A stretch of 64,000 nucleotides of DNA from Bifidobacterium choerinum (GTDB lineage Bacteria > Actinomycetota > Actinomycetes > Actinomycetales > Bifidobacteriaceae): contig NZ_JGYU01000005.1 of NCBI RefSeq assembly GCF_000741135.1, positions 113,965 to 177,964 on the forward strand, written 5' to 3'. Of this stretch, positions 1-64,000 are shown piece after piece. Position 1 is the stretch's first letter, and the number at the start of each line of letters is the position of its first letter. Below the pieces are notes generated by a model. It saw nothing but the letters and a program-made list of their open reading frames with translations, did no database searches and had not been told where the DNA came from. The position numbers were made by a program, and so were the translations under genes.

Positions 1-31
1 CCACGCCGAACGCCTGTGCCGTCTCAATCAT
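1..31 (-). CDS. 5' end of a leftward gene cut by the window edge
   Basis: An ATG at position 31 on the minus strand is preceded by a strong ribosome binding site (AAGGAAGG, six bases upstream). Only about ten codons (MIETAQAFGV) are visible before the window ends, so no family can be named. The gene diverges from the riboflavin transporter genes to its right; the AT-rich stretch at about 120-300 probably holds promoters for both directions. Confidence 0.4.
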   Translation of the reverse strand, partial: MIETAQAFGV

Positions 32-365
32 CGTCAACCTTCCTTACCGTTTCCAGGGGTGTCACCCAGTGATTTCACCATCTCGGGCCCGTCGGCCGAT
101 GCGCCATGCATCCGCGAATGACTGCCCTACTATATGATATATTAGTTCAACCAGTAAACATTGGTGTTTCGCAAACTATCCACATTCTGAAACGATGTTT
201 TTCTGATAACGATTGTCATGTTGCGTTTCCTCGCATCCACGCATCACGCAAGGGTTTCCCTGACCATCGTTTGCTCGACGAATATCCCTCCTCCACCCGT
301 CTTCAGGCGCACTTCGCGCAATCGACGGCGTCTGTTTATCCCGGCCTGCGTATACAGATGGAACA

Positions 366-505
366 TGTAGTTTCAAGGAAGGTGCAATTCCTTACTGGCG
401 GTAGCGCCGCGCATCCGATGCGCCTACGGCGAAGCCCGCAACCCGCGAAAGCGGTGGATTCGGTCGGATTCCGAAGCCAACGGTGACAGTCCGGATGGAA
501 GAAAC
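366..505 (+). promoter_or_regulatory. FMN riboswitch (RFN element)
   Basis: The sequence carries the conserved RFN blocks in order: an AAGG..GCAATTCCTTACTGGCGGTA block at about 376-403, AGCCCGC at about 433, GGATTCGGT with its pairing ATTCCGAAGCC around 455-478, and the 3' block GACAGTCCGGATGGAAGA ending near 502. This aptamer binds FMN and normally shuts off riboflavin synthesis or uptake genes. It ends about 12 bases before the ATG of the RibU-like gene, so control of translation start is likely. No clear terminator is seen between aptamer and gene. The exact 5' limit is approximate. Confidence 0.9.
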
Positions 506-516
506 GGAGCTCTGCG

Positions 517-1371
517 ATGAGCACGATCGATGATGCCCTCATGTCCGCATCCCAACAGCCGACCGACGACGAACGCCCGATCACCAACGGCGACGCCCGG
601 TCCGTATCCCCCGCCGCTGCCGGCGGTACGGCAACACCCGCCGCCGACGACGCAGCCGCCGCCAACGCCGTCAACGACGCTACCGGTAGCGTCGCCAACG
701 GCGGTCGCGCCACCGATAACGCCGCCGCTACCGATAACACGACCGCTACCGGCGGCGCCGCGAAGCCCGCCTCGACGTCCACCGCGCGCACGTTGCGCGA
801 CCGGCGGCCCGACGACGCGCATTCGACGGGCGTCGGCGACGGCGGCCGCTGGTCCACGCGCCGCATCGCGATGTACGCGCTGTTCGTCGCGCTCGCGATG
901 GCCGTCAGCTTCATCGAGTTCCCGCTCATGCCCGCGGCGCCGTGGCTCAAATACGATCCCTCGGGCGTCGTCTGCCTCGTCGCCGGCTTCGCCTTCGGCC
1001 CGTCGGCGGCCGCAATCGTCAGCGTCCTCGGCTTCCTCCCCCACCTCTTCACGAATCCGTGGGGCACGCTGATGGCGGTGCTCGTGGCGCTCGCGCTTTC
1101 GGTGCCGGCCGCCGTCACCTACCGTCGCCGCCGCACGCGCACGTCGGCGCTCGTCGGCATCATCGTCGGCGCACTGCTCGCGCTCGTGGTCGCGATCGGC
1201 GCGAACCTTGTCATCACGCCGATGTACGCGCACATGTCGATGGCCGACGTCGCGAAGCTCATCATCCCGGTGCTGCTGCCGTTCAACCTCATCAAGTTCG
1301 TGCTCAACGGCGTCATCACGTTCCTGATCTACAAGCCGATCTCCACATTGCTCGAACGGGGTCAGCGGTGA
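517..1371 (+). CDS. ribU: ECF transporter S-component for riboflavin (RibU-like)
   Basis: 284 residues. The C-terminal 170 residues form five or six hydrophobic segments, and the segment from about residue 120 (ALFVALAMAVSFIEFPL, then APWLKYDPSG) matches the RibU/FmnP pattern. The protein should bind riboflavin in the membrane and dock on an ECF energising module. The upstream FMN riboswitch supports the substrate. The first 115 residues are an unusual Ala/Thr/Asp/Asn-rich low-complexity extension not expected in RibU; its DNA contains copies of the palindrome GCTACCGGTAGC and relatives. The start is placed at 517, behind ACGGAG. The stop overlaps the GTG of the next gene (GTGA), indicating translational coupling. 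Confidence 0.85.
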   Translation: MSTIDDALMSASQQPTDDERPITNGDARSVSPAAAGGTATPAADDAAAANAVNDATGSVANGGRATDNAAATDNTTATGGAAKPASTSTARTLRDRRPDDAHSTGVGDGGRWSTRRIAMYALFVALAMAVSFIEFPLMPAAPWLKYDPSGVVCLVAGFAFGPSAAAIVSVLGFLPHLFTNPWGTLMAVLVALALSVPAAVTYRRRRTRTSALVGIIVGALLALVVAIGANLVITPMYAHMSMADVAKLIIPVLLPFNLIKFVLNGVITFLIYKPISTLLERGQR

Positions 1372-3836
1372 CGACCTCCCCCCGCACCGTCGTCGACATG
1401 CGCGGCGTGCGGCTCAGCTACGACGGCGGCGCGACCTGGACGCTCGACGGCGTCGACCTTCAGGTGCGCGAAGGCGAACGCGTCGCCCTTGTCGGCCCGA
1501 ACGGCTCGGGCAAGTCGACGCTGTCGCTGCTCGCCGCGGGTCTCGCCGCCCCCGACTTCGGCACCGTCGAACTCGCCGGCGAACTCGTCTTCGACGGCGC
1601 CGGCGCGCACGCCGGCGCCTATCGTCGTGCGCGCCGCGACATCGGCATCGTCTTCCAGAATCCGGAGGACCAGATCGTCACGACCGTCGTCTGCGAGGAC
1701 GTCGCCTTCGGCCCGGAGAACCTCGCGACGCCGCGCGGGCAGATCGGCGAACGTGTGCACGACGCGCTCGCGACGGTCGGCATGACGACGTTCGCGGAGG
1801 CGAACCCCGCCGATCTCTCGGGAGGACAGCAGCAGCGCGTTGCGATCGCCGGCATGCTCGCGATGCGTTCGCGGCTGCTCGTCCTTGATGAACCGACGGC
1901 GATGCTCGACCCCGAGGCGCGCGCCGATGTGCTCGCCGCGCTCGACGACATCCAGAAGCGCGGCACCGCGATCATCATCGTGACCCACGACGCCGCCGAA
2001 CTCGCGCATGCGACGCACGTCCTGCGTCTGGAGCACGGCCGTCTGCTGCCGGCAGACGACGGATCCGATCCGCTACCGGACGCACCGTCGGCGACCGGCC
2101 ACGCCCTTCCCGATCCCTTACCGGACGCACCGTCCGCACCCGCCGGCGACGTACCGCCCGTAACGTCGACGCCGGCGATCGTCTTCGACCATGTGACCTT
2201 CCGCTACCCCGGAGCCACCACCGCCGTGCTCGACGACTTCTCGCTACGGGTGGCATCCGGATCCACACTCGCCGTCGTCGGCAGGAACGGTTCGGGGAAG
2301 ACGACCTTCGCGAAGCTGCTGTGTGCGCTGCTGAAGCCCGACGCCGGCTCGATCCGCGTCGCCGACGTCGAACTCGTCCACGCGAGCCGGAGGGAACGCG
2401 CGGCATTGCGCCGCCGGCTCGGCTTCATCATGCAGCATCCCGAAAGGCAGCTGTTCGCAAAGACCGTCGCGCAGGACGTGGCGTACGGCCCGCAGAACCA
2501 GGGGCTTTCCGACGAGGACGTGCGCTTACGGGTGGACGAGGCGCTGCGGCTCGTCGGCGCCGCGCATCTGGCAGAACGCGACCCCTTCACGCTTTCGGGC
2601 GGCCAGCAGCGGCTCGTCGCCATCGCCGGCGTGCTTGCATGCCGCCCGAAGGTGCTCGTCATGGACGAGCCCACCGCATCGCTCGACGACGCCGCCTGCG
2701 CGCGCATCCGCGGCATCATCCGCGACCTGCGCATGCGCGGCGTCACGATCGTCATGATCACGCACGACCTGACGATGGCGCACACGCTCGCCGACGCCGT
2801 CGTCGACTTCCCTCCGTGCAACGCTTCGACGACGCAGATCGGCGACGCGCGCACCATTGCCGCTACCGGTAGCGGCAGCATGGACGATGCGCGCACCGCT
2901 ACCGATAACAACAATGCGCACGACGCACACGGCACATGCGACGCACATCCTGCCACCGGTAGCGACGGCGGCCCCGAAAGCGGCGACGGCGCCCTCGCCG
3001 GCGACGACCGCGACAGCGACCGCCCGTCGCAGCCGATGCCGCCCGAAGCGATCTCGATGAGCGACACCGGCTACTCTTGGATATCCTCCCTCGATCCGCG
3101 CGCGAAGATGCTCGGCATCCTCGCGCTCATGTTCACGGCCTTCGCGATGTCGACGTGGCCGCAGCTCGCCGTCGGCTTCGTCGCGACCGCCGCGATCACG
3201 TGCGCGAGCCGCGTCGGCGTACGCCGGCTGCTCTCGTCGGTGCGCGTCTTCCTGGCGCTGTTCGTCGTGACGGGTCTGCTCAACCTCGCCGTCGTCCGCG
3301 GCGGCACGCCGCTGCTGCACATCGGCGGCTGGGCGATCACGACGGGCGGCGTGCACGTCGCGCTCCTCTATATGCTGCGCTTCGCGTTCGTCATCATCCT
3401 CGGCGCGGTCGTGCTGCTGACGACCACGCCGACGGCGATGTCGAACGCCTTCGAACGGCTGCTGCATCCGCTGCGCCGATGGATCCATGTGCAGGAGATC
3501 TGCCTGGTACTGTCGCTCGCGCTGCGTTTCCTGCCGACGCTCGTCCAGGAGGCCGTCTCGATCCGCGACGCGCAGGCCGCGCGCGGCGGTTCGATCGACT
3601 CGGGCGGCCTAATCAGACGGGTGCGCGCGATGTGCGCAATTGTCACTCCGGTGTTCGCCGGCGCGATCCGGCATGCCGACAACCTCGCGCTCGCATTGGA
3701 CGCCCGCTGCTATCAGGAGGGCATCCGGCGCACACAATGGCACCCGCTGGAGATGCGCGCGCGCGACTGGCTGTTCTGCGGCGGCGTCGCGATCGTCATC
3801 GCCCTGGTCATCCTGGGACATGTGTTCAATATGTGA
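1368..3836 (+). CDS. Single-chain ECF energising module: ATPase-ATPase-EcfT fusion
   Basis: 822 residues from a GTG that overlaps the ribU stop. Domain 1 (about 1-240) is an ABC ATPase with Walker A GPNGSGKST at about residue 43, signature LSGGQQQR and Walker B LLVLDEP at about 170. Domain 2 (about 265-490) repeats the set: GRNGSGKTT at about 305, LSGGQQR, VLVMDEP at about 429. A low-complexity linker rich in Asp/Ala/Thr/Gly (about 490-565) leads to an EcfT membrane domain (about 565-822) with several hydrophobic segments and an AARGG coupling-helix motif. ECF modules are normally three separate proteins (EcfA, EcfA', EcfT). With RibU this should form a complete riboflavin importer. The same palindromic repeat DNA found in ribU occurs in the linkers. 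Confidence 0.88.
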   Translation: MTTSPRTVVDMRGVRLSYDGGATWTLDGVDLQVREGERVALVGPNGSGKSTLSLLAAGLAAPDFGTVELAGELVFDGAGAHAGAYRRARRDIGIVFQNPEDQIVTTVVCEDVAFGPENLATPRGQIGERVHDALATVGMTTFAEANPADLSGGQQQRVAIAGMLAMRSRLLVLDEPTAMLDPEARADVLAALDDIQKRGTAIIIVTHDAAELAHATHVLRLEHGRLLPADDGSDPLPDAPSATGHALPDPLPDAPSAPAGDVPPVTSTPAIVFDHVTFRYPGATTAVLDDFSLRVASGSTLAVVGRNGSGKTTFAKLLCALLKPDAGSIRVADVELVHASRRERAALRRRLGFIMQHPERQLFAKTVAQDVAYGPQNQGLSDEDVRLRVDEALRLVGAAHLAERDPFTLSGGQQRLVAIAGVLACRPKVLVMDEPTASLDDAACARIRGIIRDLRMRGVTIVMITHDLTMAHTLADAVVDFPPCNASTTQIGDARTIAATGSGSMDDARTATDNNNAHDAHGTCDAHPATGSDGGPESGDGALAGDDRDSDRPSQPMPPEAISMSDTGYSWISSLDPRAKMLGILALMFTAFAMSTWPQLAVGFVATAAITCASRVGVRRLLSSVRVFLALFVVTGLLNLAVVRGGTPLLHIGGWAITTGGVHVALLYMLRFAFVIILGAVVLLTTTPTAMSNAFERLLHPLRRWIHVQEICLVLSLALRFLPTLVQEAVSIRDAQAARGGSIDSGGLIRRVRAMCAIVTPVFAGAIRHADNLALALDARCYQEGIRRTQWHPLEMRARDWLFCGGVAIVIALVILGHVFNM

Positions 3837-4014
3837 ACAAAACGCGTGAATCAGCTCACAGTATGGCATCATGTGATTCAGCGACAAGCGAACAAGTGCT
3901 GACACAATCTTCATCTGTTCGCGAACGAAGACGAATAACGTCAACGGAGCGGAGTCATCGTCCACGGTTCCCACAAGGAACAAGCCGTGAACGGATTCCC
4001 TTCACGAGTCGTAT

Positions 4015-4058
4015 ATGTGCGGCCATCCGACAACAGCGGATAGCCGCACATCTTTTTT
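4015..4058 (+). terminator. Rho-independent terminator after the riboflavin transporter operon
   Basis: The stem ATGTGCGGC..ATCCG pairs with CGGAT..GCCGCACAT around an ACAACAG loop and is followed by CTTTTTTG. It lies about 180 bases after the stop of the ECF fusion gene. I see no gene between them. Confidence 0.85.
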
Positions 4059-4204
4059 GCACTGCCGCCCATAATCGTGCAACGCATCCTCCGCGCATAC
4101 GCGAACCATGATTCGTCGGCGTTTGCGTCGACGAGCGACCGACGCAAACGACCTTCGGCGGATGGACGAACATCCGTCAGCGCCCCGCATCCGCCCATAG
4201 GCGA

Positions 4205-4490
4205 TTCGTTCGCCCTTACGGGTAGCCGGCCATTCGCGGTTGACCTTATACACCGACGATCCCGGATCCCCAAGCGGACCGCAGCTCCTACGGGTAGTCA
4301 AGCGCCCGGCGACGATTGGATGCCGCCCGTAAGCAGCCGCGGCCCACGTCCGCCGCCCGTAAGCGACCAATCGCGCTTACGGGCGGTGGCTACCCGTAAG
4401 CGGTCGGCTACCCGTAAGCGATCGCCGCCCGTAAGGGATCGCCGCCCGTAACGATACGTCCGCGTAATCGGTCGCCGCCCGTAAGCGAAT
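4205..4490. repeat. Array of short CCCGTAAGCG-type repeats
   Basis: The intergenic gap 3837-4691 holds the terminator and then about ten copies, in both orientations, of a motif around GCCCGTAAGCG / CGCTTACGGGC (for example near 4213, 4327, 4352, 4374, 4392, 4411, 4428, 4446 and 4474). The later copies are spaced 16-20 bases apart. Open frames here merely reflect the repeats. Variants with TTACGGG or CTACCGG cores also occur inside the neighbouring transporter genes, so the family is not restricted to the gap. Confidence 0.6.
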
Positions 4491-4691
4491 CGGTCTGCGC
4501 GGCCCTGTCGCCGCGTCGCCGTTCCTCGCATCGCTGATTGCGATGCGTCCCGCGCACATGCCTTCTACGATGGGACGCACAGGAACAAGTCCCTCCGATC
4601 CGCCGGCGTCGTCCGGCGCGGCATGCACACGCATGGACGAATGCGCGGCCGGATCGGAGGGACGTCGCAGCGAACGAGGAATCGAGGAACC

Positions 4692-5522
4692 GTGAAACCC
4701 ACGACACATGACGTCATACTCAACAACGACGTGCTCATCCCGCAGGTCGGCCTCGGCGTCTTCCGCACGCCCGACGGTCAGGCCACCGTCGACGCCGTCC
4801 ACGCGGCGCTCGAATGCGGCTACCGCCATATCGACACGGCGAGCGTCTACGGCAACGAGAAGTCGGTCGGCGAGGCCGTAGCCACGAGCGGCGTGCCACG
4901 CGAGGACGTGTTCATCACGACGAAGCTGTGGAACGACGACATCCGCAAGCACCGCACGATGGACGCGTTCCAGGAGAGCCTTGAGCGTCTCGGCACCGAC
5001 TACGTCGACCTCTACCTCATCCATTGGCCGGCCGAAGGCTGGCAGGACGCTTGGACCGCGATGCAGGAGATCTACCGCAGCGGCCGCGCACGGGCCATCG
5101 GCGTGAGCAACTTCGCGAAGAACCACCTCGACGAACTGCTGGCGCACACCGACGTCAAGCCGGCGGTGAATCAGATCGAATCCTCCCCGACCTTCCCGAA
5201 CCAAGACATGGTCGACTACTGCCGTGGACTCGGCATCGCCGTCGAGGCGTGGAGCCCGCTCGGCGGCACCGGCAGCGACCTGCTCAAGGACGAACGGCTC
5301 ATCGAGATCGGCGAGAAGTACGGCAGGTCGTCGGCGCAGGTCGTCATCCGCTGGCATCTGCAGCGCGGACTCATCGTGCTGCCGAAGTCGGTGCGCAGCA
5401 CGCGCATCCAGCAGAACATCAACGTCTTCGATTTCGAACTCGACGACGAGGACATGCACAGGATCGCGACGATGGACACCGGCGTGCGCAACGGCGCCGA
5501 CCCGAACGATTTCGATTTCTGA
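4692..5522 (+). CDS. Aldo/keto reductase
   Basis: 276 residues from a GTG preceded by GAGGAA. This is an NADPH-dependent aldo/keto reductase of the 2,5-diketo-gluconate reductase type, reducing aldehydes or ketones in the cytoplasm. The catalytic tetrad is visible: Asp48 and Tyr53 (RHIDTASVYGNE), Lys78 (ITTKLWND) and His111 (LYLIHWP). GVSNF, QIE and LPKSV are typical family motifs. It stands alone between the repeat array and yhbY; the physiological substrate cannot be told from sequence. Confidence 0.9.
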   Translation: MKPTTHDVILNNDVLIPQVGLGVFRTPDGQATVDAVHAALECGYRHIDTASVYGNEKSVGEAVATSGVPREDVFITTKLWNDDIRKHRTMDAFQESLERLGTDYVDLYLIHWPAEGWQDAWTAMQEIYRSGRARAIGVSNFAKNHLDELLAHTDVKPAVNQIESSPTFPNQDMVDYCRGLGIAVEAWSPLGGTGSDLLKDERLIEIGEKYGRSSAQVVIRWHLQRGLIVLPKSVRSTRIQQNINVFDFELDDEDMHRIATMDTGVRNGADPNDFDF

Positions 5523-5656
5523 TGCGACATGCCGCATGCGTGTGCGCACACGCACGTCGTCTGCCACCAGGCGTCGATCGAACGCATCGGATATGATGGT
5601 GCGGTTACGCACTTGATGAAATCGATGAATCACGTCACAGAAGGAAGACGATATCC

Positions 5657-5962
5657 ATGGCATTGACGAAGAAGCAGACGAAGCAGCTGCGCGCGATGGC
5701 GAACCAGCTCAAGCCGCTCGTGTACGTCGGCAAGAACGACCTGACCGATTCCGCGATCCGGCAGGCGGACGAGACAATCGAGAAGCGCGAGCTGATCAAG
5801 GGTCAGGTCCAGGACGGCTCCGGCATGGACGCGCGCGAGGCCGCCGAACGACTCGCCGACGCGCTCGGCGCCGACGTCGTGCAGGTCATCGGCAACCGCT
5901 TCGTCCTGTTCCGCGTCTCGAAGCGCGACGACGTGGAACACATCCGCCTCGTGCGCGAGTGA
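5657..5962 (+). CDS. yhbY: YhbY-family (CRM domain) RNA-binding protein
   Basis: 101 residues, start behind AGAAGGAAG. It matches the CRS1/YhbY fold: LRAMANQLKPLVYVGKNDLTDS at the N terminus contains the GxxG-like VGKN loop, followed by ELIKGQV and a C-terminal VVQVIGNRFVLFR strand. These proteins bind ribosomal precursors and take part in large-subunit assembly. It is followed at once by a strong terminator, so it ends a transcript. Confidence 0.88.
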   Translation: MALTKKQTKQLRAMANQLKPLVYVGKNDLTDSAIRQADETIEKRELIKGQVQDGSGMDAREAAERLADALGADVVQVIGNRFVLFRVSKRDDVEHIRLVRE

Positions 5963-5995
5963 CACGCGGACGGACGACACATACAGCAGACGATA

Positions 5996-6037
5996 AAGGG
6001 GGGTGGATCCGCCGATCATGGCGGATCCACCCCCCTT
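5996..6037. terminator. Bidirectional terminator between yhbY and tenA
   Basis: A perfect 18-base inverted repeat (AAGGGGGGTGGATCCGCC and its complement) surrounds the six-base loop GATCAT. It lies between the convergent yhbY and tenA genes. A-rich and T-rich edges on the two sides suit termination in both directions. Confidence 0.85.
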
Positions 6038-6156
6038 CGTCATACCGCCGCCAGGCCGCGCACGGCGATGCGCCTGATGGGCAGATGTCACCGGAAGGAC
6101 CTGCTTGCTGGCGTCACACCCCTTTACGGGATGCACGTCCCGCGATCGGCACGCGG

Positions 6157-6906
6157 TCACTGCGCGTCGATCGCCTCCCACTGCGGCTTCCAGCTCATCT
6201 GTTCGTCGTACGCGCTCGCCCAGAACATGTATTCGTTCTCGACGCCGTGGATGAACAGTTCGATGAGCTGTTCGCGCTTACGCTCATCGGCGTCGGCGAC
6301 GAACCGTTCGATGTGTGCGAGCAGCCATGCCGACGACTGCCAGAACTCGTCGGTCTTGTAGGTGTCGATCCAGCTCTTGTACGGGTTGTCGCCGAGCGTG
6401 TCCGCGAACTCGTCCGCGAGACGCTGCCCGTAGTCGGCGTACACCCACGCGCACGGCAGCACGGCGACGAGCACGTCGAGCAGGTCGCCGCCATAGGCGA
6501 CCGACAGCATATGCGTCGTGTACGCGCGCGCGAACGCCGACTGCTTCGCGCGCGCCATCTCCTCGGGCGTGATGCCGTACGACGCCAGATAATCGCCGTG
6601 CAGTGATTTCTCGACGTCGAAGATCGAGCGCTGCACGTCGACCATGAACTTCATGATCTCCGCGTCGTCGGTCTTCGTCAGCGCGAGCGCGTGCACCTTC
6701 GCGTAGTCGTTGAGGTAGAGCTCGTCCTGCTTGAGGTAGAACGCGAACTTGCGCGTCGGCAGCGTGCCGGCGCCGAGTTCGCGGATGAACGGCTGGCGGT
6801 ACCCCTCCTCCCATACCAGGTTCGCCGCGTCGCGCATCCGCTGTGCGAACGGTGGCAGGTTCGTCAACGTGATGGCGGTTGCATTGCCGGATTCAGCTGT
6901 GGTCAT
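6157..6906 (-). CDS. tenA: TenA-type thiaminase II / aminopyrimidine aminohydrolase
   Basis: 249 residues. TenA salvages thiamine breakdown products by hydrolysing aminopyrimidines to HMP. The family pattern is complete: FAFYLKQDELYLNDYAK at about 54-70, the catalytic Cys152 in LPCAWVYADYG, and IHGVENEY near the C terminus with the catalytic glutamate. The ATG at 6906 has GGGAGA just upstream; a longer reading to 6936 would run into the repeat that starts at 6919 and is not supported. The prophage boundary lies only 13 bases before the start codon, so the native leader and promoter have been separated from the gene. Confidence 0.92.
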   Translation of the reverse strand: MTTAESGNATAITLTNLPPFAQRMRDAANLVWEEGYRQPFIRELGAGTLPTRKFAFYLKQDELYLNDYAKVHALALTKTDDAEIMKFMVDVQRSIFDVEKSLHGDYLASYGITPEEMARAKQSAFARAYTTHMLSVAYGGDLLDVLVAVLPCAWVYADYGQRLADEFADTLGDNPYKSWIDTYKTDEFWQSSAWLLAHIERFVADADERKREQLIELFIHGVENEYMFWASAYDEQMSWKPQWEAIDAQ

Positions 6907-6918
6907 ATGTCGTCTCCC

Positions 6919-7054
6919 TACGATGGTGTTATCCAATCAAGACGGTCGTCCGACACGTAAGAACACGGCTAAAACCCAATGATTGCAACATTCACGAGAA
7001 TCATCCGGTTCTAGCACCGCTCGCATACGACGTGAAGAGTTAATGAATGTTTAA
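6919..7054. other. Probable attL: core at the left edge plus one arm-type site
   Basis: The left limit of identity with the phage-phage junction (6919) fixes the left edge of the att core. A 15-base motif TTAATGAATGTTTAA lies at 7040-7054. The same 15-mer occurs at 63487-63501 and, on the integrase side, at 63229-63243. The core sequence itself cannot be bounded on the right without the empty attB site. It does not overlap a tRNA gene. Confidence 0.6.
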
Positions 7055-7136
7055 CGAAAACACGCATCGGACAGATCAACACCGTTCACGCGACCGGATA
7101 ACCGCCAAGACAAGCACAACACACCGTCTGGATACG

Positions 7137-7177
7137 AAAAAACGGGGCCGGCAGCCACTCAGGCCGCCAGCCCCGTT
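7137..7177 (-). terminator. Terminator of the late operon
   Basis: On the minus strand, AACGGGGCTGGCGGC pairs imperfectly with GCTGCCGGCCCCGTT and is followed by TTTTTTCG. It lies downstream of the holin and the CRISPR-like repeats and would end the long leftward late transcript. A second copy lies at 63584-63624. Confidence 0.75.
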
Positions 7178-7210
7178 AGTTGAGAGCGGCGCCTCGGCTC
7201 CGCCCTCTGA

Positions 7211-7290
7211 AACCCACCCCGCTGTGATGCGGGGAACACGATTGCATCAAACAATCTAGGGGGTCATCCCCGCTGTGATGCGGGGAACAC
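7211..7290 (-). CRISPR. Two type I-E-like CRISPR repeats in the late 3' UTR
   Basis: Read on the minus strand, two units contain GTGTTCCCCGC-ATCACA-GCGGGG. Their identical 23-base cores are at 7268-7290 and 7217-7239. The upstream unit continues as ATGACC, matching the usual GATGAnCC tail of I-E repeats; the downstream unit ends differently (TGGGTTT). The period is 51 bases, so the insert is about 22 bases rather than the usual 32-33, and the loop is two bases longer than in standard I-E repeats. No cas gene is present. The units lie between the holin stop and the late terminator in crRNA orientation. They could be a solitary-repeat RNA anti-CRISPR, a degraded mini-array or simple hairpins. 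Confidence 0.5.
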
Positions 7291-7428
7291 TGTCGCGCGA
7301 TTCGATTTAACGAATCATCCCAACAAGCGTAGGGAAACGCAACCGTGCTGTTTAATTGTGGTATCCACAAAATAGTAGATATTTCAACCCACTCACCGAT
7401 TGCTCGGCGAGACAGTACGACAAGTATA

Positions 7429-7728
7429 TCACAACTTGCGGTTCGGATTGTATGCGACACCGAACGCCGCTGCCACGGTCGGAATCGCGCCGGCCAGCGA
7501 CGACAGCAGGATCGTCACCCATTTCGCCGCACCCGCTTCGATGGCGACGGGAGCTGCGACGGTGAGGATGACGCCGGCGATGGCGCACACCACATACACG
7601 GCGGTGCGCACGGCCGGGTCGAACACTGGCGTATACGGCTCCTCATGCGGAATACTGTCGGGCAGTGGCTGGTCCGTGTCCATGTACATACGGTCGAGGT
7701 CGTCGTCGCTCATATGCTCATCGGTCAT
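7429..7728 (-). CDS. Phage holin
   Basis: 99 residues with two hydrophobic segments: about 42-63 (TAVYVVCAIAGVILTVAAPV) and about 70-90 (VTILLSSLAGAIPTVAAAF), after a 38-residue acidic cytoplasmic region. The turn AIEAGAAKW sits between them. Size, two-segment layout and position next to the endolysin match the small actinophage/r1t-type holins that form membrane lesions at the end of infection. The start has GGGGAGATC upstream. Its 3' half recurs at the window end. Confidence 0.85.
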   Translation of the reverse strand: MTDEHMSDDDLDRMYMDTDQPLPDSIPHEEPYTPVFDPAVRTAVYVVCAIAGVILTVAAPVAIEAGAAKWVTILLSSLAGAIPTVAAAFGVAYNPNRKL

Positions 7729-7740
7729 GATGATCTCCCC

Positions 7741-8505
7741 TCACTTGGCGTCCTTGACGAGGACGCCGAACGCGGCCATGTCGGCCGGGGAGACGTCACC
7801 GTATTCCTCCTTGGCGCCGACGCACTGCGCCCACGTCTTGCACTGCTCACCGGTCTTCGAGTAGACGTATTTCATGGTCTTGAGCACGTTCATGGACGGG
7901 ATGTGACGGTACTGGCCGGCGGCCATGTCGGCCACGTAGAGTTCCTGAGTGCCCTTCTTGCGGAAGATGACATGCATGTTCTTGTTCTCCTTTTTGAGTT
8001 GCGCCACCGTCTGTGCGGCGGTGGGCTTGTTGTTCATCTTGTCCTGGACGAGTCGGACGAAAGCATTCCAGCTGTAGCCGAAACGGTTGAAGTACGGGAA
8101 CGGGTCGGTATGGTCGCTGCCACCGTACACTTGGCTGAACCACTGGTGGGGATGCATCCGATCCACACCCCATCCGTGTGCTTTGAGTATCTGCGCGCAC
8201 ACGTCGGCTGCGATCTGGATACCACGGTCGAAGTCGGCTTTGTTTGTGGCTTCGCAGATTTCGATGCCGACGCACGTCGCGTTGCCGTTGCCGACCTGCC
8301 AACACAGGCGGTTGTCGGGCACCGTGTGATACGCCTCGCGCCAGTCGGACGTGTAGTGCACCGCATAGTCGTATCCGCGCGACCACAGGTCGCGATGATT
8401 TCGGGCTGTGGCGCCGGGATTCGCTGTGGAATGCACGGCTAGCATGGATGGATTGAGTGGGCCGTGCCCATCGTTGACAATGTCCTGTCTGATGGATATC
8501 AACAT
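7741..8505 (-). CDS. Endolysin, N-acetylmuramoyl-L-alanine amidase (Amidase_2)
   Basis: 254 residues. The N-terminal half is an Amidase_2/PGRP domain: AVHSTANPGATARNH with zinc ligand His25, HYTSDWREAYHTVPDN, GIEICEATN, and a DHTDPFPYF segment holding another expected ligand. It should cut the amide bond between muramic acid and the stem peptide. The C-terminal 90 residues after a Lys/Asn-rich hinge are probably a cell-wall binding part, but I recognise no named motif. RBS AAAGGAG precedes the ATG. There is no signal peptide, so release would depend on the holin. Confidence 0.9.
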   Translation of the reverse strand: MLISIRQDIVNDGHGPLNPSMLAVHSTANPGATARNHRDLWSRGYDYAVHYTSDWREAYHTVPDNRLCWQVGNGNATCVGIEICEATNKADFDRGIQIAADVCAQILKAHGWGVDRMHPHQWFSQVYGGSDHTDPFPYFNRFGYSWNAFVRLVQDKMNNKPTAAQTVAQLKKENKNMHVIFRKKGTQELYVADMAAGQYRHIPSMNVLKTMKYVYSKTGEQCKTWAQCVGAKEEYGDVSPADMAAFGVLVKDAK

Positions 8506-8523
8506 GCGCTCCTTTCTGATATG

Positions 8524-8553
8524 AAAAAGGCCACAGCGTGGTGCTGTGGCCTT
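8524..8553 (-). terminator. Terminator-like hairpin just before the endolysin gene
   Basis: AAGGCCACAGC and GCTGTGGCCTT flank a five-base loop; on the minus strand the stem is followed by TTTTTC. It sits about 20 bases upstream of the endolysin start, inside the leftward operon, so it must be partial or serve as an RNA processing or stability element. Confidence 0.7.
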
Positions 8554-8571
8554 ATGGCTTGTTGATGGCGG

Positions 8572-8970
8572 TTAGTAGTCGCCTTCGTTGGTTTCGTCGC
8601 ACATGCGGCTGGTCGCGTCCCCGCCGGGCGGCACCGATGGTAGGCGTCGAATCTCCTCGATCATTTCAGTGCCGGTACCGTTGCCGCCGATCGAATGGTA
8701 GGCGGTGTAGAGACGTTCCAGCACGTGCTTTTCGTTCGGGTGCAACCAGCCGTGCCGCATGGCGCTCTCGTGCCGTTCCCTGATGCGCAGATAGGCAAGC
8801 TCGACCACGGCCGCGTTGAGGCCGTCGAGTTTTTCGGCGATCTTGTTCATGTCCACGGCCGGATGGCGTTTGTCGTAGCGGCCCAACAGCCAGCTGATGA
8901 TGCCGGACACCCCCAACCCGGTGGCGACGCCAGCGAGAGCGGTGATAGCCTCCGCACTCAACAGATTCAA
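8572..8970 (-). CDS. Small membrane-anchored lysis-region protein
   Basis: 132 residues. One N-terminal hydrophobic segment (about 5-28, TALAGVATGLGVSGIISWLL) is followed by a soluble part with HGWLHPNEKHVLERLYTAY and GGNGTGTEMIEEIRRLP, a pattern I know from unnamed phage proteins encoded beside holins. The start appears to be TTG at 8970, with GGGGAGG upstream. It may assist lysis or be an antiholin; function is inferred from position only. Confidence 0.7.
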   Translation of the reverse strand: MNLLSAEAITALAGVATGLGVSGIISWLLGRYDKRHPAVDMNKIAEKLDGLNAAVVELAYLRIRERHESAMRHGWLHPNEKHVLERLYTAYHSIGGNGTGTEMIEEIRRLPSVPPGGDATSRMCDETNEGDY

Positions 8971-8998
8971 AAAATGTTCACCTCCCCTCGATGATTGG

Positions 8999-9052
8999 TT
9001 ATGGTATGACGACTGGCGGGTGCATGTTCCGAGACGCCGCGATGCCGCTCAT
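8999..9052 (-). CDS. Possible 17-residue peptide
   Basis: A minus-strand ATG at 9052 with AAAGGTGG at good spacing opens a 17-codon frame (MSGIAASRNMHPPVVIP) that fills the gap between two late genes. Very short proteins between tail and lysis genes are common in siphoviruses. Only the RBS and the position support it. Confidence 0.4.
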   Translation of the reverse strand: MSGIAASRNMHPPVVIP

Positions 9053-9077
9053 GCGGCCACCTTTCAATGGGACGCGG

Positions 9078-9515
9078 CTACGCCTTCCCGTACCACTCCT
9101 CGAACGGTGCCATGTCGAACGCGGCGGTCATGTTGTCCGAGCGCATGAGCGCGATCTCGCGCACAATCATCGCCGGTGCGGAATTGAGTACTCTCAGCGA
9201 GAGTCTCGGGGCGTCGAGGTTCTCCTGCGCGATCCAGTCGATGCGCATACCTGCCATGATGCGTGCCGCGGTCACATCCTGCGTGCCCGCATACTTGTGG
9301 GCAGTCCATTGCACCCTGTAGTTGTTGCCGTCGATGGGATCGGTCACATCGGCCCGGATCCATAGGCTCACCGGCGTACCCGCTTCGAGGGGGCACGGAG
9401 TCCAGTCGCATGGGATCGTCACCTGCTGACCGAAAGATATGGTCAGGTTCGGGGATGGCGTCAGCACGTGGTTTACCCAATCCGCCCCCGTCAACAACAG
9501 TTTCTCCGCGCTCAT
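9078..9515 (-). CDS. Putative tail-tip accessory protein
   Basis: 145 residues, no recognised family. The middle has a beta-rich pattern (SFGQQVTIPCDWTPCPLEAG, TPVSLWIRADV, RVQWTAHKYAG), suggesting a carbohydrate-binding or jelly-roll type fold. It overlaps the upstream gene by four bases (ATGA), so the two are translated together. Its position after the fibre genes suggests a role in receptor contact. Confidence 0.6.
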   Translation of the reverse strand: MSAEKLLLTGADWVNHVLTPSPNLTISFGQQVTIPCDWTPCPLEAGTPVSLWIRADVTDPIDGNNYRVQWTAHKYAGTQDVTAARIMAGMRIDWIAQENLDAPRLSLRVLNSAPAMIVREIALMRSDNMTAAFDMAPFEEWYGKA

Positions 9516-10036
9516 GCCACCACCACCAGTTCGAGGTGGTGTGGATAGAAGCCTAGGAAGCTAAGCCCCCCCCCCGTGGTGGGGAAGGTGTCGCCCGCGA
9601 ACCACGGACGTTGCAGCTCAGGATATTTCAGCGTGCCGTTCTGCACCATGTCGTACAGCCTTTCCCAATCCTCCGGCGTGTACACGCCGCGTTCCATCAG
9701 CACGAACGGGCCGTAGACGAGCGGCAGCGTATGGCTGCTGTTATTCCCGTCAGCGACGCGCGCCGCCACCCAGCCATCCCTACGGACGAGCAGCGTGCCA
9801 TTCTCGACCGTCAACCGGTCGAGCACGTTCGGATTGTCGCTGATGACACGCGCGTACAACACACGGCCCGCCAACTCGGTATTGGTCATGCCCTGCCATG
9901 CGAACGCCGTACCATTACTCGCACCCTCGGCCAGCTCGTACCGCCAATTGTCGCCGTTCTCCGTCGCCACACCCTCCCAACAAGCGCACTTTTTGCGCGC
10001 GTGGGGGTCCGGATGCAGATTACGCAATTCACTCAT
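9512..10036 (-). CDS. Putative tail-tip protein with a poly-G tract
   Basis: 174 residues, starting MSELRNLHPDPHARKKC behind GGAGG. I know no family. The sequence looks beta-rich, as in adsorption proteins. Near the C terminus (codons for TTGGGLSF) the coding strand has a run of ten G (plus-strand C run at 9566-9575). A one-base slip there would change the last 20 or so residues or alter coupling with the next gene, which starts four bases before this stop. Confidence 0.6.
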   Translation of the reverse strand: MSELRNLHPDPHARKKCACWEGVATENGDNWRYELAEGASNGTAFAWQGMTNTELAGRVLYARVISDNPNVLDRLTVENGTLLVRRDGWVAARVADGNNSSHTLPLVYGPFVLMERGVYTPEDWERLYDMVQNGTLKYPELQRPWFAGDTFPTTGGGLSFLGFYPHHLELVVVA

Positions 10037-10166
10037 GAGTCGCCTCCTCGCCTAGTCGGGCCTGTAGGACGCGTGCCTGCGCGGTCAATACCGCGACCTG
10101 ATATGCGAGCTGCGCGTTCTGCTCACGTAGCGCCGTGATCAGCTGCTCTGCTGGTATTTCTGTCAT
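10029..10166 (-). CDS. 45-residue coiled-coil protein
   Basis: ATG at 10166 follows a near-perfect AAGGAGG. The product (MTEIPAEQLITALREQNAQL then AYQVAVLTAQARVLQARLG) is a single amphipathic helix rich in Leu, Gln and Ala, probably a short coiled coil. Its stop region overlaps the next gene's start. It fills the gap between the two tail-tip genes and may be an assembly or trimerisation helper. Confidence 0.7.
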   Translation of the reverse strand: MTEIPAEQLITALREQNAQLAYQVAVLTAQARVLQARLGEEATHE

Positions 10167-10175
10167 GCTGCCTCC

Positions 10176-11462
10176 TTAGATGAAGATCATGTAGTTGACA
10201 CGGAACGTTGTGCCGGTTGAGGCGGAGCAGAACACATACCAGCGTTTGTCGTCCTGATTCCAGCCCGCACCTGTCAACGCGATGTTGTTCGCTCTCAGGT
10301 CGCCGTTGGCGACGAACACGACCGCAGTCGATGCGTCGATGTTCTCGCCGACGATCGCCGCCCACTGCTCCGCCGTGAACAAGTCATGACGATTGGACGA
10401 CGCGGACGGGGTGACGACCTTCGTGCCCTTGAACATGCGCGGCACGTTGCACCCGTTGATACTGACCGGCATTCCCGCGATGGCGACACCCGCCGTGGGG
10501 GCGCCGACGCCGATGCCGATGCCTTTGCCGCCCGCCGAGAAGTCAAGCAGGAAGCGTTGCGGGCCTACCGTCGTGTACGCGTTCACGGTCCCGTACTTGT
10601 CTTTCACGACCACACGGAACCGCCATGAGGAGTCCGCTGACAAATCAGTCAGGGTGACTGTGCCCGTGCCTGTGGCGCCGCTCGCGGTGACCGGCGTCTC
10701 TTTCCATGTGCCACCGTCCTGTACCGCGATCGTCACCGACTGCACTGTGTTCGCACTGTCACCGGATGTGTCGCATTTCCATGTGACGTACAATTTCACG
10801 CGCGTGCCGGATTCAGACATATCGCCAGCCTCGTTCACACGTTGCGCGGTGAATGATTGGATGGTAGGTGGTTGCGCGTTGAGCTTCCATTTCGCGTACA
10901 ACGTGTTGTTGTTGTCCGCACCGTACCGGCCGCCCGGCTGGTAGATGACCGCACCGTCCGCACTCGTCGCCCACCCGAGGAACGTATGGTTCGCGCGCGT
11001 GGGCCTCGTGCTCGACAAGGTGAGGACCTCACCCCACCATTTCGTCTGACTGCCGGGAGCCCCACTGCCGCCATTCGCGTTATACGAGACAGTGTGCGAG
11101 GGCAATGGCGGCACGCTGATACGCAAGTCGCTTCTCGACGTGCCTGCCGCGAACCCGCTGACTCGGGCCTCCGCGGTACACAGAACGCTTTGCGTCGCCT
11201 TGGTGCGATTAACCCAGATTTCTTTCGCCACCAAGCCCACGCCTGAGTTCTGCGCGATGCTCACATTCGTCTGATCGACCGTGCTCCACTGCCCGTTCAC
11301 CGCCGCGCCGCCATGCACGCTCAACCCTGAGAACCAGTATCCGTTCGCGGAATTGATGAAGCATTCCGTCTTGATTCGCACACGGCCGTTTTCCGTTGCG
11401 GTCACGGTCGATTTGTTTCGCACGCGCCAATTATTGACGATGTTACCCAGGCTCTCAGCCAT
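10176..11462 (-). CDS. Tail fibre / receptor-binding protein with an InlB-type repeat
   Basis: 428 residues. The start at 11462 is behind AGGAGG. Residues of about 120-195 read HTVSYNANGGSGAPGSQ, then FLGWATSADG and LYAKWK, the hallmark of Listeria-Bacteroides (Flg_new/InlB B) repeats. A fibronectin-like stretch follows (about 200-300). Near residue 310 comes LLDFSAGGKGIGIGVGAPT, a motif common in siphovirus baseplate and fibre proteins (DUF859-like), and then a beta-rich C terminus. It probably recognises the cell surface. Confidence 0.8.
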   Translation of the reverse strand: MAESLGNIVNNWRVRNKSTVTATENGRVRIKTECFINSANGYWFSGLSVHGGAAVNGQWSTVDQTNVSIAQNSGVGLVAKEIWVNRTKATQSVLCTAEARVSGFAAGTSRSDLRISVPPLPSHTVSYNANGGSGAPGSQTKWWGEVLTLSSTRPTRANHTFLGWATSADGAVIYQPGGRYGADNNNTLYAKWKLNAQPPTIQSFTAQRVNEAGDMSESGTRVKLYVTWKCDTSGDSANTVQSVTIAVQDGGTWKETPVTASGATGTGTVTLTDLSADSSWRFRVVVKDKYGTVNAYTTVGPQRFLLDFSAGGKGIGIGVGAPTAGVAIAGMPVSINGCNVPRMFKGTKVVTPSASSNRHDLFTAEQWAAIVGENIDASTAVVFVANGDLRANNIALTGAGWNQDDKRWYVFCSASTGTTFRVNYMIFI

Positions 11463-11463
11463 G

Positions 11464-14400
11464 TCATGCCTCCTGAACCGTTGCGCTGCCGCCGACGTAT
11501 TGCAGGCTCATGTGCCCGTTGTCACGTGGCAGGAACGCGAAATTACCGATACGTAACGTGTTCACGATTTCCGCGTTGTTGATGTACAACCTGTCGTTCG
11601 ACACGTAGGCGGCGACGGTGTTGCCCGCACGGAATTGCATCGCCGTCGAGGTCAATTGCACGCTGTACGCGTCCGTGTTCGTCAGGTCGCCGATGGTCAA
11701 CCCCGTGTCCGGGTCGAACTGCATGTACTGTTTCCGTGCGTTGATCTCCTCGTCCAACCGGTCCGTGGTCGCCCCTACCTGCGTCTGCACATTCGTGACG
11801 GATTCACCCAATGCGTCGGCCGTCTGCGTGAACGTGGCGAGCGGCGTATACGAATCATGCACCTCGTCGGTCAGGTCGGAGACACGACTGTCCGACGCGA
11901 TACCCGACGTACCCAAATCCACGGCACCGTCAGCCGCGAAACTGATGACCGTCTGACCGCCATGCGTGACCGTCAACCCTGTAGACGTGATGCTCACCCG
12001 GTTGCCCGCGTCCGTGCTCGTATAGATGTTCGTACCGACCATCTCACCGGCCGAAATGGTCGGCGCATTGAACACGGCATTTGTTGAGACAGCCCCATCG
12101 AGCGTCAACTCGCCGGTGGCCGCGTCGAACGCCATCGAGTATTCCTCTTTGCCATTGTTCTTATACGCGAACATGCCACCGTCGGTGATGACCAGACCAC
12201 GGTATTTCTTCGCGGCCTCACTGGACTGCCACTCGGTGTTCGTGCGGATGACGCCGCCCGTGATGGCCGCACCCGAGATTTCGCCGCCCGACTGGATGGC
12301 TCCGTCCAGGCTCAACGTCCATACTCCATCGATTGGGGCGAACGTGAGCACGTTCTTCGTGCCGTCGGAAACACTGATGCCGTCCTCGTTGGCGCGCAGG
12401 AAACGCTTCTGGTCGGCCCGGTAGATGTCGAGGTTACCGCCCGTGAGCTTGATGCCACGGTTCGCGTCGTTCACGGTCTGCACCGTGCCGCCCGTCACCG
12501 TCGAACCGTGGATCCTGGACGCGTCGATGTCACCCGTCGTGATGCTCGGCGTCGTCAACGAACCGCCGTCGATGAGCACATCACGGAATGTGGCGCTGCC
12601 GTTCGCCGCGTTCATCGTGATCGTCGCATTCCCGCCAGCGCCCTTGAGCAGGATGCCTTCGTTGTTGACGACAAGCCGTTCGTTCGAGGTGAGGAACACG
12701 CCGCCCTTGATGGTCTTGCCGTACAGGGCGGTGGCGTCTATCGCGTCCGCTTCGACCGCACCCGCCTTGATGTTGCGCGCCTCAACACAGTCGGCGGCGA
12801 GCAGTTCCGTCACGATGGAACCGTTCACCAGCAAATCCTCGGCATACAGAGTGTGCGAGTTCCACTTCGTGCCGTCCCACACCCACATGTGCTCGATCTC
12901 ATTCGAATGGTCCACGAGCACTGAAGGACTGTTGTTCGGCTCACCTGTCCAGTAGGTTTCCAGATTCGGCAAGGATGTCTGCCACCACAGGTCGCCGGCG
13001 GTCAGTTTCGCCGCCACGTCCGCATCCGCCGCCGGGTCGGTCGTGGCACGGTAGATGGCGTTCTTGCCGTCCGCCGTCGCCTTCGCCAACGCCGCAGCAT
13101 CGCCCGCGTTCTCGGCTGCCTTCTTGGCTGCATCCGACGTGTCCTGAGCGCTTTTGGCGGCCTGCTCAAGCTCCCAGATGTGCGTGTAGTCGATGATCGA
13201 TGCGTCGTCCACATACGCGTCCACAGGCTGTGGGAACGCGATACGGGCACGAATCCAGCGCATACCGTCGCCGATAAGCACCGTCTGCGATGCTGATGTC
13301 CACTTGTCGCCCGTATACACGAAGTCCGCTTCCGGCGTGAAATTGGCCCATACGGTCGAATCGGTCACGGTCACGTCGCCCGTGTACTGCAATCTCAAAC
13401 CGCCGGCATCTCCGGCGCCGGACAGTGCGGTCATCAGCTTGTACCAAGCGTCGAAACGATACCGGTGGCCTGTCGTCACCGCGATCGGCTTCAGGCTCAC
13501 CAGTTCGGACGCGCCGAGCGAACCGTTCAGATAGGCTCGCCTGCCGCCGGAACGCGACCATGGCGACTGCTGCGTGAACGCGGCACCGGCGATGTTCGTC
13601 CTCCACCCATCCTGGCCGTCCTCGAACCCGCCGTTGAACAGCAGCTCCTGCGCGTCACGACGCGCCAATTCGACCGCACGGTTCGCCTTGTCCGCATCCA
13701 ATTGGGCCTTCGACGTCGCCTCGGACAGGTCGGTCAAACCCTGCTTCGCGTTCGCGATGTCCTTATCGACCTCGCCCATCTTCGTATCGTTCGCCGACGC
13801 GTAGTCGGTGAACTTCTTCGCCTCCGCTTCAATGGCGTCGGCGTTCGCCTGCACCTTCCCGTTCGTCTCGGCCAGCTTCTTATCAACCGCATCCGCCTTG
13901 CTCGTCGCATCCGCAGCGGCCGCCGCGAGAATCTCGTCGGCCTTCGTGTCAATCCGGTCGGACGTGTCAGCAATGTTCTTGTTGACCTGCTCGATCTGCG
14001 CCTTCACAGACTCGTCAGCAGCCGCGAGGATGTTCTCGGCAGCCTCGTCAAACTCCTGCTGCGAGACGATGGGCAGAATCTCCACCTGCACATGTTCGGA
14101 TTCTTCGGATTCGTTATAGGCCGGCGCACCATCCCTATCATGCGCATCATCCAACGCGGTCGCCCACACATCCAGCACGGTGCCTGCGTCGAACACGCCC
14201 GTGTTCACCTCACCCGCCGACGAAAGCACACCCACAAGCGTCTTCACAGCCTCGACGTCATCTGCCGGTCTCGCCCACACCTGAACGCAGCGGAAATCCT
14301 CCGGGATTCCACCCTCAAGGGCACCATCCCAACGGATAAGGGCCGTACCCAAGTGGCTCGTCGCCTCGATGTCCAACGGACGGCCTGGCGGCGTCGTATC

Positions 14401-14577
14401 CCCCACCCACGGGGCGACGCCATTCACACCCAACACGGTATCCGTGCCGTCACGGTTAGGCACGACGATCACACCAGCGGTACGCGCCGCATTATCCGTC
14501 CCCAACAGACGGTTGGCACGCGCCGCCATGAACGGCAGCGCCGCATCATCCGGGTTCAATTCCTCATGAATCGCCAT
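11464..14577 (-). CDS. Large tail-hub / fibre protein
   Basis: 1037 residues. N-terminal part (about 1-175) includes a fibronectin-like domain (TPPGRPLDIEATSHLGTALI). About 175-320 is a long Ala/Lys/Asp-rich coiled coil. A carbohydrate-binding-like domain follows from LFNGGFEDGQDGW, then WTGEPNNSPSVL and WVWDGTKW. Beta-repeat segments follow, with many 'T/S-x-G-G' turns as in triple-stranded fibres. The C terminus (YMQFDPDTGLTIGD onward) is a fibre end seen in many siphoviruses. It probably links the baseplate to the receptor-binding proteins. RBS GGGAGG. Confidence 0.8.
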   Translation of the reverse strand: MAIHEELNPDDAALPFMAARANRLLGTDNAARTAGVIVVPNRDGTDTVLGVNGVAPWVGDTTPPGRPLDIEATSHLGTALIRWDGALEGGIPEDFRCVQVWARPADDVEAVKTLVGVLSSAGEVNTGVFDAGTVLDVWATALDDAHDRDGAPAYNESEESEHVQVEILPIVSQQEFDEAAENILAAADESVKAQIEQVNKNIADTSDRIDTKADEILAAAAADATSKADAVDKKLAETNGKVQANADAIEAEAKKFTDYASANDTKMGEVDKDIANAKQGLTDLSEATSKAQLDADKANRAVELARRDAQELLFNGGFEDGQDGWRTNIAGAAFTQQSPWSRSGGRRAYLNGSLGASELVSLKPIAVTTGHRYRFDAWYKLMTALSGAGDAGGLRLQYTGDVTVTDSTVWANFTPEADFVYTGDKWTSASQTVLIGDGMRWIRARIAFPQPVDAYVDDASIIDYTHIWELEQAAKSAQDTSDAAKKAAENAGDAAALAKATADGKNAIYRATTDPAADADVAAKLTAGDLWWQTSLPNLETYWTGEPNNSPSVLVDHSNEIEHMWVWDGTKWNSHTLYAEDLLVNGSIVTELLAADCVEARNIKAGAVEADAIDATALYGKTIKGGVFLTSNERLVVNNEGILLKGAGGNATITMNAANGSATFRDVLIDGGSLTTPSITTGDIDASRIHGSTVTGGTVQTVNDANRGIKLTGGNLDIYRADQKRFLRANEDGISVSDGTKNVLTFAPIDGVWTLSLDGAIQSGGEISGAAITGGVIRTNTEWQSSEAAKKYRGLVITDGGMFAYKNNGKEEYSMAFDAATGELTLDGAVSTNAVFNAPTISAGEMVGTNIYTSTDAGNRVSITSTGLTVTHGGQTVISFAADGAVDLGTSGIASDSRVSDLTDEVHDSYTPLATFTQTADALGESVTNVQTQVGATTDRLDEEINARKQYMQFDPDTGLTIGDLTNTDAYSVQLTSTAMQFRAGNTVAAYVSNDRLYINNAEIVNTLRIGNFAFLPRDNGHMSLQYVGGSATVQEA

Positions 14578-14595
14578 ACAGCAACCTCCCTCAAC

Positions 14596-16239
14596 TCAGG
14601 TCACAGGGTCGGACATGATGTCGAACGTCAACTCGACCTTGCCCGTCTCATCACCGCTCATCTGCATCAACCGCATCCCGTACACGCCGTCCGGCACGTC
14701 CGGGAATCCCTGAATCGAAACGTCGAACATCTCCCCCGGCCAGAAACTGCCCAACGGGTGCAAGGGAATGCCAGCGGATTCATCAAACGCGTTGATTTCA
14801 CCCTTGACCTGCATCAACGGCTGCCGATTCGCGTGCAACACCGCCGTCGCGCCACTGCGCAACAGGCCGATCTCCTCCGCCTTGGAATCCTGAAAAGTCG
14901 TCTCGACCAACGGCCACGGGTCACGCCGGTTCACCAACGACAAATCCTCCGCCAAATACGTCAACGTGCCACTGCCGGTGCCTGCTCCCACACCGTAGAC
15001 ACGCATCATCGGCTGCGCCCTGTCCACCGTGATGTTCTCCAAAGTGGACGCCTCACCCGCCGCATACGCGAGTGACAATCGCTTGTCCTGATGCAGGTAG
15101 ATGTCACCATCACTGCCGGCGAGGAACCGGTAGCGGATATGCCGCCCGTCCTCGGTCAGATACGGGCGGAACTGCATATCCGGGCCGCCAGCACTGTTCG
15201 CGATGGCGCGCAGGATGTCCGCACACCGATGATTCGTCACATTGAAATCCCTGTAGCGCACCTCGACCGGCTTCTGCTCCACCGTCGTCGTCGGCCCCTC
15301 GGTCTTCTTCGTGCTGCCGGTCTCCTTGCCGTTGCCGTCATACTTGTATGTGGTGATCGTCTTCGTCACCGTCTTCTCGATCCGGTAACTGCCTTTCGGC
15401 TTCGTGACCGTCTTCACCTCCGTCACGGTACGGCCCGTGCGGATGGTCTTCTGCTTGTCGCGGGTACGCTGGACGCGTTTACCCTTCTGCCACACCGTAT
15501 ACTTTTCCTTGACAGTGACCGTCTTAGACGTGACCTTCTCCGTATGGTCCACGACCGTGACCGTATCCCCCTCCGTCGTGGTAGACACCCAACCGTCAGG
15601 CTTCGTGACCTTCTTCACCGTCTTCGTGTCCGACGACGCCGTGTCCTCCTCATCACCGGACACTTCCGGCAGCTGATGCGTGCCCTTCTCGCCCAGATAC
15701 GGCAAATCGATAGGCAAGGCGCCGCCCGGTTTCACCTCCGTGCACTGCCGGATCGTCTCGCACGCCAACGCCCGCCAGGACAGATTCACCCAACGGAACT
15801 CGTCCGGCGAACTGTTGCCCTTGCCTTTGCCGAAACGGCCCTCATGCACCAAGTACCGGTCTTCGAGCATGGCGAGCATCGACACGAACGGCATGGACAC
15901 ATCCAACTGGGAAGACTTGCGCACACCCAATGCGCCCCCCAATACGGGACGGCCCGGCATGTTCGCATCATCCGTCTTCGTATGCCAGAACGCGACAAGC
16001 CCACGCTTATACGGCATCAAAGCGCTTGCCTTTGCCGCCGCCGTCTCGCCCGGAATCTGCCCCCACGGCAGTTCCAGACCCGACACGTCGTCGATACCGA
16101 AACCCTTATCCTTGCTCGTCGAGAAGGAAGCGTCGGACACGCTCATTGACCATGTGAACGCAGGTACGTCGATCTGCTCCGCAAGCAAACCCGTAACCGT
16201 GTCATAAAGAAAGAAGTTCCAGCCGTCACGAAACGCCAT
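14596..16239 (-). CDS. Tail-associated baseplate hub protein
   Basis: 547 residues. The start (MAFRDGWNFFLYDTVTG) and the segment FTWSMSVSDASFST are typical of actinophage minor tail proteins of the ReqiPepy6 gp37-like type, which cap the tail tube and carry the fibre. Between about residues 205 and 335 lies a long Thr/Lys/Val-rich low-complexity insertion (repeats of TVTKPKG, KTVTK and similar). Position between Dit and the fibre genes supports the assignment. RBS AAGGGG. Confidence 0.75.
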   Translation of the reverse strand: MAFRDGWNFFLYDTVTGLLAEQIDVPAFTWSMSVSDASFSTSKDKGFGIDDVSGLELPWGQIPGETAAAKASALMPYKRGLVAFWHTKTDDANMPGRPVLGGALGVRKSSQLDVSMPFVSMLAMLEDRYLVHEGRFGKGKGNSSPDEFRWVNLSWRALACETIRQCTEVKPGGALPIDLPYLGEKGTHQLPEVSGDEEDTASSDTKTVKKVTKPDGWVSTTTEGDTVTVVDHTEKVTSKTVTVKEKYTVWQKGKRVQRTRDKQKTIRTGRTVTEVKTVTKPKGSYRIEKTVTKTITTYKYDGNGKETGSTKKTEGPTTTVEQKPVEVRYRDFNVTNHRCADILRAIANSAGGPDMQFRPYLTEDGRHIRYRFLAGSDGDIYLHQDKRLSLAYAAGEASTLENITVDRAQPMMRVYGVGAGTGSGTLTYLAEDLSLVNRRDPWPLVETTFQDSKAEEIGLLRSGATAVLHANRQPLMQVKGEINAFDESAGIPLHPLGSFWPGEMFDVSIQGFPDVPDGVYGMRLMQMSGDETGKVELTFDIMSDPVT

Positions 16240-16257
16240 GCCATCCCCTTCTATCGT

Positions 16258-17160
16258 TTATTCGTCCGGCCCCAAGTCCGTCGCCGTCAGCACGACGCCC
16301 GGCAGCGCACCACCGTGGAAGTCCGCGCTCGTACCGTTACCGACCCACATGATGACGTCCAACGTGTGCTCGCCACGGCCACACGACACGTCCTCGATGA
16401 CCGCCGGCTTATCCGCCCACGAACCATAGGCGACCACATAATGACGCCTACCCACTTCAGTGCCGTCGATACGGAACGCCATGAACAATTCCGAATACTT
16501 GGAAAAGTCCGGTGCACCATTCGACTTCGACGCGCAGAAATTAGTCAACAACCGCAACTGCAAACGCCGGTCGGTCGGCAACGTGATCTTGCACTTGCAG
16601 TATGCGACCGGCGTCTTCGACGACAACGTGAAACCGTTCGCGATACGAAAATACGCAACCTGACGGCCCGCACTGCCGAACGGAATGCAGTAGGTCACGT
16701 CCTTCGTCGCCGAAGCGGCCTGCGTCGCCGTCGCCCCAGCCGGCATCAGCATGGCGCGCAGCGGCGTCGCATCCGTCGGAATCGTCGGCTCTACCGGCGA
16801 CACCGACGCCACACCCTGCGTCACACCAACCTCGACCTGATTGCTTGCATCACCCGCATATTCCGGCTTGTTCAACGCCCGAACCCACACCACATCGATA
16901 CGAGGATTCGACGGATCGCCAGCCGACACGGCAGGTGAGGCGCCGCCCGGCCAATACGCCAACGTCTTACCGTCCGAATCGCCACGCGAACACACGGCGA
17001 CACCCTCCGCAACCTGATAGGTCAAATCGGAACGACCTGACACGCCAAGTCCGTCCATGATGCCCGTGTTCTGGAAGAACCCGCCGATGATATGCCGATG
17101 CGTCAACGGCGTCACACCGTTGCCGTCATCATCACAGGACACGCCAAGAGCCGTAGTCAT
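16258..17160 (-). CDS. Putative baseplate or fibre protein
   Basis: 300 residues. The N terminus (GVTPLTHRHIIGGFFQNTG then VAEGVAVCSRG) matches baseplate-attached proteins seen between Dit and hub genes in siphoviruses. The rest is beta-rich, with a C-terminal part (VIMWVGNGTSADFHGGALPG) that may bind ligand. No enzyme motif is seen. It starts behind GGTGGTG, 38 bases after a terminator-like hairpin. Confidence 0.65.
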   Translation of the reverse strand: MTTALGVSCDDDGNGVTPLTHRHIIGGFFQNTGIMDGLGVSGRSDLTYQVAEGVAVCSRGDSDGKTLAYWPGGASPAVSAGDPSNPRIDVVWVRALNKPEYAGDASNQVEVGVTQGVASVSPVEPTIPTDATPLRAMLMPAGATATQAASATKDVTYCIPFGSAGRQVAYFRIANGFTLSSKTPVAYCKCKITLPTDRRLQLRLLTNFCASKSNGAPDFSKYSELFMAFRIDGTEVGRRHYVVAYGSWADKPAVIEDVSCGRGEHTLDVIMWVGNGTSADFHGGALPGVVLTATDLGPDE

Positions 17161-17197
17161 ATACGCTCACCACCATTCAAAGAAAAGCCAATACGAT

Positions 17198-17226
17198 AAG
17201 GGCCGCACCACAACGGTGCAGCCCTT
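17198..17226 (-). terminator. Terminator-like hairpin between Dit and baseplate genes
   Basis: AAGGGC and GCACC on one arm pair with GGTGC and GCCCTT on the other across one mismatch. It lies in the 87-base gap inside the leftward late operon; the T run is weak, so partial termination or processing is more likely than a full stop. Confidence 0.5.
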
Positions 17227-17247
17227 GAACAATGAGAAACATGAAGG

Positions 17248-18204
17248 TCACATCCATGTGTCGCGCATCAACGCGTCCACCCAGCCGTCACCAGCCGTGC
17301 GCAACGTCACCGTCACCGACCCATGCGGAGGCACGACAGGGAAGCCACGCGACACGAGCGTGCGCGACACATCCAAACCACCCACCTGCGCCGTACGGCT
17401 ACGGCAGTCCAACACGAGCGGTTCGCCGAACACCGGCTGCGAACAACGCAACCACTGGCCCGTGCCCTCTACCACGAGATCGACACCGTTCGGCATAGGC
17501 CCGTTACAAGTGAACACCGGATAGGCGGGCGACGTGCCATGATTCGTGAACGTGACCTGATTCGGCCGCACAATCTTGCGCCGCGTCAAATACTTCAACG
17601 GATACGCCAAACCCTTCGTACCTCTCAGCACATCCGTACGCAACACCGAAGGCGAATTGTTCGGCTCCCCCGTCCAGAAGGTCTCAAGACCACGCTGGTT
17701 GTAGGACAGGCCGTTGCCGTCAGCCACATCCAACACGGGCAGCATCTGCCCGGTCTGCGGTGACGTCGCAAGGATTTCCGGCCGGTTGCATACGACCGTG
17801 ACCACGCCCTGCATCCAATCGGCCTCCCACTCGGCCGGCCCCTCAAGCCGCATCATGCCCTCGACATAACAGTCATGGTCGTCATCCACAAGCCGCAGTT
17901 TGACGAGCCGATGCGCGAACCGGCGCACCGAATCCCACAGGCGCAACGTCTCGGCACGGTCGCCGCCCAAAGCGCCGACCGTGGCCTGCACCGTACGCGT
18001 CGCATAATCGATACACGACTCCGGCACATCATGCGCACCATCACCCGTTCCGCGTTCAACCGTGGACACTTTCAGATCAGGCGTCGAATACCATCCGTCG
18101 ATACCCGCCTCAAGAAAATACAGGCGAGGTGCCGACCCCGGTTCGCACTCGAAACGAACCGGGGCCACACCATTCGCCGACAATTCAAGAAACGCAACCG
18201 TCAT
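17248..18204 (-). CDS. Distal tail protein (Dit)
   Basis: 318 residues. Gene order (directly after the tape measure) and features such as an N-terminal beta domain, VESTVERGTGDGAH-like strands, LRLWDSVRRFAHR and a C-terminal galectin-like region fit the siphovirus Dit family, which forms the hexameric ring joining tube and baseplate. It includes the peptide WTGEPNNSPSVL, also found in the fibre protein. RBS GGGAGG; the start overlaps the tape-measure stop by four bases. Confidence 0.75.
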   Translation of the reverse strand: MTVAFLELSANGVAPVRFECEPGSAPRLYFLEAGIDGWYSTPDLKVSTVERGTGDGAHDVPESCIDYATRTVQATVGALGGDRAETLRLWDSVRRFAHRLVKLRLVDDDHDCYVEGMMRLEGPAEWEADWMQGVVTVVCNRPEILATSPQTGQMLPVLDVADGNGLSYNQRGLETFWTGEPNNSPSVLRTDVLRGTKGLAYPLKYLTRRKIVRPNQVTFTNHGTSPAYPVFTCNGPMPNGVDLVVEGTGQWLRCSQPVFGEPLVLDCRSRTAQVGGLDVSRTLVSRGFPVVPPHGSVTVTLRTAGDGWVDALMRDTWM

Positions 18205-21200
18205 AGCCTCGCCTCCCTTCTCGCGGTACGCATCAACGCCGCACGGTCGATCTGCGCCGCAGCGTGCAAATCCTGATCCGAACGCACCACCTTCGTCTGA
18301 AGATTGAACGTCTGGTTCACGGTCTTGCCACCATCGACATGCACGTTCGTCGCGCCCGAGAACATCGTCTTGACCCTGCCGCCAGTCGCGTACGCGCCAC
18401 GCGCCAACGACCGGGCCGAATCCAAGTAATGACTGTTCGCATTCGCCAATGCCTTGCTCAGATCACCCGTCTGGTTGAGCACGTTCAGGAAGTTCGGCCC
18501 AACCTCACGATCCAGCTTCGCCGTCGCATACGCACGAATCACATGCTCGTTATTCGACAGCATCGCCGGGATCGAATCAGACGTACCAGTACCCGGCCCA
18601 TGAATACGACCACCAGTCGCCGCCTTCACCGACCCCGAGCCGCGCGTCACAATGTCCACGTAGCGGGTAGCCAACACGGAGCCATTCGTACTCGCAATCG
18701 CACTGAACACAGCCTGGGCGCTGGAGTCATCACCCTGCACACGCGCCACCGGACGGGCGATCGTCATACCGTTGAACAACCTGATGGCGTTGATAGCCGT
18801 CCTCGCCAACACGTTCTCACCTGCGACTCGTGCCCACGGATTCGCAATCGTACGCCCATTGAACGAGCTGATGGCACGAATGGCAGCCGAAGCCAAATTA
18901 TGCTCACCCAAGACACGCGCCCAAGGATTCGCAATCGTCACCCCGTTGAACGCACTCACACCACCAATGGCATTACGCGCCTGCGTATCATCACCAAGAA
19001 TGAGCGCCAACATGGAAGCCAACGTTTGACCACCAAACGCTTGCATCGCCCCGATTTTCGTACGCGCATCCGTATCATCACCCTCGACGCGAACCTTCGC
19101 AGGCGGAATCAACGTGGACGTAATCAACGAAGTGATGCTCGCGATCGTACCAATCAGCGACGGCTGCTCAACCTCGGTTTCCACCGGCTTCTTCACGGAA
19201 ACCGCAGCCCAAGCCGACAACTGCCCATCAGCCTCACCAAGCGTCAAATCAGCCGGAATCGTCTTCACATCCGACGGATCATTAATGAACGCCGACACCT
19301 TCTCGTGCGCCTCGTCAGTTTCGGCACCGACCTTGACGTCCTTGGCCTCGGGAAGCTGAGCGAGCAGTTCGACGAACGCAACAAGAAGGCTCTTGCCTTC
19401 CTCTTTCGCTTTCAGCAGTGTCTCCTTGGCGTTCGGCACGCCGTCCAACGCGGCCGCTAACGCGTCCACATCGTCCTTGCCGTTGATCTTCGCCTGCACA
19501 TACGCATCCCAACGCTCACCGGAGATATGCTTCAGATACGATTCGACGCCGTTCAACGTCGAATACACAGTGCCGGTGTTCGCATCCACATGGACGGTAT
19601 GCCTCTTATCGGACATCTCAAGCAGCAGCTTGTTCAATCCGGCGACATCCAGCTTGCCATTCGTGATCGCGTCGATGACGAGCTGCTTCTGCTCGTCGCG
19701 ACTGCCGTCCGGGAAGAGGTACTGCATCTGCTCGACGAGCGAAATCAGATTCAGCTTCGCCTGATCCGCAGTCAGCTCGACGCGCGTCTTCACCTCTTCA
19801 GGCGTACCCATCAACGTGTCCACGTACGCCTTGATGTCACCCTCGGCGACGCCGGCGGCGCGCGCCTGCTCCTCAAGGTTCTTGCGAAGCTCGCCATACT
19901 TGCCGTTGATGGTATCCCAACTGTCGCCACGCGCGATCATCGCATCGATGTACGCGGTCGTGTTCGACGCCAACGCGTTCATCGCATCCGACGCGGTACG
20001 GCCGTACTCGCTCGTCAGGTCGAAGCCCTCGGCGAGGCCCTTCCACGCCGAATTACCCGCATCGACCTGAGCCTTCACCTCGGACAAAGCCTCGGGCATC
20101 TGGTCGAGCGTCTTGTAATACGAGCTGCCGGCAGACTGCGCCTGAATCCACGCAGACTGCTGCTGCTTCGTCATCTGCGCCAACGCGCCCTTGACGGACA
20201 CCAACCGTTCCGACTGCTCCGTCTCGGACAGCAGACCTTCGGAGATCGACGTGAGCGACTGCCCAGCCTCGTCCATCTGATCGACCCATTCGGCGGTCTT
20301 GCCGACATCGGCGGCCTTCGCCTTCAACGACGTCAACGCCTGCTGACGGTACTCGTTCATCTTATCGAGCACCAGCTGCGCCGCATCAGCCTGCTTCTTG
20401 TACGCCTTCGCCGCATCGCCGTCTGACTGATTGTACAGTTCCCGATTCGTGTTGATGATATCGGAAAGCGACTTGCCGTACTTGCCGAACGCGCCACGGC
20501 CCGACACCGTAGCCTTCGCCACGTCATCGACGTTCATGCCGACGTCCTTCAACGCCTCGGCCGCCGAAGCGAAGTTCGTCTTGGTCGGGTTGAGATTGTC
20601 CCAGAAACTACGGGATGCCTCGAACCCGTCCTTGGCCTTCACCGCGAAATTGTCCAACTGCTTCGGATAGTCACGCAACGTCTTCGCCTGAGCGGCCAAC
20701 GCGCCCGGCGTGGCTCTCGCAGCCTCGTTGAAACCTTCCTGAACCTCACGCGCCTGGGACACATGCTGAGAATAGCTCGAAAACGCAGTGACCACGGCCG
20801 TAAGACCAGCAGAAACCGCGATACCGGGCAGACCGCCAACGGCACCGAGCAATGCACTACCAGCCGTCTTGAGACCATTGGCGACACCGGACAGCTTACC
20901 AGTGCTCTTCGCCATGTTCGTACCGACCGCGAGAATCCCCGGCGCCGCATCCTTCGCCGCCGACGACAGGCCGCTCATACCCTTGGCACTGTCGGACAGA
21001 ACACCGGCGATGTTGCCGCTGCGCATCTTGACCTGCGCCTGCACGAGCCTACCGAAACTGATGCCCGCATCCCCAGCGCTCAAACCCAAGTCGGCGAGCG
21101 TCCTGCGATACGAAAGCGTCTTCTGAATGTTGTCCAACATGCCGGTCTTCAACGCCGTCAACGCGGTCGAACCGGCCTTGCCGAACGTCACCCACAAGCC

Positions 21201-24095
21201 CAACGCGCCCTTGATGGGATCAGGCAGCCTGTTGAACGCATCCGCAACCGTGCCCGTAGCCTTCGCGATAGCCTCAATCGACGGTGCGGCAGCCTTCAAC
21301 GTGGCCGCCAACGTGCCACCGAACGTGCGCGACAGCTTGCCAGCCATCTCGATCAGCTCGCCGAACATCGGCGACACGTCCGCCAACGCATCCGAAATAG
21401 ACGAAATGCCCTGCTTCACACCGTCGCTGAACTTCGACAACGACGGACTGACACGACCAGCCAAACGGGTCACGTCACCGAACACGTTGCCCGTCAACTC
21501 ACCAAGGTTCGACATCACCGAGGCGACGTCCTGCCGCATGATGTTCGCGGCCTGACCCACCTGAGAGAACGCGTCACGCATTCCATGCTGCGCGTTCTGC
21601 GCACCAGTCACCCACGCGTTCATCGTGTCCTGGAAACTGATCGAGTTGACCGCGTGCGCAGCCTTCTGCAAGTTCACGGCGAACCGTTCAAGCCCGTTCT
21701 GGTTCTGCCCCAAAGCACCGAACACGCCCTTGGCTATATCCTTCAACGCGAAGAACGAATCCGCCAAATACCCGGCCTGCTCCTTGACCTGAGACATGGC
21801 TGCATCAATCGTGGACGAATCAGCCTGCACGGCACGCGACCATGTGGCGAACCATTCCATGTTACGGCTCAACCAGTTCGAGAACTGCGCCAGATACGTG
21901 CCACCAGCATCCGACAGGTTCAGGAACGCATCAACCACGGATTCCACACCCGGAGTCAACAGACGAAGCGAATCGTTCACATGCGTGAACACACGCCCCA
22001 ACTGGCCCACCTTGCGCGAAGCGTTCACCATGTCCAACATGCCCGTGAACACGTCCGCCTCAAGCGACGCCAACTTCTGCATCTGCGGGCCGACCACGTT
22101 CCCGACCTGATTGGCGAACTCCTTGAACGCCGGGCCAGCCTTCTTATAGAACGTGTCCTGAAGCTTCTCGCCCAAACCGTCCAACGCGGTACCGGCGAGA
22201 TTGATGTTCTCAGTCCACGCCTTGCCCTTGTCGCCGATAATCATCCGCAGCGAAGCGTACGCCAACCCCATACCGGTCAACGCCGCCGGAGCCGCATACG
22301 CCGCCTTCGACATGCTCACGATGCTCTTGCCCAAGCCACCGACCGTGCCGGCGAGATTGATCGCACCCGCCGCCACATCCGACAGGACAGTGCCCACAAG
22401 CGCGACCCTCGGAACCACCTTATCCAACCGGTCGAACAGGTTCACCAAGTTCTGGAACTGGTTCTGCACACCCTGCAAACCGGTCGCACCGGCCGTCATA
22501 CCGCTGAGAATCTTACCCAAGTCCGTGCCGTGGAACTTCGCGAAAATGTCAACCGTGCGGGGCCGCGTGAAATACGCCAGATGGGCGCGCGCCAACGCGG
22601 TCTCCAAATCCACGTCCATGTCGAGCTTCTTGTAGTCGTTCTGCAAGTCCCGCAGCTTACGACGCGCATTCGCCTCATCGATGTCCACATCCGACTTGAC
22701 CTCCCAGTCAAGTTCGGGATTCTTGCGAATCTGCTCGATCAGACGCTTGCGTTCCGCAATCGCGTTCTCATAATCGACCTTCAGATCGACGGGAATGTTC
22801 ACCCGCTTGTGTTCAAGCTCGGACAGTTCACGTTCAAGATTCTCAAGCGCCATCTGCTGTGCGTTGACACGCACCTCGACCTGCACGTCACGGCTCAACC
22901 GTTCCAAGTCCGCACGCAGCGTACCCTCTTCCAGCTCCGCCTTGAACTTGAGCGTCGCCGACGGATTGTTACGAACCTTCAGCAGTTCCTTCTGCAATGC
23001 GGATACGCGTTCCGTCATCGCATCCAAATCCTTGACATGCGACTTCGTATCCACGAACTGGACACGGCCCAACGTGCGACGCAACGCATCCACATTGCCC
23101 TCGGTCGCAAGCAACGACTTCGACAATTCACGCTGACGCGCATTATGGTCACGCACCTGCTGAGACGCCTTACGGAACGCGTCCGTCTGTCCCTCAAGGT
23201 CACGTCTCAGACGCTGCACGCTCAGCCCGTTACGGTCGATAAGCGTATTGCCGGCACGCACCACGTTGTTGAAGCGTCCCGCATTGTCCTTCGCGTACTT
23301 GAATGCGTCCGCGCCCTCGGAAACCGTCTTCGACAGTTTCTTGTACTCAGTCTCGATCTTCTTGACGGAACGCTCATGCTGCTTGAGATACTTAGCCCGG
23401 TCGCGTTCCATCTTTGCGAGCGTGCGCTCCTCGCCCTTGATGGTCTTGCCCAGATCGGCGTATGCCTGACGAAGCTGCTTCACTTCGGCGCTTGCCGAAC
23501 GGAAGTCCTCAGTGCCGCGCTTGAACGCGTCGCGCCGCCCACGAGCCTCCTCGATCTGCGCGGCAAGCCTCGCATACTCGTCTCGGTTGCGTTCGATCGT
23601 CTTCGTCAGCATCGCATGGTTCTTATCCAGCCGCTTCGTATAGTCGGACGCCTCCACCAACGCGCGCTTGCGCTCGTCGGACAGCTCACGAAGACGGCTG
23701 CGCTGCGCCTTGAACTCCTTCAACGAATCCGCGTCGATGCCTTTGACGGCCTCCGCATGGTTGCGGCGCATCGTGTCAAAGGCGGCAGCGACCTTCTTGT
23801 CGAAATCGTCGGTGTCGGCCGTCAGGCCGATGTCGGCGATCGACGCCATTTCAGCAAGCTGCTTGTGCACCTTGTCGAACGCGCTCGTGTTCACCCGCGC
23901 ATCGAAATCAATCGTGCCGCCCGAACGCTGCAACCGTTCCAGCTGGGCGCGGGCAGCCGCCATATCGACGTCCGCATCCAAATGGATGGTCTGATCATCC
24001 AGACGCTCCAACATGGCCTTGACTTTCGCATAGAAGCCACGCGTCTCCGGTTCGACGTCGATGTAGACGGTACCCGCCTTGAACCCGTCAGCCAT
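18201..24095 (-). CDS. Tail tape measure protein
   Basis: 1964 residues from MADGFKAGTVYIDVEP at 24095; a longer frame upstream only covers the tRNA-like gene. The first 550 residues are charged heptad-rich coiled coil, followed by hydrophobic segments (about 600-690, for example LAGTVGGLGKSIVSMSK). The C-terminal part has four or five tandem repeats of about 32 residues around FNGxTIANPWARVxGE. It ends with GGRIHGPGTGTSDSIPAML and NEHVI, typical of tape-measure tails. At about 0.15 nm per residue, length suggests a tail near 0.3 micrometre. Chaperones just upstream and Dit downstream confirm the identity. Confidence 0.95.
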   Translation of the reverse strand: MADGFKAGTVYIDVEPETRGFYAKVKAMLERLDDQTIHLDADVDMAAARAQLERLQRSGGTIDFDARVNTSAFDKVHKQLAEMASIADIGLTADTDDFDKKVAAAFDTMRRNHAEAVKGIDADSLKEFKAQRSRLRELSDERKRALVEASDYTKRLDKNHAMLTKTIERNRDEYARLAAQIEEARGRRDAFKRGTEDFRSASAEVKQLRQAYADLGKTIKGEERTLAKMERDRAKYLKQHERSVKKIETEYKKLSKTVSEGADAFKYAKDNAGRFNNVVRAGNTLIDRNGLSVQRLRRDLEGQTDAFRKASQQVRDHNARQRELSKSLLATEGNVDALRRTLGRVQFVDTKSHVKDLDAMTERVSALQKELLKVRNNPSATLKFKAELEEGTLRADLERLSRDVQVEVRVNAQQMALENLERELSELEHKRVNIPVDLKVDYENAIAERKRLIEQIRKNPELDWEVKSDVDIDEANARRKLRDLQNDYKKLDMDVDLETALARAHLAYFTRPRTVDIFAKFHGTDLGKILSGMTAGATGLQGVQNQFQNLVNLFDRLDKVVPRVALVGTVLSDVAAGAINLAGTVGGLGKSIVSMSKAAYAAPAALTGMGLAYASLRMIIGDKGKAWTENINLAGTALDGLGEKLQDTFYKKAGPAFKEFANQVGNVVGPQMQKLASLEADVFTGMLDMVNASRKVGQLGRVFTHVNDSLRLLTPGVESVVDAFLNLSDAGGTYLAQFSNWLSRNMEWFATWSRAVQADSSTIDAAMSQVKEQAGYLADSFFALKDIAKGVFGALGQNQNGLERFAVNLQKAAHAVNSISFQDTMNAWVTGAQNAQHGMRDAFSQVGQAANIMRQDVASVMSNLGELTGNVFGDVTRLAGRVSPSLSKFSDGVKQGISSISDALADVSPMFGELIEMAGKLSRTFGGTLAATLKAAAPSIEAIAKATGTVADAFNRLPDPIKGALGLWVTFGKAGSTALTALKTGMLDNIQKTLSYRRTLADLGLSAGDAGISFGRLVQAQVKMRSGNIAGVLSDSAKGMSGLSSAAKDAAPGILAVGTNMAKSTGKLSGVANGLKTAGSALLGAVGGLPGIAVSAGLTAVVTAFSSYSQHVSQAREVQEGFNEAARATPGALAAQAKTLRDYPKQLDNFAVKAKDGFEASRSFWDNLNPTKTNFASAAEALKDVGMNVDDVAKATVSGRGAFGKYGKSLSDIINTNRELYNQSDGDAAKAYKKQADAAQLVLDKMNEYRQQALTSLKAKAADVGKTAEWVDQMDEAGQSLTSISEGLLSETEQSERLVSVKGALAQMTKQQQSAWIQAQSAGSSYYKTLDQMPEALSEVKAQVDAGNSAWKGLAEGFDLTSEYGRTASDAMNALASNTTAYIDAMIARGDSWDTINGKYGELRKNLEEQARAAGVAEGDIKAYVDTLMGTPEEVKTRVELTADQAKLNLISLVEQMQYLFPDGSRDEQKQLVIDAITNGKLDVAGLNKLLLEMSDKRHTVHVDANTGTVYSTLNGVESYLKHISGERWDAYVQAKINGKDDVDALAAALDGVPNAKETLLKAKEEGKSLLVAFVELLAQLPEAKDVKVGAETDEAHEKVSAFINDPSDVKTIPADLTLGEADGQLSAWAAVSVKKPVETEVEQPSLIGTIASITSLITSTLIPPAKVRVEGDDTDARTKIGAMQAFGGQTLASMLALILGDDTQARNAIGGVSAFNGVTIANPWARVLGEHNLASAAIRAISSFNGRTIANPWARVAGENVLARTAINAIRLFNGMTIARPVARVQGDDSSAQAVFSAIASTNGSVLATRYVDIVTRGSGSVKAATGGRIHGPGTGTSDSIPAMLSNNEHVIRAYATAKLDREVGPNFLNVLNQTGDLSKALANANSHYLDSARSLARGAYATGGRVKTMFSGATNVHVDGGKTVNQTFNLQTKVVRSDQDLHAAAQIDRAALMRTARREARL

Positions 24096-24132
24096 ACCCA
24101 CACCCCCTGCTGTGCGCGCAATGAAATACCAG

Positions 24133-24205
24133 CGCCTATGACCGGACTCGAACCGGTATACCCGCAACCACATATGCGGCGCTCTGCCAATTGGCGTACA
24201 TAAGC
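24133..24205 (-). tRNA. tRNA-like gene, possibly tRNA-His(GUG), with an odd anticodon loop
   Basis: 73 bases on the minus strand. The acceptor arm (GCTTATG with CATAGGC), a three-base D stem with loop CAATTGGCAGA, and a perfect five-base T stem with loop TTCGAGT all fold well. The anticodon stem CCGCA/TGCGG closes an eight-base loop TATGTGGT instead of seven; GTG after a T would read His codons. CCA is not encoded. It lies 38 bases before the tape-measure start. It could be a functional phage tRNA, a decayed one, or a structural element in the mRNA. Confidence 0.6.
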
Positions 24206-24209
24206 GAAA

Positions 24210-24228
24210 CCCCGCCACATGGGCGGGG
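24210..24228 (-). terminator. Hairpin upstream of the tRNA-like gene
   Basis: CCCCGCC and GGCGGGG pair around a five-base loop; the minus strand continues GGTTTCGC. It lies between the tail chaperone stop and the tRNA-like gene and may be a partial terminator or processing site. Confidence 0.5.
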
Positions 24229-24239
24229 CAATGATGATG

Positions 24240-25093
24240 TCAGCCCATGCCGAACAGTTGGGCCGTCATCATGAAATCGTCCAACCCGACCTCGCCACGA
24301 GGCAGCTCGGACGGTTCCTTATACGAGGGGTAATGCACCGGAGCCGGGTCGGTCTTGCCATCACCGCACTGCGCGAGGCTCCACGCCTCGACGAGGTTGC
24401 GCACATCGGTGAGCAGCATCGTCCTCGCATCCCAGCCAAGCCACGGCAACACCACCGGCTTCTTCGCATCCGAACCTTCGTCGTCAGTGTCGCTTTCCGA
24501 CAGCAGGCGTGCACGGTACAGACTGTCCGGCATCATGCACAACCCCTCGATAAGCCGGGTCAGGCGCAGCGCGTTCAACCCGGACGGGTCGGTCACGTCC
24601 AACCCGTAGAACCGTTGGAAATCAGCGGTCAGTTCTGTTTCGTACCCGTCGAAGATGCCTTCGACGCCGACGCTTTTCCCAACTGGCCCGCATAATACGT
24701 GACCACGTTCAGGAACGCGAGGAACATGATGTCAGGGTCCATGCCCGTCGTCCACGCATCCACGCCGGCCGGGTCGGGCACAATGGACTTGAGGAAGTCC
24801 AGCATATGCCCGACCGTCTTGTTGCGTTCCTTCACCATGCTTACGGCCGTCTCCGCCGTAGCAGTATCCGCATCAAGCCGCTTACGTTCCTGAGCGGCAT
24901 ACACCGCGACCAGTTCAGTATGCGCCTCGTTGAACGCGCACGCATCAGCGAATGTGAACTCACGCGCCGGCTTCGGCTCCGGCAAACCAGTCAGGATCGG
25001 AGTATCCTCTACGAGCGCTTCCCACGTTTCTGGGATGTGGACTTCTTCTTTTTCTTCGATGTTCTCGACTTGCACGCCATTATCGTTCGCCAT
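24240..25093 (-). CDS. Tail assembly chaperone, -1 frameshift product (G-T fusion)
   Basis: The upstream chaperone frame carries a slippery heptamer G GGA AAA (plus-strand TTTTCCC at 24674-24680). A -1 slip there continues as SVGVEGIFDGYETELTADF into the downstream frame that ends at 24240, giving about 284 residues. The downstream frame has no RBS of its own before its first ATG. Position before the tape measure and the slip motif match the conserved gpG/gpGT arrangement of long-tailed phages, in which both forms are needed in a fixed ratio for tail assembly. Confidence 0.9.
24629..25093 (-). CDS. Tail assembly chaperone (gpG-like, unshifted form)
   Basis: 154 residues from MANDNGVQVENIEEKEEV at 25093, behind GGGAGA. 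An acidic N terminus, a helical body (FNEAHTELVAVYAAQERKRL) and a Lys/Ser/Thr-rich end are seen. It coats the tape measure during tail assembly. The stop lies about 45 bases beyond the slippery site that makes the longer form. Confidence 0.88.
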   Translation of the reverse strand: MANDNGVQVENIEEKEEVHIPETWEALVEDTPILTGLPEPKPAREFTFADACAFNEAHTELVAVYAAQERKRLDADTATAETAVSMVKERNKTVGHMLDFLKSIVPDPAGVDAWTTGMDPDIMFLAFLNVVTYYAGQLGKASASKASSTGTKQN

Positions 25094-25147
25094 GTCTTTC
25101 TCTCCCGCCTTGAATACCAATCAACAATCCCCCGCCTACGAAAAGGG

Positions 25148-25186
25148 TTCCCCTCGTGTCTCGCGGGAGAGAAGACACAAGGGGAA
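25148..25186 (-). terminator. Hairpin between tail tube and chaperone genes
   Basis: TTCCCCT.GTGTCT pairs with AGACAC.AGGGGAA (14 positions, one mismatch) around an 11-base loop, and the minus strand continues ACCCTTTTCG. Here it lies downstream of the chaperones' promoter-distal neighbour and just before the tube gene's stop region, so it may limit or process the transcript between these two genes. Confidence 0.55.
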
Positions 25187-25193
25187 GTATTAA

Positions 25194-25793
25194 TCAGTCC
25201 GCAGCCGGCAGCACGAAGTGCAGAGGCTTCTTGTTGTTGCCCGGATCCTCGATCTGCGCGATCAGACCCTGCTCAACGAAATCATCACGCGACAGGGTAG
25301 GACCGCCGTCAGGCGTGATGGACGTGCGGCGCATCTCGACGAGCCACTTCGCCGGGTCCGTATCGTCCGGCGTCTCCTGCGCGACGAGCACAAGGGCAAG
25401 CACATTCGGCTTCGCCGCGATGTCCACCTCGACGCCGCCGCCGTCGGTGTCGGCGGTGCCGTTGTAGATCAGCTGCAACGTCTCCTTGTCGATCTGCAAC
25501 GCCTTGACGCTCAACTGCGCGGACGCATCACCGTACGTGGTACGGAAGTTCTTCTTGAGCCATGTGTCGGACGAGTTCGCGTCACCCGGGTTGATGGTCA
25601 GCTCGGCCATGTTGTTCGCCGACGTGTGGCCGAGGTTCTTCCACTTCGCCGAGCCGCCATCACCGCCGGCGTTGACCTCACTGGCGTTGATCTTGAACGC
25701 CTCCAACGGATTGGTCGGCAGCGCGGTGCCGACCGGAGCGTAGAAGATCGTGCCATACGTGCTCTTATGCACGGACTTGTCATTGATCGCCAT
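25194..25793 (-). CDS. Major tail tube protein
   Basis: 199 residues from MAINDKSVHKSTYGTIFYAP at 25793, behind GAAAGGACA. The pattern (short N-terminal arm, then TNPLEAFKINASEVNAGGDG, and a beta-rich body ending LIAQIEDPGNNKKPLHFVLP) fits the siphovirus tube family. It lies between the tail terminator and the chaperones, the standard position. It should polymerise into the tail tube around the tape measure. Confidence 0.85.
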   Translation of the reverse strand: MAINDKSVHKSTYGTIFYAPVGTALPTNPLEAFKINASEVNAGGDGGSAKWKNLGHTSANNMAELTINPGDANSSDTWLKKNFRTTYGDASAQLSVKALQIDKETLQLIYNGTADTDGGGVEVDIAAKPNVLALVLVAQETPDDTDPAKWLVEMRRTSITPDGGPTLSRDDFVEQGLIAQIEDPGNNKKPLHFVLPAAD

Positions 25794-25859
25794 AAGATTG
25801 TGTCCTTTCAAACACGAAAAACCACCCCGCACATGGCGGAATGGCCTTGAAATACGAAA

Positions 25860-25887
25860 GCCCGCACACCGGCGAGGCGATGCGGGC
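25860..25887 (-). terminator. Terminator-like hairpin before the tail tube gene
   Basis: GCCCGCA and TGCGGGC pair around a 14-base loop and the minus strand continues TTTCG. It lies 67 bases before the tail tube start, within the late operon. Confidence 0.55.
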
Positions 25888-25912
25888 AGAAAAAGAGAAC
25901 AGAGGGAAGAGA

Positions 25913-26509
25913 CTATGAGGCGTTGTCGCGGGCGACGAACTCGCACACCGATGCGGTCGAATACTGTTTGACGCGTTTCGATGTGGCCTGTTTGCCGCCG
26001 GCCGCCTTCGCGAACGCGGGCGGCGTACGAATCTGCACCACCCGACCGGCGTCCGTGTCGCCCATGAACGGCCAGCACATGACCAGCTGCCGCACATAGG
26101 ATGCGAGACGAAACGCACGATCGGCGTCCACGGATTCGACAAGCACGCTCATGGACACATCCCAGAACGCGCCCTGATGATTCCGTGAGGCGAACTCGGG
26201 CGGCTCCACATGGAAGACGACCACATCGGTCGCCTGCACATACGCGTCCACGTCCACGTCGATCTCGTTGAACACAAGCACCTTCGGCAAACCGTCCGAC
26301 ACCGACAGGACGCTCGTACTGTCGTTCGGCTCGCCGGCCCCCCGGGTCTCCAACTTGGTTCGCGTGCGGAACTCCTCGCCAACCGACCCTTCCGGCGGCT
26401 GTGCGAATCCCTGCTCGAACAGTTCCATGACCAGGCTTTCCGCATCCAACTGCGGACGCAGCTCAGGCCATACGTTCAAATCAATGGAAGGCGCAACCAT
26501 TGCGGTCAA
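25913..26509 (-). CDS. Tail terminator / tail completion protein
   Basis: 198 residues. The order (after the HK97-gp10-like protein, before the tube) and the content (VFNEIDVDVDAYVQATDV, FWDVSMSVLVESVDADRAFRLA) fit proteins that stop tube growth and join tail to head. It overlaps the preceding gene by four bases. It includes GEPNDSTSVL, similar to a peptide in two other tail proteins. Confidence 0.7.
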   Translation of the reverse strand: MTAMVAPSIDLNVWPELRPQLDAESLVMELFEQGFAQPPEGSVGEEFRTRTKLETRGAGEPNDSTSVLSVSDGLPKVLVFNEIDVDVDAYVQATDVVVFHVEPPEFASRNHQGAFWDVSMSVLVESVDADRAFRLASYVRQLVMCWPFMGDTDAGRVVQIRTPPAFAKAAGGKQATSKRVKQYSTASVCEFVARDNAS

Positions 26510-26838
26510 CCTCCCCTCGCCGCACGCTGCATCACATGATGCCCCTCAACAAACCGGCCCGCCTGCTTGTTCCAAGCGCCGACCTCATGCGCCATCGACA
26601 CGTCTGAGCCGTCACGGCCAATGACCGTCATACCCACCGTCGTGTCAATACCGTGATACTTGATGCCCCATTCGATACGATCCGCGACGGAATGACCCGG
26701 ATTACGGCCAATGGCCGCAGCGTTCGCGAGAGCCTTCGCCCTCGCCAACACCCTTTTGCCCTCGGCACGCGTCAACGCCGGGCCGAACTCCTCCGCGATC
26801 CTCGTGCTCAGGTGCCTATCGAGCCGGACTCGTACCAT
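26506..26838 (-). CDS. HK97 gp10-like head-tail protein
   Basis: 110 residues when started at ATG 26838 (MVRVRLDRHLSTRIAEEF), which has AAGGAGG seven bases upstream; a start at 26865 has no such site. Helical N-terminal part, then the conserved-looking HEVGAWNKQAGRFVEGHHVM near the C terminus. The family joins head completion and tail proteins in siphoviruses. The start lies inside the end of the preceding gene. Confidence 0.7.
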   Translation of the reverse strand: MVRVRLDRHLSTRIAEEFGPALTRAEGKRVLARAKALANAAAIGRNPGHSVADRIEWGIKYHGIDTTVGMTVIGRDGSDVSMAHEVGAWNKQAGRFVEGHHVMQRAARGG

Positions 26839-27356
26839 GCCAACGCCTCCTTCGATTCGCCCCACACGGGCGCATCATCCGCCGGCAGCTTCGGCCGAAG
26901 CCGAAACTCCTCGGGAATCATGCCCATATCGGCGGCGCGACGCACATGAATCTCCCAATGGTGCGTCCTGCCATGCTCACGATGTTCCGGCGCACCGTCC
27001 ACGTCGTACAGGTCGCCGTCAATCCACACGAACGTGTGAATGTCACCATGCCATTCACGGCATTGAATCTGCTTGACCGTGACCTCACGCAAACCACCCG
27101 ACGACTGCGGGTTCTTATCCTCAGCACCGGAAATCGAGAACATGCCCGCCTGCTGCTCACGACCCTCAAGCGAACACCAACACCACGCCGGCTCACCCCA
27201 CTCATACGTCACGCCATGCGCACTCCGCCTAATAGTGGACGGGGCGACAATGATCTTCGACGTATAAAGCAAGTCAGTCAGTTTGACGAACGACTCATTC
27301 TCGAACGAAGAATCGACCGGCTCCTTGGGCTTGTCCGACGAAAACAAGTACGCCAT
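26808..27356 (-). CDS. Head-tail connector / head completion protein
   Basis: 182 residues. No motif is decisive, but position between the adaptor and gp10-like genes fits a head-closure (stopper) protein. The middle contains a beta-rich core (VTVKQIQCREWHGDIHTFVW) and a His-rich REHGRTHHWEIHVRR stretch. It ends 31 bases inside the next gene. Confidence 0.6.
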   Translation of the reverse strand: MAYLFSSDKPKEPVDSSFENESFVKLTDLLYTSKIIVAPSTIRRSAHGVTYEWGEPAWCWCSLEGREQQAGMFSISGAEDKNPQSSGGLREVTVKQIQCREWHGDIHTFVWIDGDLYDVDGAPEHREHGRTHHWEIHVRRAADMGMIPEEFRLRPKLPADDAPVWGESKEALAWYESGSIGT

Positions 27357-27362
27357 TCGGCA

Positions 27363-27800
27363 TCACCTGCCATACGCGCGGTCAAGACCCAACTTCACCG
27401 TGCCGAACGGTGCGGAATCCTCACTCACACCGGTGAGCAAGGCCCGCTCCTTCTTCGTCACATGCAAATCCGGGCTGGCCTCCCAACCGGGCGGACTCAT
27501 GTCCATGACCTGATCGGTACGCGTGTACGCGCCGTTCGATTCGCTCTTACGCATCGACCAACGCGCCACACGCAACACCATCGCACAAATCACATACGTG
27601 AACGTGCGTTCGCTCAATGCGCCACTATCCAACCTGTAACGGGCAGCCGGGCATTCAGCGAACGCAATGTCACACGCCGTCAAACAATGCGGGATAATCC
27701 ACTTCTCATCATCCAAACGGTCGATGAACACTTCCGGCGTGTTCCCGCCATACGTGAGGATCGCGTCAACCCAATCAATGTCTTCGACATTCACCGCCAT
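27363..27800 (-). CDS. Head-tail adaptor protein
   Basis: 145 residues, directly after the major capsid gene. The helix-rich N-terminal half (EKWIIPHCLTACDIAFAEC, LSERTFTYVICAMVLRVARW) and the C-terminal part fit phage Gp19/Gp15-type connectors that sit under the portal. This follows from gene order and general pattern only. Confidence 0.65.
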   Translation of the reverse strand: MAVNVEDIDWVDAILTYGGNTPEVFIDRLDDEKWIIPHCLTACDIAFAECPAARYRLDSGALSERTFTYVICAMVLRVARWSMRKSESNGAYTRTDQVMDMSPPGWEASPDLHVTKKERALLTGVSEDSAPFGTVKLGLDRAYGR

Positions 27801-27823
27801 CAGCGACCACCCCCCTTACAGGA

Positions 27824-28885
27824 TCACAACACGTTCGCCTTGCACGTGGAGACAGCCTGCTGGAGAATCGGCATGTACGAGCCGTTCACCCACACGTCAT
27901 AACGGGTAGGCGCGGCCTCGGCCATGACCAGGCCAATCATGCCGTAATTGTCCGCACGGTTGATGCCATACTCCGGGTCGTCAGCCTCAACGGTCGGACC
28001 GGACGCGGTGAAACCAAGCGTCGTGTCATTGAAGCTGGAGAACATGAGGAATGTCGCGTCAGGAATCAGCGAGTTCACAGCGACAGGCAGAAGAATGCCA
28101 TTGTCACGCTCCAACTGGGTGTACATCAGGTCGATTTCCTGCACGGAAGTCAACCCCGCATACGAGGCAAGCACCTGCTTGACAGCATCAGGGGAGATGA
28201 ACGACGGGCTATTCGCCGCACTCTGACCCGTGTACGCGGTGATGATCTCCTCATTCGTGGACAGCGCCTCAATGACCGCACTCGTGGTCAGCACAGCCGA
28301 AGGAGTGCGACCATGATTGTCTGTAATCAGCTTCACCCACTTCTTGATGTCCTTCAACGGGGTGGCGCCCGAAACATTCCACTTCTTCGTCGGAGCGACA
28401 TCGTTCAACGCGGTAGGACGTTCGAAATCATACGTGGCGTTCACACCGTTCTCATTGAGCACGATCTTCGCGTTCACCATCGCATTGATACGCAGCAGCT
28501 CCACCTTGACGGCGGCCTCACGACCCAACTGGTCAAAATGCTCAGCCAGCTTGGTGCGCAGGAAAGCAGTGTCACCGGAACGACCGATCAGGTCACGTTC
28601 CGACACATGCGCCTTCTTCGACATCGGCAGCAGACCCGCAAACTTCTCTCCAGCCTGCTCGGTGGTCTTCAGATAGCCAGCCTCGGCATCCCACGCGCGA
28701 ACTGTCATCGCATCAGTGGCAGGGGCCGGAATGTACGGCGTCCAACGCACGGTCTTCTCACCATTGTTCGACACGACCGGCAGCACGTTCGAGAACGGCA
28801 GCTTCGCATCAAGCGCGTTAAACGACTCGTCCACCAGACCGGACGCAGCCGAAGGGCTGAGAATCGTCTTCTCAACAGTAGCCAT
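27824..28885 (-). CDS. Major capsid protein
   Basis: 353 residues. Position after scaffold and decoration genes, and segments such as SVQEIDLMYTQLERDN, NRADNYGMIGLVMAEAAPTRYDVWVNG and the N-terminal LSPSAASGLVDESFNALDAKLP, fit an HK97-fold capsid protein of siphoviruses. No protease domain is fused. It is preceded by a terminator-like hairpin and the RBS GAAAGGAAT. Confidence 0.88.
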   Translation of the reverse strand: MATVEKTILSPSAASGLVDESFNALDAKLPFSNVLPVVSNNGEKTVRWTPYIPAPATDAMTVRAWDAEAGYLKTTEQAGEKFAGLLPMSKKAHVSERDLIGRSGDTAFLRTKLAEHFDQLGREAAVKVELLRINAMVNAKIVLNENGVNATYDFERPTALNDVAPTKKWNVSGATPLKDIKKWVKLITDNHGRTPSAVLTTSAVIEALSTNEEIITAYTGQSAANSPSFISPDAVKQVLASYAGLTSVQEIDLMYTQLERDNGILLPVAVNSLIPDATFLMFSSFNDTTLGFTASGPTVEADDPEYGINRADNYGMIGLVMAEAAPTRYDVWVNGSYMPILQQAVSTCKANVL

Positions 28886-28910
28886 AGGTTAATTCCTTTC
28901 AAATATGCAA

Positions 28911-28934
28911 AAACCCGCCACAATGGGCGGGTTT
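28911..28934 (-). terminator. Terminator-like hairpin just upstream of the capsid gene
   Basis: AAACCCGCC pairs with GGCGGGTTT around a six-base loop, and the minus strand continues with TT before GCAT. It is placed between decoration and capsid genes, about 25 bases from the capsid start. Confidence 0.65.
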
Positions 28935-28961
28935 CAAAACTCAATGCCTGTAATCGCAGCC

Positions 28962-29468
28962 TCACGCACCGGGGGTAACCGTGTTGGGAAGACGCTTCGT
29001 GGTACCGGTATCCGGGTCAACAGACACGAAATCACCATTCCACGCAACCGTGTCAGCCGGAACGACTGGAAGATTCTTGACAATCACATTGCCACGGAAA
29101 CGCATACCGACCACTTCACTGTCCTCGACCTCCCAGCCACCGACGGTCACGTTCACCTTGATCTGCGATTCCAGCAAGCCTGCAACACGTTCCTGACGGC
29201 CATCCTTCGCCTCCGGGTCATACGGGCCATACAAGCCGTTGGAAGCGCCGGAGGTGATACGAGCCAGCGGCACACCGGACTTGATGTACACCTCGGTGGC
29301 GGAATCATCAAGACCAGTCAGATACTTCTTCTTGTTTTCCGTCTTCGCAGTGGAGAACGTGGCAAGGTCAAGGGTGACACTCACCGTTCCCGGCAGCTGC
29401 TCGCCATAACGCCACGTCTGATCGTCGATGACGCTACGCACACCAGTGCTATGAATCATGTTGACCAT
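28962..29468 (-). CDS. Head decoration protein
   Basis: 168 residues. It lies between scaffold and capsid, and has the pattern of lambda gpD-like decoration proteins: KYLTGLDDSATEVYIKSGVP, LARITSGASNGLYGPYDP and a beta-rich C terminus. It would bind capsid trimers and stabilise the filled head. Confidence 0.8.
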   Translation of the reverse strand: MVNMIHSTGVRSVIDDQTWRYGEQLPGTVSVTLDLATFSTAKTENKKKYLTGLDDSATEVYIKSGVPLARITSGASNGLYGPYDPEAKDGRQERVAGLLESQIKVNVTVGGWEVEDSEVVGMRFRGNVIVKNLPVVPADTVAWNGDFVSVDPDTGTTKRLPNTVTPGA

Positions 29469-29491
29469 GAAATAATCCTTTCTAAACTTGT

Positions 29492-30100
29492 TTACTTATC
29501 GCCGGACGATACACGGCCATGAGCGCGGGCGATACGTTTCTCATTGAGCTTTCGGGCGATTGCACGCCCATCCTCTTCGGATTCGACAGCACCCTTCATC
29601 TTGCCGCCGCCTACCTTGTTCGCGCGCACACCCTGCATGATGAGCTGCAACTGAGTAGGCTCAGCAGACTCGTTCGCCTCATGCGGGGATTCATTCACAG
29701 CATCCTGCTTGGAGACAAGACCAGCGAACGATTCAGCCCATTCGGCCACCGCTTCAGGTGTGGACGCGCCACACAGCTTGTCGAACATCTCGTCAGTGAT
29801 CTGCGGATGCTCACGCTGCGCGGTCAGACGGGCGATACGAAGATTAGCCTCGGTGAGCTGGGACGCGATACTGTCACGCTCCTTGCTCGCCTTCTTGAAA
29901 TCGTTCTCGTTCTTACGGCTCATACGCTTCCAGTGGTCAAGGTCTGACTCAGGCGCATCCACCTCGTCATTCACCTTGTCACCGGAGGATTCCGTGTCCG
30001 GTTCCGGCTCGGACGCCTTGATGTTCGTCGCAGCGTCCTTGATTTCAGCTTCCACGGCCTTTTCGGCAGTGGATTCACTGTTGTTGATTTCCTGGGGCAT
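29492..30100 (-). CDS. Capsid scaffolding protein
   Basis: 202 residues from MPQEINNSESTAEKAVEAEI at 30100, behind GAAGGATTG. It is highly charged and helical: an acidic N-terminal half, then a coiled coil (WKRMSRKNENDFKKASKERD), and a Lys/Arg-rich C terminus. This is the usual make-up of scaffold proteins, which assemble the procapsid and leave before DNA packaging. Confidence 0.85.
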   Translation of the reverse strand: MPQEINNSESTAEKAVEAEIKDAATNIKASEPEPDTESSGDKVNDEVDAPESDLDHWKRMSRKNENDFKKASKERDSIASQLTEANLRIARLTAQREHPQITDEMFDKLCGASTPEAVAEWAESFAGLVSKQDAVNESPHEANESAEPTQLQLIMQGVRANKVGGGKMKGAVESEEDGRAIARKLNEKRIARAHGRVSSGDK

Positions 30101-30131
30101 GTTCAATCCTTCCGATTGTGTGCCAGTTGAT

Positions 30132-31208
30132 TTACAGATCAGGCCACTCGTTGCGAAGGGCCTGAACATAATTCCTGTAGAAGTTTCGTGATTGCACCAT
30201 CGTCGCCCGACGTGTCTGTTTGAAGATGCGAGTGTGGCCGTCAACAGTCTTTTTGACCTGTTCCTTGCCGTCCAACAGTTCCTTGTACATGGCGTCGTAG
30301 GTTCGATAGTTGCGTATGATGCGTTTCGCCTGTTCCCGCGTGGTCTTGCGGTCAGGCGGCGTCCAGTTGCTCACAGTGCGACCAGACTTGCGAGCCTCGT
30401 CCGCCAGCACGGGGCCGAGTTCGCCATTGGTCTGCACCTGCAAGCGGATGCTTTTCAGGTCGGCGGCGGTATTACCACCGGCCAAGTCGTAGAAACGCTG
30501 CAAATCAGCTTCGGAAATATCCTTGCCGACATCGTTCACCGTCGTAATCGGCGCGACACCGCACTTGCAGTTCGAATGCAACGGCATCAACGAGCGCGTG
30601 CTGTACACGCGAGTGGAAGCCACAGCACACAAGCCACACGTACCGGTCTTCGACAGTTCGGGATGGATGACACGCCGATACTGCGTCACGCCATTCTCCC
30701 TGAACCTGCCCAACGCGACACGATGCGCGGTCATCTGCGCATCCGTGTTCGCAATGTCCTCAAGCCGGTCAAGCGACGCCCGCAACCAACCCGTCACAGT
30801 GGACAGGTCCGCACCTTCGATCGCATCCCATGAATCCGGGCGGAGAGACGGCGACTGCACCGCCATATGCCGATACTCACCCGGAACGCGCAGCATCACA
30901 TCAAGAGGCGTCGTGTTCTGACGCGGCGCAACATACGCCGTATCGAACGCGCTACCCGACTCAACACCGCCCATGCCGAGCATCGCATCCGCATAGCTCA
31001 CACCAAGACGGCCAACCGCCTCAAGAAACGCCATCTCAAACCGTGCGGCCTGAGAGGCGGCACCCAAAGTGACGGCATCATTCCACCAATCCGAAGGCGT
31101 CAACGACTTCCATATGTTCCACACCTGCCGAACATATGTTTGGATCAATTCAGACCGTTGTTGCGCAAACGTATCCACAGCTTGTTCGACACGGGTCAAC
31201 ACCGCCAT
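30132..31208 (-). CDS. MuF-like head morphogenesis protein
   Basis: 358 residues from ATG 31208, overlapping the previous stop (TGATG). The central segment TGTCGLCAVASTRVYSTRSL followed by LMPLHSNCKCGVAPI holds paired cysteines and a His typical of MuF/VG15-type minor head proteins that lie between portal and scaffold genes. These proteins enter the head with the portal; some family members carry toxin or protease domains, none of which is obvious here. Confidence 0.82.
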   Translation of the reverse strand: MAVLTRVEQAVDTFAQQRSELIQTYVRQVWNIWKSLTPSDWWNDAVTLGAASQAARFEMAFLEAVGRLGVSYADAMLGMGGVESGSAFDTAYVAPRQNTTPLDVMLRVPGEYRHMAVQSPSLRPDSWDAIEGADLSTVTGWLRASLDRLEDIANTDAQMTAHRVALGRFRENGVTQYRRVIHPELSKTGTCGLCAVASTRVYSTRSLMPLHSNCKCGVAPITTVNDVGKDISEADLQRFYDLAGGNTAADLKSIRLQVQTNGELGPVLADEARKSGRTVSNWTPPDRKTTREQAKRIIRNYRTYDAMYKELLDGKEQVKKTVDGHTRIFKQTRRATMVQSRNFYRNYVQALRNEWPDL

Positions 31209-31414
31209 CAACGGCCCCGCTTCCGCAAACTCGGATACTTCCTTGCTACAGCCGCACGCACCCTACGCTTCTCACTCGCCGTCCCATACTGGGCCACACG
31301 AGCCAACGCATTACGCGCATGAGCAAGATCATGAATCGGATACTTACGCTCCTTGGGCAACGCGAAATTAGACCGTTTGATACGCTTCCGTCCACGCGGC
31401 GTCAACCTACCCAT
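31208..31414 (-). CDS. Small basic protein between portal and MuF genes
   Basis: About 68 residues when started at MGRLTPRGRKRIKRSNFALP (31414); longer starts would extend further into the portal gene. The sequence NALARVAQYGTASEKRRVRAAV is a pattern I associate with a small phage family (DUF6582-like). It is strongly basic; it may bind DNA or capsid protein. Its job is unknown. Confidence 0.7.
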   Translation of the reverse strand: MGRLTPRGRKRIKRSNFALPKERKYPIHDLAHARNALARVAQYGTASEKRRVRAAVARKYPSLRKRGR

Positions 31415-33002
31415 CGGATTCACCACCCACATCGACAAGCGCCTTTGAACCGTCATCGAAATCATCGACGCTCACCATTCCTCCAGTCTGCTCGGAGGTA
31501 CGTTCCGCAGCGGAAGCCGCAGCAGACGCTGACACGAGCGCAGTCTGATACGTCGAATCGGCCATGTCCTGCATGGCCTCGGAAATCTCAGTCTCCGTCA
31601 TATGCAGGAACCGACGCATGATCAGCTTGACCGGCAGCACATCCTTCACATAGTTCACAGCCTGAGCCATGTTCAGGTCACTGTCCATAGCAATCGGCGC
31701 CCACACCGTCTCGAACTCGTCATCAACGGCCTGAGCATTCCCGGACGTGACCATTGCCATGCGCAGCACACGCACAAACGCATCATTCGCACGCGCATTC
31801 AAATCCTCGACCTTCGACAGCAGGCTCTCACGCTTCAACGAAGCACCCTCGGCGCTACCTGCCACATCAGGGCTGAGAATATCCAACGGAGTGCCTGTCG
31901 CCGCAGCCAACTGCTTCACATCATGCGCCGAAGCCGTACACCACTGCGTAATATCCGTGACTTGGGACTCCCACACGTCAGCACCATCAGGCAACATCCA
32001 CAACGCGGCAGGCCCCATCGCATACAACTCACCGAAATCAATCGGATCACCGGCCTGAGCCATGCCAGCCTTCACCTGCGGGTCATTCTCCGTGTACACG
32101 GTACGTTTCATACCCTTGATGCCGCGCTGACGGAACGCCTGCATCGTCTGAATGCAGAAACGGTCGAACTTCTGCTGATCCAACGCACTCAACGCGGGAA
32201 TATGCGGTTCGAACTGCCCCATGCCACTGCCAGAGCCAAGACGAATCAACGGCAGATAGCCACACTCCGTCGCATAATCCAAATTCTGACGGCCACCATC
32301 CCATTCGAAGTTCTGTTCGAACCGAATGGAACGGGAATCAGCATTATTGCAATACCCGTAAATCCCCTCACTATCCGACTCATCGAACAGAGTGCGCGCA
32401 TCGGCAGTCCTCGACGCCGAACGGCAATACACGCTCGACACCACACCATCATTGTCACGCTCACACCTGAACAAGCCAATGCGCTCAACCTTGTTCACGT
32501 CATCATACGAATAATGAACCGCGACATCATCATCAGCGCTCACATACGTATTCCAAGGCGTCAGCACATCAATACGCGCATCATCACCCATTGCCGTGAC
32601 AAGCAGATACCCTGAACCATACAAGGCGACATCATGGAACACCTGACGAGACTTCAAATCCATACGATTATGACGCCACGTCGTATCAGCCTCGACACTA
32701 CGCATCACACGGTCGGACACCTGCCGAAAACCGACAGGCTTCTGCCTGCTCGACACGTTATCCGTGATGATACGCGCGTAATTCACCGTGCCCAACTCCA
32801 GGAACCGCCTGTAAATCGCGAACGACTTCTGGTCAGTGCCGGAAGGAATCGCATTCGTCGGAACCTGCTCACGCCCATCATAGAACGTGCGCAACGTACA
32901 CAGCATAGGAGTACGGTCGGCAAGCCTGCCAGCCAACACACTCAGCCAATACGCATCCACATCATCATCCGCAGCATCAACTATCAGATTATTGAACGAC
33001 AC
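31407..33002 (-). CDS. Portal protein (SPP1 Gp6-like)
   Basis: 531 residues. The N-terminal LSVLAGRLADRTPMLCTLRT and FYDGREQVP, the segment RIITDNVSSRQKPVGFR and the helical part with SPDVAGSAEGASLKRESLLS are characteristic of actinophage portals. The dodecameric portal is the DNA gate of the head. The C-terminal tail is acidic. It lies 15 bases after TerL. Confidence 0.92.
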   Translation of the reverse strand: MSFNNLIVDAADDDVDAYWLSVLAGRLADRTPMLCTLRTFYDGREQVPTNAIPSGTDQKSFAIYRRFLELGTVNYARIITDNVSSRQKPVGFRQVSDRVMRSVEADTTWRHNRMDLKSRQVFHDVALYGSGYLLVTAMGDDARIDVLTPWNTYVSADDDVAVHYSYDDVNKVERIGLFRCERDNDGVVSSVYCRSASRTADARTLFDESDSEGIYGYCNNADSRSIRFEQNFEWDGGRQNLDYATECGYLPLIRLGSGSGMGQFEPHIPALSALDQQKFDRFCIQTMQAFRQRGIKGMKRTVYTENDPQVKAGMAQAGDPIDFGELYAMGPAALWMLPDGADVWESQVTDITQWCTASAHDVKQLAAATGTPLDILSPDVAGSAEGASLKRESLLSKVEDLNARANDAFVRVLRMAMVTSGNAQAVDDEFETVWAPIAMDSDLNMAQAVNYVKDVLPVKLIMRRFLHMTETEISEAMQDMADSTYQTALVSASAAASAAERTSEQTGGMVSVDDFDDGSKALVDVGGESDG

Positions 33003-33017
33003 AAGCCAACACCCCCT

Positions 33018-34916
33018 TTAATACACTCGGAACGGAATGAACTGCTCAGGCTCTTCTTCCTTCACACCGTCGGTCAAATACCTGTTGCGCGCCGTATACG
33101 CGAGCAAACCAGCCATCATCGCATCAATCTTCTCCGGCGAGTTCGGCGTCTCCTTGAACACCAAGTAGCCGAACGAACGCTCACGTTTACGCGCATTACG
33201 GAAATGCGCCACCAACCTAGGGTCGGCAAGCAACGCAATGGACGACACGTCAGGCTCGGCATGACGAGGAACCTGCTTCATCTCATACGTGAAGTTCGCA
33301 GCCATGTTCACCAAACCCTGATACACGTCACGAGACCAATTGTTCGTCCAATACTTGATCTTCGTACTATTCCGGCCACGCGGGCCAACCGCAAGCCTGT
33401 CCGAAAAATCACGCTCCCACGCGTCAATCATGCTCTCCCACGGGTTCACATCCGCGAAGAACGCGACCACGTTGTAACGCTCAAACATGAACCTGACCAT
33501 GCCATCGAACGCCTCACGATCCACACGCCAATCAGCAGCACGAGCATCATCCGGCTTCTGCTCCAGTTTGATAAGGAACAACAAACCATCCCGCACACGA
33601 CACCCAACAAGCGCCGTGGAATCATCACTGATGGAACCATCGAAACCAAGCGTGATCTCATCATCAGCATGAATCACATTCTTCCAAGCATCCATCATCT
33701 GCCGGCGGTCACCAGACAAATACATGTCCTTACCCACCAAATGCGCCTGAATCTGCGACTCAGGAAGCCACGAATCCACCCTCGACGTCAACGAGTTCAA
33801 ATAGAAACGAATCGAACTTGACGGGTCACTGTTAGCGCGAAGAATAAGACTCATAGGGCCATCAAGGTCAACCCACCCGTCCTTCGACGGGCCCGGCTCG
33901 ACACCCTCCATCGCCAACGAATACCCCTCCGGGTCTTTGCCTGTACGCGGGTCAATGGCCGTGACCCTACCATCAGGAAGAATCAAATGGTCCTTGCCGT
34001 CCGTGCTTATCGCACACGCGCCATACGCTTCCATAAGCGCATGCCTGAGCTTCTTCTCGTCACCAAGTTCCTCAACCGGCAATACCGCATACCGATGGTC
34101 GAACAACGTACGCTGATCGTGCTTCACCTTGCCCTCGGCAACAGACCACGCCGTCTTATACGTCTCTTCAGCCATCGAATCCATACCAGGCTGATACATC
34201 GTCGTGGTCTCCAACGCCCAAGGTTCAGCATCAAGTTTCCTCTTGGCCAGATTACGAGCCAAAAACTCGGCAGCGGCTTTCGCCCGTCCCGTGAACTCAT
34301 GCGACTCATCAAATTCAGCCCATGTTTGCAAACCACCATCACTCGAAGCGCCGCCGGCCGTGGCCGGTTTGATCTCACCGCCACCGCACTCTTCGGGAAT
34401 GAGAATGCGTGTCTGACCCACGTCCAATCCGACGCCACGCAACTGCGCCAACGGGCCATGCATGCAATTGTGGTAGATCACGTCATACACGTTGCCGGTC
34501 TGGTCTTCTGAGTTGGCGGAAAGGCTCACACGCGAATCACGAATCAGACGGCCAACCGGCTCACCCTTACGGTACGGGTACGTTTGCCCAAGGAACGTGT
34601 ACGTTTCGCCCTCTTCAGCCCAATGGTCGAACCGGCACGGCGCCAACGATTCAAACAATGCGATATACGCGGCCAAACCACTCTTGTTGCTGCCCTTCGC
34701 CCGACTCAGGAACACACGGTCGAACAGGCGGCGCCCATCCTTGGCCAACGCATAGCAATTCACGATGAAATCCGTGTATTCAAGCGAGAACTTCATCGGC
34801 TTGTTCTTCGCATCACCGGAACCGACAAGACAAAACGTCTCAATCCACCAGCAGGCGAAGAAGCCCATGCTGCGGCGCTTCTGCTCCAACGTGACCTTGG
34901 GGATGATGTCATGCAC
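33018..34916 (-). CDS. terL: Terminase large subunit
   Basis: 632 residues. The ATPase half has a Walker A-like SRAKGSNKSG at about residue 72 and a Walker B-like TWAEFDESHEF at about 197. The nuclease half has an RNase H-like start FDGSISDDSTALVG at about 430, FFADVNPWE, and DAMMAGLLAYTARNRYL near the end. It cuts and pumps phage DNA into the head. Together with TerS, portal and capsid it shows a complete packaging module. Confidence 0.95.
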   Translation of the reverse strand: MHDIIPKVTLEQKRRSMGFFACWWIETFCLVGSGDAKNKPMKFSLEYTDFIVNCYALAKDGRRLFDRVFLSRAKGSNKSGLAAYIALFESLAPCRFDHWAEEGETYTFLGQTYPYRKGEPVGRLIRDSRVSLSANSEDQTGNVYDVIYHNCMHGPLAQLRGVGLDVGQTRILIPEECGGGEIKPATAGGASSDGGLQTWAEFDESHEFTGRAKAAAEFLARNLAKRKLDAEPWALETTTMYQPGMDSMAEETYKTAWSVAEGKVKHDQRTLFDHRYAVLPVEELGDEKKLRHALMEAYGACAISTDGKDHLILPDGRVTAIDPRTGKDPEGYSLAMEGVEPGPSKDGWVDLDGPMSLILRANSDPSSSIRFYLNSLTSRVDSWLPESQIQAHLVGKDMYLSGDRRQMMDAWKNVIHADDEITLGFDGSISDDSTALVGCRVRDGLLFLIKLEQKPDDARAADWRVDREAFDGMVRFMFERYNVVAFFADVNPWESMIDAWERDFSDRLAVGPRGRNSTKIKYWTNNWSRDVYQGLVNMAANFTYEMKQVPRHAEPDVSSIALLADPRLVAHFRNARKRERSFGYLVFKETPNSPEKIDAMMAGLLAYTARNRYLTDGVKEEEPEQFIPFRVY

Positions 34917-34937
34917 CGAACACCACCCCCAGCCGCG

Positions 34938-35363
34938 TCACTCACCTAGGACTGATCTACGCCAACTATCCACACGTTCCGCGCTCACATCATTCACCAC
35001 AGCGCCGCCACCGGCAGCCATCTGGTTCGGGTCAGGCGCATCCCACTTCAACGCGTGCCGCGCCATCGGAGTAATACCGAACGCGTTCTCACGCGCACGA
35101 ATCTCAGCCGCCATCTGCGCACCCGGACGCCGATAGAAACAATCCTTCAAAAACACCAAGTCAAGCACCGACTGCCAATCCAAATCAGTGCCCATCTTCA
35201 ACGCCTGCGGACTACGACGAAACTCCTCATAATACTCAATCGAGTTAGGCAACCATTCCTTGCCATCAGGCCGCAACCCCGGCATCTCAGGGCCACGCAC
35301 CAAACCATCCCATTTAAGCGTCTCGCCGTTTACCCGCGATGCGCTTCTTCCTTGCCCTGCCAT
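34938..35363 (-). CDS. terS: Terminase small subunit
   Basis: 141 residues from MAGQGRSASRVNGETLKWDG at 35363, behind GAGG; the longer frame is read-through of the overlapping zinc protein. PNSIEYYEEFRRSPQALKMG and MGTDLDWQSVLDLVFLKDCF are typical of actinophage TerS, which recognises the packaging start. It lies 21 bases before terL. Confidence 0.85.
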   Translation of the reverse strand: MAGQGRSASRVNGETLKWDGLVRGPEMPGLRPDGKEWLPNSIEYYEEFRRSPQALKMGTDLDWQSVLDLVFLKDCFYRRPGAQMAAEIRARENAFGITPMARHALKWDAPDPNQMAAGGGAVVNDVSAERVDSWRRSVLGE

Positions 35364-35859
35364 TCGCCGTCCTCGCTTCCCAACGAGCCTTGCACGCGAT
35401 ATGCAACGGCACACGATTAGCCAACACCGGTTCACCACCAGCTTCCAACGGCAACAACCAGCCAGACGCACACGGGCCACTACGATCAATCAGCTTGTAA
35501 CATTCGACACACACGCCATCAGACGCGGCCAATACGTCAGCATTCGAAAACACCATCGTCACCGGTTCAGGTTCCACCGGTTCAGGTTTGAACACATCCT
35601 CAGTGGTTATCACCTTGTTCAACCCACGACGTGGCGCATTACCTTTACGTTTCGCACGCATATACCGCATACGGCAAGCCGCGCCGCAGAAATCCTTCGG
35701 CTGAGACCCCACGTCGAAATACGTGCCGCACATGAAGCACAGTTTCTTCTTCTGCACCGGCTTCACAACCCGCCCATGATACCGAACCATGTCATAATGC
35801 TTACGACACAAGCCACGCGCACACTCGTCTCGTGTACACCCCTCAACCGAACACGTCAT
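35314..35859 (-). CDS. Zinc-finger protein next to terminase
   Basis: 181 residues with four cysteine clusters: CSVEGCTRDECARGLCRKHY at the start, CFMCGTYFDVGSQPKDFCGAAC at about 41-63, and CVECYKLIDRSGPC at about 118. It seems to bind two or three zinc ions. The C terminus is basic. It starts inside the HNH stop (ATGA) and overlaps terS by 50 bases. Its place between HNH and TerS suggests a role in packaging, but I know no experimentally described relative. Confidence 0.75.
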   Translation of the reverse strand: MTCSVEGCTRDECARGLCRKHYDMVRYHGRVVKPVQKKKLCFMCGTYFDVGSQPKDFCGAACRMRYMRAKRKGNAPRRGLNKVITTEDVFKPEPVEPEPVTMVFSNADVLAASDGVCVECYKLIDRSGPCASGWLLPLEAGGEPVLANRVPLHIACKARWEARTANGRARKKRIAGKRRDA

Positions 35860-36185
35860 TTGAACGCGGGATGCTCAAAGAACGCCGCATCCCTCCGCCG
35901 CTCGGCCGCACGCCGCTTGCCACGCGTACTCTCACACTGCGTTTTAATGTTGTGGTGCTCATGGCACAACGACCACAGGCGACTCAACCGGTCATCGTCA
36001 TGCACCATGTTCTGATTCATATGATCGACCTCATTCGCCGGCTGGCCACACTTGCCAGCCGGAAACCCGTTCGCATCAGTCACCGGCCACTGGCATCGGT
36101 ACCCGTCACGCTCCAACACCTTCAGACGAACCTTCGCCCACCCCTTGTTAAACCGCTTCTTACGATTACTCGACGACCACGGCAT
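35856..36185 (-). CDS. HNH endonuclease of the packaging module
   Basis: 109 residues from MPWSSSNRKKRFNKGWAKVR at 36185, behind GGGAGG. It has the HNH layout: RCQWPV and KCGQ zinc pair, NEVDHMNQ (the H of HNH), RLSRLWSLCHEHHNIKT. Such HNH proteins next to terminase are needed for cos-type DNA end formation and head morphogenesis in several siphoviruses, so this phage probably uses cohesive ends. Confidence 0.9.
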   Translation of the reverse strand: MPWSSSNRKKRFNKGWAKVRLKVLERDGYRCQWPVTDANGFPAGKCGQPANEVDHMNQNMVHDDDRLSRLWSLCHEHHNIKTQCESTRGKRRAAERRRDAAFFEHPAFK

Positions 36186-36263
36186 GAAGCATCCCTCCCA
36201 ACACAAGCAAAAGGACGGCGACCATTGTTTGTATTTCAACTAACGTCAGCAAGAAGAAACGAA

Positions 36264-36344
36264 CCGGCCGGAAACGGCCGGGCCGCCGCCCACAGATAAA
36301 GGGAACCGTCCGAAGAGAAGGAAAGGGAAAGACCGGACGGTTCC
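36264..36344. other. Two strong hairpins in the leader between tRNA-Leu and HNH
   Basis: CCGGCCG-GAAA-CGGCCGG at 36264-36281 closes a GNRA tetraloop. GGAACCGTCCG at 36302-36312 pairs with its complement at 36334-36344 around a 21-base, nearly all-purine loop. There is no T run, so these look like processing or stability elements (or a cos/pac-type site) rather than terminators. Confidence 0.5.
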
Positions 36345-36412
36345 AGGACGCCGCACCACGCGCTGAGGGGAAAGTAAGGAATAAAGAAAACCTCGCGCGT
36401 GACGCGGCCAAG

Positions 36413-36486
36413 TACCGGTGAAGGGACTCGAACCCTTACTGAGATGATTTTGAGTCATCCGCCTCTGCCAATTGGGCTACACCGGC
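36413..36486 (-). tRNA. tRNA-Leu(CAA), class I shape
   Basis: 74 bases. Acceptor GCCGGTG/CACCGGT, a GCC..GGC D stem with loop CAATTGGCAGA, anticodon stem GATGA/TCATC with loop CTCAAAA (anticodon CAA), and T stem AAGGG with loop TTCGAGT are all present. It lacks the long variable arm expected of bacterial tRNA-Leu. CCA is not encoded. It follows tRNA-Trp after one base. Confidence 0.8.
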
Positions 36487-36487
36487 G

Positions 36488-36558
36488 CATACCAGGCGGG
36501 AATCGAACCCGCATCCGTGGTTTTGGAGACCACCGTTCTACCATTGAACTACCGGCAT
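36488..36558 (-). tRNA. tRNA-Trp(CCA)
   Basis: 71 bases. The acceptor stem has G-U pairs (ATGCCGG/CTGGTAT). Anticodon stem GTGGT/ACCAC holds loop CTCCAAA with anticodon CCA. The T arm (GCGGG, TTCGATT, CCCGC) is perfect. CCA is not encoded. It lies between the first late gene and tRNA-Leu and is co-transcribed with the late operon. Confidence 0.85.
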
Positions 36559-36564
36559 ATATAT

Positions 36565-36864
36565 TCAGGACGCGTCGAACGCCTGCGCGAACGCGATCAT
36601 CGCCTCACGCAGGCGCCGACTCGTTTCGTCGGCATCAACTATGACGCAGACAGCACCCGGCCTCGTAGTGATGCGCTTCAACGGAAGCAGCAGTTCAACA
36701 CTGCCGAATGGGTTGTCGCAGTCCTTGTCGGTGAAGTTGACCGTGAGCGTCGGCCCTGATCCACCAATGTCCATGACGGCCACCTCCAGAAAGAGATAGT
36801 GAGGAACCCAACCCGGGATAGTGTTTGTGGTGGGAATGATTGACGTGCTTCGGTCGAACGTCAT
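36565..36864 (-). CDS. First gene of the late operon, unknown function
   Basis: 99 residues if started at MTFDRSTSIIPTTNTIPGWV (36864). A longer frame includes residues made only by the 12-base repeats upstream and is unlikely. The sequence is beta-rich (YLFLEVAVMDIGGSGPTLTV), with helices at the C terminus (SRRLREAMIAFAQAF). No family is recognised. A TATGAT box 15 bases upstream (36880-36885) gives a very short leader, with no clear RBS. Confidence 0.6.
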   Translation of the reverse strand: MTFDRSTSIIPTTNTIPGWVPHYLFLEVAVMDIGGSGPTLTVNFTDKDCDNPFGSVELLLPLKRITTRPGAVCVIVDADETSRRLREAMIAFAQAFDAS

Positions 36865-36879
36865 GTTAATGCCATAGGC

Positions 36880-36951
36880 ATCATACCACACTTTTTGTTG
36901 CGGCGCGCGTTGCAGTGAACGTTGCAGTAAGCGTTGCAGTCGGTGTTGCAG
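36880..36951 (-). promoter_or_regulatory. Candidate late promoter with four 12-bp direct repeats
   Basis: On the minus strand an extended -10 box (TGGTATGAT, TATGAT at 36880-36885) precedes the first late gene. There is no good -35 box. Instead the plus strand has four units of GTTGCAG(T/C) starting at 36909, 36921, 36933 and 36945, an exact 12-base period. This layout suggests sites for an activator of late transcription. The protein that binds them is unknown. Confidence 0.45.
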
Positions 36952-37085
36952 CATCAGCCCTACTGCCGATTGGGATTCGAGAAAAGTGTTACGCCGTTTC
37001 CAAAAGGTCTCAGGAGGCATTCACAGTCAGAACCAGAACCCCCAGCGGCCATTTCTATATTATACGGGGTACCCTCCCCCGCCCC

Positions 37086-37226
37086 TATGCGCACGCACAC
37101 GCACACGCACACATGCACGCGCACGCACACATGCACGCACACGCACACATGCACGCGCACGCACACATGCACGCACACGCGCACATGCACGCACACGCGC
37201 ACATGCACGCACGCGCACATGCACGC
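37086..37226. repeat. 141-bp perfect alternating purine-pyrimidine tract
   Basis: Every dinucleotide step from 37086 to 37226 alternates purine and pyrimidine, built from GCAC, ACGC and CATGCACGC units in imperfect tandem copies. Long open frames on both strands are produced by the repeat and are not credible genes. The rest of the gap 37021-37337 shows nothing else I can name. Such DNA readily forms left-handed Z-DNA under negative supercoiling. Confidence 0.9.
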
Positions 37227-37337
37227 CGCCTGATATGGCCGCCCGTGAGCCTGCCATGCGCCCTGATACACGTCGCGCGACACGCCGATGAATGCTAGTG
37301 TTTCCAACGGCTTGCAATACTTTCCGTCGCCGCCGAC

Positions 37338-37366
37338 TTGCTTACAGTACTGCAAGCGTGTACAGT
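37338..37366 (+). promoter_or_regulatory. Rightward promoter of the accessory region
   Basis: TTGCTT at 37338-37343 and TACAGT at 37361-37366 are separated by 17 bases. The spacer forms part of an inverted repeat CTTGC..GCAAG, which may be an operator. It would drive the 30-residue peptide gene and perhaps the regulator and array beyond. Confidence 0.5.
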
Positions 37367-37407
37367 GAGAGCCATCAACCACAGAACACAGCAAGGAGGT
37401 GATACAG

Positions 37408-37500
37408 ATGAAACGACAACAACGACCACCGCCGGGCAACCGGACTCGCTGGGGACGAACCCGTAAACCCCTAACCGCGATTGAAGGCAAGCGCATGTAG
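37408..37500 (+). CDS. 30-residue strongly basic peptide
   Basis: ATG at 37408 follows AAGGAGGTGATAC, an almost perfect Shine-Dalgarno. The peptide ([20 protein letters not shown], then [10 protein letters not shown]) has ten Arg/Lys in 30 residues and a PPP motif that may slow ribosomes. A hairpin (GCCATGT/ACATGGC, 37501-37520) starts at the stop codon. It may be a leader peptide or a small nucleic-acid-binding factor. Confidence 0.6.
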
Positions 37501-37659
37501 GCCATGTAGCGTGACATGGCGGCAGTGACTACATGAATCGCAGCCACATGAACGGCAGGACATAACCGGAACTCCCCTTAGCTCACAGAGCGCGGGACAA
37601 CTGAATATCGGATATATACGGCCTCGCTAGTACCATTGAAAGCAAGGAGGTGAAAGGAC

Positions 37660-37851
37660 ATGGGACTAGCCGAGCTACGTAAGAGTAAGAAACTTACCCA
37701 GCGCGCTCTTGCAGAGCGTGCCCATGTGCCATATGTGAGTATCGCTAATATCGAGCGCGGTGCGCGCGACGCTAGCGATATGACGCTAGGCACGGCGGTG
37801 CGCCTTGCTGACGCGCTGAAAGTAAGGGACTTGCGGAAACTCTTAGACTGA
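37660..37851 (+). CDS. Small XRE-family regulator
   Basis: 63 residues making up just one helix-turn-helix domain: ELRKSKKLTQRALAERAHVP, VSIANIERG, then TLGTAVRLADALKV. RBS AAGGAGGTG. It is separate from the lysogeny switch at 59.4 kb, so it probably controls local promoters of the accessory array or the late promoter. Confidence 0.88.
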   Translation: MGLAELRKSKKLTQRALAERAHVPYVSIANIERGARDASDMTLGTAVRLADALKVRDLRKLLD

Positions 37852-37995
37852 GAGCCGTAAGGCTCTAGCGCTAGCTGGTTTAGCCCTACCGGCTCATAAC
37901 CGGACTAGCGCACGGCTAATACAATGATCCCCTGAGATGCGGGAACATCTCAGGGGATAGAAGCCAAAAATACTAACCACTTTCGGCTCTCTGAT
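37849..37995 (+). ncRNA. Candidate structured RNA with a tRNA-Met-like arm
   Basis: Starting at the regulator's stop codon: AGAGCC-GTAA-GGCTCT (37851-37866); GCGCTAG at 37868-37874 pairing with CTAGCGC at 37905-37911; inside it, CCGG-CTCATAA-CCGG (37889-37903), identical in form to a tRNA anticodon arm with CAU; and a perfect 13-base stem at 37927-37939/37946-37958. GAGAGCC at 37850 can also pair with GGCTCTC at 37985-37991, an alternative to the first hairpin. No T arm is present, so it is not an ordinary tRNA. Confidence 0.4.
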
Positions 37996-38039
37996 TGTAT
38001 CACATGGGGGCCGATGCAAGCTAATCAGAGGTGATTACC

Positions 38040-38267
38040 ATGCGTGTTATCGAAACACGATTCGAACGTCCTACCCGTACTGCTCGCTGGAAGGTGACGG
38101 GTACGGATACCCTCGCGGATGATATGCGGGGGGTAATCGTCTGGAAGCGGGTTCGTGACGCCATGTCGTTCAACCGCTCCATCGGCGGTTACGAGCGGCT
38201 GAGCGGCAACGAACTCACGTCCATCTCGCCGGATCGTCTCAGCAAGAGCGTTTACCGCTACTGCTGA
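38040..38267 (+). CDS. Accessory array gene 1, unknown small protein
   Basis: 75 residues, ATG 38040 behind GAGGTG. The product is basic and polar (MRVIETRFERPTRTARWKVT) with no known motif or membrane segment. It is the first gene of the rightward array. The following gap holds two hairpins. Confidence 0.65.
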   Translation: MRVIETRFERPTRTARWKVTGTDTLADDMRGVIVWKRVRDAMSFNRSIGGYERLSGNELTSISPDRLSKSVYRYC

Positions 38268-38384
38268 CTCTCTCTCCAGGGCGGCGGCAGTGCCGCCCTT
38301 CTCGCCCATATCGGGCATCTCTCTACTTCACAATTCATTTCATGGCCGCATGGTTGCGGCCGCTCATAGAAGGAACGATCTAAA

Positions 38385-38846
38385 ATGCGTACTGATATCA
38401 AGGACATCGAGCAAGCTGTTCGCGAACTCATGGACGGCGTCTACATGGACTGCGTCTACATGGACGGCGTCGCCGTCGCCGTCGGCTACCAAGTCCAGAC
38501 TATTGACGCTAATCCGCCTGAGTCGGCGGGCGCGTCTATCGCGCTCTACATGGGCGATGAACCGCGCTCTTGGGATGTTGTCGCGCAACGTTGGCGCGGC
38601 GGCGCGCCGGCGGCGTGGCTGACGTTCAGCATCCTGATCGATGAACCGGGCCGCGGCACAATTGCCGTCTATCAGCATGACGGCGACGACTACACGGACG
38701 TACTCGATTACATCGAGATTGATACGACATGGACGGACGACGAAACAGCCGTGATCATGGTCGAAGCCGAAACGCTTTACGCGGGGCTGCATGGCGCGAC
38801 CGAGGATTACGTGAAGCGTGTCATGCTCAATGGTAAGGCGGCGTGA
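38385..38846 (+). CDS. Accessory array gene 2, acidic protein
   Basis: 153 residues, RBS GAAGGAACG. The protein is very acidic (many Asp/Glu: DDYTDVLDYIEIDTTWTDDE) with predicted alternating strands and helices. Acidic small proteins of early phage regions often mimic DNA, but no known anti-restriction family is recognised. It is followed after one base by a membrane protein gene, so the two are probably coupled. Confidence 0.7.
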   Translation: MRTDIKDIEQAVRELMDGVYMDCVYMDGVAVAVGYQVQTIDANPPESAGASIALYMGDEPRSWDVVAQRWRGGAPAAWLTFSILIDEPGRGTIAVYQHDGDDYTDVLDYIEIDTTWTDDETAVIMVEAETLYAGLHGATEDYVKRVMLNGKAA

Positions 38847-38847
38847 C

Positions 38848-39054
38848 ATGCGTCGCGTCCTGAAAGCGGTCGCCGCTGCCGCATACGTCGCGTTCGCTGC
38901 CTACATTGCGCGTTCGGTTTTCGACCCGCGTAGCGTGCAAGGCGTGATGCTGTTGGCGTTCGGTGTGCTATGCGCTATTCCCGCGTTTCTCTTGGGGCGG
39001 CGCGTTGAGCGCAAACCGCGCCGCGTGTCCTCTACGCCGATCGTCACCGACTGA
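38848..39054 (+). CDS. Accessory array gene 3, small membrane protein
   Basis: 68 residues from ATG 38848. Two hydrophobic segments (about 6-20, VAAAAYVAFAAYIA; about 32-50, GVMLLAFGVLCAIPAFLL) and a basic C terminus. No family recognised. Such proteins in phage accessory regions may act in exclusion of other phages, which is speculative here. Confidence 0.65.
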   Translation: MRRVLKAVAAAAYVAFAAYIARSVFDPRSVQGVMLLAFGVLCAIPAFLLGRRVERKPRRVSSTPIVTD

Positions 39055-39153
39055 CTGACCTCTTGCTGCCGCGTCACACGGCGCGGCAGCCCCACACTTA
39101 ATCAACCATCCCGCCGCGCTGTAGCGGCGGGCCTCTTGGAAGGCAGATCAAAC

Positions 39154-39978
39154 ATGCGTACTCAAACTCAGTGCCGGGGACTGTGGCAGAACGCGGCAAC
39201 CGGTGATGTCATGTATGCGGATACTCAGCGTGGCCGCTTGTGGGTGCGCCGCGTGTCCGATACGGCGGAGACATGGACGGCGAAAAACATTGCGGCGAGC
39301 AACGTGCGCGGCTATCTCGCCGCGCTCAGTGAGAGCGGTTGGCTCATGGTCAGCGGCAACAACGATGTTGCGCGCGACGAGGACGCCTACACCGCTTGGT
39401 ATCGGGACATGTTCCCGTGCGGTATCCCGCGCCGTGTGGCCGAGGATATGGCGGCGCTCGATAATGGTCAGCTTGTGGCGTGCGCCGCTGATGCGGCCGC
39501 CGGTTGGATGTGTCCAAGGCCGTCGGTTATTTCGCATCCGCTGCCGAGTGAGACGGCGCTCATGGTGCGGTTGACGATGCGCGGCGACTGCGCTGACGAT
39601 GATGCGGACGCGGATGACGACTTCGACGTGCCCGAAACAGTGGCGGCGCGCACGGTAGAGTCGGCGCCGGCGCTGCCGGCGGAGTGCAGTGCGGAGACGC
39701 AAGAGATCCCGGAGGTACCGCCGGTACCGACGGAAACTGCCCAGGTGGTCGCCACGAGCGAGCACGTCATTCCCGCCACTGTCACGTTGCGTGAGTTCGC
39801 GCTGACGCGTGATGTTCCGCGCAAGCGTATCCGGCAGTTTAGGGATGCGCGCGGCCGTAGGTGCGCGTATGTGGTGCGCGCGGATAGCGGCGCGTTCATC
39901 CTGTGGCGCTCGTGGTATGAACACGAGGACGCCGACTTGGATGCGGAGGTACGTGCCTACTACGCGTCCGTCGCTTGA
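39154..39978 (+). CDS. Accessory array gene 4, unknown two-domain protein
   Basis: 274 residues from ATG 39154, behind GGAAGG. The N-terminal 150 residues look globular (LWVRRVSDTAETWTAKNIAA, MFPCGIPRRVAEDMAALDNG). A linker rich in Glu/Pro/Val follows (about 150-205). The C-terminal 65 residues (TLREFALTRDVPRKRIRQFR) may form a small DNA-binding domain. No known family. Confidence 0.65.
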   Translation: MRTQTQCRGLWQNAATGDVMYADTQRGRLWVRRVSDTAETWTAKNIAASNVRGYLAALSESGWLMVSGNNDVARDEDAYTAWYRDMFPCGIPRRVAEDMAALDNGQLVACAADAAAGWMCPRPSVISHPLPSETALMVRLTMRGDCADDDADADDDFDVPETVAARTVESAPALPAECSAETQEIPEVPPVPTETAQVVATSEHVIPATVTLREFALTRDVPRKRIRQFRDARGRRCAYVVRADSGAFILWRSWYEHEDADLDAEVRAYYASVA

Positions 39979-40063
39979 TTGTCTCTCTCATGGCCGCCGC
40001 TATCGTGGCGGCGGCCATCCCCCGGTACATCTACTCAAACCGTTCCCATTGGAAGGATTCATT

Positions 40064-40318
40064 ATGTTTCGTCTCACTTACAAGATTTCCACGCTCGTCT
40101 TCGATCCGGCTACGAAAACGTTCCTGTACGACGATACCGAGCATGGGCAGCCGGTTGACGTGTCGGTGCTGCCGCTGTTCGGCGACGTGCCGACGAACAA
40201 GAAGGCTATGAGCGCGTTCGCGGAGAGTCTGCGCCGACGTGGTTGGCGAGAGTACAACCGCGCGCAACTTGACATGTTCTGCGATGCTGTCGGCTGCCCG
40301 ATGTTGGTGTTCGCCTGA
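40064..40318 (+). CDS. Accessory array gene 5, unknown small protein
   Basis: 84 residues from ATG 40064, behind GGAAGG; longer frames upstream run through the preceding gene. The sequence (FDPATKTFLYDDTEHGQPVD, AFAESLRRRGWREYN) looks like a compact alpha/beta fold. Function unknown. Confidence 0.65.
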   Translation: MFRLTYKISTLVFDPATKTFLYDDTEHGQPVDVSVLPLFGDVPTNKKAMSAFAESLRRRGWREYNRAQLDMFCDAVGCPMLVFA

Positions 40319-40403
40319 CCTCTCTCGCTCTGTGGTGCGGCCGCCATGCGGCGGCTGCACCCACACGAAACTGTTATCTCGATTTTTGAAAGGTGTTGTC
40401 ATA

Positions 40404-40760
40404 ATGGAAGACATTAATGAACCGATTGCTGTGTTTGCGGGCATGGCGGGCGCGCTGCAAAAACTGATTGATGTTTGGTCGCTTGCTGTGATGGCGTTTG
40501 GCGTTGAGCGTGTTGACGGTATCGGGTTCGAGCCGGACGGGTTCGACGGCGAACGTGATTGGCGTTCCTGGGCATTCCGTGTGCAGATTGGTGAGCGTTC
40601 CGTGTGGGCGTGGGCCGGTTACGAAGTGAGCGTAAGCGGCTATGTCGAGTGCGCGTCGTGTGGCGTGTGGGATGAGACGGATGACGGATGGTATGGTGCG
40701 GACGGCTGCGAGTCGGCTGATTGGTTCGCACTGTTGCGTAACGCTCTACTACCCGCCTGA
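40404..40760 (+). CDS. Accessory array gene 6, acidic Trp-rich protein
   Basis: 118 residues from ATG 40404, behind GAAAGG. It contains ten tryptophans and a CASCGVWDETDDGWYGADGC segment with three cysteines that might bind a metal. Overall acidic. No family recognised. Confidence 0.65.
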   Translation: MEDINEPIAVFAGMAGALQKLIDVWSLAVMAFGVERVDGIGFEPDGFDGERDWRSWAFRVQIGERSVWAWAGYEVSVSGYVECASCGVWDETDDGWYGADGCESADWFALLRNALLPA

Positions 40761-40841
40761 CGGTTCTTGATCTGTGGTGTAGCCGCTGTTGCGGCGGATG
40801 CATCTTCCAAACTCAAACCAAACTAGTGAAAGGTGTTTATT

Positions 40842-41315
40842 ATGTCCACTCGTTGTCTAATCGGTGTTGCCCGTCGTGGCGGTTATGGTTGTCTGCCACC
40901 GATTGATTACATCTACTGTCACAATGATGGTTATCCGTCATACGTTGGCGAGGCGCTTGAAGCGTTTTACGATACCCATGAGAAAGCTGAGCGGCTGCTC
41001 GCTCTTGGTGATCTGAGCAGTATCGGTGTTGAGCCGGTCCCCTTTGCTGATAATGCCGAATACGACCGTGACTTGGTGGAGCGGATTAGGCGCCGCGTAA
41101 AGTATCCGACGAAGTGCTCGTCGTTTGCTGTTACCGATGGGCGTGGCATGGAAGGCAATGCGGTTCACCACACTAATCATTACGGTAGTTTCGTGCAGGA
41201 AGCTGACGACGGTATCGAGTATCTGTACGTGCTTACCGGTGATGGTACCTGGACTGTGTGGGATATGGGGCGTCCTTGGCGTGGCTGGCTCCTTGTGTCT
41301 GAGTGCACTGAGTAA
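40842..41315 (+). CDS. Accessory array gene 7, conserved phage protein of the MSTRxxIG family
   Basis: 157 residues from ATG 40842, behind GAAAGGTG. The pattern MSTRCLIGV, IYCHNDGYPSYVGEALEAFY, LLALGDLSSIG and the C-terminal YLYVLTGDGTWTVWDMG matches a family I know from many phage and plasmid accessory regions, without a known function. It is the best-conserved member of the array. Confidence 0.75.
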   Translation: MSTRCLIGVARRGGYGCLPPIDYIYCHNDGYPSYVGEALEAFYDTHEKAERLLALGDLSSIGVEPVPFADNAEYDRDLVERIRRRVKYPTKCSSFAVTDGRGMEGNAVHHTNHYGSFVQEADDGIEYLYVLTGDGTWTVWDMGRPWRGWLLVSECTE

Positions 41316-41443
41316 GTTCGTGCTCTTTCATATATGAAGTGAGCGGCAGCCGTCGTGGTTGCGTGCTGCCGCTCGATGCTGATTGTCCTTTATTGTCAGC
41401 CGTCTCATGATAGCAGACGGCGCTATGTGAAAGAAGAAGAATC

Positions 41444-41836
41444 ATGGGAAAGATGATTATCGAGGGTCATGAGTTTGAGCCGTTGAGTTTGGATGACGCT
41501 CTGAATGGCTGCTATGGGCAGATTATCATGGGCATTGTTGATTCGCTGCTCGCGGATGATGGCGACGTGGCGACGTGTTTCGTCAACGCGGATGACTTCG
41601 ATGTTTCCGACGGCGGGTGGAATCCGGGTGCGTGGGATGAGTTCTTGGCCGAGTTGGAAGAGCTGGATGAGCGTTTCGGCGCGGATGTCGTGGGGTTGGT
41701 CGTTGAGGTTGACGCCGGGTTCGACCCGAGGGATGAAAACACGTGGCCTGACGATGGGATCGCGGCGACGTTTTTCGATCAGTTCACGCGACTGTTCGGC
41801 GTTGACCGGCAGTCCCCCGAGTTTTGGGAGGTGTGA
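41444..41836 (+). CDS. Accessory array gene 8, highly acidic protein
   Basis: 130 residues, with about one third Asp/Glu and few basic residues (LLADDGDVATCFVNADDFDV, AELEELDERFGADVVG). Such charge fits a DNA mimic or an inhibitor of a DNA-binding protein, but no known anti-restriction or anti-CRISPR family is recognised. RBS is weak (AAAGAAGAAG). Confidence 0.65.
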   Translation: MGKMIIEGHEFEPLSLDDALNGCYGQIIMGIVDSLLADDGDVATCFVNADDFDVSDGGWNPGAWDEFLAELEELDERFGADVVGLVVEVDAGFDPRDENTWPDDGIAATFFDQFTRLFGVDRQSPEFWEV

Positions 41837-41841
41837 GCGTC

Positions 41842-42111
41842 ATGCGGGATCAGTGTGTGCACGCGTTTACTGCTGATGCTGACGTCGTCGGCAAGGTTGG
41901 CGCGTTCAAGGATGGCGCTCTCGATCTGCCGGTGCGTTCCGTCCAAGTCAACATTGTGGGCGGCCGTGTGTTGGTTGCTGCTGTCGAGCCTGGTGGCCGT
42001 CGTGTGCGTACGTTCGTCGGTGAGCGCACTGACCATCTGTTGGACACGGCTGAGGCGTTCACGGGGTTGGCGCGCGGATGGGCGGCCGGCTTCTGCTCTA
42101 GCGCTGACTGA
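41842..42111 (+). CDS. Accessory array gene 9, unknown small protein
   Basis: 89 residues from ATG 41842, with GGGAGG upstream; a GTG at 41833 is an alternative. Beta-rich (VQVNIVGGRVLVAAVEPGG) with a short C-terminal helix. It starts six bases after the previous stop, so the pair is coupled. Confidence 0.6.
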   Translation: MRDQCVHAFTADADVVGKVGAFKDGALDLPVRSVQVNIVGGRVLVAAVEPGGRRVRTFVGERTDHLLDTAEAFTGLARGWAAGFCSSAD

Positions 42112-42258
42112 GTTCGGCGTGCGGCCGCCCAGGGCGATAATGCTGGGCTAGAATACTAGTGAGGCCGCCATGTGGGTGGCGGCCTCGAAACTAATTTCCG
42201 GTATTTCGATGTGCTCGGATACGTTTCGAGCATATCACACATGAGGATTGTGATTGCA

Positions 42259-42783
42259 ATGGCGAACATGACTGTTGAGGATGTGTACGGCGTTGAGGCT
42301 GTGCGCGGCTATGATCCGGTGAAATCGGCTGAACTGTGCAAGACTGTGCGGTCGGCCGACCTGACGCAGTTGGGTGATCTGGATGCCGTGCATCCGTACT
42401 ACGTCGAGAAGGCCGAAACGTTGAAGCAGGCCAAGCGGTTCGACGCGGATGCGGATATGCGCGCGTTGGCCGCATGGGCGGAACACTGGAATGAGCTGCC
42501 GGGCAATCATCGTGTCGCCGTCGTTGATTCGTCGGGCACGATCTGGGGGTATGCGAATGTGGGCAACGGGTATCGTGAAGCGCAGTACCTGTCGTCATCG
42601 ACGTGTGCGCGTTTCGGTTTCGATATGCATCCCGAGTTGGGTATCGGCATGAGCCTGATCGAGAAGCGTATCGGGCGGCCGGTCATCACGGTTACGATTA
42701 GTTCGTTCAGTGGCGCGTCGGAGTATGGCGAGCGGCAGCGTGAGGAGCGTGCGCGCAAGGGAGCGGAGGCGCGTCATGAGTGA
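42259..42783 (+). CDS. Accessory gene, unknown
   Basis: About 174 residues from ATG 42259 (GAGG twelve bases upstream; ATG 42241 is an alternative). The sequence contains helical parts (DPVKSAELCKTVRSADLTQL) and a strand-rich C-terminal part (PVITVTISSFSGASEYG), and ends basic. No family recognised. It overlaps the next gene, so the last three genes of the rightward cluster form one coupled unit. Confidence 0.65.
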   Translation: MANMTVEDVYGVEAVRGYDPVKSAELCKTVRSADLTQLGDLDAVHPYYVEKAETLKQAKRFDADADMRALAAWAEHWNELPGNHRVAVVDSSGTIWGYANVGNGYREAQYLSSSTCARFGFDMHPELGIGMSLIEKRIGRPVITVTISSFSGASEYGERQREERARKGAEARHE

Positions 42784-43399
42784 GCAGATTACGTACCGTG
42801 AGGCGGATGGCCGGGTGTTCGTGAAATCGCCGTATTCGCCGCAGTTTGTGACGTTGGCGAAGCAGTCGGGTGCGAGATGGAATGCGGCGACGCGTGAGTG
42901 GGCGTGGGCTGAGGATAATGCTGACCTTGCTCGGCGTGCCGTCCGCGAGGCGTATGGCGTGGACGTCGAGCAGCCGAATGCGGCGCCGGTGTCGATTGAG
43001 GTTGACGCGGGCGTGCTTCCCGAGGAGGATGGCGAACTGCTGTTGGGTGGTGTCGCGATCGCGCGGCGCCGTTACCGGGATGATCCGGTGCGGTTGGCGC
43101 CGAACGTGGCCGTGATTCGTGGTGAGCTGTCCGCGTCGGGTGGGTCGCGTGCGAACCCGGCCGTGTGGGCGGGGCATGACGTGTGGCTTCGTGTGCGTGA
43201 CGTGCTGCCGGCGCAGATTGCATGGCTGAAGGACAATGTGGCTGCGGACGCCTGGCGTGTTATCACGCCGGAAACGCAACGTGTCGAGGCGTTGAAGCGT
43301 GAGCGTGCCGAACTGTTGGCGCGCGTCCATGACATCGACGTCCAATTGGAAAAACTGGATACGGGACTGCACCACGATGATGGCGAGGCCGTGGCATGA
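42776..43399 (+). CDS. Protein with HARP-like N-terminal domain
   Basis: 207 residues from ATG 42776. The N-terminal 60 residues (VFVKSPYSPQFVTLAKQSGA, RWNAATREWAWAEDNADLAR) resemble the small HARP-like domain that in helicases contacts DNA, here without a helicase. The middle is beta-rich and the end is a coiled coil (VEALKRERAELLARVHDIDV). It overlaps both neighbours. A DNA-binding role is an inference. Confidence 0.65.
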   Translation: MSEQITYREADGRVFVKSPYSPQFVTLAKQSGARWNAATREWAWAEDNADLARRAVREAYGVDVEQPNAAPVSIEVDAGVLPEEDGELLLGGVAIARRRYRDDPVRLAPNVAVIRGELSASGGSRANPAVWAGHDVWLRVRDVLPAQIAWLKDNVAADAWRVITPETQRVEALKRERAELLARVHDIDVQLEKLDTGLHHDDGEAVA

Positions 43400-44265
43400 G
43401 CGGCAAGAAGAGTCTGCTGCCGTTCAGTCCGTTGTATGAGCCGCTTGTTTTCGAGCGGTACTGTGACCGGTATTTGGCTGACCAGTCCGTGATGTTTTCG
43501 AGATTCCGTGGCGCTGCGGGTTCGGCGTATGCCGTCCTTGCCGACGACATCGAGGAGGAGTCGCGCGCCATGCGGTCGGCCGACTTGTATTATGCGCGCA
43601 CCGACATGGTATCGCTGGCTGTGGCGGCGATGCTGGATGGCGACGTTCCTGATGTGCCGGCGCCTTCCGATAGCGGGTTTCTGCTGTTGGAAGACGGAGT
43701 GCGCCCGCTGGGCGTGGACGGGCCGGACACTGTAACCGCGTACGGCTTGGTGTGGTGGCATGTTAATGGCGGGTTGCAGGTCTCGCTCATGCCCGATGTG
43801 CTGCTTTCCCAGCTGGGTGTAAGGATTCCGAGCCCGCGTCACAGATCGCAGGTGGATGTCCGTCGGGATGCGACGGCGTTCCGCAAGCGTGATGTGCATG
43901 GCATGTATCAGGAAGATGCGTTGCTGCGGGCGATGTTCGCGTTGTGGGCTGAGCCGCATGTGGTGGAATCGTCAGCGCCGCGCGTGTCGCCGTTGGATCG
44001 TGTGGCCAAGCGTGTGAGCGAGCAGGCGAAGCGGGTGCGTATTGTTGATGTGCGTGAGCGTGTGGACGATGCGCCTGAACGTGACCCGTCGGGCCGTAAG
44101 TACAAGCCGTATGACCATCGGTTCATTGTGTCGGGTCATTGGCGTGAGCAGCCGTACGGGCCTAACCGTAGCGAGCGGCGACGCAAGTGGATCGCGCCAT
44201 ACGTGAAAGGGCCGGCGGATAGGCCGTTGGTGTTGAAGGATACGGTGCGCGTGTGGCGCTCATAA
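43396..44265 (+). CDS. Conserved actinobacterial mobile-element protein
   Basis: 289 residues. The C-terminal part, YKPYDHRFIVSGHWREQPYG followed by RKWIAPYVKGP, is a pattern found in many actinobacterial phages and integrative elements, with unknown function. The N-terminal 190 residues look helical. It starts four bases inside the preceding gene and is the last gene of the rightward array, ended by a strong terminator. Confidence 0.75.
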   Translation: MSGKKSLLPFSPLYEPLVFERYCDRYLADQSVMFSRFRGAAGSAYAVLADDIEEESRAMRSADLYYARTDMVSLAVAAMLDGDVPDVPAPSDSGFLLLEDGVRPLGVDGPDTVTAYGLVWWHVNGGLQVSLMPDVLLSQLGVRIPSPRHRSQVDVRRDATAFRKRDVHGMYQEDALLRAMFALWAEPHVVESSAPRVSPLDRVAKRVSEQAKRVRIVDVRERVDDAPERDPSGRKYKPYDHRFIVSGHWREQPYGPNRSERRRKWIAPYVKGPADRPLVLKDTVRVWRS

Positions 44266-44308
44266 AAGACCCCCCATGTCCGGTTTCGGATGTGGGGGGT
44301 TCTTTTAT
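44262..44308. terminator. Bidirectional terminator between accessory array and early operon
   Basis: ATAAAAGA.CCCCCCA.TGTCCG pairs with CGGATG.TGGGGGG.TTCTTTTAT around a short loop. A-rich and T-rich flanks allow termination in both directions, which suits the convergent genes on either side. Confidence 0.9.
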
Positions 44309-44309
44309 G

Positions 44310-44621
44310 TTAGTTGTTGAATTGGTCGGTGATGATGTTGTGGGTGAGCAGTTCGGCGACGTCCGGCTCGTCGTCTTCGTCGTGTTCGTTGGCGGCGAGG
44401 ATGGCGTAGCCGACGCCGGCTTGTGCGCATGCGGTCGCGTAGGCGAGCTGTTGGTCGCGGTTGAGGGGGAAGGATGACGCTTCGGTTGTGCGCTTCAGGT
44501 GCAGAAGCATGCTTACTGCGGCGTCGAGGCAGTTGTTCGCCCGGTCGGTCGTGGTTTCCTCGATGTAGGGGTCGGTGATGATGGTGTCGTCCATGTCCAG
44601 GCTGTCATCGTCGGTGCGCAT
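44310..44621 (-). CDS. Last gene of the early operon, unknown
   Basis: 103 residues, acidic (MRTDDDSLDMDDTIITDPYI), with a helical middle (NCLDAAVSMLLHLKRTTEAS). No motif is recognised. It is weakly preceded by GAAAGAA and ends at the bidirectional terminator. Confidence 0.65.
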   Translation of the reverse strand: MRTDDDSLDMDDTIITDPYIEETTTDRANNCLDAAVSMLLHLKRTTEASSFPLNRDQQLAYATACAQAGVGYAILAANEHDEDDEPDVAELLTHNIITDQFNN

Positions 44622-44634
44622 GATCGTTGTTCTT

Positions 44635-45423
44635 TCAGTCGAGGTGCTGCTGCTTGTACGTGTCGGTGAGCTTGTAGGCGTCGGCGAGCCGGTAGTGTTT
44701 GGTGGCGTGGCCGTGTTTGTCGAGGATGGGCATGAGTTTGCCTCGTGATGCCCATGAGCGGATCGTGCTCGGTGCGATTTCGATGCCGAACGTGTCGAGC
44801 ATGACGGCGAGTTCGCCGGCTGTGCCTTCCGCGTCCGTTTCGCATAGTTCCGTGTCGGTTGCGCGGCGCAGGATGGTTGCGGTCCACGTGTTGTTGCAGT
44901 GGGCGCAGGTGGCTTCGCGCGCGTCGGCTGGCGCGTACACGGGTTTGCCGCATTCCGGGTTGGGGCATGTGCCCAATCGGATTTTGGTTTCGTCCATGTT
45001 GGCGACGATCGCGGCGAGACGGACGACGATGCGATGCATTTCGGTCGAGTAGATGGCGCTCACTGCCGTCTTGTGCGGCGCCCACAGGTCGAGACTGTTG
45101 AGGATGCGCGCCTGTTTGGCGAGGCATCCGTCGGGTGCGGGTGGCTGATTGAAGCATCGTGCCCACGTGTTGAGCGTCTGTTTGAGGTTGCGTGTGCGGT
45201 CGAGGTAGAGGGCGTCTGCGATCGCTTCGCGTACGGGCGTGGGCGCCTCGCTGCGGCGTCCCCCTCCCCCGTTGCCTTTGTGTGTGCCGTAGGCGCGGTT
45301 GATGCGGTTGGTTTCGAGGTCGTCGCAGTTGGTGGCGAGCCATGTGAGGTCACGGGCGGTTTGGTGTTTGCACTCGTCGCAGATGGTTGGCGTTGCGGGG
45401 TTGTGGCACATCGGGCATGTCAC
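44635..45423 (-). CDS. Zinc-ribbon and helix-turn-helix regulator
   Basis: 262 residues from GTG 45423 (VTCPMCHNPATPTICDECKH), with AAAGGAA upstream. It has an N-terminal zinc ribbon (CPMC..CDEC), a helical middle, a second ribbon (CPNPECGKPVYAPADAREATC, CAHC) at about 155-180, and a C-terminal helix-turn-helix (IAPSTIRSWASRGKL then YRLADAYKL). The plan fits a late-gene transcription regulator, and it is the best candidate to act on the 12-bp repeats at the late promoter, though this is inference. Confidence 0.75.
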   Translation of the reverse strand: MTCPMCHNPATPTICDECKHQTARDLTWLATNCDDLETNRINRAYGTHKGNGGGGRRSEAPTPVREAIADALYLDRTRNLKQTLNTWARCFNQPPAPDGCLAKQARILNSLDLWAPHKTAVSAIYSTEMHRIVVRLAAIVANMDETKIRLGTCPNPECGKPVYAPADAREATCAHCNNTWTATILRRATDTELCETDAEGTAGELAVMLDTFGIEIAPSTIRSWASRGKLMPILDKHGHATKHYRLADAYKLTDTYKQQHLD

Positions 45424-45579
45424 GCGGGCGGTTCCTTTCGTCGTCGAGAAGCAATCCTGTCTTGTTCTCAACGGGGACCCGTGGTGGCGTGGATACGCTT
45501 GTGCGTCGCGTAATGGCGTCCCCAATCGCGTTTCGTGCCCGATGCGCATAGTTTATCACATGGCCGCATGTTCGGCGGT

Positions 45580-46641
45580 TCACGAGGTGTTTGTGGCCGT
45601 CGTGGCTGGTAGGGCGCCATAGGTGGCGTCAGCCCATTCGATGATCGAGGCTTCGTCCTCGCCGTCATCGAGGCGCCGTGCCACATCCTTGCACGCTTCG
45701 AACCATGCCTGTCCGGGGCCGACGTCGCCCGGATTTGGTTCGGGGAACCGGTCGCGGTACGGGGTCATGATGGCGCGCACTTCCGGCCCGCACCATGAGT
45801 GCCGTGGCGGCGCGACGTGCACTGGGTCGGGTGGTTTGACCTGTTTCGGTTTCTCTTTCGCCCATTGCGCCTCATGTTCGATCCATGTGCGGAACATGGC
45901 GTCCAACGCTTGCGGGGTGCGCCGGTGGATGCCGCACGCGTCGAAACCCTTGCGGGTGAGCTTGTCGCGCATCTTGTCCGCAAGCGTCTTGCCGTCCACG
46001 CCCAAGCTTGCCGCGTGTGCCAGGTCGTCGCTGGTCGGCAGCCAAGCTTCCAGCAGCGCCTCCTCCCGTCGCGCATCATCCCCGGTGGGGGCGGCGGCGG
46101 CCTCGCGCGCGTGCGCGCGCGTTAAGGTACTTTTACTACTACCACCTCCACTACTAGAAATATCCTCACTCCTATCTCCTACTCCTACTCCTACTCCGGT
46201 AGTGAATGTGCAGCGATCACTCATGAGTGTGTCATGAGTGTGTAGTGAAGGCTCATGAGTGTTCGATGGGGTCTCGCGAGTATCCATTGAGTCTTCCGCA
46301 TCTTCCAACTGTTCAGGGGTGGGGAAAAGACACTTGCTCGGCCGGGCGATCTGCTGATACGTGAGGAAGTTCGGCAACCACAGCAGCTTTTTGCCTCGCC
46401 ACTCGTAGCGGATGATGCAGCCGACGGCCTCCAGTTCGTCCAACGCGGCTTCGATGCGCGGGATCATGTCGTCGCCGTCGTAAGGCATACATGTGCCGCG
46501 TATCATGCGCGCGTTGTCGCGGTTCACGCCGTTGTCCTGCACGTACGACCACAGGCACTCGAACACGAAGCGCGCATCCCATGAGACGGCGCCCATGCTT
46601 TCCGAGTCGTAGAACTCGGGTCTGATGCTACGGATACGCAT
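45580..46641 (-). CDS. Phage replication initiator protein
   Basis: 353 residues from MRIRSIRPEFYDSESMGAVS at 46641, behind GGAAGG. The N-terminal winged-helix domain with FECLWSYVQDNGVNRDN, IEAALDELEAVGCIIRYEW and IARPSKCLFP is the standard actinophage/low-GC phage initiator. A flexible middle (SSSGGGSSKS and GVGVGVG repeats) leads to a C-terminal helical domain of DnaD type. It should open the origin and load the host helicase. The origin is not obvious; the repeats in its middle could contain it. Confidence 0.88.
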   Translation of the reverse strand: MRIRSIRPEFYDSESMGAVSWDARFVFECLWSYVQDNGVNRDNARMIRGTCMPYDGDDMIPRIEAALDELEAVGCIIRYEWRGKKLLWLPNFLTYQQIARPSKCLFPTPEQLEDAEDSMDTRETPSNTHEPSLHTHDTLMSDRCTFTTGVGVGVGDRSEDISSSGGGSSKSTLTRAHAREAAAAPTGDDARREEALLEAWLPTSDDLAHAASLGVDGKTLADKMRDKLTRKGFDACGIHRRTPQALDAMFRTWIEHEAQWAKEKPKQVKPPDPVHVAPPRHSWCGPEVRAIMTPYRDRFPEPNPGDVGPGQAWFEACKDVARRLDDGEDEASIIEWADATYGALPATTATNTS

Positions 46642-46642
46642 G

Positions 46643-47209
46643 TCAGCGTCCTTCCCTCTGAGCCAGTCTTGCCGCTTCTTCCATGCGGTTGCCGATGATG
46701 CCCGACGCGTAGGCGAATGCGTTGCGGGCAGAGAGGCGTCGCGCGTCGTATCGTTCCTTGGCGATCTCGAACGCGTATTCGAGGAACGTGCGCGGCACGT
46801 CGAGCTGCGCCCAGTAGCGCGCGCTTGACTTCCACGTGTCAGGCATCGGCAGGCAGTATGCGTCATCGAACGCGGTGATGTCTTCCCATAGGCGCCTCAC
46901 CGTGTCCACGTATTCGCGTTCACGCTCGATGTCGCATGCGACCGCTTCGCGTGCTCTCGCGAGCGTCTGCGCGAATGCTTCCGCCTGTTGCGAGACTTCC
47001 GCCACGAGTGGTTCGTCCGGGTTGATGGATGTTTTGCCGATGTTGCAGTCCGAGCAGCACGCCACGAGGTTTTCCGCCGTATCCGGGCCGCCGAGCGCGC
47101 GGGGGATGATGTGATCCACCGTGAGAGGGATATCCGCACGGTGGCAGTAGTGGCATTTGAACGCGTCGCGTCTGATGACCTCGAATCGTAGTCTTTTGCT
47201 GACTGTCAT
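46643..47209 (-). CDS. HNH endonuclease
   Basis: 188 residues from ATG 47209. It has a clear HNH motif with zinc cysteines: KCHYCHRADIPLTVDHIIPR, GGPDTAENLVACCSDCNIGK. A C-terminal helical part of 110 residues follows. It lies directly upstream of the replication initiator (one base between). It may be a free-standing homing-type nuclease or act in phage DNA metabolism. Confidence 0.88.
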   Translation of the reverse strand: MTVSKRLRFEVIRRDAFKCHYCHRADIPLTVDHIIPRALGGPDTAENLVACCSDCNIGKTSINPDEPLVAEVSQQAEAFAQTLARAREAVACDIEREREYVDTVRRLWEDITAFDDAYCLPMPDTWKSSARYWAQLDVPRTFLEYAFEIAKERYDARRLSARNAFAYASGIIGNRMEEAARLAQREGR

Positions 47210-47391
47210 GATTGTGCTTTCTGTGTGAGTGCTTGCGCGTATCCGGCGAGGCGTCCTTCGCGGTAGCCGCGCGCGTACATGGCTTGCAGCTGTTGGTTGT
47301 ATTCTCGGATGTCGTCTTCTTCGCCGGTGTCTGGGATGGTGTCGGGTTCGACGTCTGCTCCGCATTCGGGGCACTTGTCGATGTTGTCCAT
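47206..47391 (-). CDS. Small zinc-ribbon protein
   Basis: 61 residues from ATG 47391, behind AAGGAA. MDNIDKCPECGADVEPD has one CxxC pair; the rest is helical (YNQQLQAMYARGYREGRLAG). Its stop overlaps the HNH start. Function unknown. Confidence 0.65.
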   Translation of the reverse strand: MDNIDKCPECGADVEPDTIPDTGEEDDIREYNQQLQAMYARGYREGRLAGYAQALTQKAQS

Positions 47392-47407
47392 GTGCAATTC
47401 CTTGGTT

Positions 47408-47485
47408 TTAGAAGTGGTGGGTGTCGGTCCACCATGAGATCAGTAGTAGGGTGGCGAGGAAGCCTATGAGCAGGAGTGTTTCCAT
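47408..47485 (-). CDS. 25-residue single-span membrane peptide
   Basis: ATG at 47485 opens METLLLIGFLATLLLISWWT, then DTHHF. It is almost all transmembrane helix. GAGGA lies 11 bases upstream, inside the end of the preceding gene. It could be a small membrane toxin-like or regulatory peptide; the case rests on hydrophobicity and fit in the gap. Confidence 0.45.
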   Translation of the reverse strand: METLLLIGFLATLLLISWWTDTHHF

Positions 47486-47489
47486 ACCG

Positions 47490-47726
47490 TCAGGCGTCCT
47501 CGCAGTCGTCGTCGCTGCCGTAGCGCAGTAGGTCGAGGCCGCATGTGCATAGGCCGATCGTGGTGTAGGCGGGTTGGTGTGGTGGTGATGTGACGCGGAT
47601 GCGGGTGATGTCCTCGTCGCCGAATGCTTCCTCCGGTGTGGATGTGTCGGCGACGAGCACGTAGGGGACGGGGCCGAGGACGCCTTGTATCGCGTCGGCC
47701 AATCGTTGACGGAGGTCATTGTCCAT
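47490..47726 (-). CDS. Small unknown early protein
   Basis: 78 residues from ATG 47726, with GGGGAG upstream. A helix at the start (LRQRLADAIQGVLGPVPYVL) and a CTCG pair near the C terminus are seen. It starts within the stop region of the preceding zinc protein, so both are coupled. Confidence 0.65.
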   Translation of the reverse strand: MDNDLRQRLADAIQGVLGPVPYVLVADTSTPEEAFGDEDITRIRVTSPPHQPAYTTIGLCTCGLDLLRYGSDDDCEDA

Positions 47727-47730
47727 GCGT

Positions 47731-47901
47731 TCATCTCCCCATGTGTCTGAGTCGTTCGTGTCGTTGCTGTTCTTCCTGTTTGTGTCTTGGGCATGGGTAG
47801 CGCCGGTCGATGGCGTGCGGGCAGCGGTTCTCGCCTATCGAGGGTCGGCCGCAATGCTCACAGTGATGGTCGCTGAACAGTGGTGCGTGAATCTGGTTCA
47901 T
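47731..47901 (-). CDS. 56-residue zinc-finger protein
   Basis: ATG at 47901 follows AAAGGAGAC. The product has four Cys and several His in zinc-like spacing (HHCEHCGRPSIGENRCPH, then YPCPRHK) and a charged C-terminal helix. It starts inside the dCTP-deaminase stop region. It was found by reading the gap; small zinc proteins of this sort are common in actinophage early regions. Confidence 0.7.
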   Translation of the reverse strand: MNQIHAPLFSDHHCEHCGRPSIGENRCPHAIDRRYPCPRHKQEEQQRHERLRHMGR

Positions 47902-48449
47902 CTCAGGTCTCCTTTCGGTGCGGTCGCGCCGGTCTGGAATTGGTAGTGTGAGCCGGCTTCCTCACTGCCGTACGGGTTGGCAGGCGTGTCGATCTTGCTG
48001 AATACGATTTGTGCGATGGTCATGCCGGGCGTGAGCACGAGCGTGTTGGCGGCTGCGTTGTACAGTTCGAGCGTGATTTGCCCGGAGAAGCCGGGGTCGA
48101 TGAATCCGGCGCATACGTGCACGAAGAGGCCGTGGCGGGCGACGGTGCTTTTGCCGACGAGCTGGGCGACGAGATCGACCGGACAGTTGACGGTCTCCAT
48201 CGTGGTGCCCAATGCGAATGCGCCTGGCTTCATCTCGAACTCGCCGACGTGTTCGTGGCCGACGTATTGGATGCGTTCGGGATGCTGCATGTTGATGACC
48301 TGTCCCGGTTTCTGCCATAGCAGCGAGTCGCCTAGGTGCACGTCGATGCTTGCCGGCTGGATGCTGTTGAGCGCCGTGTCGGTGGGTTCGACGAGATGGT
48401 CGCGCATGATGCGTGCTTCGAGCTGGTCGTCGTTGAGCCAATCAGTCAT
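47898..48449 (-). CDS. dcd: dCTP deaminase / dUTPase-family protein
   Basis: 183 residues from MTDWLNDDQLEARIMRDHLV at 48449, behind AAGGAG. The segment GKSTVARHGLFVHVCAGFID, PGFSGQITLELYN and the C-terminal IAQIVFSKI are typical of the Dcd/Dut fold. It would convert dCTP to dUTP or hydrolyse dUTP, adjusting the nucleotide pool for phage replication. It overlaps the exonuclease gene by four bases. Confidence 0.9.
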   Translation of the reverse strand: MTDWLNDDQLEARIMRDHLVEPTDTALNSIQPASIDVHLGDSLLWQKPGQVINMQHPERIQYVGHEHVGEFEMKPGAFALGTTMETVNCPVDLVAQLVGKSTVARHGLFVHVCAGFIDPGFSGQITLELYNAAANTLVLTPGMTIAQIVFSKIDTPANPYGSEEAGSHYQFQTGATAPKGDLR

Positions 48450-49144
48450 GCGTTCTCCTTGCTTCCGAATCGTTCGCACAGTGATCGCTTGAGAAGGGGC
48501 GAAAGTCCTTCGATCTTGGTGAGGCCATTGTCGTCGAGCAGTTCACGAGATTTGACCCATTCGTACCACTGCTGCCAGTCGCGGATGTCGCGGTTGAGGC
48601 AGTCGTCCACGCGATGTGTGGGCTTTTCCTTGCTGTTGCCGTAGGGGTTGATGCCTATTGCGTTGAGTGTGAGTCGTATTGTGGTCAGGTCGAGTTTGCG
48701 ATAGGACACATTGCTGTTCCACGCCGGGGCGGCGAAGTTGAGGTTTCCGTAGGCTTTGAGCCATGTGAGGTCGAAGTCCACGTTGGTGCCGGCCGGGTGC
48801 AGCGTGATATGCTGACCGCCGGACACGGCCGCCAACCTATCGAAGCTTTCCACCAGCCAGATGTTCTCTTTCTCGGGTTGCTCCTTGTCCAGCACTTCGT
48901 CCAGCAGTCCGTTGTTCTGATGCATGTGGATCGCGTGCGCGGTGTCGCGCGTGTAGTTGATGCGCGAGTGTGGGATGACGGTGCTGAACTTGTACGGGTC
49001 TCGACTGTCCCACGAGTCGTGCGGGCTTGTGCCGTCGAGGTTGGTGATGCGCATACCGATTTCGAGTAGCTGTCCGTCCTCGGGCCTGATGGCTGTGGTC
49101 TCCACGTCGATCCACAGCAGCAGATGCTTGTTGTTGTCACTCAT
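48446..49144 (-). CDS. DEDDh 3'-5' exonuclease
   Basis: 232 residues. LLLWIDVETTAI gives catalytic Asp13 and Glu15; GTNVDFDLTWL gives the second Asp; HRVDDCLND-like HRVDDCL at about 185 supplies the His and last Asp. The pattern is of the oligoribonuclease / RNase T class. It may degrade short RNAs or trim DNA during replication. Confidence 0.85.
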   Translation of the reverse strand: MSDNNKHLLLWIDVETTAIRPEDGQLLEIGMRITNLDGTSPHDSWDSRDPYKFSTVIPHSRINYTRDTAHAIHMHQNNGLLDEVLDKEQPEKENIWLVESFDRLAAVSGGQHITLHPAGTNVDFDLTWLKAYGNLNFAAPAWNSNVSYRKLDLTTIRLTLNAIGINPYGNSKEKPTHRVDDCLNRDIRDWQQWYEWVKSRELLDDNGLTKIEGLSPLLKRSLCERFGSKENA

Positions 49145-49409
49145 TGTTGACGCTCTCTTTCAGGATGAAGTTGATTGCGGTGAACATGTTGGCTTGCGTG
49201 TAGCCGTAGGTTTCGAGCAGGGCGATGGCTTCGTCGAGGTGAATGCGGCGTTCGCCTTGTTCGATACGGCGGATGGTGTCGTCTTTCCAGTCGAAGCCAC
49301 GTTGTCGCATGGCTTCGCCCACGATCGCGGGCGTCATGCTGTGCTTGCGTAGTACGAACAGTTTTTCGCCTTGCCGCCATGCGCGCACATGACCGTACGT
49401 GCCGTTCAT
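49137..49409 (-). CDS. XRE-type helix-turn-helix protein
   Basis: 90 residues from ATG 49409. The middle (FDWKDDTIRRIEQGERRIHL, DEAIALLETYGYT) is a helix-turn-helix with the RIEQGER turn. It probably regulates early transcription. It overlaps both neighbours by a few bases. Confidence 0.75.
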   Translation of the reverse strand: MNGTYGHVRAWRQGEKLFVLRKHSMTPAIVGEAMRQRGFDWKDDTIRRIEQGERRIHLDEAIALLETYGYTQANMFTAINFILKESVNNE

Positions 49410-49771
49410 GGGTTGATCCCCTCTTCGAGTAGGTTGATGTGGTGTTGGACGCTTTTGCGCATTTCGGGCAACATGCCGAGTTTCGCGAACATCCAGAAAC
49501 GGGACCATCCGATATTCGGTTCGTGTTGCAGCCGCTCGTATTTCCACGCAATCGGCCCCGGCTCGTAGGACGGCATGTATTCGTGGTTTTCGATGGCGCG
49601 GTCGATGTACCACAACGCTTTCTTGAGGTCTTCGAGTGGTTTGCCCTTCTGCTTGTGCCGCCACACGTATTTGATCGCGTTGCCGAGGCAGAACGAGTAC
49701 AACTGCGTCAGTTCGATGCACTCGAACGGGCCGTTCTCGTAGTGTGCGGGATGGTTTACGTTGTCAGTCAT
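49406..49771 (-). CDS. DUF3310-type protein (nucleotide kinase-like phage family)
   Basis: 121 residues from MTDNVNHPAHYENGPFECIE at 49771. The signature VNHPAHY..G..ECIELTQ, FCLGNAIKYVWRHKQKGKPL and DLKKALWYIDR is that of DUF3310, common in phages next to replication genes. The biochemical role is not settled. Confidence 0.9.
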   Translation of the reverse strand: MTDNVNHPAHYENGPFECIELTQLYSFCLGNAIKYVWRHKQKGKPLEDLKKALWYIDRAIENHEYMPSYEPGPIAWKYERLQHEPNIGWSRFWMFAKLGMLPEMRKSVQHHINLLEEGINP

Positions 49772-50115
49772 TCGTTGTCTTCTTCCCTGTGCATGTGTGT
49801 GCGTGGTCCGGGCTGGAACATGCCGCGTTCGGTGTTCTTGAGGTTGCACTCTTCCTGCGCGCAAGCTAGATCGTCTTCGGTGATGTTGAACGCGGCACAA
49901 AGGTTGACGATGGTCTGCAACAGGTCGGCGACGTCGTAGGCGAGGGTGTTGTGCGATGCCATTGCCGCATAGCCGGCGTCGGAGCGGTTGATGGTGAGCT
50001 TGGCGCCCGATACAAGCTCCGACGCTTCTTCGAGCACTTTGAGCGCCTGCCACTTGTCTTGCCGCTGATGCGACGGGTCGAATACTTCCCACTCACCCAG
50101 ATTGATCGTGGTCAT
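49768..50115 (-). CDS. MazG-like nucleotide pyrophosphohydrolase
   Basis: 115 residues from ATG 50115. KWQALKVLEEASELVSGAKL and YDVADLLQTIVNLCAAFNI give the two metal-binding helices (EExxE and D) of the all-alpha NTP pyrophosphatase family. Phage MazG proteins act on the nucleotide or (p)ppGpp pools. ATGA overlaps on both sides indicate a tightly coupled operon. Confidence 0.82.
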   Translation of the reverse strand: MTTINLGEWEVFDPSHQRQDKWQALKVLEEASELVSGAKLTINRSDAGYAAMASHNTLAYDVADLLQTIVNLCAAFNITEDDLACAQEECNLKNTERGMFQPGPRTHMHREEDNE

Positions 50116-50579
50116 GCTTCCTCCTCCGGTTCGTTGCATCGTTTGGCGAGTTCGAGTGTCATGAGGCTGCCGGCGTGTACGTGTGCCATGAGCGCCCACT
50201 GCTGTTCCTTGGTGAGTTGGTCCCACGTTTTCCAGTTGTGGTGTCCAGCGTGGATGCCCGCATATGACATGCGGGCCATGCGCCATGTGGAATCTTTGAA
50301 CTCGATATCGCGTGGAATGTTCACTGTGATTTCCCCGCTTGCGGCTTCGTCGAGCCGGTCGGAGAAGTCGTAGGCGGTGCGCTGCCATAGCCAGGTGCAT
50401 GTCATGTTGCATAGGACGACGCCGATGCATATGCCGCCGATCAGCATCATGATCGCGTCGCCAAGCCCGAAACTATGGGACGCGGCGAAATAGAAGACGA
50501 TCAGTGCGATCCATGCCACCATGAGCAGCGTGTTGATCTTGTTGTATTTCCACCATTGCTTCAACGTCGCCCTGCTCAT
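50112..50579 (-). CDS. Membrane protein with two N-terminal spans
   Basis: 155 residues from MSRATLKQWWKYNKINTLLM at 50579. Two hydrophobic helices (about 17-35 and 42-65) are followed by a soluble domain (SGEITVNIPRDIEFKDSTWR, LTKEQQWALMAHVHAGSLMT). No family is recognised. It may be an early membrane anchor or exclusion factor. Confidence 0.65.
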   Translation of the reverse strand: MSRATLKQWWKYNKINTLLMVAWIALIVFYFAASHSFGLGDAIMMLIGGICIGVVLCNMTCTWLWQRTAYDFSDRLDEAASGEITVNIPRDIEFKDSTWRMARMSYAGIHAGHHNWKTWDQLTKEQQWALMAHVHAGSLMTLELAKRCNEPEEEA

Positions 50580-51004
50580 GCTTCGACACCATTCATTGCC
50601 TTGAGAAGCGTGTAGCTTCCGTGAACCTCGATACACATACCGTTGAACGTCTCCGACGACACGACGAGGCCTGAATTGTACGTGTATGCGGGATGCGACA
50701 GTGCGTATACCCGACCGGCCGAATCGCAGATGCGAGTGACGTTGGACAAGTCCTCGATGTGGATGAACCGCAGCGTGCCCGGCAGCACTTGCTTCGGGTC
50801 TTCCTCGTAGTCGTCGGTGAGCAGCGTATGCTTCCCGTAAAACGTGATACTGCCACCGCCCATCGTTGGGTAGGTCTCCCTCTCATCAACGTATGTGAAC
50901 GCCCTCTCGTGGTGCTCCCCCTCGGTGTCTTCCCATACCGCCCACAGGGTGACGGGTTTGGGCATGTCGCGCACGTCTTCGGGCGTGTAGATGCGAATAC
51001 TCAT
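50576..51004 (-). CDS. Unknown early protein
   Basis: 142 residues, beta-rich (PVTLWAVWEDTEGEHHERAF, GGGSITFYGKHTLLTDD). No known family. Coupled by four-base overlaps to both neighbours. Confidence 0.65.
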   Translation of the reverse strand: MSIRIYTPEDVRDMPKPVTLWAVWEDTEGEHHERAFTYVDERETYPTMGGGSITFYGKHTLLTDDYEEDPKQVLPGTLRFIHIEDLSNVTRICDSAGRVYALSHPAYTYNSGLVVSSETFNGMCIEVHGSYTLLKAMNGVEA

Positions 51005-51489
51005 GCTTCCTCCTTTTCGGGTCCTAACGGTTGCATGTGGTTGAGTAGTAGGGCTAGTTGTTCGACGGGTAGGCCGATCAGCAGCGGGTTGCGGGGTATT
51101 TTCTCGGTCAAATGGTCGAGATCAGCGTCGGCCATGTCGCACATCTGGAAGTACGTTTGTTTGCGCGTGTAGGCGAGATGCTTTCCCACCTTGGATCGCG
51201 TGTCAACGCCTAGGCCGGGGCGTTTGCGGATGATCCAGCCGAACTCGGTGTCGCGGTTGCCCATCTCGACTTCGCACTCGGCCCAGTGTTTGCGCCAGTT
51301 TGGTGTGCGCGTAGCCTTGCATTCGATGACCACCGGCGCGCCGTGGAAGTAGATGTTGCCGATATCGCCAACATCCTTCGCGCCGTGCAGGGTGAGCCGT
51401 TGGATGCGTTCGTCATCCAACGCCCACCGCAGGTAGTCGCATACGGCCGACTCGAAGCGCGTACCCTTGGCCTTGCTCGGATTGCTCAC
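51001..51489 (-). CDS. Holliday junction resolvase-like nuclease (PD-(D/E)XK)
   Basis: 162 residues. KGTRFESAVCDYL (with the helix Glu), LHGAKDVGDIG (Asp) and APVVIECKAT (E-x-K) give the PD-(D/E)XK active site as in Hjc-type resolvases. C-terminal helical extension. With RecT and SSB upstream it should act in recombination-linked replication. Confidence 0.85.
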   Translation of the reverse strand: MSNPSKAKGTRFESAVCDYLRWALDDERIQRLTLHGAKDVGDIGNIYFHGAPVVIECKATRTPNWRKHWAECEVEMGNRDTEFGWIIRKRPGLGVDTRSKVGKHLAYTRKQTYFQMCDMADADLDHLTEKIPRNPLLIGLPVEQLALLLNHMQPLGPEKEEA

Positions 51490-51498
51490 TTCGTCTCC

Positions 51499-52161
51499 TT
51501 ATGGTCGTCGGGCGAATACGCCCGTGGTGCCGTCCGCCCGGTAGGTGACGGTGTGAACGTCGAAGCCAGGCCCGGCCTGTTGGCGTAGCATCTGCGCCTC
51601 ACGGTCGGCACCGGACGGAGTGGGGTAACGGCCCCACATGCGCCATTTGCGACGATGCGAACGCAAGTCGGCGAGGAACTGTCCGACATGGCCCGTGTCC
51701 GTGTCGGGCTTGACCCGTATGGGTAGGATCGTGAGCCAGTCCGTTTCCGGGTCGCGACCCTGTTCACCGTTGTCGAGATGGTTGATCATTGACTGTGCGC
51801 TGCATGAGATGTTGTCGATTAATGCGTCGGCGACGTCTCTGCGCCCCGCGTTTTCGAGCAGGACGCGCAACTGGATGCGTTCCATCTCGTCCAGCGAGCT
51901 GTAACGGGTGCCGTAGAGGTGCGTGGCGACGCGCCGCGCGTTTCGCCGGTCATGTTCCTCCTTGATGGCTTGTTCCCGTTCGGTTTCGGCTTTTAGTTGT
52001 TCGAACGCTTCCTGCACGCTCATGCCGGGATTCGCGTCGAGTAGCGTGTCCGGCTCGTAGTCGGATGCCCACTTGTTGCGTTTGCGGTAGTTGGCGATGG
52101 CGGTGCAGCGTTGTTTTCGGGTCATTTGTATGTTTGGGATGGTGACGTCCGCGCGTGGCAT
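51499..52161 (-). CDS. Unknown early protein with a helical middle
   Basis: 220 residues. N-terminal part (TRKQRCTAIANYRKRNKWAS) is basic; a coiled-coil-like stretch follows (AFEQLKAETEREQAIKEEHD). The C-terminal part (FLADLRSHRRKWRMWGRYPT) is strand-like. Not recognised. It lies between SSB and the resolvase, which suggests DNA metabolism. Confidence 0.65.
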   Translation of the reverse strand: MPRADVTIPNIQMTRKQRCTAIANYRKRNKWASDYEPDTLLDANPGMSVQEAFEQLKAETEREQAIKEEHDRRNARRVATHLYGTRYSSLDEMERIQLRVLLENAGRRDVADALIDNISCSAQSMINHLDNGEQGRDPETDWLTILPIRVKPDTDTGHVGQFLADLRSHRRKWRMWGRYPTPSGADREAQMLRQQAGPGFDVHTVTYRADGTTGVFARRP

Positions 52162-52170
52162 GAGTTCTCC

Positions 52171-52773
52171 TTAGAAGTCGTCGTCGTTGTTGTTCGGTGT
52201 CCAGTCGGGCGCTCCGAATCCGCTTTTGAAGCCTTGTGGTTCGTTGGCCCACGGGTCGTTTGCCGGCTGCTGCGCCTGCTGTGGGGCCGCCTGCTGTTGT
52301 GGGGGTGCGCCCCAACCGTTCTGCTGTGCTGGCTGCTGCTGGAAGCCACCGTTGTGGTTGAAGCCCGACTGCTGGTTGCCGACGAAGCCGGAGCTTGAGG
52401 ACTGGCGCTGTACCTGCGCAGTCGCACGGCGCAGCGAAGGGCCGATGTCCTCGACGCGCAGTTCGACGACGGTGCGCTGCGAGCCGTCCTGCGCCTGATA
52501 CGAGCGCTGCATGAGGCGTCCCTGAGCGATGACGGACATGCCCTTGGACAGCGAGTTAGCAATGTTCGACGCCAGCGACGTATGCGCCGAATCCCACGCC
52601 GAGCAGTTCATGAACAGCGTGTCGCCGTCCTCCCACTGGTTCGTGTTCCGGTTGAACGTACGCGTGGACGAAGCGATGGTGAAGTTGACGACCGTTGACC
52701 CGTTGCCCACGGTGCGCAGTTCGGGGTCGCGCGTCAGATTACCCGCGATCGTGATGATGGTTTCTCCAGCCAT
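52171..52773 (-). CDS. ssb: Single-stranded DNA-binding protein
   Basis: 200 residues. An OB fold (about 1-110) with TIAGNLTRDPELRTVGNGST, FTIASSTRTFNRNTNQWEDG and GRLMQRSYQAQDGSQRTVVE is followed by a Gln/Gly/Pro-rich linker and the acidic tip NNDDDF that recruits partner proteins. It protects ssDNA in replication and in RecT-mediated annealing. The start overlaps the recT stop by one base. Confidence 0.96.
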   Translation of the reverse strand: MAGETIITIAGNLTRDPELRTVGNGSTVVNFTIASSTRTFNRNTNQWEDGDTLFMNCSAWDSAHTSLASNIANSLSKGMSVIAQGRLMQRSYQAQDGSQRTVVELRVEDIGPSLRRATAQVQRQSSSSGFVGNQQSGFNHNGGFQQQPAQQNGWGAPPQQQAAPQQAQQPANDPWANEPQGFKSGFGAPDWTPNNNDDDF

Positions 52774-53639
52774 TACTTCTCCTCCTTCTGTGTTTCGGCT
52801 TCCTGCTGTGCTTCCTCGTGTGCGTGTTTGCGTTCCTTGGCTTGCTGTACGAGGGTTTTGATGCGGTTTTCAAGGAACTCGTCGCCGCCCTGCACCCACA
52901 TGGCGAGTTCGGATTCGTCGATGTCAGCAAGCGGGTCCTCGACCGGGCCTTCGTGCAGCAGTTCGTAGACGCGCAAACGATTTTGCGGTTTCGTGATGCC
53001 CAGCATGGAAATCAGCCCGTCAACACGGTTAACGAGGTGGACCTTCGACGCCGGCCACGCATCCGCATCATCCTCGACGACGGTCGCCTCGACAGGCGTA
53101 TCCATGTCATGCAACTCGTCGGCCGTATACGCGCCGCCAAGACCGAGGAACAGTTCGGGACACGCCTTGTTCGCACAGGCGGTGATTGCGCGCCACATGA
53201 GCATCGTCATCGGCTGCTTCTTGTAGTTGTCCTTACTGGTCAGGCCCATCTGCTGCGCCCATGCCATGTCACGGGTCGCGGTGAACGGATGCTCCTTGTC
53301 GTCTCCGCGCACGATCGTGCACGTCACGCTCTTACGCGCCTCGTCCTCCGCGATCCACAGTTTGTGTCCGCCGGCGCGCACCAACGCGGCCACCGCCTTC
53401 GCGCTCAACGTCGGCTTGCCTTGGATGACGTCGATGTTCTGCAACGCGGCCATCGGTTCGATACCCAATGAGGCACCGTACTGAACGGCGACAAGCACGT
53501 TCGCCGGATTGCCCTCGTAGGCGCGCGGCAACATGCCTTTGGCCTGACTTATGACCTCGGCGAAATGCATCTGTTCGCCGAACGTGCGCGGCACCGTCTG
53601 CATTCCCAGACGATTACCAGTGGTGAGTTCCTGATTCAT
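52773..53639 (-). CDS. recT: RecT-family single-strand annealing protein
   Basis: 288 residues from MNQELTTGNRLGMQTVPRTF at 53639. FAEVISQAKGMLPRAYEGNP, ANVLVAVQYGASLGIEPMAA, FTATRDMAWAQQMGL and TMLMWRAITACANKACPELF are RecT-type blocks. It anneals complementary single strands. No RecE-type exonuclease gene stands next to it; the 170-residue gene upstream may be its partner. Confidence 0.9.
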   Translation of the reverse strand: MNQELTTGNRLGMQTVPRTFGEQMHFAEVISQAKGMLPRAYEGNPANVLVAVQYGASLGIEPMAALQNIDVIQGKPTLSAKAVAALVRAGGHKLWIAEDEARKSVTCTIVRGDDKEHPFTATRDMAWAQQMGLTSKDNYKKQPMTMLMWRAITACANKACPELFLGLGGAYTADELHDMDTPVEATVVEDDADAWPASKVHLVNRVDGLISMLGITKPQNRLRVYELLHEGPVEDPLADIDESELAMWVQGGDEFLENRIKTLVQQAKERKHAHEEAQQEAETQKEEK

Positions 53640-54148
53640 GCTTCGATCTCCTTGATAAGGACGTTCTGCACGTCCGTTGCACTGATGGGATAGTCTTTGA
53701 CGGTCTGCTTGTAGACGACGGTCGCGAGACGGCCAGGGCGCACGTCCACGCCGTCGGGCAGTTCCCCGCCGTTGCGTTCGACGACGGTGCGCAGATACCC
53801 GTTCGTACACGCCTCCGGCCGGGCCACCGGGCGTTCCTCCCACGCCTGCAAACCGCCCGCAATGACCTCGCCGACTTCCTTGAGGAACGCGCCGTAGGCG
53901 ACCTTGTCCTTGACCACATACGTGTCCAGTCCGTCCTTCGTGACGGTGACATGGCCGACAGCAATGCCGTTGACGGTGGCTACAGCCTCGTCCACGTCCG
54001 CGTGATGCTCCCGGTACTCCTCACGCAATGCCTTGTCGTATTTCTTGAGCCTGTCCATGAGCGTCTTGCACAAGGCGATGTTCTGCAACACCTCCTGCGT
54101 GCTCATGTTCTCGACATGCTCGATCAACGCTTCATCTGTCTGCTTCAT
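53636..54148 (-). CDS. Unknown protein upstream of recT
   Basis: 170 residues. The N-terminal 55 residues are helical (STQEVLQNIALCKTLMDRLK). The rest is mixed (GLDTYVVKDKVAYGAFLKEV). No nuclease motif is seen. Coupling with recT (four-base overlap) suggests a recombination partner. Confidence 0.65.
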   Translation of the reverse strand: MKQTDEALIEHVENMSTQEVLQNIALCKTLMDRLKKYDKALREEYREHHADVDEAVATVNGIAVGHVTVTKDGLDTYVVKDKVAYGAFLKEVGEVIAGGLQAWEERPVARPEACTNGYLRTVVERNGGELPDGVDVRPGRLATVVYKQTVKDYPISATDVQNVLIKEIEA

Positions 54149-54311
54149 TAGTGCTCCTTATGGGTGTGACGGTCATGCCTTGTCTGAGTAGTTCCCGCCA
54201 TAGGTGGGTGGTGTAGTTGTTGCCGTATGCGGATGCGGCGTGGGATGCGTAGTGGATGAGACGGTCGGTTTCGCATTCGTTCCGTCGTCGTGCGTCTCGT
54301 TGAGCGTCCAC
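54132..54311 (-). CDS. 59-residue protein from a GTG start
   Basis: GTG at 54311 has TGAGGAG at ideal spacing. The product (VDAQRDARRRNECETDRLIH, YASHAASAYGNNYTTHLWRE, LLRQGMTVTP then IRSTNEADR) is helical. It ends 17 bases inside the next gene. A 12-codon ATG frame (MITSKVHETHPQ) ending just before it could be a leader. Confidence 0.6.
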   Translation of the reverse strand: MDAQRDARRRNECETDRLIHYASHAASAYGNNYTTHLWRELLRQGMTVTPIRSTNEADR

Positions 54312-54355
54312 GACTACTCCTCACTGAGGGTGAGTTTCGTGAACTTTGCTGGTAA

Positions 54356-54850
54356 TCATGCTTCCTCCTGTTTGTTGATGATTTCCATTGCGGTGATAAG
54401 GGGTTTGAATGGTGGTTTCGGCGTATAGTCGAGGCCATTCAGGTAGTCGCAGCCACAGTCAGCGAGAAGCGCGTAATACTCGTGCGGATGGTCGAACCAG
54501 ACCACGTTGTTCTCACGGTCAAGCCACAAACCCGTTGTTGGTGGGTCGGGATACTCGACATGGTGCACGATTTTCGTGAGACGGTAATACGCGCCGTCCT
54601 GAATGGATACGTCAATGTCTCCCTTGTACGTCATGCATGATTCCAGATGCAGGGGGTCGGCCGCGAATCTGTATCCGGATAAGACGAACCTCAGAGGCGT
54701 GCGCATGGCTATGGAATCTTCAACTCGTTCGTAGGTGAGTTCGTCATCTTCCCATATGTGACGGCTCATTAGCTCTGTCATGGGGAAATCGTCGTGTACG
54801 ACTTCGTGTCCGTCCGGGTAGACTTCCACATATTCGACCGTGCCGCTCAT
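54356..54850 (-). CDS. Unknown early protein
   Basis: 164 residues, acidic and beta-rich (YVEVYPDGHEVVHDDFPMTE, TTGLWLDRENNVVWFDHPHE). Two Cys close to the C terminus (ADCGCDY). No known family. Coupled to the gene above by a four-base overlap. Confidence 0.65.
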   Translation of the reverse strand: MSGTVEYVEVYPDGHEVVHDDFPMTELMSRHIWEDDELTYERVEDSIAMRTPLRFVLSGYRFAADPLHLESCMTYKGDIDVSIQDGAYYRLTKIVHHVEYPDPPTTGLWLDRENNVVWFDHPHEYYALLADCGCDYLNGLDYTPKPPFKPLITAMEIINKQEEA

Positions 54851-55143
54851 GCGTGTTCCTTTCCTTGGTGTCTACGCCGCCACTGTTCGTACGTGTGGCT
54901 CAGGAAGATGTAATCGATTGGGTCTAGGTAGACTTTGACGGGCCCGTTGCCGTTGATGCGCCGCGTGTACGGTGGTCGCCCATACTGTTTGCGGTATTGG
55001 TTGAACGCGTACTGTCCGAACCGGATCGTCGCGCGCGTCATGTCCGCCTTGGGGTGGTGCACCGAGTGGAGGAACTCGCTGATTGTAAACGTGTCCTCCA
55101 CCGGCACACCACTGGGCAACGGGCGTTCGTTACTGTCTTTCAC
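54847..55143 (-). CDS. Unknown small early protein
   Basis: 98 residues, basic C-terminal half (RFGQYAFNQYRKQYGRPPYT, LSHTYEQWRRRHQGKEHA). Helical content and charge suggest nucleic-acid contact, but no motif is recognised. Confidence 0.65.
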   Translation of the reverse strand: MKDSNERPLPSGVPVEDTFTISEFLHSVHHPKADMTRATIRFGQYAFNQYRKQYGRPPYTRRINGNGPVKVYLDPIDYIFLSHTYEQWRRRHQGKEHA

Positions 55144-55517
55144 TGGAGTTCGCCCGTGTCCATGTCCACGTCGTCGGGTTCAAGACTGTTGCGCAGCTCG
55201 TCCAACAGGACAGCATGATGGCTGTTCAACGGGGTGGTGAGCATCGTGTTGATCGCCTGCGCGGTCTTCAACATGCGCTGCGCCATGTCGGCCGTGTCGT
55301 ACACGACCTCGACGCATTCGCTCATTTCCGAATCCGGCCATTTCTCACGCCATGAATCCTTGTCACGGGTTTCCATGAGCGTGCGCACCTTCATCAGGTA
55401 TGCGGCGCACGCCTTGTACAAATCCGCCGCCGGCTTCATCAGCATCAGCGTCATGTCGGGCGTCAGCTCGTCGGGAACCAACGCATCCTGCGGCATCGGC
55501 TTCTTCTTCCCGCTCAT
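55140..55517 (-). CDS. Unknown helical early protein
   Basis: 125 residues from MSGKKKPMPQDALVPDELTP at 55517, behind GGAGGTGG. Mostly helical (MKPAADLYKACAAYLMKVRT, VVYDTADMAQRMLKTAQAIN). No known family. Confidence 0.65.
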   Translation of the reverse strand: MSGKKKPMPQDALVPDELTPDMTLMLMKPAADLYKACAAYLMKVRTLMETRDKDSWREKWPDSEMSECVEVVYDTADMAQRMLKTAQAINTMLTTPLNSHHAVLLDELRNSLEPDDVDMDTGELQ

Positions 55518-55579
55518 TCCGCCACCTCCGCGTTGAGCGCCTTGCGCAGCTGCTCGATGGACGTGATACGCGTCTTCAT
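55514..55579 (-). CDS. 21-residue peptide leading the operon segment
   Basis: ATG at 55579 with AAAGGAAAC upstream opens MKTRITSIEQLRKALNAEVA then E, ending in an ATGA overlap with the next gene. The RBS of that gene lies inside this frame, as in translationally coupled leaders. Confidence 0.5.
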   Translation of the reverse strand: MKTRITSIEQLRKALNAEVAE

Positions 55580-55878
55580 GATCGTGTTTCCTTTCTGTGT
55601 TGTTGGTGTGTGTGCGTCTGGTGCGGGTGTGGACGCTGCGGCGGCGTATCCCCCACAGGAGTCCAGGAAGGCTGACCGTCATGGAAGGACGACGATCGTT
55701 AGCTGCAAACGCATCGTTCGCGTCAGCCCGGCCAATCCTCGAGAACCGGGTTCGCGTGGCGTTGACGCCCACCCCGCTTAGCTGACCGCACCGGAATCGA
55801 ACCGGCTCCAGCGTTCGACACCCCCTGCGGGTGGTGTTGTGCATGGGGCAAACCTGCGACGGCCATGACGGACGAGGC
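55580..55878. other. Intergenic region without a credible gene
   Basis: The first part (about 55590-55630) is GT-rich on the plus strand. AACACCACCCGCA on the minus strand makes a strong hairpin (ACACC.CCC/GGG.GGTGT, about 55818-55843). A perfect T-arm-like CCGG-TTCGATT-CCGG lies near 55791-55805, but no matching acceptor or D arm is found. Perhaps a tRNA remnant or a leader of the following genes. Confidence 0.4.
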
Positions 55879-56085
55879 TTATTCATTCGGGGGAAGAATC
55901 GGCATGTCACCCAAAGCGTCGTACAGGTCGCCGTAGCGCACCCATCCGGTGCCCTGCTTCGTTTTCTGCAACGAGTGGATGATGTGGCTGAAGTTGTAGC
56001 GGAACGCCTTCACCGAGATGCCGAACACGTCGGACGCTTCGGTCAAAGACAGGATGTCCAACCGTTCGTAGTGTTCCTTTGCCAA
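55879..56085 (-). CDS. Small helix-turn-helix protein (excisionase-like)
   Basis: 68 residues from TTG 56085, with AAAGGAAG upstream. LDILSLTEASDVFGISVKAF is a MerR/Xis-type winged helix start, then RYNFSHIIHSL and VRYGDLYDAL. It may be a DNA-bending excisionase or a transcription factor. It is far from the att site, so Xis function is uncertain. Confidence 0.6.
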   Translation of the reverse strand: MAKEHYERLDILSLTEASDVFGISVKAFRYNFSHIIHSLQKTKQGTGWVRYGDLYDALGDMPILPPNE

Positions 56086-56164
56086 GTCGATGCTTCCTTT
56101 CCAGTAAAGAATGAGGGGTGGGGACGGTGCGTTGAGAACTCGGACACGACCGTCCCCTATTCAG

Positions 56165-56299
56165 TTATGCGAGGGTTTTACCGTCTTGTCCTTGACGGGG
56201 TTTGAACACTGCGATCAGACGCCAGCCGTAATCGTCTTCCGGTTCGATGCGTAGGTAATGCGGCCACACAAGCCGGTCGGCCTCAATCCACGTCATCAT
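56165..56299 (-). CDS. 44-residue protein
   Basis: ATG at 56299 with AAAGGAG upstream opens MMTWIEADRLVWPHYLRIEP, EDDYGWRLIAVFKPRQGQDG, KTLA. It overlaps the end of the broken gene before it. Function unknown. Confidence 0.55.
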   Translation of the reverse strand: MMTWIEADRLVWPHYLRIEPEDDYGWRLIAVFKPRQGQDGKTLA

Positions 56300-56451
56300 G
56301 ACCGCCACTCCTTTGCCTGCCGCTGCTCCTCCTGGGCGACAATCACCTCGACCTCAGCAACGGTCAGTCCCGTGTTCTTCGCGATTCATCTGATAGGCAC
56401 GTCATCCGCAACCCACTTGAGAATCCGCTCACGATTACGCTTCGACACCAT
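56296..56451 (-). pseudogene. Small helix-turn-helix gene interrupted by an in-frame TGA
   Basis: From ATG 56451 the frame reads MVSKRNRERILKWVADDVPI, R, then TGA (56386-56388), then in the same frame IAKNTGLTVAEVEVIVAQEE and QRQAKEWRS to a stop at 56296. Both halves make one sensible 51-residue helix-turn-helix protein, with the stop exactly where the turn begins. A single C-to-T change in CGA would explain it. Either the gene is dead, or the stop is read through, or there is a sequencing error. Confidence 0.6.
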
Positions 56452-56702
56452 CAGTCATCCACAAGCTGTTCGATACGATCGTCGCGAAGCGTGACCATGT
56501 CATCAATCTGAGCGCGGATACCCGCCACCTCAAGCCGCATGCCTGTAAGTAAGCTCACGCCATCGATCGCATTGTTCTCCGCCATGGATTTCAACGTCAC
56601 GTCCAACGCTTCAATCTTGCGGCCAAGGAACCGCAGCAAGGACGCCACGGAAACATACGGGTCGCCGTCATGATCGACGAAATACAATGGGTCACCCATC
56701 AT
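56451..56702 (-). CDS. Unknown small early protein
   Basis: 83 residues. MMGDPLYFVDHDGDPYVSVA, SLLRFLGRKIEALDVTLKSM and a helical C terminus. The stop overlaps the ATG of the broken gene (TGATG). No known family. Confidence 0.65.
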   Translation of the reverse strand: MMGDPLYFVDHDGDPYVSVASLLRFLGRKIEALDVTLKSMAENNAIDGVSLLTGMRLEVAGIRAQIDDMVTLRDDRIEQLVDD

Positions 56703-56968
56703 TCCTCCTCTTCTTCGTCATCGAAGTATTCGTCGGGTAGCATGTCCATCAACGGCGCCACCGCGATAAGCGTGCTTGTCAGCAGCACAAGCCACCCGAA
56801 CAAGTAGCGTGCCGGCCTCGCGCACGCACCCGGCCCAAACACCATCAGCCCGAGCGTGCCAACCGCCACAATCGCAGCCAACACATTCACCACGCCGTAG
56901 CGCACACGACGCGGCCCAAAACCATTACGGTCATCCGCATAAGCGGATACGTTCTTCTGATCAAGCAT
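56699..56968 (-). CDS. Small membrane protein with acidic tail
   Basis: 89 residues from MLDQKNVSAYADDRNGFGPR at 56968. Two hydrophobic spans (about 25-45 and 52-72), then a very acidic end (DEYFDDEEEEE). Function unknown; may be a membrane-located early protein. Confidence 0.65.
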   Translation of the reverse strand: MLDQKNVSAYADDRNGFGPRRVRYGVVNVLAAIVAVGTLGLMVFGPGACARPARYLFGWLVLLTSTLIAVAPLMDMLPDEYFDDEEEEE

Positions 56969-57293
56969 CAGAAGCCTCCTCTCCTGTGTTCGTTTCGTAG
57001 GCGACCCATACGTGGTACTCGTCGCCATCCTTGGTGATGATGGTCTTGAAACTTCCGGGGAAGCCACACACTTCCGGCCTGAACGAATGACGCCTACGGT
57101 TCGTCACGGTACGGGCGAACATGTCAGCGGATTCGTACGAGGCGAACGACTTCGGATAACGCGCATACTTGCCCTCATTGGCGGCAAGGTCACGGATGAA
57201 ATCCTCCTCCATTGCCCACATGCGGGCATAATTGCCGGTTCGCCTCGAAACATCACGCGGCACCAACTCGGCAGCTGTCCTGAACTCAGTCAT
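56961..57293 (-). CDS. Unknown early protein
   Basis: 110 residues from MTEFRTAAELVPRDVSRRTG at 57293. Mixed helix and strand (FASYESADMFARTVTNRRRH, FKTIITKDGDEYHVWVAYE). No known family. It overlaps the antirepressor stop by eight bases. Confidence 0.65.
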   Translation of the reverse strand: MTEFRTAAELVPRDVSRRTGNYARMWAMEEDFIRDLAANEGKYARYPKSFASYESADMFARTVTNRRRHSFRPEVCGFPGSFKTIITKDGDEYHVWVAYETNTGEEASDA

Positions 57294-58098
57294 CCCAGGT
57301 CCCCTCCTCTTGCTCGAAAAGCGAGTCTTCAAAGGTGAACAGCTTCCTGTGCAGCGCTTCCATACCCTTGCGCGTGACACGCACCTGCGGCGCGAACGCG
57401 AACCGCTCCCCGTTGGAACGAGTGCCTGAAGCCTCGTATTCACGCATCATCAGCCATCCGTTATCGACCGCCTTCGCGTAGGCGACCCAATGGCCCTCGC
57501 TGCGGAAAATCCAACCGTTGTCAGCCATCCACCGGCGAAGCTGGGTTCCAGTGATGGTCACGCCGTTGTTCGTAAGGATTTTCGCTGTCTCGCTGATACT
57601 GCGACTACCCTCGACGGAAACGAATGCGTCCAACGCTTGAGCCTTTGGTTCAAGCTCCATGACCTGCTGTTCTGCCTGCTTGCGGGCCTCTCGCTCATGC
57701 TTGAGGTCAGTCGCAAGACGAATCAGCGTGTCCGGATCGGATAAAATCTGCTCAACGGTCTGCTCCGTCATATACGCGCCATGCTTGCGGATGCTCGGAA
57801 GCACCTCGCTCGTGACCCAACGCTTGAACTCACGGGCGGAAGGGAGCTTGCTGGATAGCACGAGCGAGTAGATACCGGACTCATTGATAAGAGTTCCCTG
57901 CGTCCCGTTGACGGTGAACGATTCGTTCACCGTCCGATCTTCATCATCTACATGGTCACGAATCGCCTTCTGCGGGTTGGCGTAGCCGAGGACTTCGGCG
58001 ACGTCCTTGCCGACGAACCACGGTTCCCCGTCCTCGTCGATAAGCACGCGCACGGCGTTGCCGTGGAAATTGAATGGGGTGATCTTGGTGTTGTTCAT
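57286..58098 (-). CDS. Phage antirepressor (BRO-N plus KilA-C)
   Basis: 270 residues. BRO-N domain (about 1-115): VRVLIDEDGEPWFVGKDVAE, LGYANPQKAIRDHVDDEDR, LINESGIYSLVLSSKLPSA, FKRWVTSEVLPSIRKHG. A linker coiled coil (HEREARKQAEQQVMELEPKA) leads to a KilA-C/ANT domain (about 160-260): SISETAKILTNNGVTITGTQ, LRRWMADNGWIFRSEGHW. It would counter the repressor and favour lytic growth. Confidence 0.92.
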   Translation of the reverse strand: MNNTKITPFNFHGNAVRVLIDEDGEPWFVGKDVAEVLGYANPQKAIRDHVDDEDRTVNESFTVNGTQGTLINESGIYSLVLSSKLPSAREFKRWVTSEVLPSIRKHGAYMTEQTVEQILSDPDTLIRLATDLKHEREARKQAEQQVMELEPKAQALDAFVSVEGSRSISETAKILTNNGVTITGTQLRRWMADNGWIFRSEGHWVAYAKAVDNGWLMMREYEASGTRSNGERFAFAPQVRVTRKGMEALHRKLFTFEDSLFEQEEGTWDD

Positions 58099-58114
58099 GG
58101 TGTTCTCGCTTCGA

Positions 58115-58966
58115 CTAGATAAGTTCCGGAATCTGTTCGTTCTCCCTGAAACGGAGATTCACTACCGACTGCCCGGTACGCCATTTGTTCCAGCACTTCA
58201 TTGCAAGTACAGTTACCTTGAAGTTCGTAATGCGTCGCCCGGCATGTACGGTACGGATGGCAATCAGATAGTTACGTAATTTGAGAATTGGGTTCAATTC
58301 GTCAAGTCCCGCACCTGTTTGGAGGAGATCGAAGAACCTGTCGGCATCAGCTCGGTCTACTCGCGTGAACATGTAGTAAACCAGTGCGGCTGTTGATGGT
58401 GTCATCAACCCGCCTGTAACGGAATTAAACTGCGTTGCCCTTTTGCAGATGTCGGTAACTTCAGGATTCTTGTCGATGAACGCAAGAATCTCACTGTTGG
58501 AATAGGCTGACGAGTTGGCAATGGCTGGCCTGAGCCCATGATCTTCGTAGTCAAGTATCGTCTTAGCTGCCGCAGCCAGATTGTTGTTGTTGTTGTAGCC
58601 ATGCATTTTCAGCACATCACCAGCTGTGCGCTTACGACCGGCATCAACAGTATCTATAGCTGATTCCGGTAGCCCTTCGATTACAACGGTCTCAAACGGG
58701 ATATCTGCCCGAACACAAGCACTGAGACGATGTTGCCCATCGAGGAGGCGACCAGTGTCGCTGATCTTGATGCTCTCACCATTGAACACCCAACTGCCGT
58801 TCGCCATATCTCGTGCCATAGCACTGACAAGCCTTTCGTTGATGTTGCGGTTGCGAGTGTTGTTCTCCAGCAGTCGCTTGGCGTCGCCCGGTGTGATGGT
58901 ACGCACGAATGTTGTTGGTACTTGCCGATAGTTATCGTTAGCTGTATTATGATTGGTAGAGTTCAT
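58115..58966 (-). CDS. ParB/DGQHR-like phage protein
   Basis: 283 residues. TITPGDAKRLLENNTRNRNI, MANGSWVFNGESIKISDTGR and LLDGQHRLSACVRADIPFET form a ParB-like nuclease-type domain with the DGQHR motif. The rest is helical. Its base composition (long AAC runs, lower GC) differs from its neighbours, suggesting recent gain. It is in the first part of the early operon, next to the switch. Confidence 0.82.
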   Translation of the reverse strand: MNSTNHNTANDNYRQVPTTFVRTITPGDAKRLLENNTRNRNINERLVSAMARDMANGSWVFNGESIKISDTGRLLDGQHRLSACVRADIPFETVVIEGLPESAIDTVDAGRKRTAGDVLKMHGYNNNNNLAAAAKTILDYEDHGLRPAIANSSAYSNSEILAFIDKNPEVTDICKRATQFNSVTGGLMTPSTAALVYYMFTRVDRADADRFFDLLQTGAGLDELNPILKLRNYLIAIRTVHAGRRITNFKVTVLAMKCWNKWRTGQSVVNLRFRENEQIPELI

Positions 58967-59024
58967 TTGAATTACCTCAATTCTGTGGATTTGGCCGGTG
59001 TGACAGCGCCGGCCTTTTTCTTTT

Positions 59025-59297
59025 TCAGGCGGCTTCGGTGTGTTCTTCGTGTGCTCGTATCCGTTCTCCTAGCATGTAGCTGTCGAACAGCATGGTGAGT
59101 GGCATGTGAAGCGCCGTTGCGATCTTGCTGAGGTCTTCTGTGTTGAACGCTTTTCGCCCTGCTAAGCGTTCGTACGTATATGACTGGGAACGGCCGATGA
59201 CCGAGGCCAGATTGTTGATGTCCATGTGCGCTCTTGCCGCTTCGGCGCGCACCGCATCGGCGATTCCCCTGCTTGTGGGGTCGGTTTGTCTGTCCAT
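59025..59297 (-). CDS. Cro-like XRE regulator
   Basis: 90 residues. The middle (INNLASVIGRSQSYTYERLA, then LSKIATALHMPLTMLF) is an XRE helix-turn-helix. It diverges from the repressor over the operator region. It is the first gene of the leftward early operon, the position of Cro. Confidence 0.88.
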   Translation of the reverse strand: MDRQTDPTSRGIADAVRAEAARAHMDINNLASVIGRSQSYTYERLAGRKAFNTEDLSKIATALHMPLTMLFDSYMLGERIRAHEEHTEAA

Positions 59298-59303
59298 GCT
59301 TAC

Positions 59304-59430
59304 AGACTACGTAATTACGTAGTGTTTGTCAAGTCGAGAGCGTACTTGCACTACGCATATACGGAGTGAAGCGTTGAAAAATAAAATGTTTTCGGCGTGT
59401 CGTGCTACGTATTTGAGTTAATATCACGGC
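59304..59430. promoter_or_regulatory. Genetic switch: divergent promoters and three operators
   Basis: Leftward promoter: on the minus strand TTGACA (59327-59332) and TAGTCT (59304-59309) are 17 bases apart. The perfect palindrome ACTACGTAATTACGTAGT (59306-59323) lies between them. A second, imperfect copy ACTACGCATATACGGAGT is at 59350-59367, and a half-site GCTACGTA is near 59404. Rightward: TAATAT at 59419-59424 lies six bases before the repressor ATG, giving a leaderless message as for lambda cI. Confidence 0.75.
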
Positions 59431-59811
59431 ATGGGACGAGTAGCAGCACAGGCAAATGATCCGTTTAGCAAAGCGGTCGTCGAATGCGTCGTCGAAGCGA
59501 TCCATGCGTCTGGCATGTCACAGAAGAGCGTGTTCACAGCGGCTGAGATGTCGATGGACTACTTCTACAAAAGAACGCGCGGGGCATCTCCATTCAACAC
59601 AAACGACATATACCGCATTTGCGAGGCAATCAGCATTGACCCAGCTGAACTCATGTACGAGGCGGCCAAGAAAGCCGACGCACAGATGCAGTCCGAAATG
59701 TCCGCAGAGGATCGTGCGAAGCTCGCGCTTGAGCGTGCGCAGCGTGCTGCCGAATACGGGTTGGCTGCAATGGAAGGGGATAAGCGAAGTGAGGATGACT
59801 GGGGTGCGTGA
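59431..59811 (+). CDS. CI-like phage repressor
   Basis: 126 residues. The N-terminal helix-turn-helix (ASGMSQKSVFTAAEMSMDYF, then FNTNDIYRICEAISIDPAEL) is followed by a helical tail (AKLALERAQRAAEYGLAAME). It lacks the LexA-like self-cleavage domain; inactivation would instead depend on the neighbouring ImmA-like protease. No RBS is present, in line with a leaderless start. Confidence 0.85.
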   Translation: MGRVAAQANDPFSKAVVECVVEAIHASGMSQKSVFTAAEMSMDYFYKRTRGASPFNTNDIYRICEAISIDPAELMYEAAKKADAQMQSEMSAEDRAKLALERAQRAAEYGLAAMEGDKRSEDDWGA

Positions 59812-60277
59812 CCGGCGTCGCGCGTTCGACCGGGCCGTTCAGGAGGGGACGTACGGTCGGATGCGCATGGCTCTGTACTCGTTGGCGCCGTCGCTCGTCG
59901 TGCAGTCCGCGCAACTAGGTGGGCGCCTCATGGGATGTTACGACGCCGATCTAGAGGCGATCACCATCGACCGCGACATGATCCTCGACGATAAGAAGTG
60001 CACGCTCGTGCACGAACTCGCCCATTGGGTGTATGACGATGATTCACGGCCGCCATACGGTGGCAAGCGGGAATGCGAAGCACGTCGTCTGACGGCCGAA
60101 ACGCTCATACGACCGGATGCCTACCGTCAAGCCGAAACCATGTACGAAGGCGACGTGTGGCTCATGGCCCACGAACTAGGCATCTGCCCTGACATCATCA
60201 CCGATTATCAAAAATATGTCATTCCAACACTAGCCAAAAGAGAGAGGAGACTATCATGGCTAGAAGCAACATCCTGA
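59789..60277 (+). CDS. ImmA/IrrE-type metalloprotease
   Basis: 162 residues from GTG 59789, with GGAAGGGG upstream; ATG 59795 is an alternative. HELAH at residues 75-79 and a downstream CEARRLTAETLI with the third ligand Glu form the zinc site. Such proteases cut their partner repressor on DNA damage and induce the phage. It overlaps the repressor by 23 bases, so they are made together. Confidence 0.9.
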   Translation: MRMTGVRDRRRAFDRAVQEGTYGRMRMALYSLAPSLVVQSAQLGGRLMGCYDADLEAITIDRDMILDDKKCTLVHELAHWVYDDDSRPPYGGKRECEARRLTAETLIRPDAYRQAETMYEGDVWLMAHELGICPDIITDYQKYVIPTLAKRERRLSWLEATS

Positions 60278-60654
60278 GAACGGCGGCCGCTCTTGTCTTA
60301 TCCGGTGCGCTCGTGTTCGCCGGTGCGGCGTGCGGTTCGCAGCCGAAGGCTGACGTGCTCAAGGAGATCGAGACGGACTGCGGTGTCCAGTCTGAACGAG
60401 GCAAGAAACTCACGTACATCTACGGTACGTCGGTCGGATCGGACTACAACGAGGTCCAATGCGTCACGAACCACATGCCGGACGCCGCCTATGAGCAGTT
60501 GGAGAAGGATGAGCAACGTGGGAAATCCTATTCGGAGGCGCATGGCGGCAAGGCGTTGCAGGGAGGCATGGACGTGGACGGGTATTCCTGGTCATGGACG
60601 GTCATCCGCAACTACGACACCGCAGAGACGCATCTTCGCGTCGAAAAACAGTAG
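60256..60654 (+). CDS. Putative lipoprotein of the lysogeny module
   Basis: 132 residues. The N terminus has MARSNILRTAAALVLSGALV, FAGAACGSQ: basic start, hydrophobic core and a cysteine at residue 26 in a lipobox-like AGAAC. The mature part is charged and has a further pair of cysteines (TDCGVQ, VQCVTN). Prophage lipoproteins at this site (as Ltp of a streptococcal phage) block DNA entry of related phages, so superinfection exclusion is a reasonable guess. It overlaps the protease stop. Confidence 0.75.
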   Translation: MARSNILRTAAALVLSGALVFAGAACGSQPKADVLKEIETDCGVQSERGKKLTYIYGTSVGSDYNEVQCVTNHMPDAAYEQLEKDEQRGKSYSEAHGGKALQGGMDVDGYSWSWTVIRNYDTAETHLRVEKQ

Positions 60655-60704
60655 TATGACCGTCTCGTGATGTGGGTTTGCCCCTATGTCAGGCGAAAAC
60701 GCAG

Positions 60705-60745
60705 TGAGCGCCGCTCAACCCGTTTGATTGGGTTGGCGGCGCTCA
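60705..60745 (+). terminator. Hairpin ending the lysogeny transcript
   Basis: TGAGCGCCGC.CAACCC pairs with GGGTTGGCGGCGCTCA around GTTTGATT, with one bulge. It lies 50 bases after the lipoprotein stop. The T run is poor (ACTGTTAT). Confidence 0.6.
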
Positions 60746-60926
60746 ACTGTTATAGCAGTCCCATCGTAGTGTGCCTAGGGCGTTGATGGTTTCCAACGAT
60801 TCTGATTATACAGTAGTGGCCTCCCGGGTTGCGCACCCCTATAGGCGTACTCGGCGGGTAAGGGGTATAAACCGGCAGTGGTCGGTGAAGCCTACATGCC
60901 CACGGAGCATGTGGCTGCCCCCTCCC

Positions 60927-60973
60927 ACCCCGCGCGCGATCTCTTCGGGAGAGCGAACCAGGCGGGGTCTTTT
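60927..60973 (+). terminator. Second terminator after the lysogeny module
   Basis: ACCCCGC (60927-60933) pairs with GCGGGGT (60962-60968); an inner stem CTCTTCGGGAGAG caps it and CTTTTC follows. Between the two terminators (60746-60926) I see no gene. Confidence 0.7.
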
Positions 60974-60993
60974 CATGTCCCGAATGGCCTAAA

Positions 60994-61041
60994 TGTCGCT
61001 AACGAATCCCATAGCGACAGATAATCGGATAAGTGTCGCTA
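60994..61041. promoter_or_regulatory. Three TGTCGCTA sites
   Basis: The eight-base motif occurs at 60994-61001, inverted (TAGCGACA) at 61012-61019, and again direct at 61034-61041. It lies between the second terminator and the stop of the winged-helix gene at 61076. The arrangement resembles operator or recombinase sites. The protein that binds them is unknown. Confidence 0.45.
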
Positions 61042-61075
61042 TGAGCGCGGTTGGCGACGGTTATCCAGCCCCGCC

Positions 61076-61603
61076 TTATCGCTGGTTCCAGCCTTCGGCC
61101 TCGCATTGCTTCCACCATGCGAGCACCTGCTCGTTTTCCTCTTCGTCGCCGATCATCAGCAGATAGGCGGCGTTGGTGTTCTTGCTGCTTGACCATCGTG
61201 GCGGGCGCACTTCGAGTACGAAGCCTTTCTTCTTGAGCGCCGATATGTGCCGGGAGATGACCTGCCGGCCTCGTTCGCGCCTGTTGCGCATGAGGGTGAG
61301 CGCTTCTCCGGGCGGGAGGGTCTTCTTCTCCTCGTCGGAGAGGTCTGCGCCGTAGCCAAGGGCGTCGGCGAGCGGCAGCAGTCCTCGCTCGTAGACGCGC
61401 GCCGGTACATGGTGCTTCTTCATCTGCGCGGTCAGCGGCCAGTCGTATGCTTCGTTCGCCATGAGCATCAGCACAAGCTGCTCGGCGGCGTTCGGAGTGG
61501 GGATTTTCCTGCCGGTCTTCTTGCTGGTGGATTCACGAAGGAACTTGCCTTTGGCTCCCAGTGCGGCGACAGAAGCTGCGTTGTTGCGTCCCATCTTGGT
61601 CAT
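61076..61603 (-). CDS. Winged-helix DNA-binding protein
   Basis: 175 residues from MTKMGRNNAASVAALGAKGK at 61603, behind GGAAGG. The N-terminal half has AEQLVLMLMANEAYDWPLTA and VYERGLLPLADALGYG; the C-terminal half a winged helix (RGRQVISRHISALKKKGFVL, EVRPPRWSSSKNTNAAYLLM). Such proteins occur in plasmids and phages of actinobacteria. Near the integrase it may act as an integration-excision regulator. Confidence 0.7.
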   Translation of the reverse strand: MTKMGRNNAASVAALGAKGKFLRESTSKKTGRKIPTPNAAEQLVLMLMANEAYDWPLTAQMKKHHVPARVYERGLLPLADALGYGADLSDEEKKTLPPGEALTLMRNRRERGRQVISRHISALKKKGFVLEVRPPRWSSSKNTNAAYLLMIGDEEENEQVLAWWKQCEAEGWNQR

Positions 61604-61906
61604 TCGCTTTCTGCCTTCCATCTCGTTTGTTATCATTGAAATGGATGGCGGTTGCTGTCCTCTCCCCTGATCGCTTGGGTTCAATCATGGCGGTCAGGGG
61701 ACTTCTTTTATGGCTACATCCTAACACAACCTTGTACTGCATAACACTATTTGGCGTGTCGTGCAATGCACTCACATAGTGTACTGCAAACATTTTACAA
61801 GGTGTTCTGCAAGTCACAATATACAGTATATACAGTTAGAACAGTATATACAGTGCGGCAAGCCGCGAAGAAAGCCGCCACTCACCTACCCCAGTTGTGT
61901 ACACGA
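61604..61906 (-). promoter_or_regulatory. Regulatory region with a hairpin and two sets of repeats
   Basis: No gene is seen in these 303 bases. CCCCTGATCGC (61664-61674) pairs with the segment at 61690-61700, and ACTTCTTTTA follows on the plus strand. GT(A/T)CTGCA occurs at 61734-61741, 61781-61788 and, with T, at 61804-61811. ACAGTATATACAGT occurs twice, at 61823-61836 and 61841-61854. On the minus strand TTGTGA and TAAAAT (16-base spacing, about 61790-61820) may be a promoter for the winged-helix gene. The repeats are probably its operators. Confidence 0.5.
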
Positions 61907-63208
61907 CTATTCCCCATCCGCTCCGGGCAGCAGTCCCTTGGGAAGTTGCAACGATTCACCCAGTTCGTTCATCGCCTCGGCCTTCTCCTCCATGTCCACC
62001 GTCCTGTAGATGTCATCCACGGCCATCGTCGTATGGCCCACGATCTCCAGCACCGTCTTCGTATCCACCCCGGCACGACGCAGCAACGTGACCGCACTGT
62101 AACGGGTCTCATGGCCGGTGCGTTCCTCCGGATCCATGCCGCACGACACGAGCAGCCGTTTGAAATCCGCCGTATCCTCGTCGGGGGTTATCGGCGAACC
62201 ATCCTCATGACGGAACAACAGGCCGTACGGATTCGGCCACGAAGCCGTATAGTCGAGATACGAGCGCAGCACCTGAGCCAACATGGGCACCAACGGCACC
62301 GTACGCTCCTTGCCGCTCTTCGGCGGCTTCAACCAGAACCTGCCCACCACATGCCGCAACCGCATACCATCAGGCAGTATCCATTCAGCTTCGGGGCACG
62401 CGGACGCATACCGGTGCCCGCACGGCCAACCGGCACGCCCACGCCTGCCACACCCATGCCGACGCGACACCTCGGCAAGCGACCACCGCACCGCATACCA
62501 AGGCGTCGTCCCGTCCAAATGCAGGTCATCGACCGTGGCGCCCACGATCTCACCACGCCGCGTGCCCGTGAAGATACGGAACCACAGGCGGGCCGCCGTG
62601 TCCAACGGAAGGGCCGACGCCTGCATGAGCATCATCTTCAGCTCAGGAACCGAGAACGCCTTGCGTTTCGACTCGATCAGCGAGGTTTGCCGCCTGCCGC
62701 GAGTTATCGCCCTGGACGGGTTGACCTGCAACAGGCCGTCCTCGACCACGAGGTCGAGCACCTGTTTGAGCGCCGTGTGGAGGAAGCCCTGCGAGCCGGG
62801 CGTGGACGCATACGAATCCTCCAACTCGCGCACCGTGCTCGCCTTCACCAGATTCGCCGGCATGTCCCCTATCGCATCGTCGATGCGCCGCGCCGCCGTC
62901 TGGTATATGTCGTACGTCTTCGGTGCGACGCGACGCTGGGCGTCCGAGAGGAACAACGCCGTGTAATGCCGCACAGGCCGCGCATCCGGCGCGTCGGCGC
63001 TTCCGGTCAGGTTCAGCCGTGCGCGCGCCTCCTTCAGTTTGCGTTCGCACTCACGGAACGTGCTTGCGGTGATCTGCTTCGTCCTGCCGCCGCCCAACGA
63101 CAGTTCGACCTTCCACCGTTCCACGATCTTCACCGTCCCGTCCTTCATGCGGCGCTTCTGCCGATACGGGTACGGGCGCGCCGCCCCGGTGGCCCTTTTC
63201 CTTGGCAT
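61907..63208 (-). CDS. int: Tyrosine-family site-specific integrase
   Basis: 433 residues from ATG 63208, with GGGAGG upstream. N-terminal arm-binding and SAM-like domains (about 1-175), then a catalytic domain with Arg217 (TGTRRGE), Lys300 (KSGKERTVPL), His366 and Arg369 (GHETRYS), His392 (VGHTTM) and nucleophile Tyr401 (DIYRTVD). A Cys/His-rich insertion (HGCGRRGRAGWPCGHRYASA then CPEAEW, about 251-276) may bind zinc. It lies next to the att site and should carry out integration and excision. Confidence 0.95.
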   Translation of the reverse strand: MPRKRATGAARPYPYRQKRRMKDGTVKIVERWKVELSLGGGRTKQITASTFRECERKLKEARARLNLTGSADAPDARPVRHYTALFLSDAQRRVAPKTYDIYQTAARRIDDAIGDMPANLVKASTVRELEDSYASTPGSQGFLHTALKQVLDLVVEDGLLQVNPSRAITRGRRQTSLIESKRKAFSVPELKMMLMQASALPLDTAARLWFRIFTGTRRGEIVGATVDDLHLDGTTPWYAVRWSLAEVSRRHGCGRRGRAGWPCGHRYASACPEAEWILPDGMRLRHVVGRFWLKPPKSGKERTVPLVPMLAQVLRSYLDYTASWPNPYGLLFRHEDGSPITPDEDTADFKRLLVSCGMDPEERTGHETRYSAVTLLRRAGVDTKTVLEIVGHTTMAVDDIYRTVDMEEKAEAMNELGESLQLPKGLLPGADGE

Positions 63209-63219
63209 GTCCAGCCTCC

Positions 63220-63505
63220 CTCGAACGTTTAATGAATGTTTAATGAATGCAGAAGGGCACCACATGGCACCCACCTGCTATGCACATGATACCCAAAACG
63301 GCGTAATACCAATGTTTTGCACGGCCACGCCCATGCGCCCACACGGTTTCCGCCGTCAAACACGATACGATGGTGTTATCCAATCAAGACGGTCGTCCGA
63401 CACGTAAGAACACGGCTAAAACCCAATGATTGCAACATTCACGAGAATCATCCGGTTCTAGCACCGCTCGCATACGACGTGAAGAGTTAATGAATGTTTA
63501 ACGAA
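63220..63505. other. attP-like junction between integrase and the second phage left end
   Basis: The 15-mer TTAATGAATGTTTAA is found at 63229-63243 (with a partial second copy at 63240-63249) on the integrase side and at 63487-63501 on the other, all direct. Identity with attL starts at 63366. A site with arms on both sides is attP, expected at the inner junction of tandem prophages or in circular phage DNA. Confidence 0.65.
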
Positions 63506-63583
63506 AACACGCATCGGACAGATCAACACCGTTCACGCGACCGGATAACCGCCAAGACAAGCACAACACACCGTCTGGATACG

Positions 63584-63624
63584 AAAAAACGGGGCCGGCA
63601 GCCACTCAGGCCGCCAGCCCCGTT
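63584..63624 (-). terminator. Second copy of the late-operon terminator
   Basis: Identical to the hairpin at 7137-7177, including the minus-strand T run, within the repeated segment. Confidence 0.75.
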
Positions 63625-63657
63625 AGTTGAGAGCGGCGCCTCGGCTCCGCCCTCTGA

Positions 63658-63737
63658 AACCCACCCCGCTGTGATGCGGGGAACACGATTGCATCAAACA
63701 ATCTAGGGGGTCATCCCCGCTGTGATGCGGGGAACAC
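63658..63737 (-). CRISPR. Second copy of the two CRISPR-like repeats
   Basis: Identical to 7211-7290: two GTGTTCCCCGC-ATCACA-GCGGGG units, 51-base period. If the second phage is a separate, related one, keeping these units unchanged while another site nearby differs by 2 bp would hint at selection. Confidence 0.5.
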
Positions 63738-63873
63738 TGTCGCGCGATTCGATTTAACGAATCATCCCAACAAGCGTAGGGAAACGCAACCGTGCTGTTT
63801 AATTGTGGTATCCAAAATAGTAGATATTTCAACCCACTCACCGATTGCTCGGCGAGACAGTACGACAAGTATA

Positions 63874-64000
63874 TCACAACTTGCGGTTCGGATTGTATGC
63901 GACACCGAACGCCGCTGCCACGGTCGGAATCGCGCCGGCCAGCGACGACAGCAGGATCGTCACCCATTTCGCCGCACCCGCTTCGATGGCGACGGGAGCT
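63874..64000 (-). CDS. Holin of the second prophage, 3' part only
   Basis: The last 127 bases match the holin gene at 7429-7555 without a difference. The frame runs off the window to the right, so start and upstream genes are not seen. Confidence 0.85.
   Translation of the reverse strand, partial: APVAIEAGAAKWVTILLSSLAGAIPTVAAAFGVAYNPNRKL

Follow-up and report, generated by a model that had tools for sequence, protein, structure and literature searches.

The prophage in the window, as the whole analysed stretch of 64,000 nucleotides from Bifidobacterium choerinum (contig NZ_JGYU01000005.1) is called here, carries a tandem of type I-E-like CRISPR repeats separated by 20-nt inserts. From its sequence this element is best explained as a phage-borne mimic of CreR, which would lead a host's Cascade to repress the host's own cas promoter (probability roughly 0.6). 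CreR is a crRNA-like regulator of cas operons, as Liu et al. reportedly described in Cell Host Microbe in 2023. A Racr-like decoy effect may operate alongside the mimicry. The wider proposal, which we favour to the same degree, is that short-insert I-E arrays of Actinobacteria and Enterobacterales phages, with inserts tuned to the host cas promoter, are a guide-type anti-CRISPR, that is, an off-switch controlled by the phage.

The element lies on the minus strand, with lysis genes before it and a strong terminator after it (Table 1). In the RNA the order is psi-R0, ATGATTCG, insert A, R1, ATGACCCC, insert B, R2 and the terminator. An earlier note on this DNA had described two repeat units with a period of 51 bases, and both are present as exact copies with that spacing. 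It had missed a third, degenerate unit (psi-R0) 49 nt upstream of R1, so that there are three units with periods of 49 and 51. Its estimate of about 22 bases for the insert becomes 20 nt, since 8-nt handles follow the first two units. The repeats are real: a pattern with an N6 loop and up to three mismatches has 6 matches in the window, among them the second copy at 63664-63737 and two readings of the opposite strand, whereas 100 shuffles averaged 0.43 and never reached 6. The 136-nt RNA of the element has a fold z of -4.15, the 206-nt stretch that includes the terminator one of -6.88, and the element stretch folds better than 200 of 200 shuffles. In Rfam there was a single sub-threshold match, of 7138-7209 to asX1, which was taken as chance (32.5 bits, cut-off 70).

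Table 1. Positions in the window of the element, its parts and the neighbouring features.
Feature	Position	Strand	Sequence	Remark
Endolysin	7741-8505	-		Amidase_2, phrog_670
99-aa ORF	7429-7728	-		holin position, upstream of element; no Pfam or PHROG match
psi-R0, degenerate repeat unit	7319-7339	-	CGTTTCCCTACGCTTGTTGGG	stem with one T-T mismatch; relaxed scan
Handle after psi-R0, 8 nt	7311-7318	-	ATGATTCG	position by analogy with type I-E handles
Insert A, 20 nt	7291-7310	-	TTAAATCGAATCGCGCGACA	between psi-R0 handle and R1
Repeat R1	7268-7290	-	GTGTTCCCCGCATCACAGCGGGG	exact type I-E-like unit
Handle after R1, 8 nt	7260-7267	-	ATGACCCC	
Insert B, 20 nt	7240-7259	-	CTAGATTGTTTGATGCAATC	between R1 handle and R2; no promoter target found
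Repeat R2	7217-7239	-	GTGTTCCCCGCATCACAGCGGGG	exact copy of R1; downstream sequence unlike handle
Intrinsic terminator	7141-7177	-		downstream of element
Second copy of R1 and R2	63664-63737	-		within repeated contig end 63366-64000

The surrounding genes (endolysin, terminase, tape measure, major head protein, integrase) are those of a prophage. The terminator announced in the earlier note was found, and the endolysin is confirmed; the gene the note called a holin matches no family in Pfam or PHROG. A stretch of 637 bp around the element (6919-7555) is repeated at the contig end (63366-64000) with one 2-base indel. An assembly that started out from the integrase end, crossed the attachment site and read on into the left end of a circular or tandem phage would give such a repeat. 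Because of this repetition the copy at 63664 was rejected as a second prophage and as an independent case, and the two were counted as one locus. The four copies of the repeat in the whole genome are these two readings and nothing else. IMG/VR record L035 was likewise set aside, being identical letter for letter to part of the window. The array regions of the window and of two other contigs (L038, L413) had no match in the INPHARED collection. The earlier note also held that cas genes are lacking, and this stands for Cas6e, the family searched for, which is absent from the one genome concerned. An imperfect tandem repeat of about 18-bp units adjoins the terminase region (37090-37226).

The type I-E form assigned to the units agrees with the repeats of the genus. 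The pattern GTGTTCCCCGC-N(3-8)-GCGGGG occurs in 18 of 112 Bifidobacterium genomes, in 9 of them in at least 15 copies, and the arrays that were read have a period of 61 and the repeat GTGTTCCCCGCNNNNGCGGGGATGATCCC or one close to it. Window units and genus repeats have in common both stem arms, including GTGTTCCCCGC and GCGGGG, the 5' GTGTT, and the ATGAYCC handle (in the window ATGACCCC after R1). The loop is 6 nt long against 4 nt in the genus, the two extra bases already pointed out in the earlier note. Cas6e is present in 33 of the 112 genomes. One genome without it (G029) has two I-E-like units 61 nt apart (L040, 9784 and 9845, minus strand), the last followed by a T run. The likeness of the repeats, together with analogous units in other phages, makes it likely that the element yields an RNA acting on type I-E systems, and to this extent the RNA anti-CRISPR proposed earlier is upheld; the idea of a pure trap with a filler insert is not, as insert A resembles a CreR-like guide. 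Ordinary hairpins or terminators ending the late transcript would fit the strong terminator just after the element and the T runs that follow some final units elsewhere. This reading is very improbable: R1 and R2 have no T run after them, the 5' GTGTT and the handle are conserved with I-E repeats, and insert A matches a native guide and a promoter.

Native guides of this kind are found in the type I-E loci of Bifidobacterium. They stand before cas3 or in the interval from cas3 to cas8e, in units made up of a degenerate repeat, then ATGACCC or ATGATCC, 20-22 nt and a repeat. This is the anatomy given for CreR in the available part of a review (PMC12737573): a degenerate repeat, a guide partly complementary to the cas promoter, and a repeat. 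The cas regions fetched numbered 33 and came to 552 kb, drawn from 31 of the 33 genomes that have Cas6e. CreR-like units adjoin cas3/cas8e in 13 or more of the first 16 regions (L340-L355); among the second 17 (L356-L372) several have similar units of another repeat family upstream of cas3. Native inserts were read in 11 of the first 16 (none in L341, L344 and L347; the units of L348 and L349 were outside the test). In type I-E guides, positions 6 and 12 are unpaired. Matches were therefore scored over 14 positions, with 6 and 12 omitted by design.

For 10 of these 11 native inserts the best match elsewhere in their own region is the cas3 or cas8e promoter interval (three ties), and for the remaining one (L346) the promoter interval ranks second. 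The PAM at the targets is AAC in 9 and AAT in 1, with one read one base out of register. Mismatches fall on guide position 6 in 6 of 11, once the out-of-register row is put back in frame, on position 12 in 4 of 11, and also on position 9 in 4 of 11. Over 892 PAM-flanked promoter sites, scores of 12-14/14 were obtained for 10 of the 11 native inserts and for 1 of 549 real spacers of the same genus. Units of period 50 between cas3 and cas8e in Pluralibacter, Bordetella and Pantoea match the adjoining or a nearby interval. Pfam places Cas3 and Cse1 (Cas8e) beside the target sites in genomes G038 and G019, in Pantoea and in Corynebacterium ulceribovis.

Insert A resembles one of these native guides closely. 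It is identical to CTAAAGCGGATTGCGCGACA, the guide of a different species (G038), at 16 of 20 positions, the exceptions being 1, 6, 9 and 12. None of 2000 shuffles did as well, and real spacers reached at most 12/20 against any native guide. At the G038 cas3 promoter insert A scores 12/14 with PAM AAC (0 of 200 shuffles; the promoters in these shuffle tests came from 15 of the first 16 cas regions, all but L344). As no Cas6e occurs in the prophage's own genome, the match is to the promoter of another species. Over the first 16 positions this is the best AA-flanked site for insert A in the 33 cas regions; when all 20 positions are counted, three other sites in them tie with it. The pattern of bases shared by insert A and the G038 guide occurs in the 112 genomes at the G038 site and in one other sequence, identical in four genomes. 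Insert B has no match beyond chance, be it to a native guide or on the promoters (best promoter score 9/14, with 159 of 200 shuffles as good). Against the window itself the best scores of inserts A and B were 10/14 and 11/14, with no sign of self-regulation.

The short insert, which the earlier note had found unusual, has the length of a CreR-like guide and is not an ordinary 32-nt spacer. This bears on the degenerate mini-array aimed at a rival phage, which the earlier note had offered as an alternative and which would work through the host Cascade. Viral arrays with host-like repeats do exist (PMC11656645, in the part available), but the inserts here are of 20 and not 32 nt, insert A looks like a CreR-like guide, and the pattern around it, TAAANCGNATNGCGCGACAGTG, occurs among viral contigs in the window's own phage alone. 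A mini-array against a rival is accordingly a far-fetched reading. The 15-base core of insert B, taken without a PAM, was found in 82 stretches of viral contigs, the own phage among them. It was rejected as a rival-phage spacer, none of the 82 except the own phage being in a type I-E repeat context.

Phage inserts were also compared with the cas promoters of the genomes that carry them. In Pantoea sp. BAV 3049 two arrays stand apart from the cas locus, each surrounded by phage genes (one by DnaB-like helicase and replication O-like genes, the other by head, tail and replication genes). The inserts of these arrays, GTTACACCTTATTCTTGTTAT and GTTACACCTTAGTCTTATTGT, match the genome's own cas3-cas8e promoter at 14/14 with PAM AAG. 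With at most one mismatch the seed pattern has four sites in this 5.3-Mb genome: the promoter target, the native guide and the two prophages. In C. ulceribovis DSM 45146 the prophage has tail genes, endolysin and then the array on the same strand, and its insert TCCTAGTTGTTGGAGGCCCT matches the own cas3-cas8e promoter at 14/14 with PAM AAC; the only mismatches in the first 16 positions are at 6 and 12. The score of 14/14 was reached by 0 of 300 shuffles for each of the three.

Altogether, of the six prophage or prophage-like arrays compared whose genomes have Cas6e, three match the own cas promoter. The prophage-like arrays L291 (Erwinia), L256 and L071 (Bifidobacterium goeldii) found no match in the own cas region; in B. 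goeldii, where Cas6e is present, the phage inserts scored at most 10/14 there. The Cas6e of B. goeldii (L344:12693-13406) has no cas3 or cas8e among the adjoining ORFs tested and marks a remnant I-E locus. A genome scan for short arrays gave at least 118 stretches, and 10 isolated short arrays were kept among the matches listed. Three of them lie within cas loci (L228, L278 and L296, the last judged by ORF sizes and without a promoter match). Two in prophages match the own promoter (L273, L266), three in prophages or prophage-like regions do not (L291, L225, L256), and the other two (L311, L263) have no promoter match. The second Pantoea prophage came to light separately from these ten.

At 7291-7318 of the window the handle and insert may pair (GATTCG/CGAATC), and the native unit of G038 has GATCC/GGATT, with compensating changes. 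A pairing score as high as that of the window was seen in 0.7% of real spacers. Such pairing also occurs in several native units and is absent from the Pantoea inserts.

Analogous units occur in other phages. In IMG/VR the pattern restricted to short periods gave 35 stretches and its complement 5. Without two near-duplicates 33 distinct loci remained, and in 17 of them the period is 49-51; compared with a flat distribution over 17 values, which is a rough model, this gives p = 1e-5. Not all of the 33 are mini-arrays of the window's kind: several lie in long arrays on jumbo-size contigs. When the matches listed of a wider scan were pooled with the short-period loci, the periods peaked at 61-62 and 49-50; the pooled set over-represents short periods, which are a minority among the matches listed of the wide scan alone. 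The variable stem base is G-C in 17, A-T in 12, G-T in 3 and A-C in 0 short-period units, against 61, 39, 3 and 1 in units of period 58-66. The similar pairing in both classes indicates that the hairpin is kept as in real arrays. Seven viral contigs (L111, L121, L127, L131, L139, L142, L149) have I-E-like units only 35-36 nt apart.

Among 12 inserts from five Bifidobacterium phages, 6 resemble a native guide (at most 22 of 2000 shuffles as good), and only 3 of the 12 beat most shuffles on the sampled promoters of the genus (0, 6 and 8 of 200). A full guide match is in a 4.7-kb phage fragment (L047) with its array about 0.9 kb downstream of the endolysin: its insert equals the native guide of G019 at 21/21 and scores 11/14 on the G019 promoter. 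Phages of other or unknown host supplied eight inserts (four from L051, two from L065, one each from L057 and L291), which were run on 30 enterobacterial promoter pieces; none beat shuffles beside AAG or another AA PAM. The L057 insert scored 13/14 at an ATC-flanked site, a score that none of 60 shuffles reached. The L051 array region had no match in E. coli genomes. Directly upstream of three enterobacterial phage arrays are related genes (phrog_3626/12690; L273:1367-1933, L291:5187-5759, L065:7528-8034). Their HTH matches are weak and below threshold, and two of these genes have such a match to Aca2/YdiL as well.

Two further explanations concern the function of such arrays. As a pure RNA anti-CRISPR decoy of the Racr kind, the hairpins would bind Cas6e and Cas7e and block Cascade assembly, and the insert sequence would be irrelevant. 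The likeness to genus I-E repeats, the identity of R1 and R2 and the lack of a target for insert B suit a decoy, and according to the accessible part of PMC10651486 a type I-E system is inhibited by solitary phage-borne repeats of this type. This explanation is possible though clearly the less probable one, as it leaves the 16/20 agreement of insert A with a native guide, the 21/21 of L047 and the own-host promoter matches at 14/14 unexplained. The element could instead be a relic, a host CreR unit acquired by the phage through recombination and now without function. The absence of Cas6e from the own genome, the degenerate psi-R0, the targetless insert B and the unchanged host guide in L047 speak for a relic, and it is nonetheless improbable given the intact and identical R1 and R2, the stem pairing kept in the short-period units and the similar arrays after lysis genes in three actinobacterial phages.

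The preferred reading, a CreR mimic, would work as follows. The element would be transcribed from the side of the lysis genes, and host Cas6e would cut the tandem into short crRNA-like guides that imitate CreR. These may load into a shortened Cascade that binds without cleaving and represses the host cas promoter; the surplus units could also serve as decoys, in the manner of Racr (PMC10651486). An RNA of the phage that combines I-E repeats and a handle with a 20-nt guide against a cas promoter would be expected to act like CreR, on the phage's behalf. In the window the guide part would be insert A; the present host has no Cas6e, so that the element would either be of use in other hosts or amount to a remnant. 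Against the reading speak this lack of Cas6e, the unmatched insert B, the 9 of 12 Bifidobacterium phage inserts that do not stand out on the sampled promoters, the three prophage-like arrays without an own-host match, and the omission of positions 6 and 12 from the score. Shortened spacers are known from the type I-B system of Haloarcula to make Cascade repress without interference (PMC10989794, in its available part). There, 24 nt lowered transcription to about 11%, with interference and primed adaptation gone; 21 nt lowered it to 22%. Spacers of 20 nt brought it down to 9% and 42% on two targets, but a third target kept 65%, which also speaks against the reading.

The RNA anti-CRISPRs known so far sequester Cas proteins, a loss to which the host CreR loop responds with higher cas expression (available part of PMC12737573). 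If the proposal is true, a guide supplied by the phage closes this way out and keeps cas low, for example in a lysogen, and it accounts for the tandem repeats and the inserts of 20-21 nt. The prediction is exact: for three own-host pairs and one cross-species pair it specifies the guide, its PAM and its target site down to the base.

No paper on a phage-borne CreR was found in the open-access literature (preprints were outside the scope), which does not prove that none is in print. Viral CRISPR mini-arrays (PMC11656645; see also PMC6858448) are likewise virus-borne repeats without cas genes. In such an array the repeats should be identical to those of the host and the spacers full-length and matched to other viruses; the window units have the longer loop, and the window inserts are not full-length spacers and have no viral target found. 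CreA of CreTA and CrePA is also a crRNA-like RNA that directs Cascade to a promoter (available parts of PMC12737573 and PMC10989794); it differs in that no toxin gene was seen beside the window element, where none was looked for. Racr, so far as the accessible part of PMC10651486 goes, is similarly a virus-borne mimic of the host CRISPR repeat without cas genes and a predicted Cas6 substrate. What sets the window apart from a repeat that is solitary within 100 bp is its tandem of three units, spaced at 49 and 51 nt and carrying a guide-like insert. The same part states that SRUFinder drops full repeat matches less than 100 bp apart, so arrays of the window's kind would largely escape that survey. 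CreR itself is a close counterpart too. The window element differs from it in lying in a prophage and not at a cas locus, in its tandem units and in matching a promoter of another species. It shares with CreR the succession of repeat, short guide and repeat of the cognate CRISPR type, and its insert is short as in the native units.
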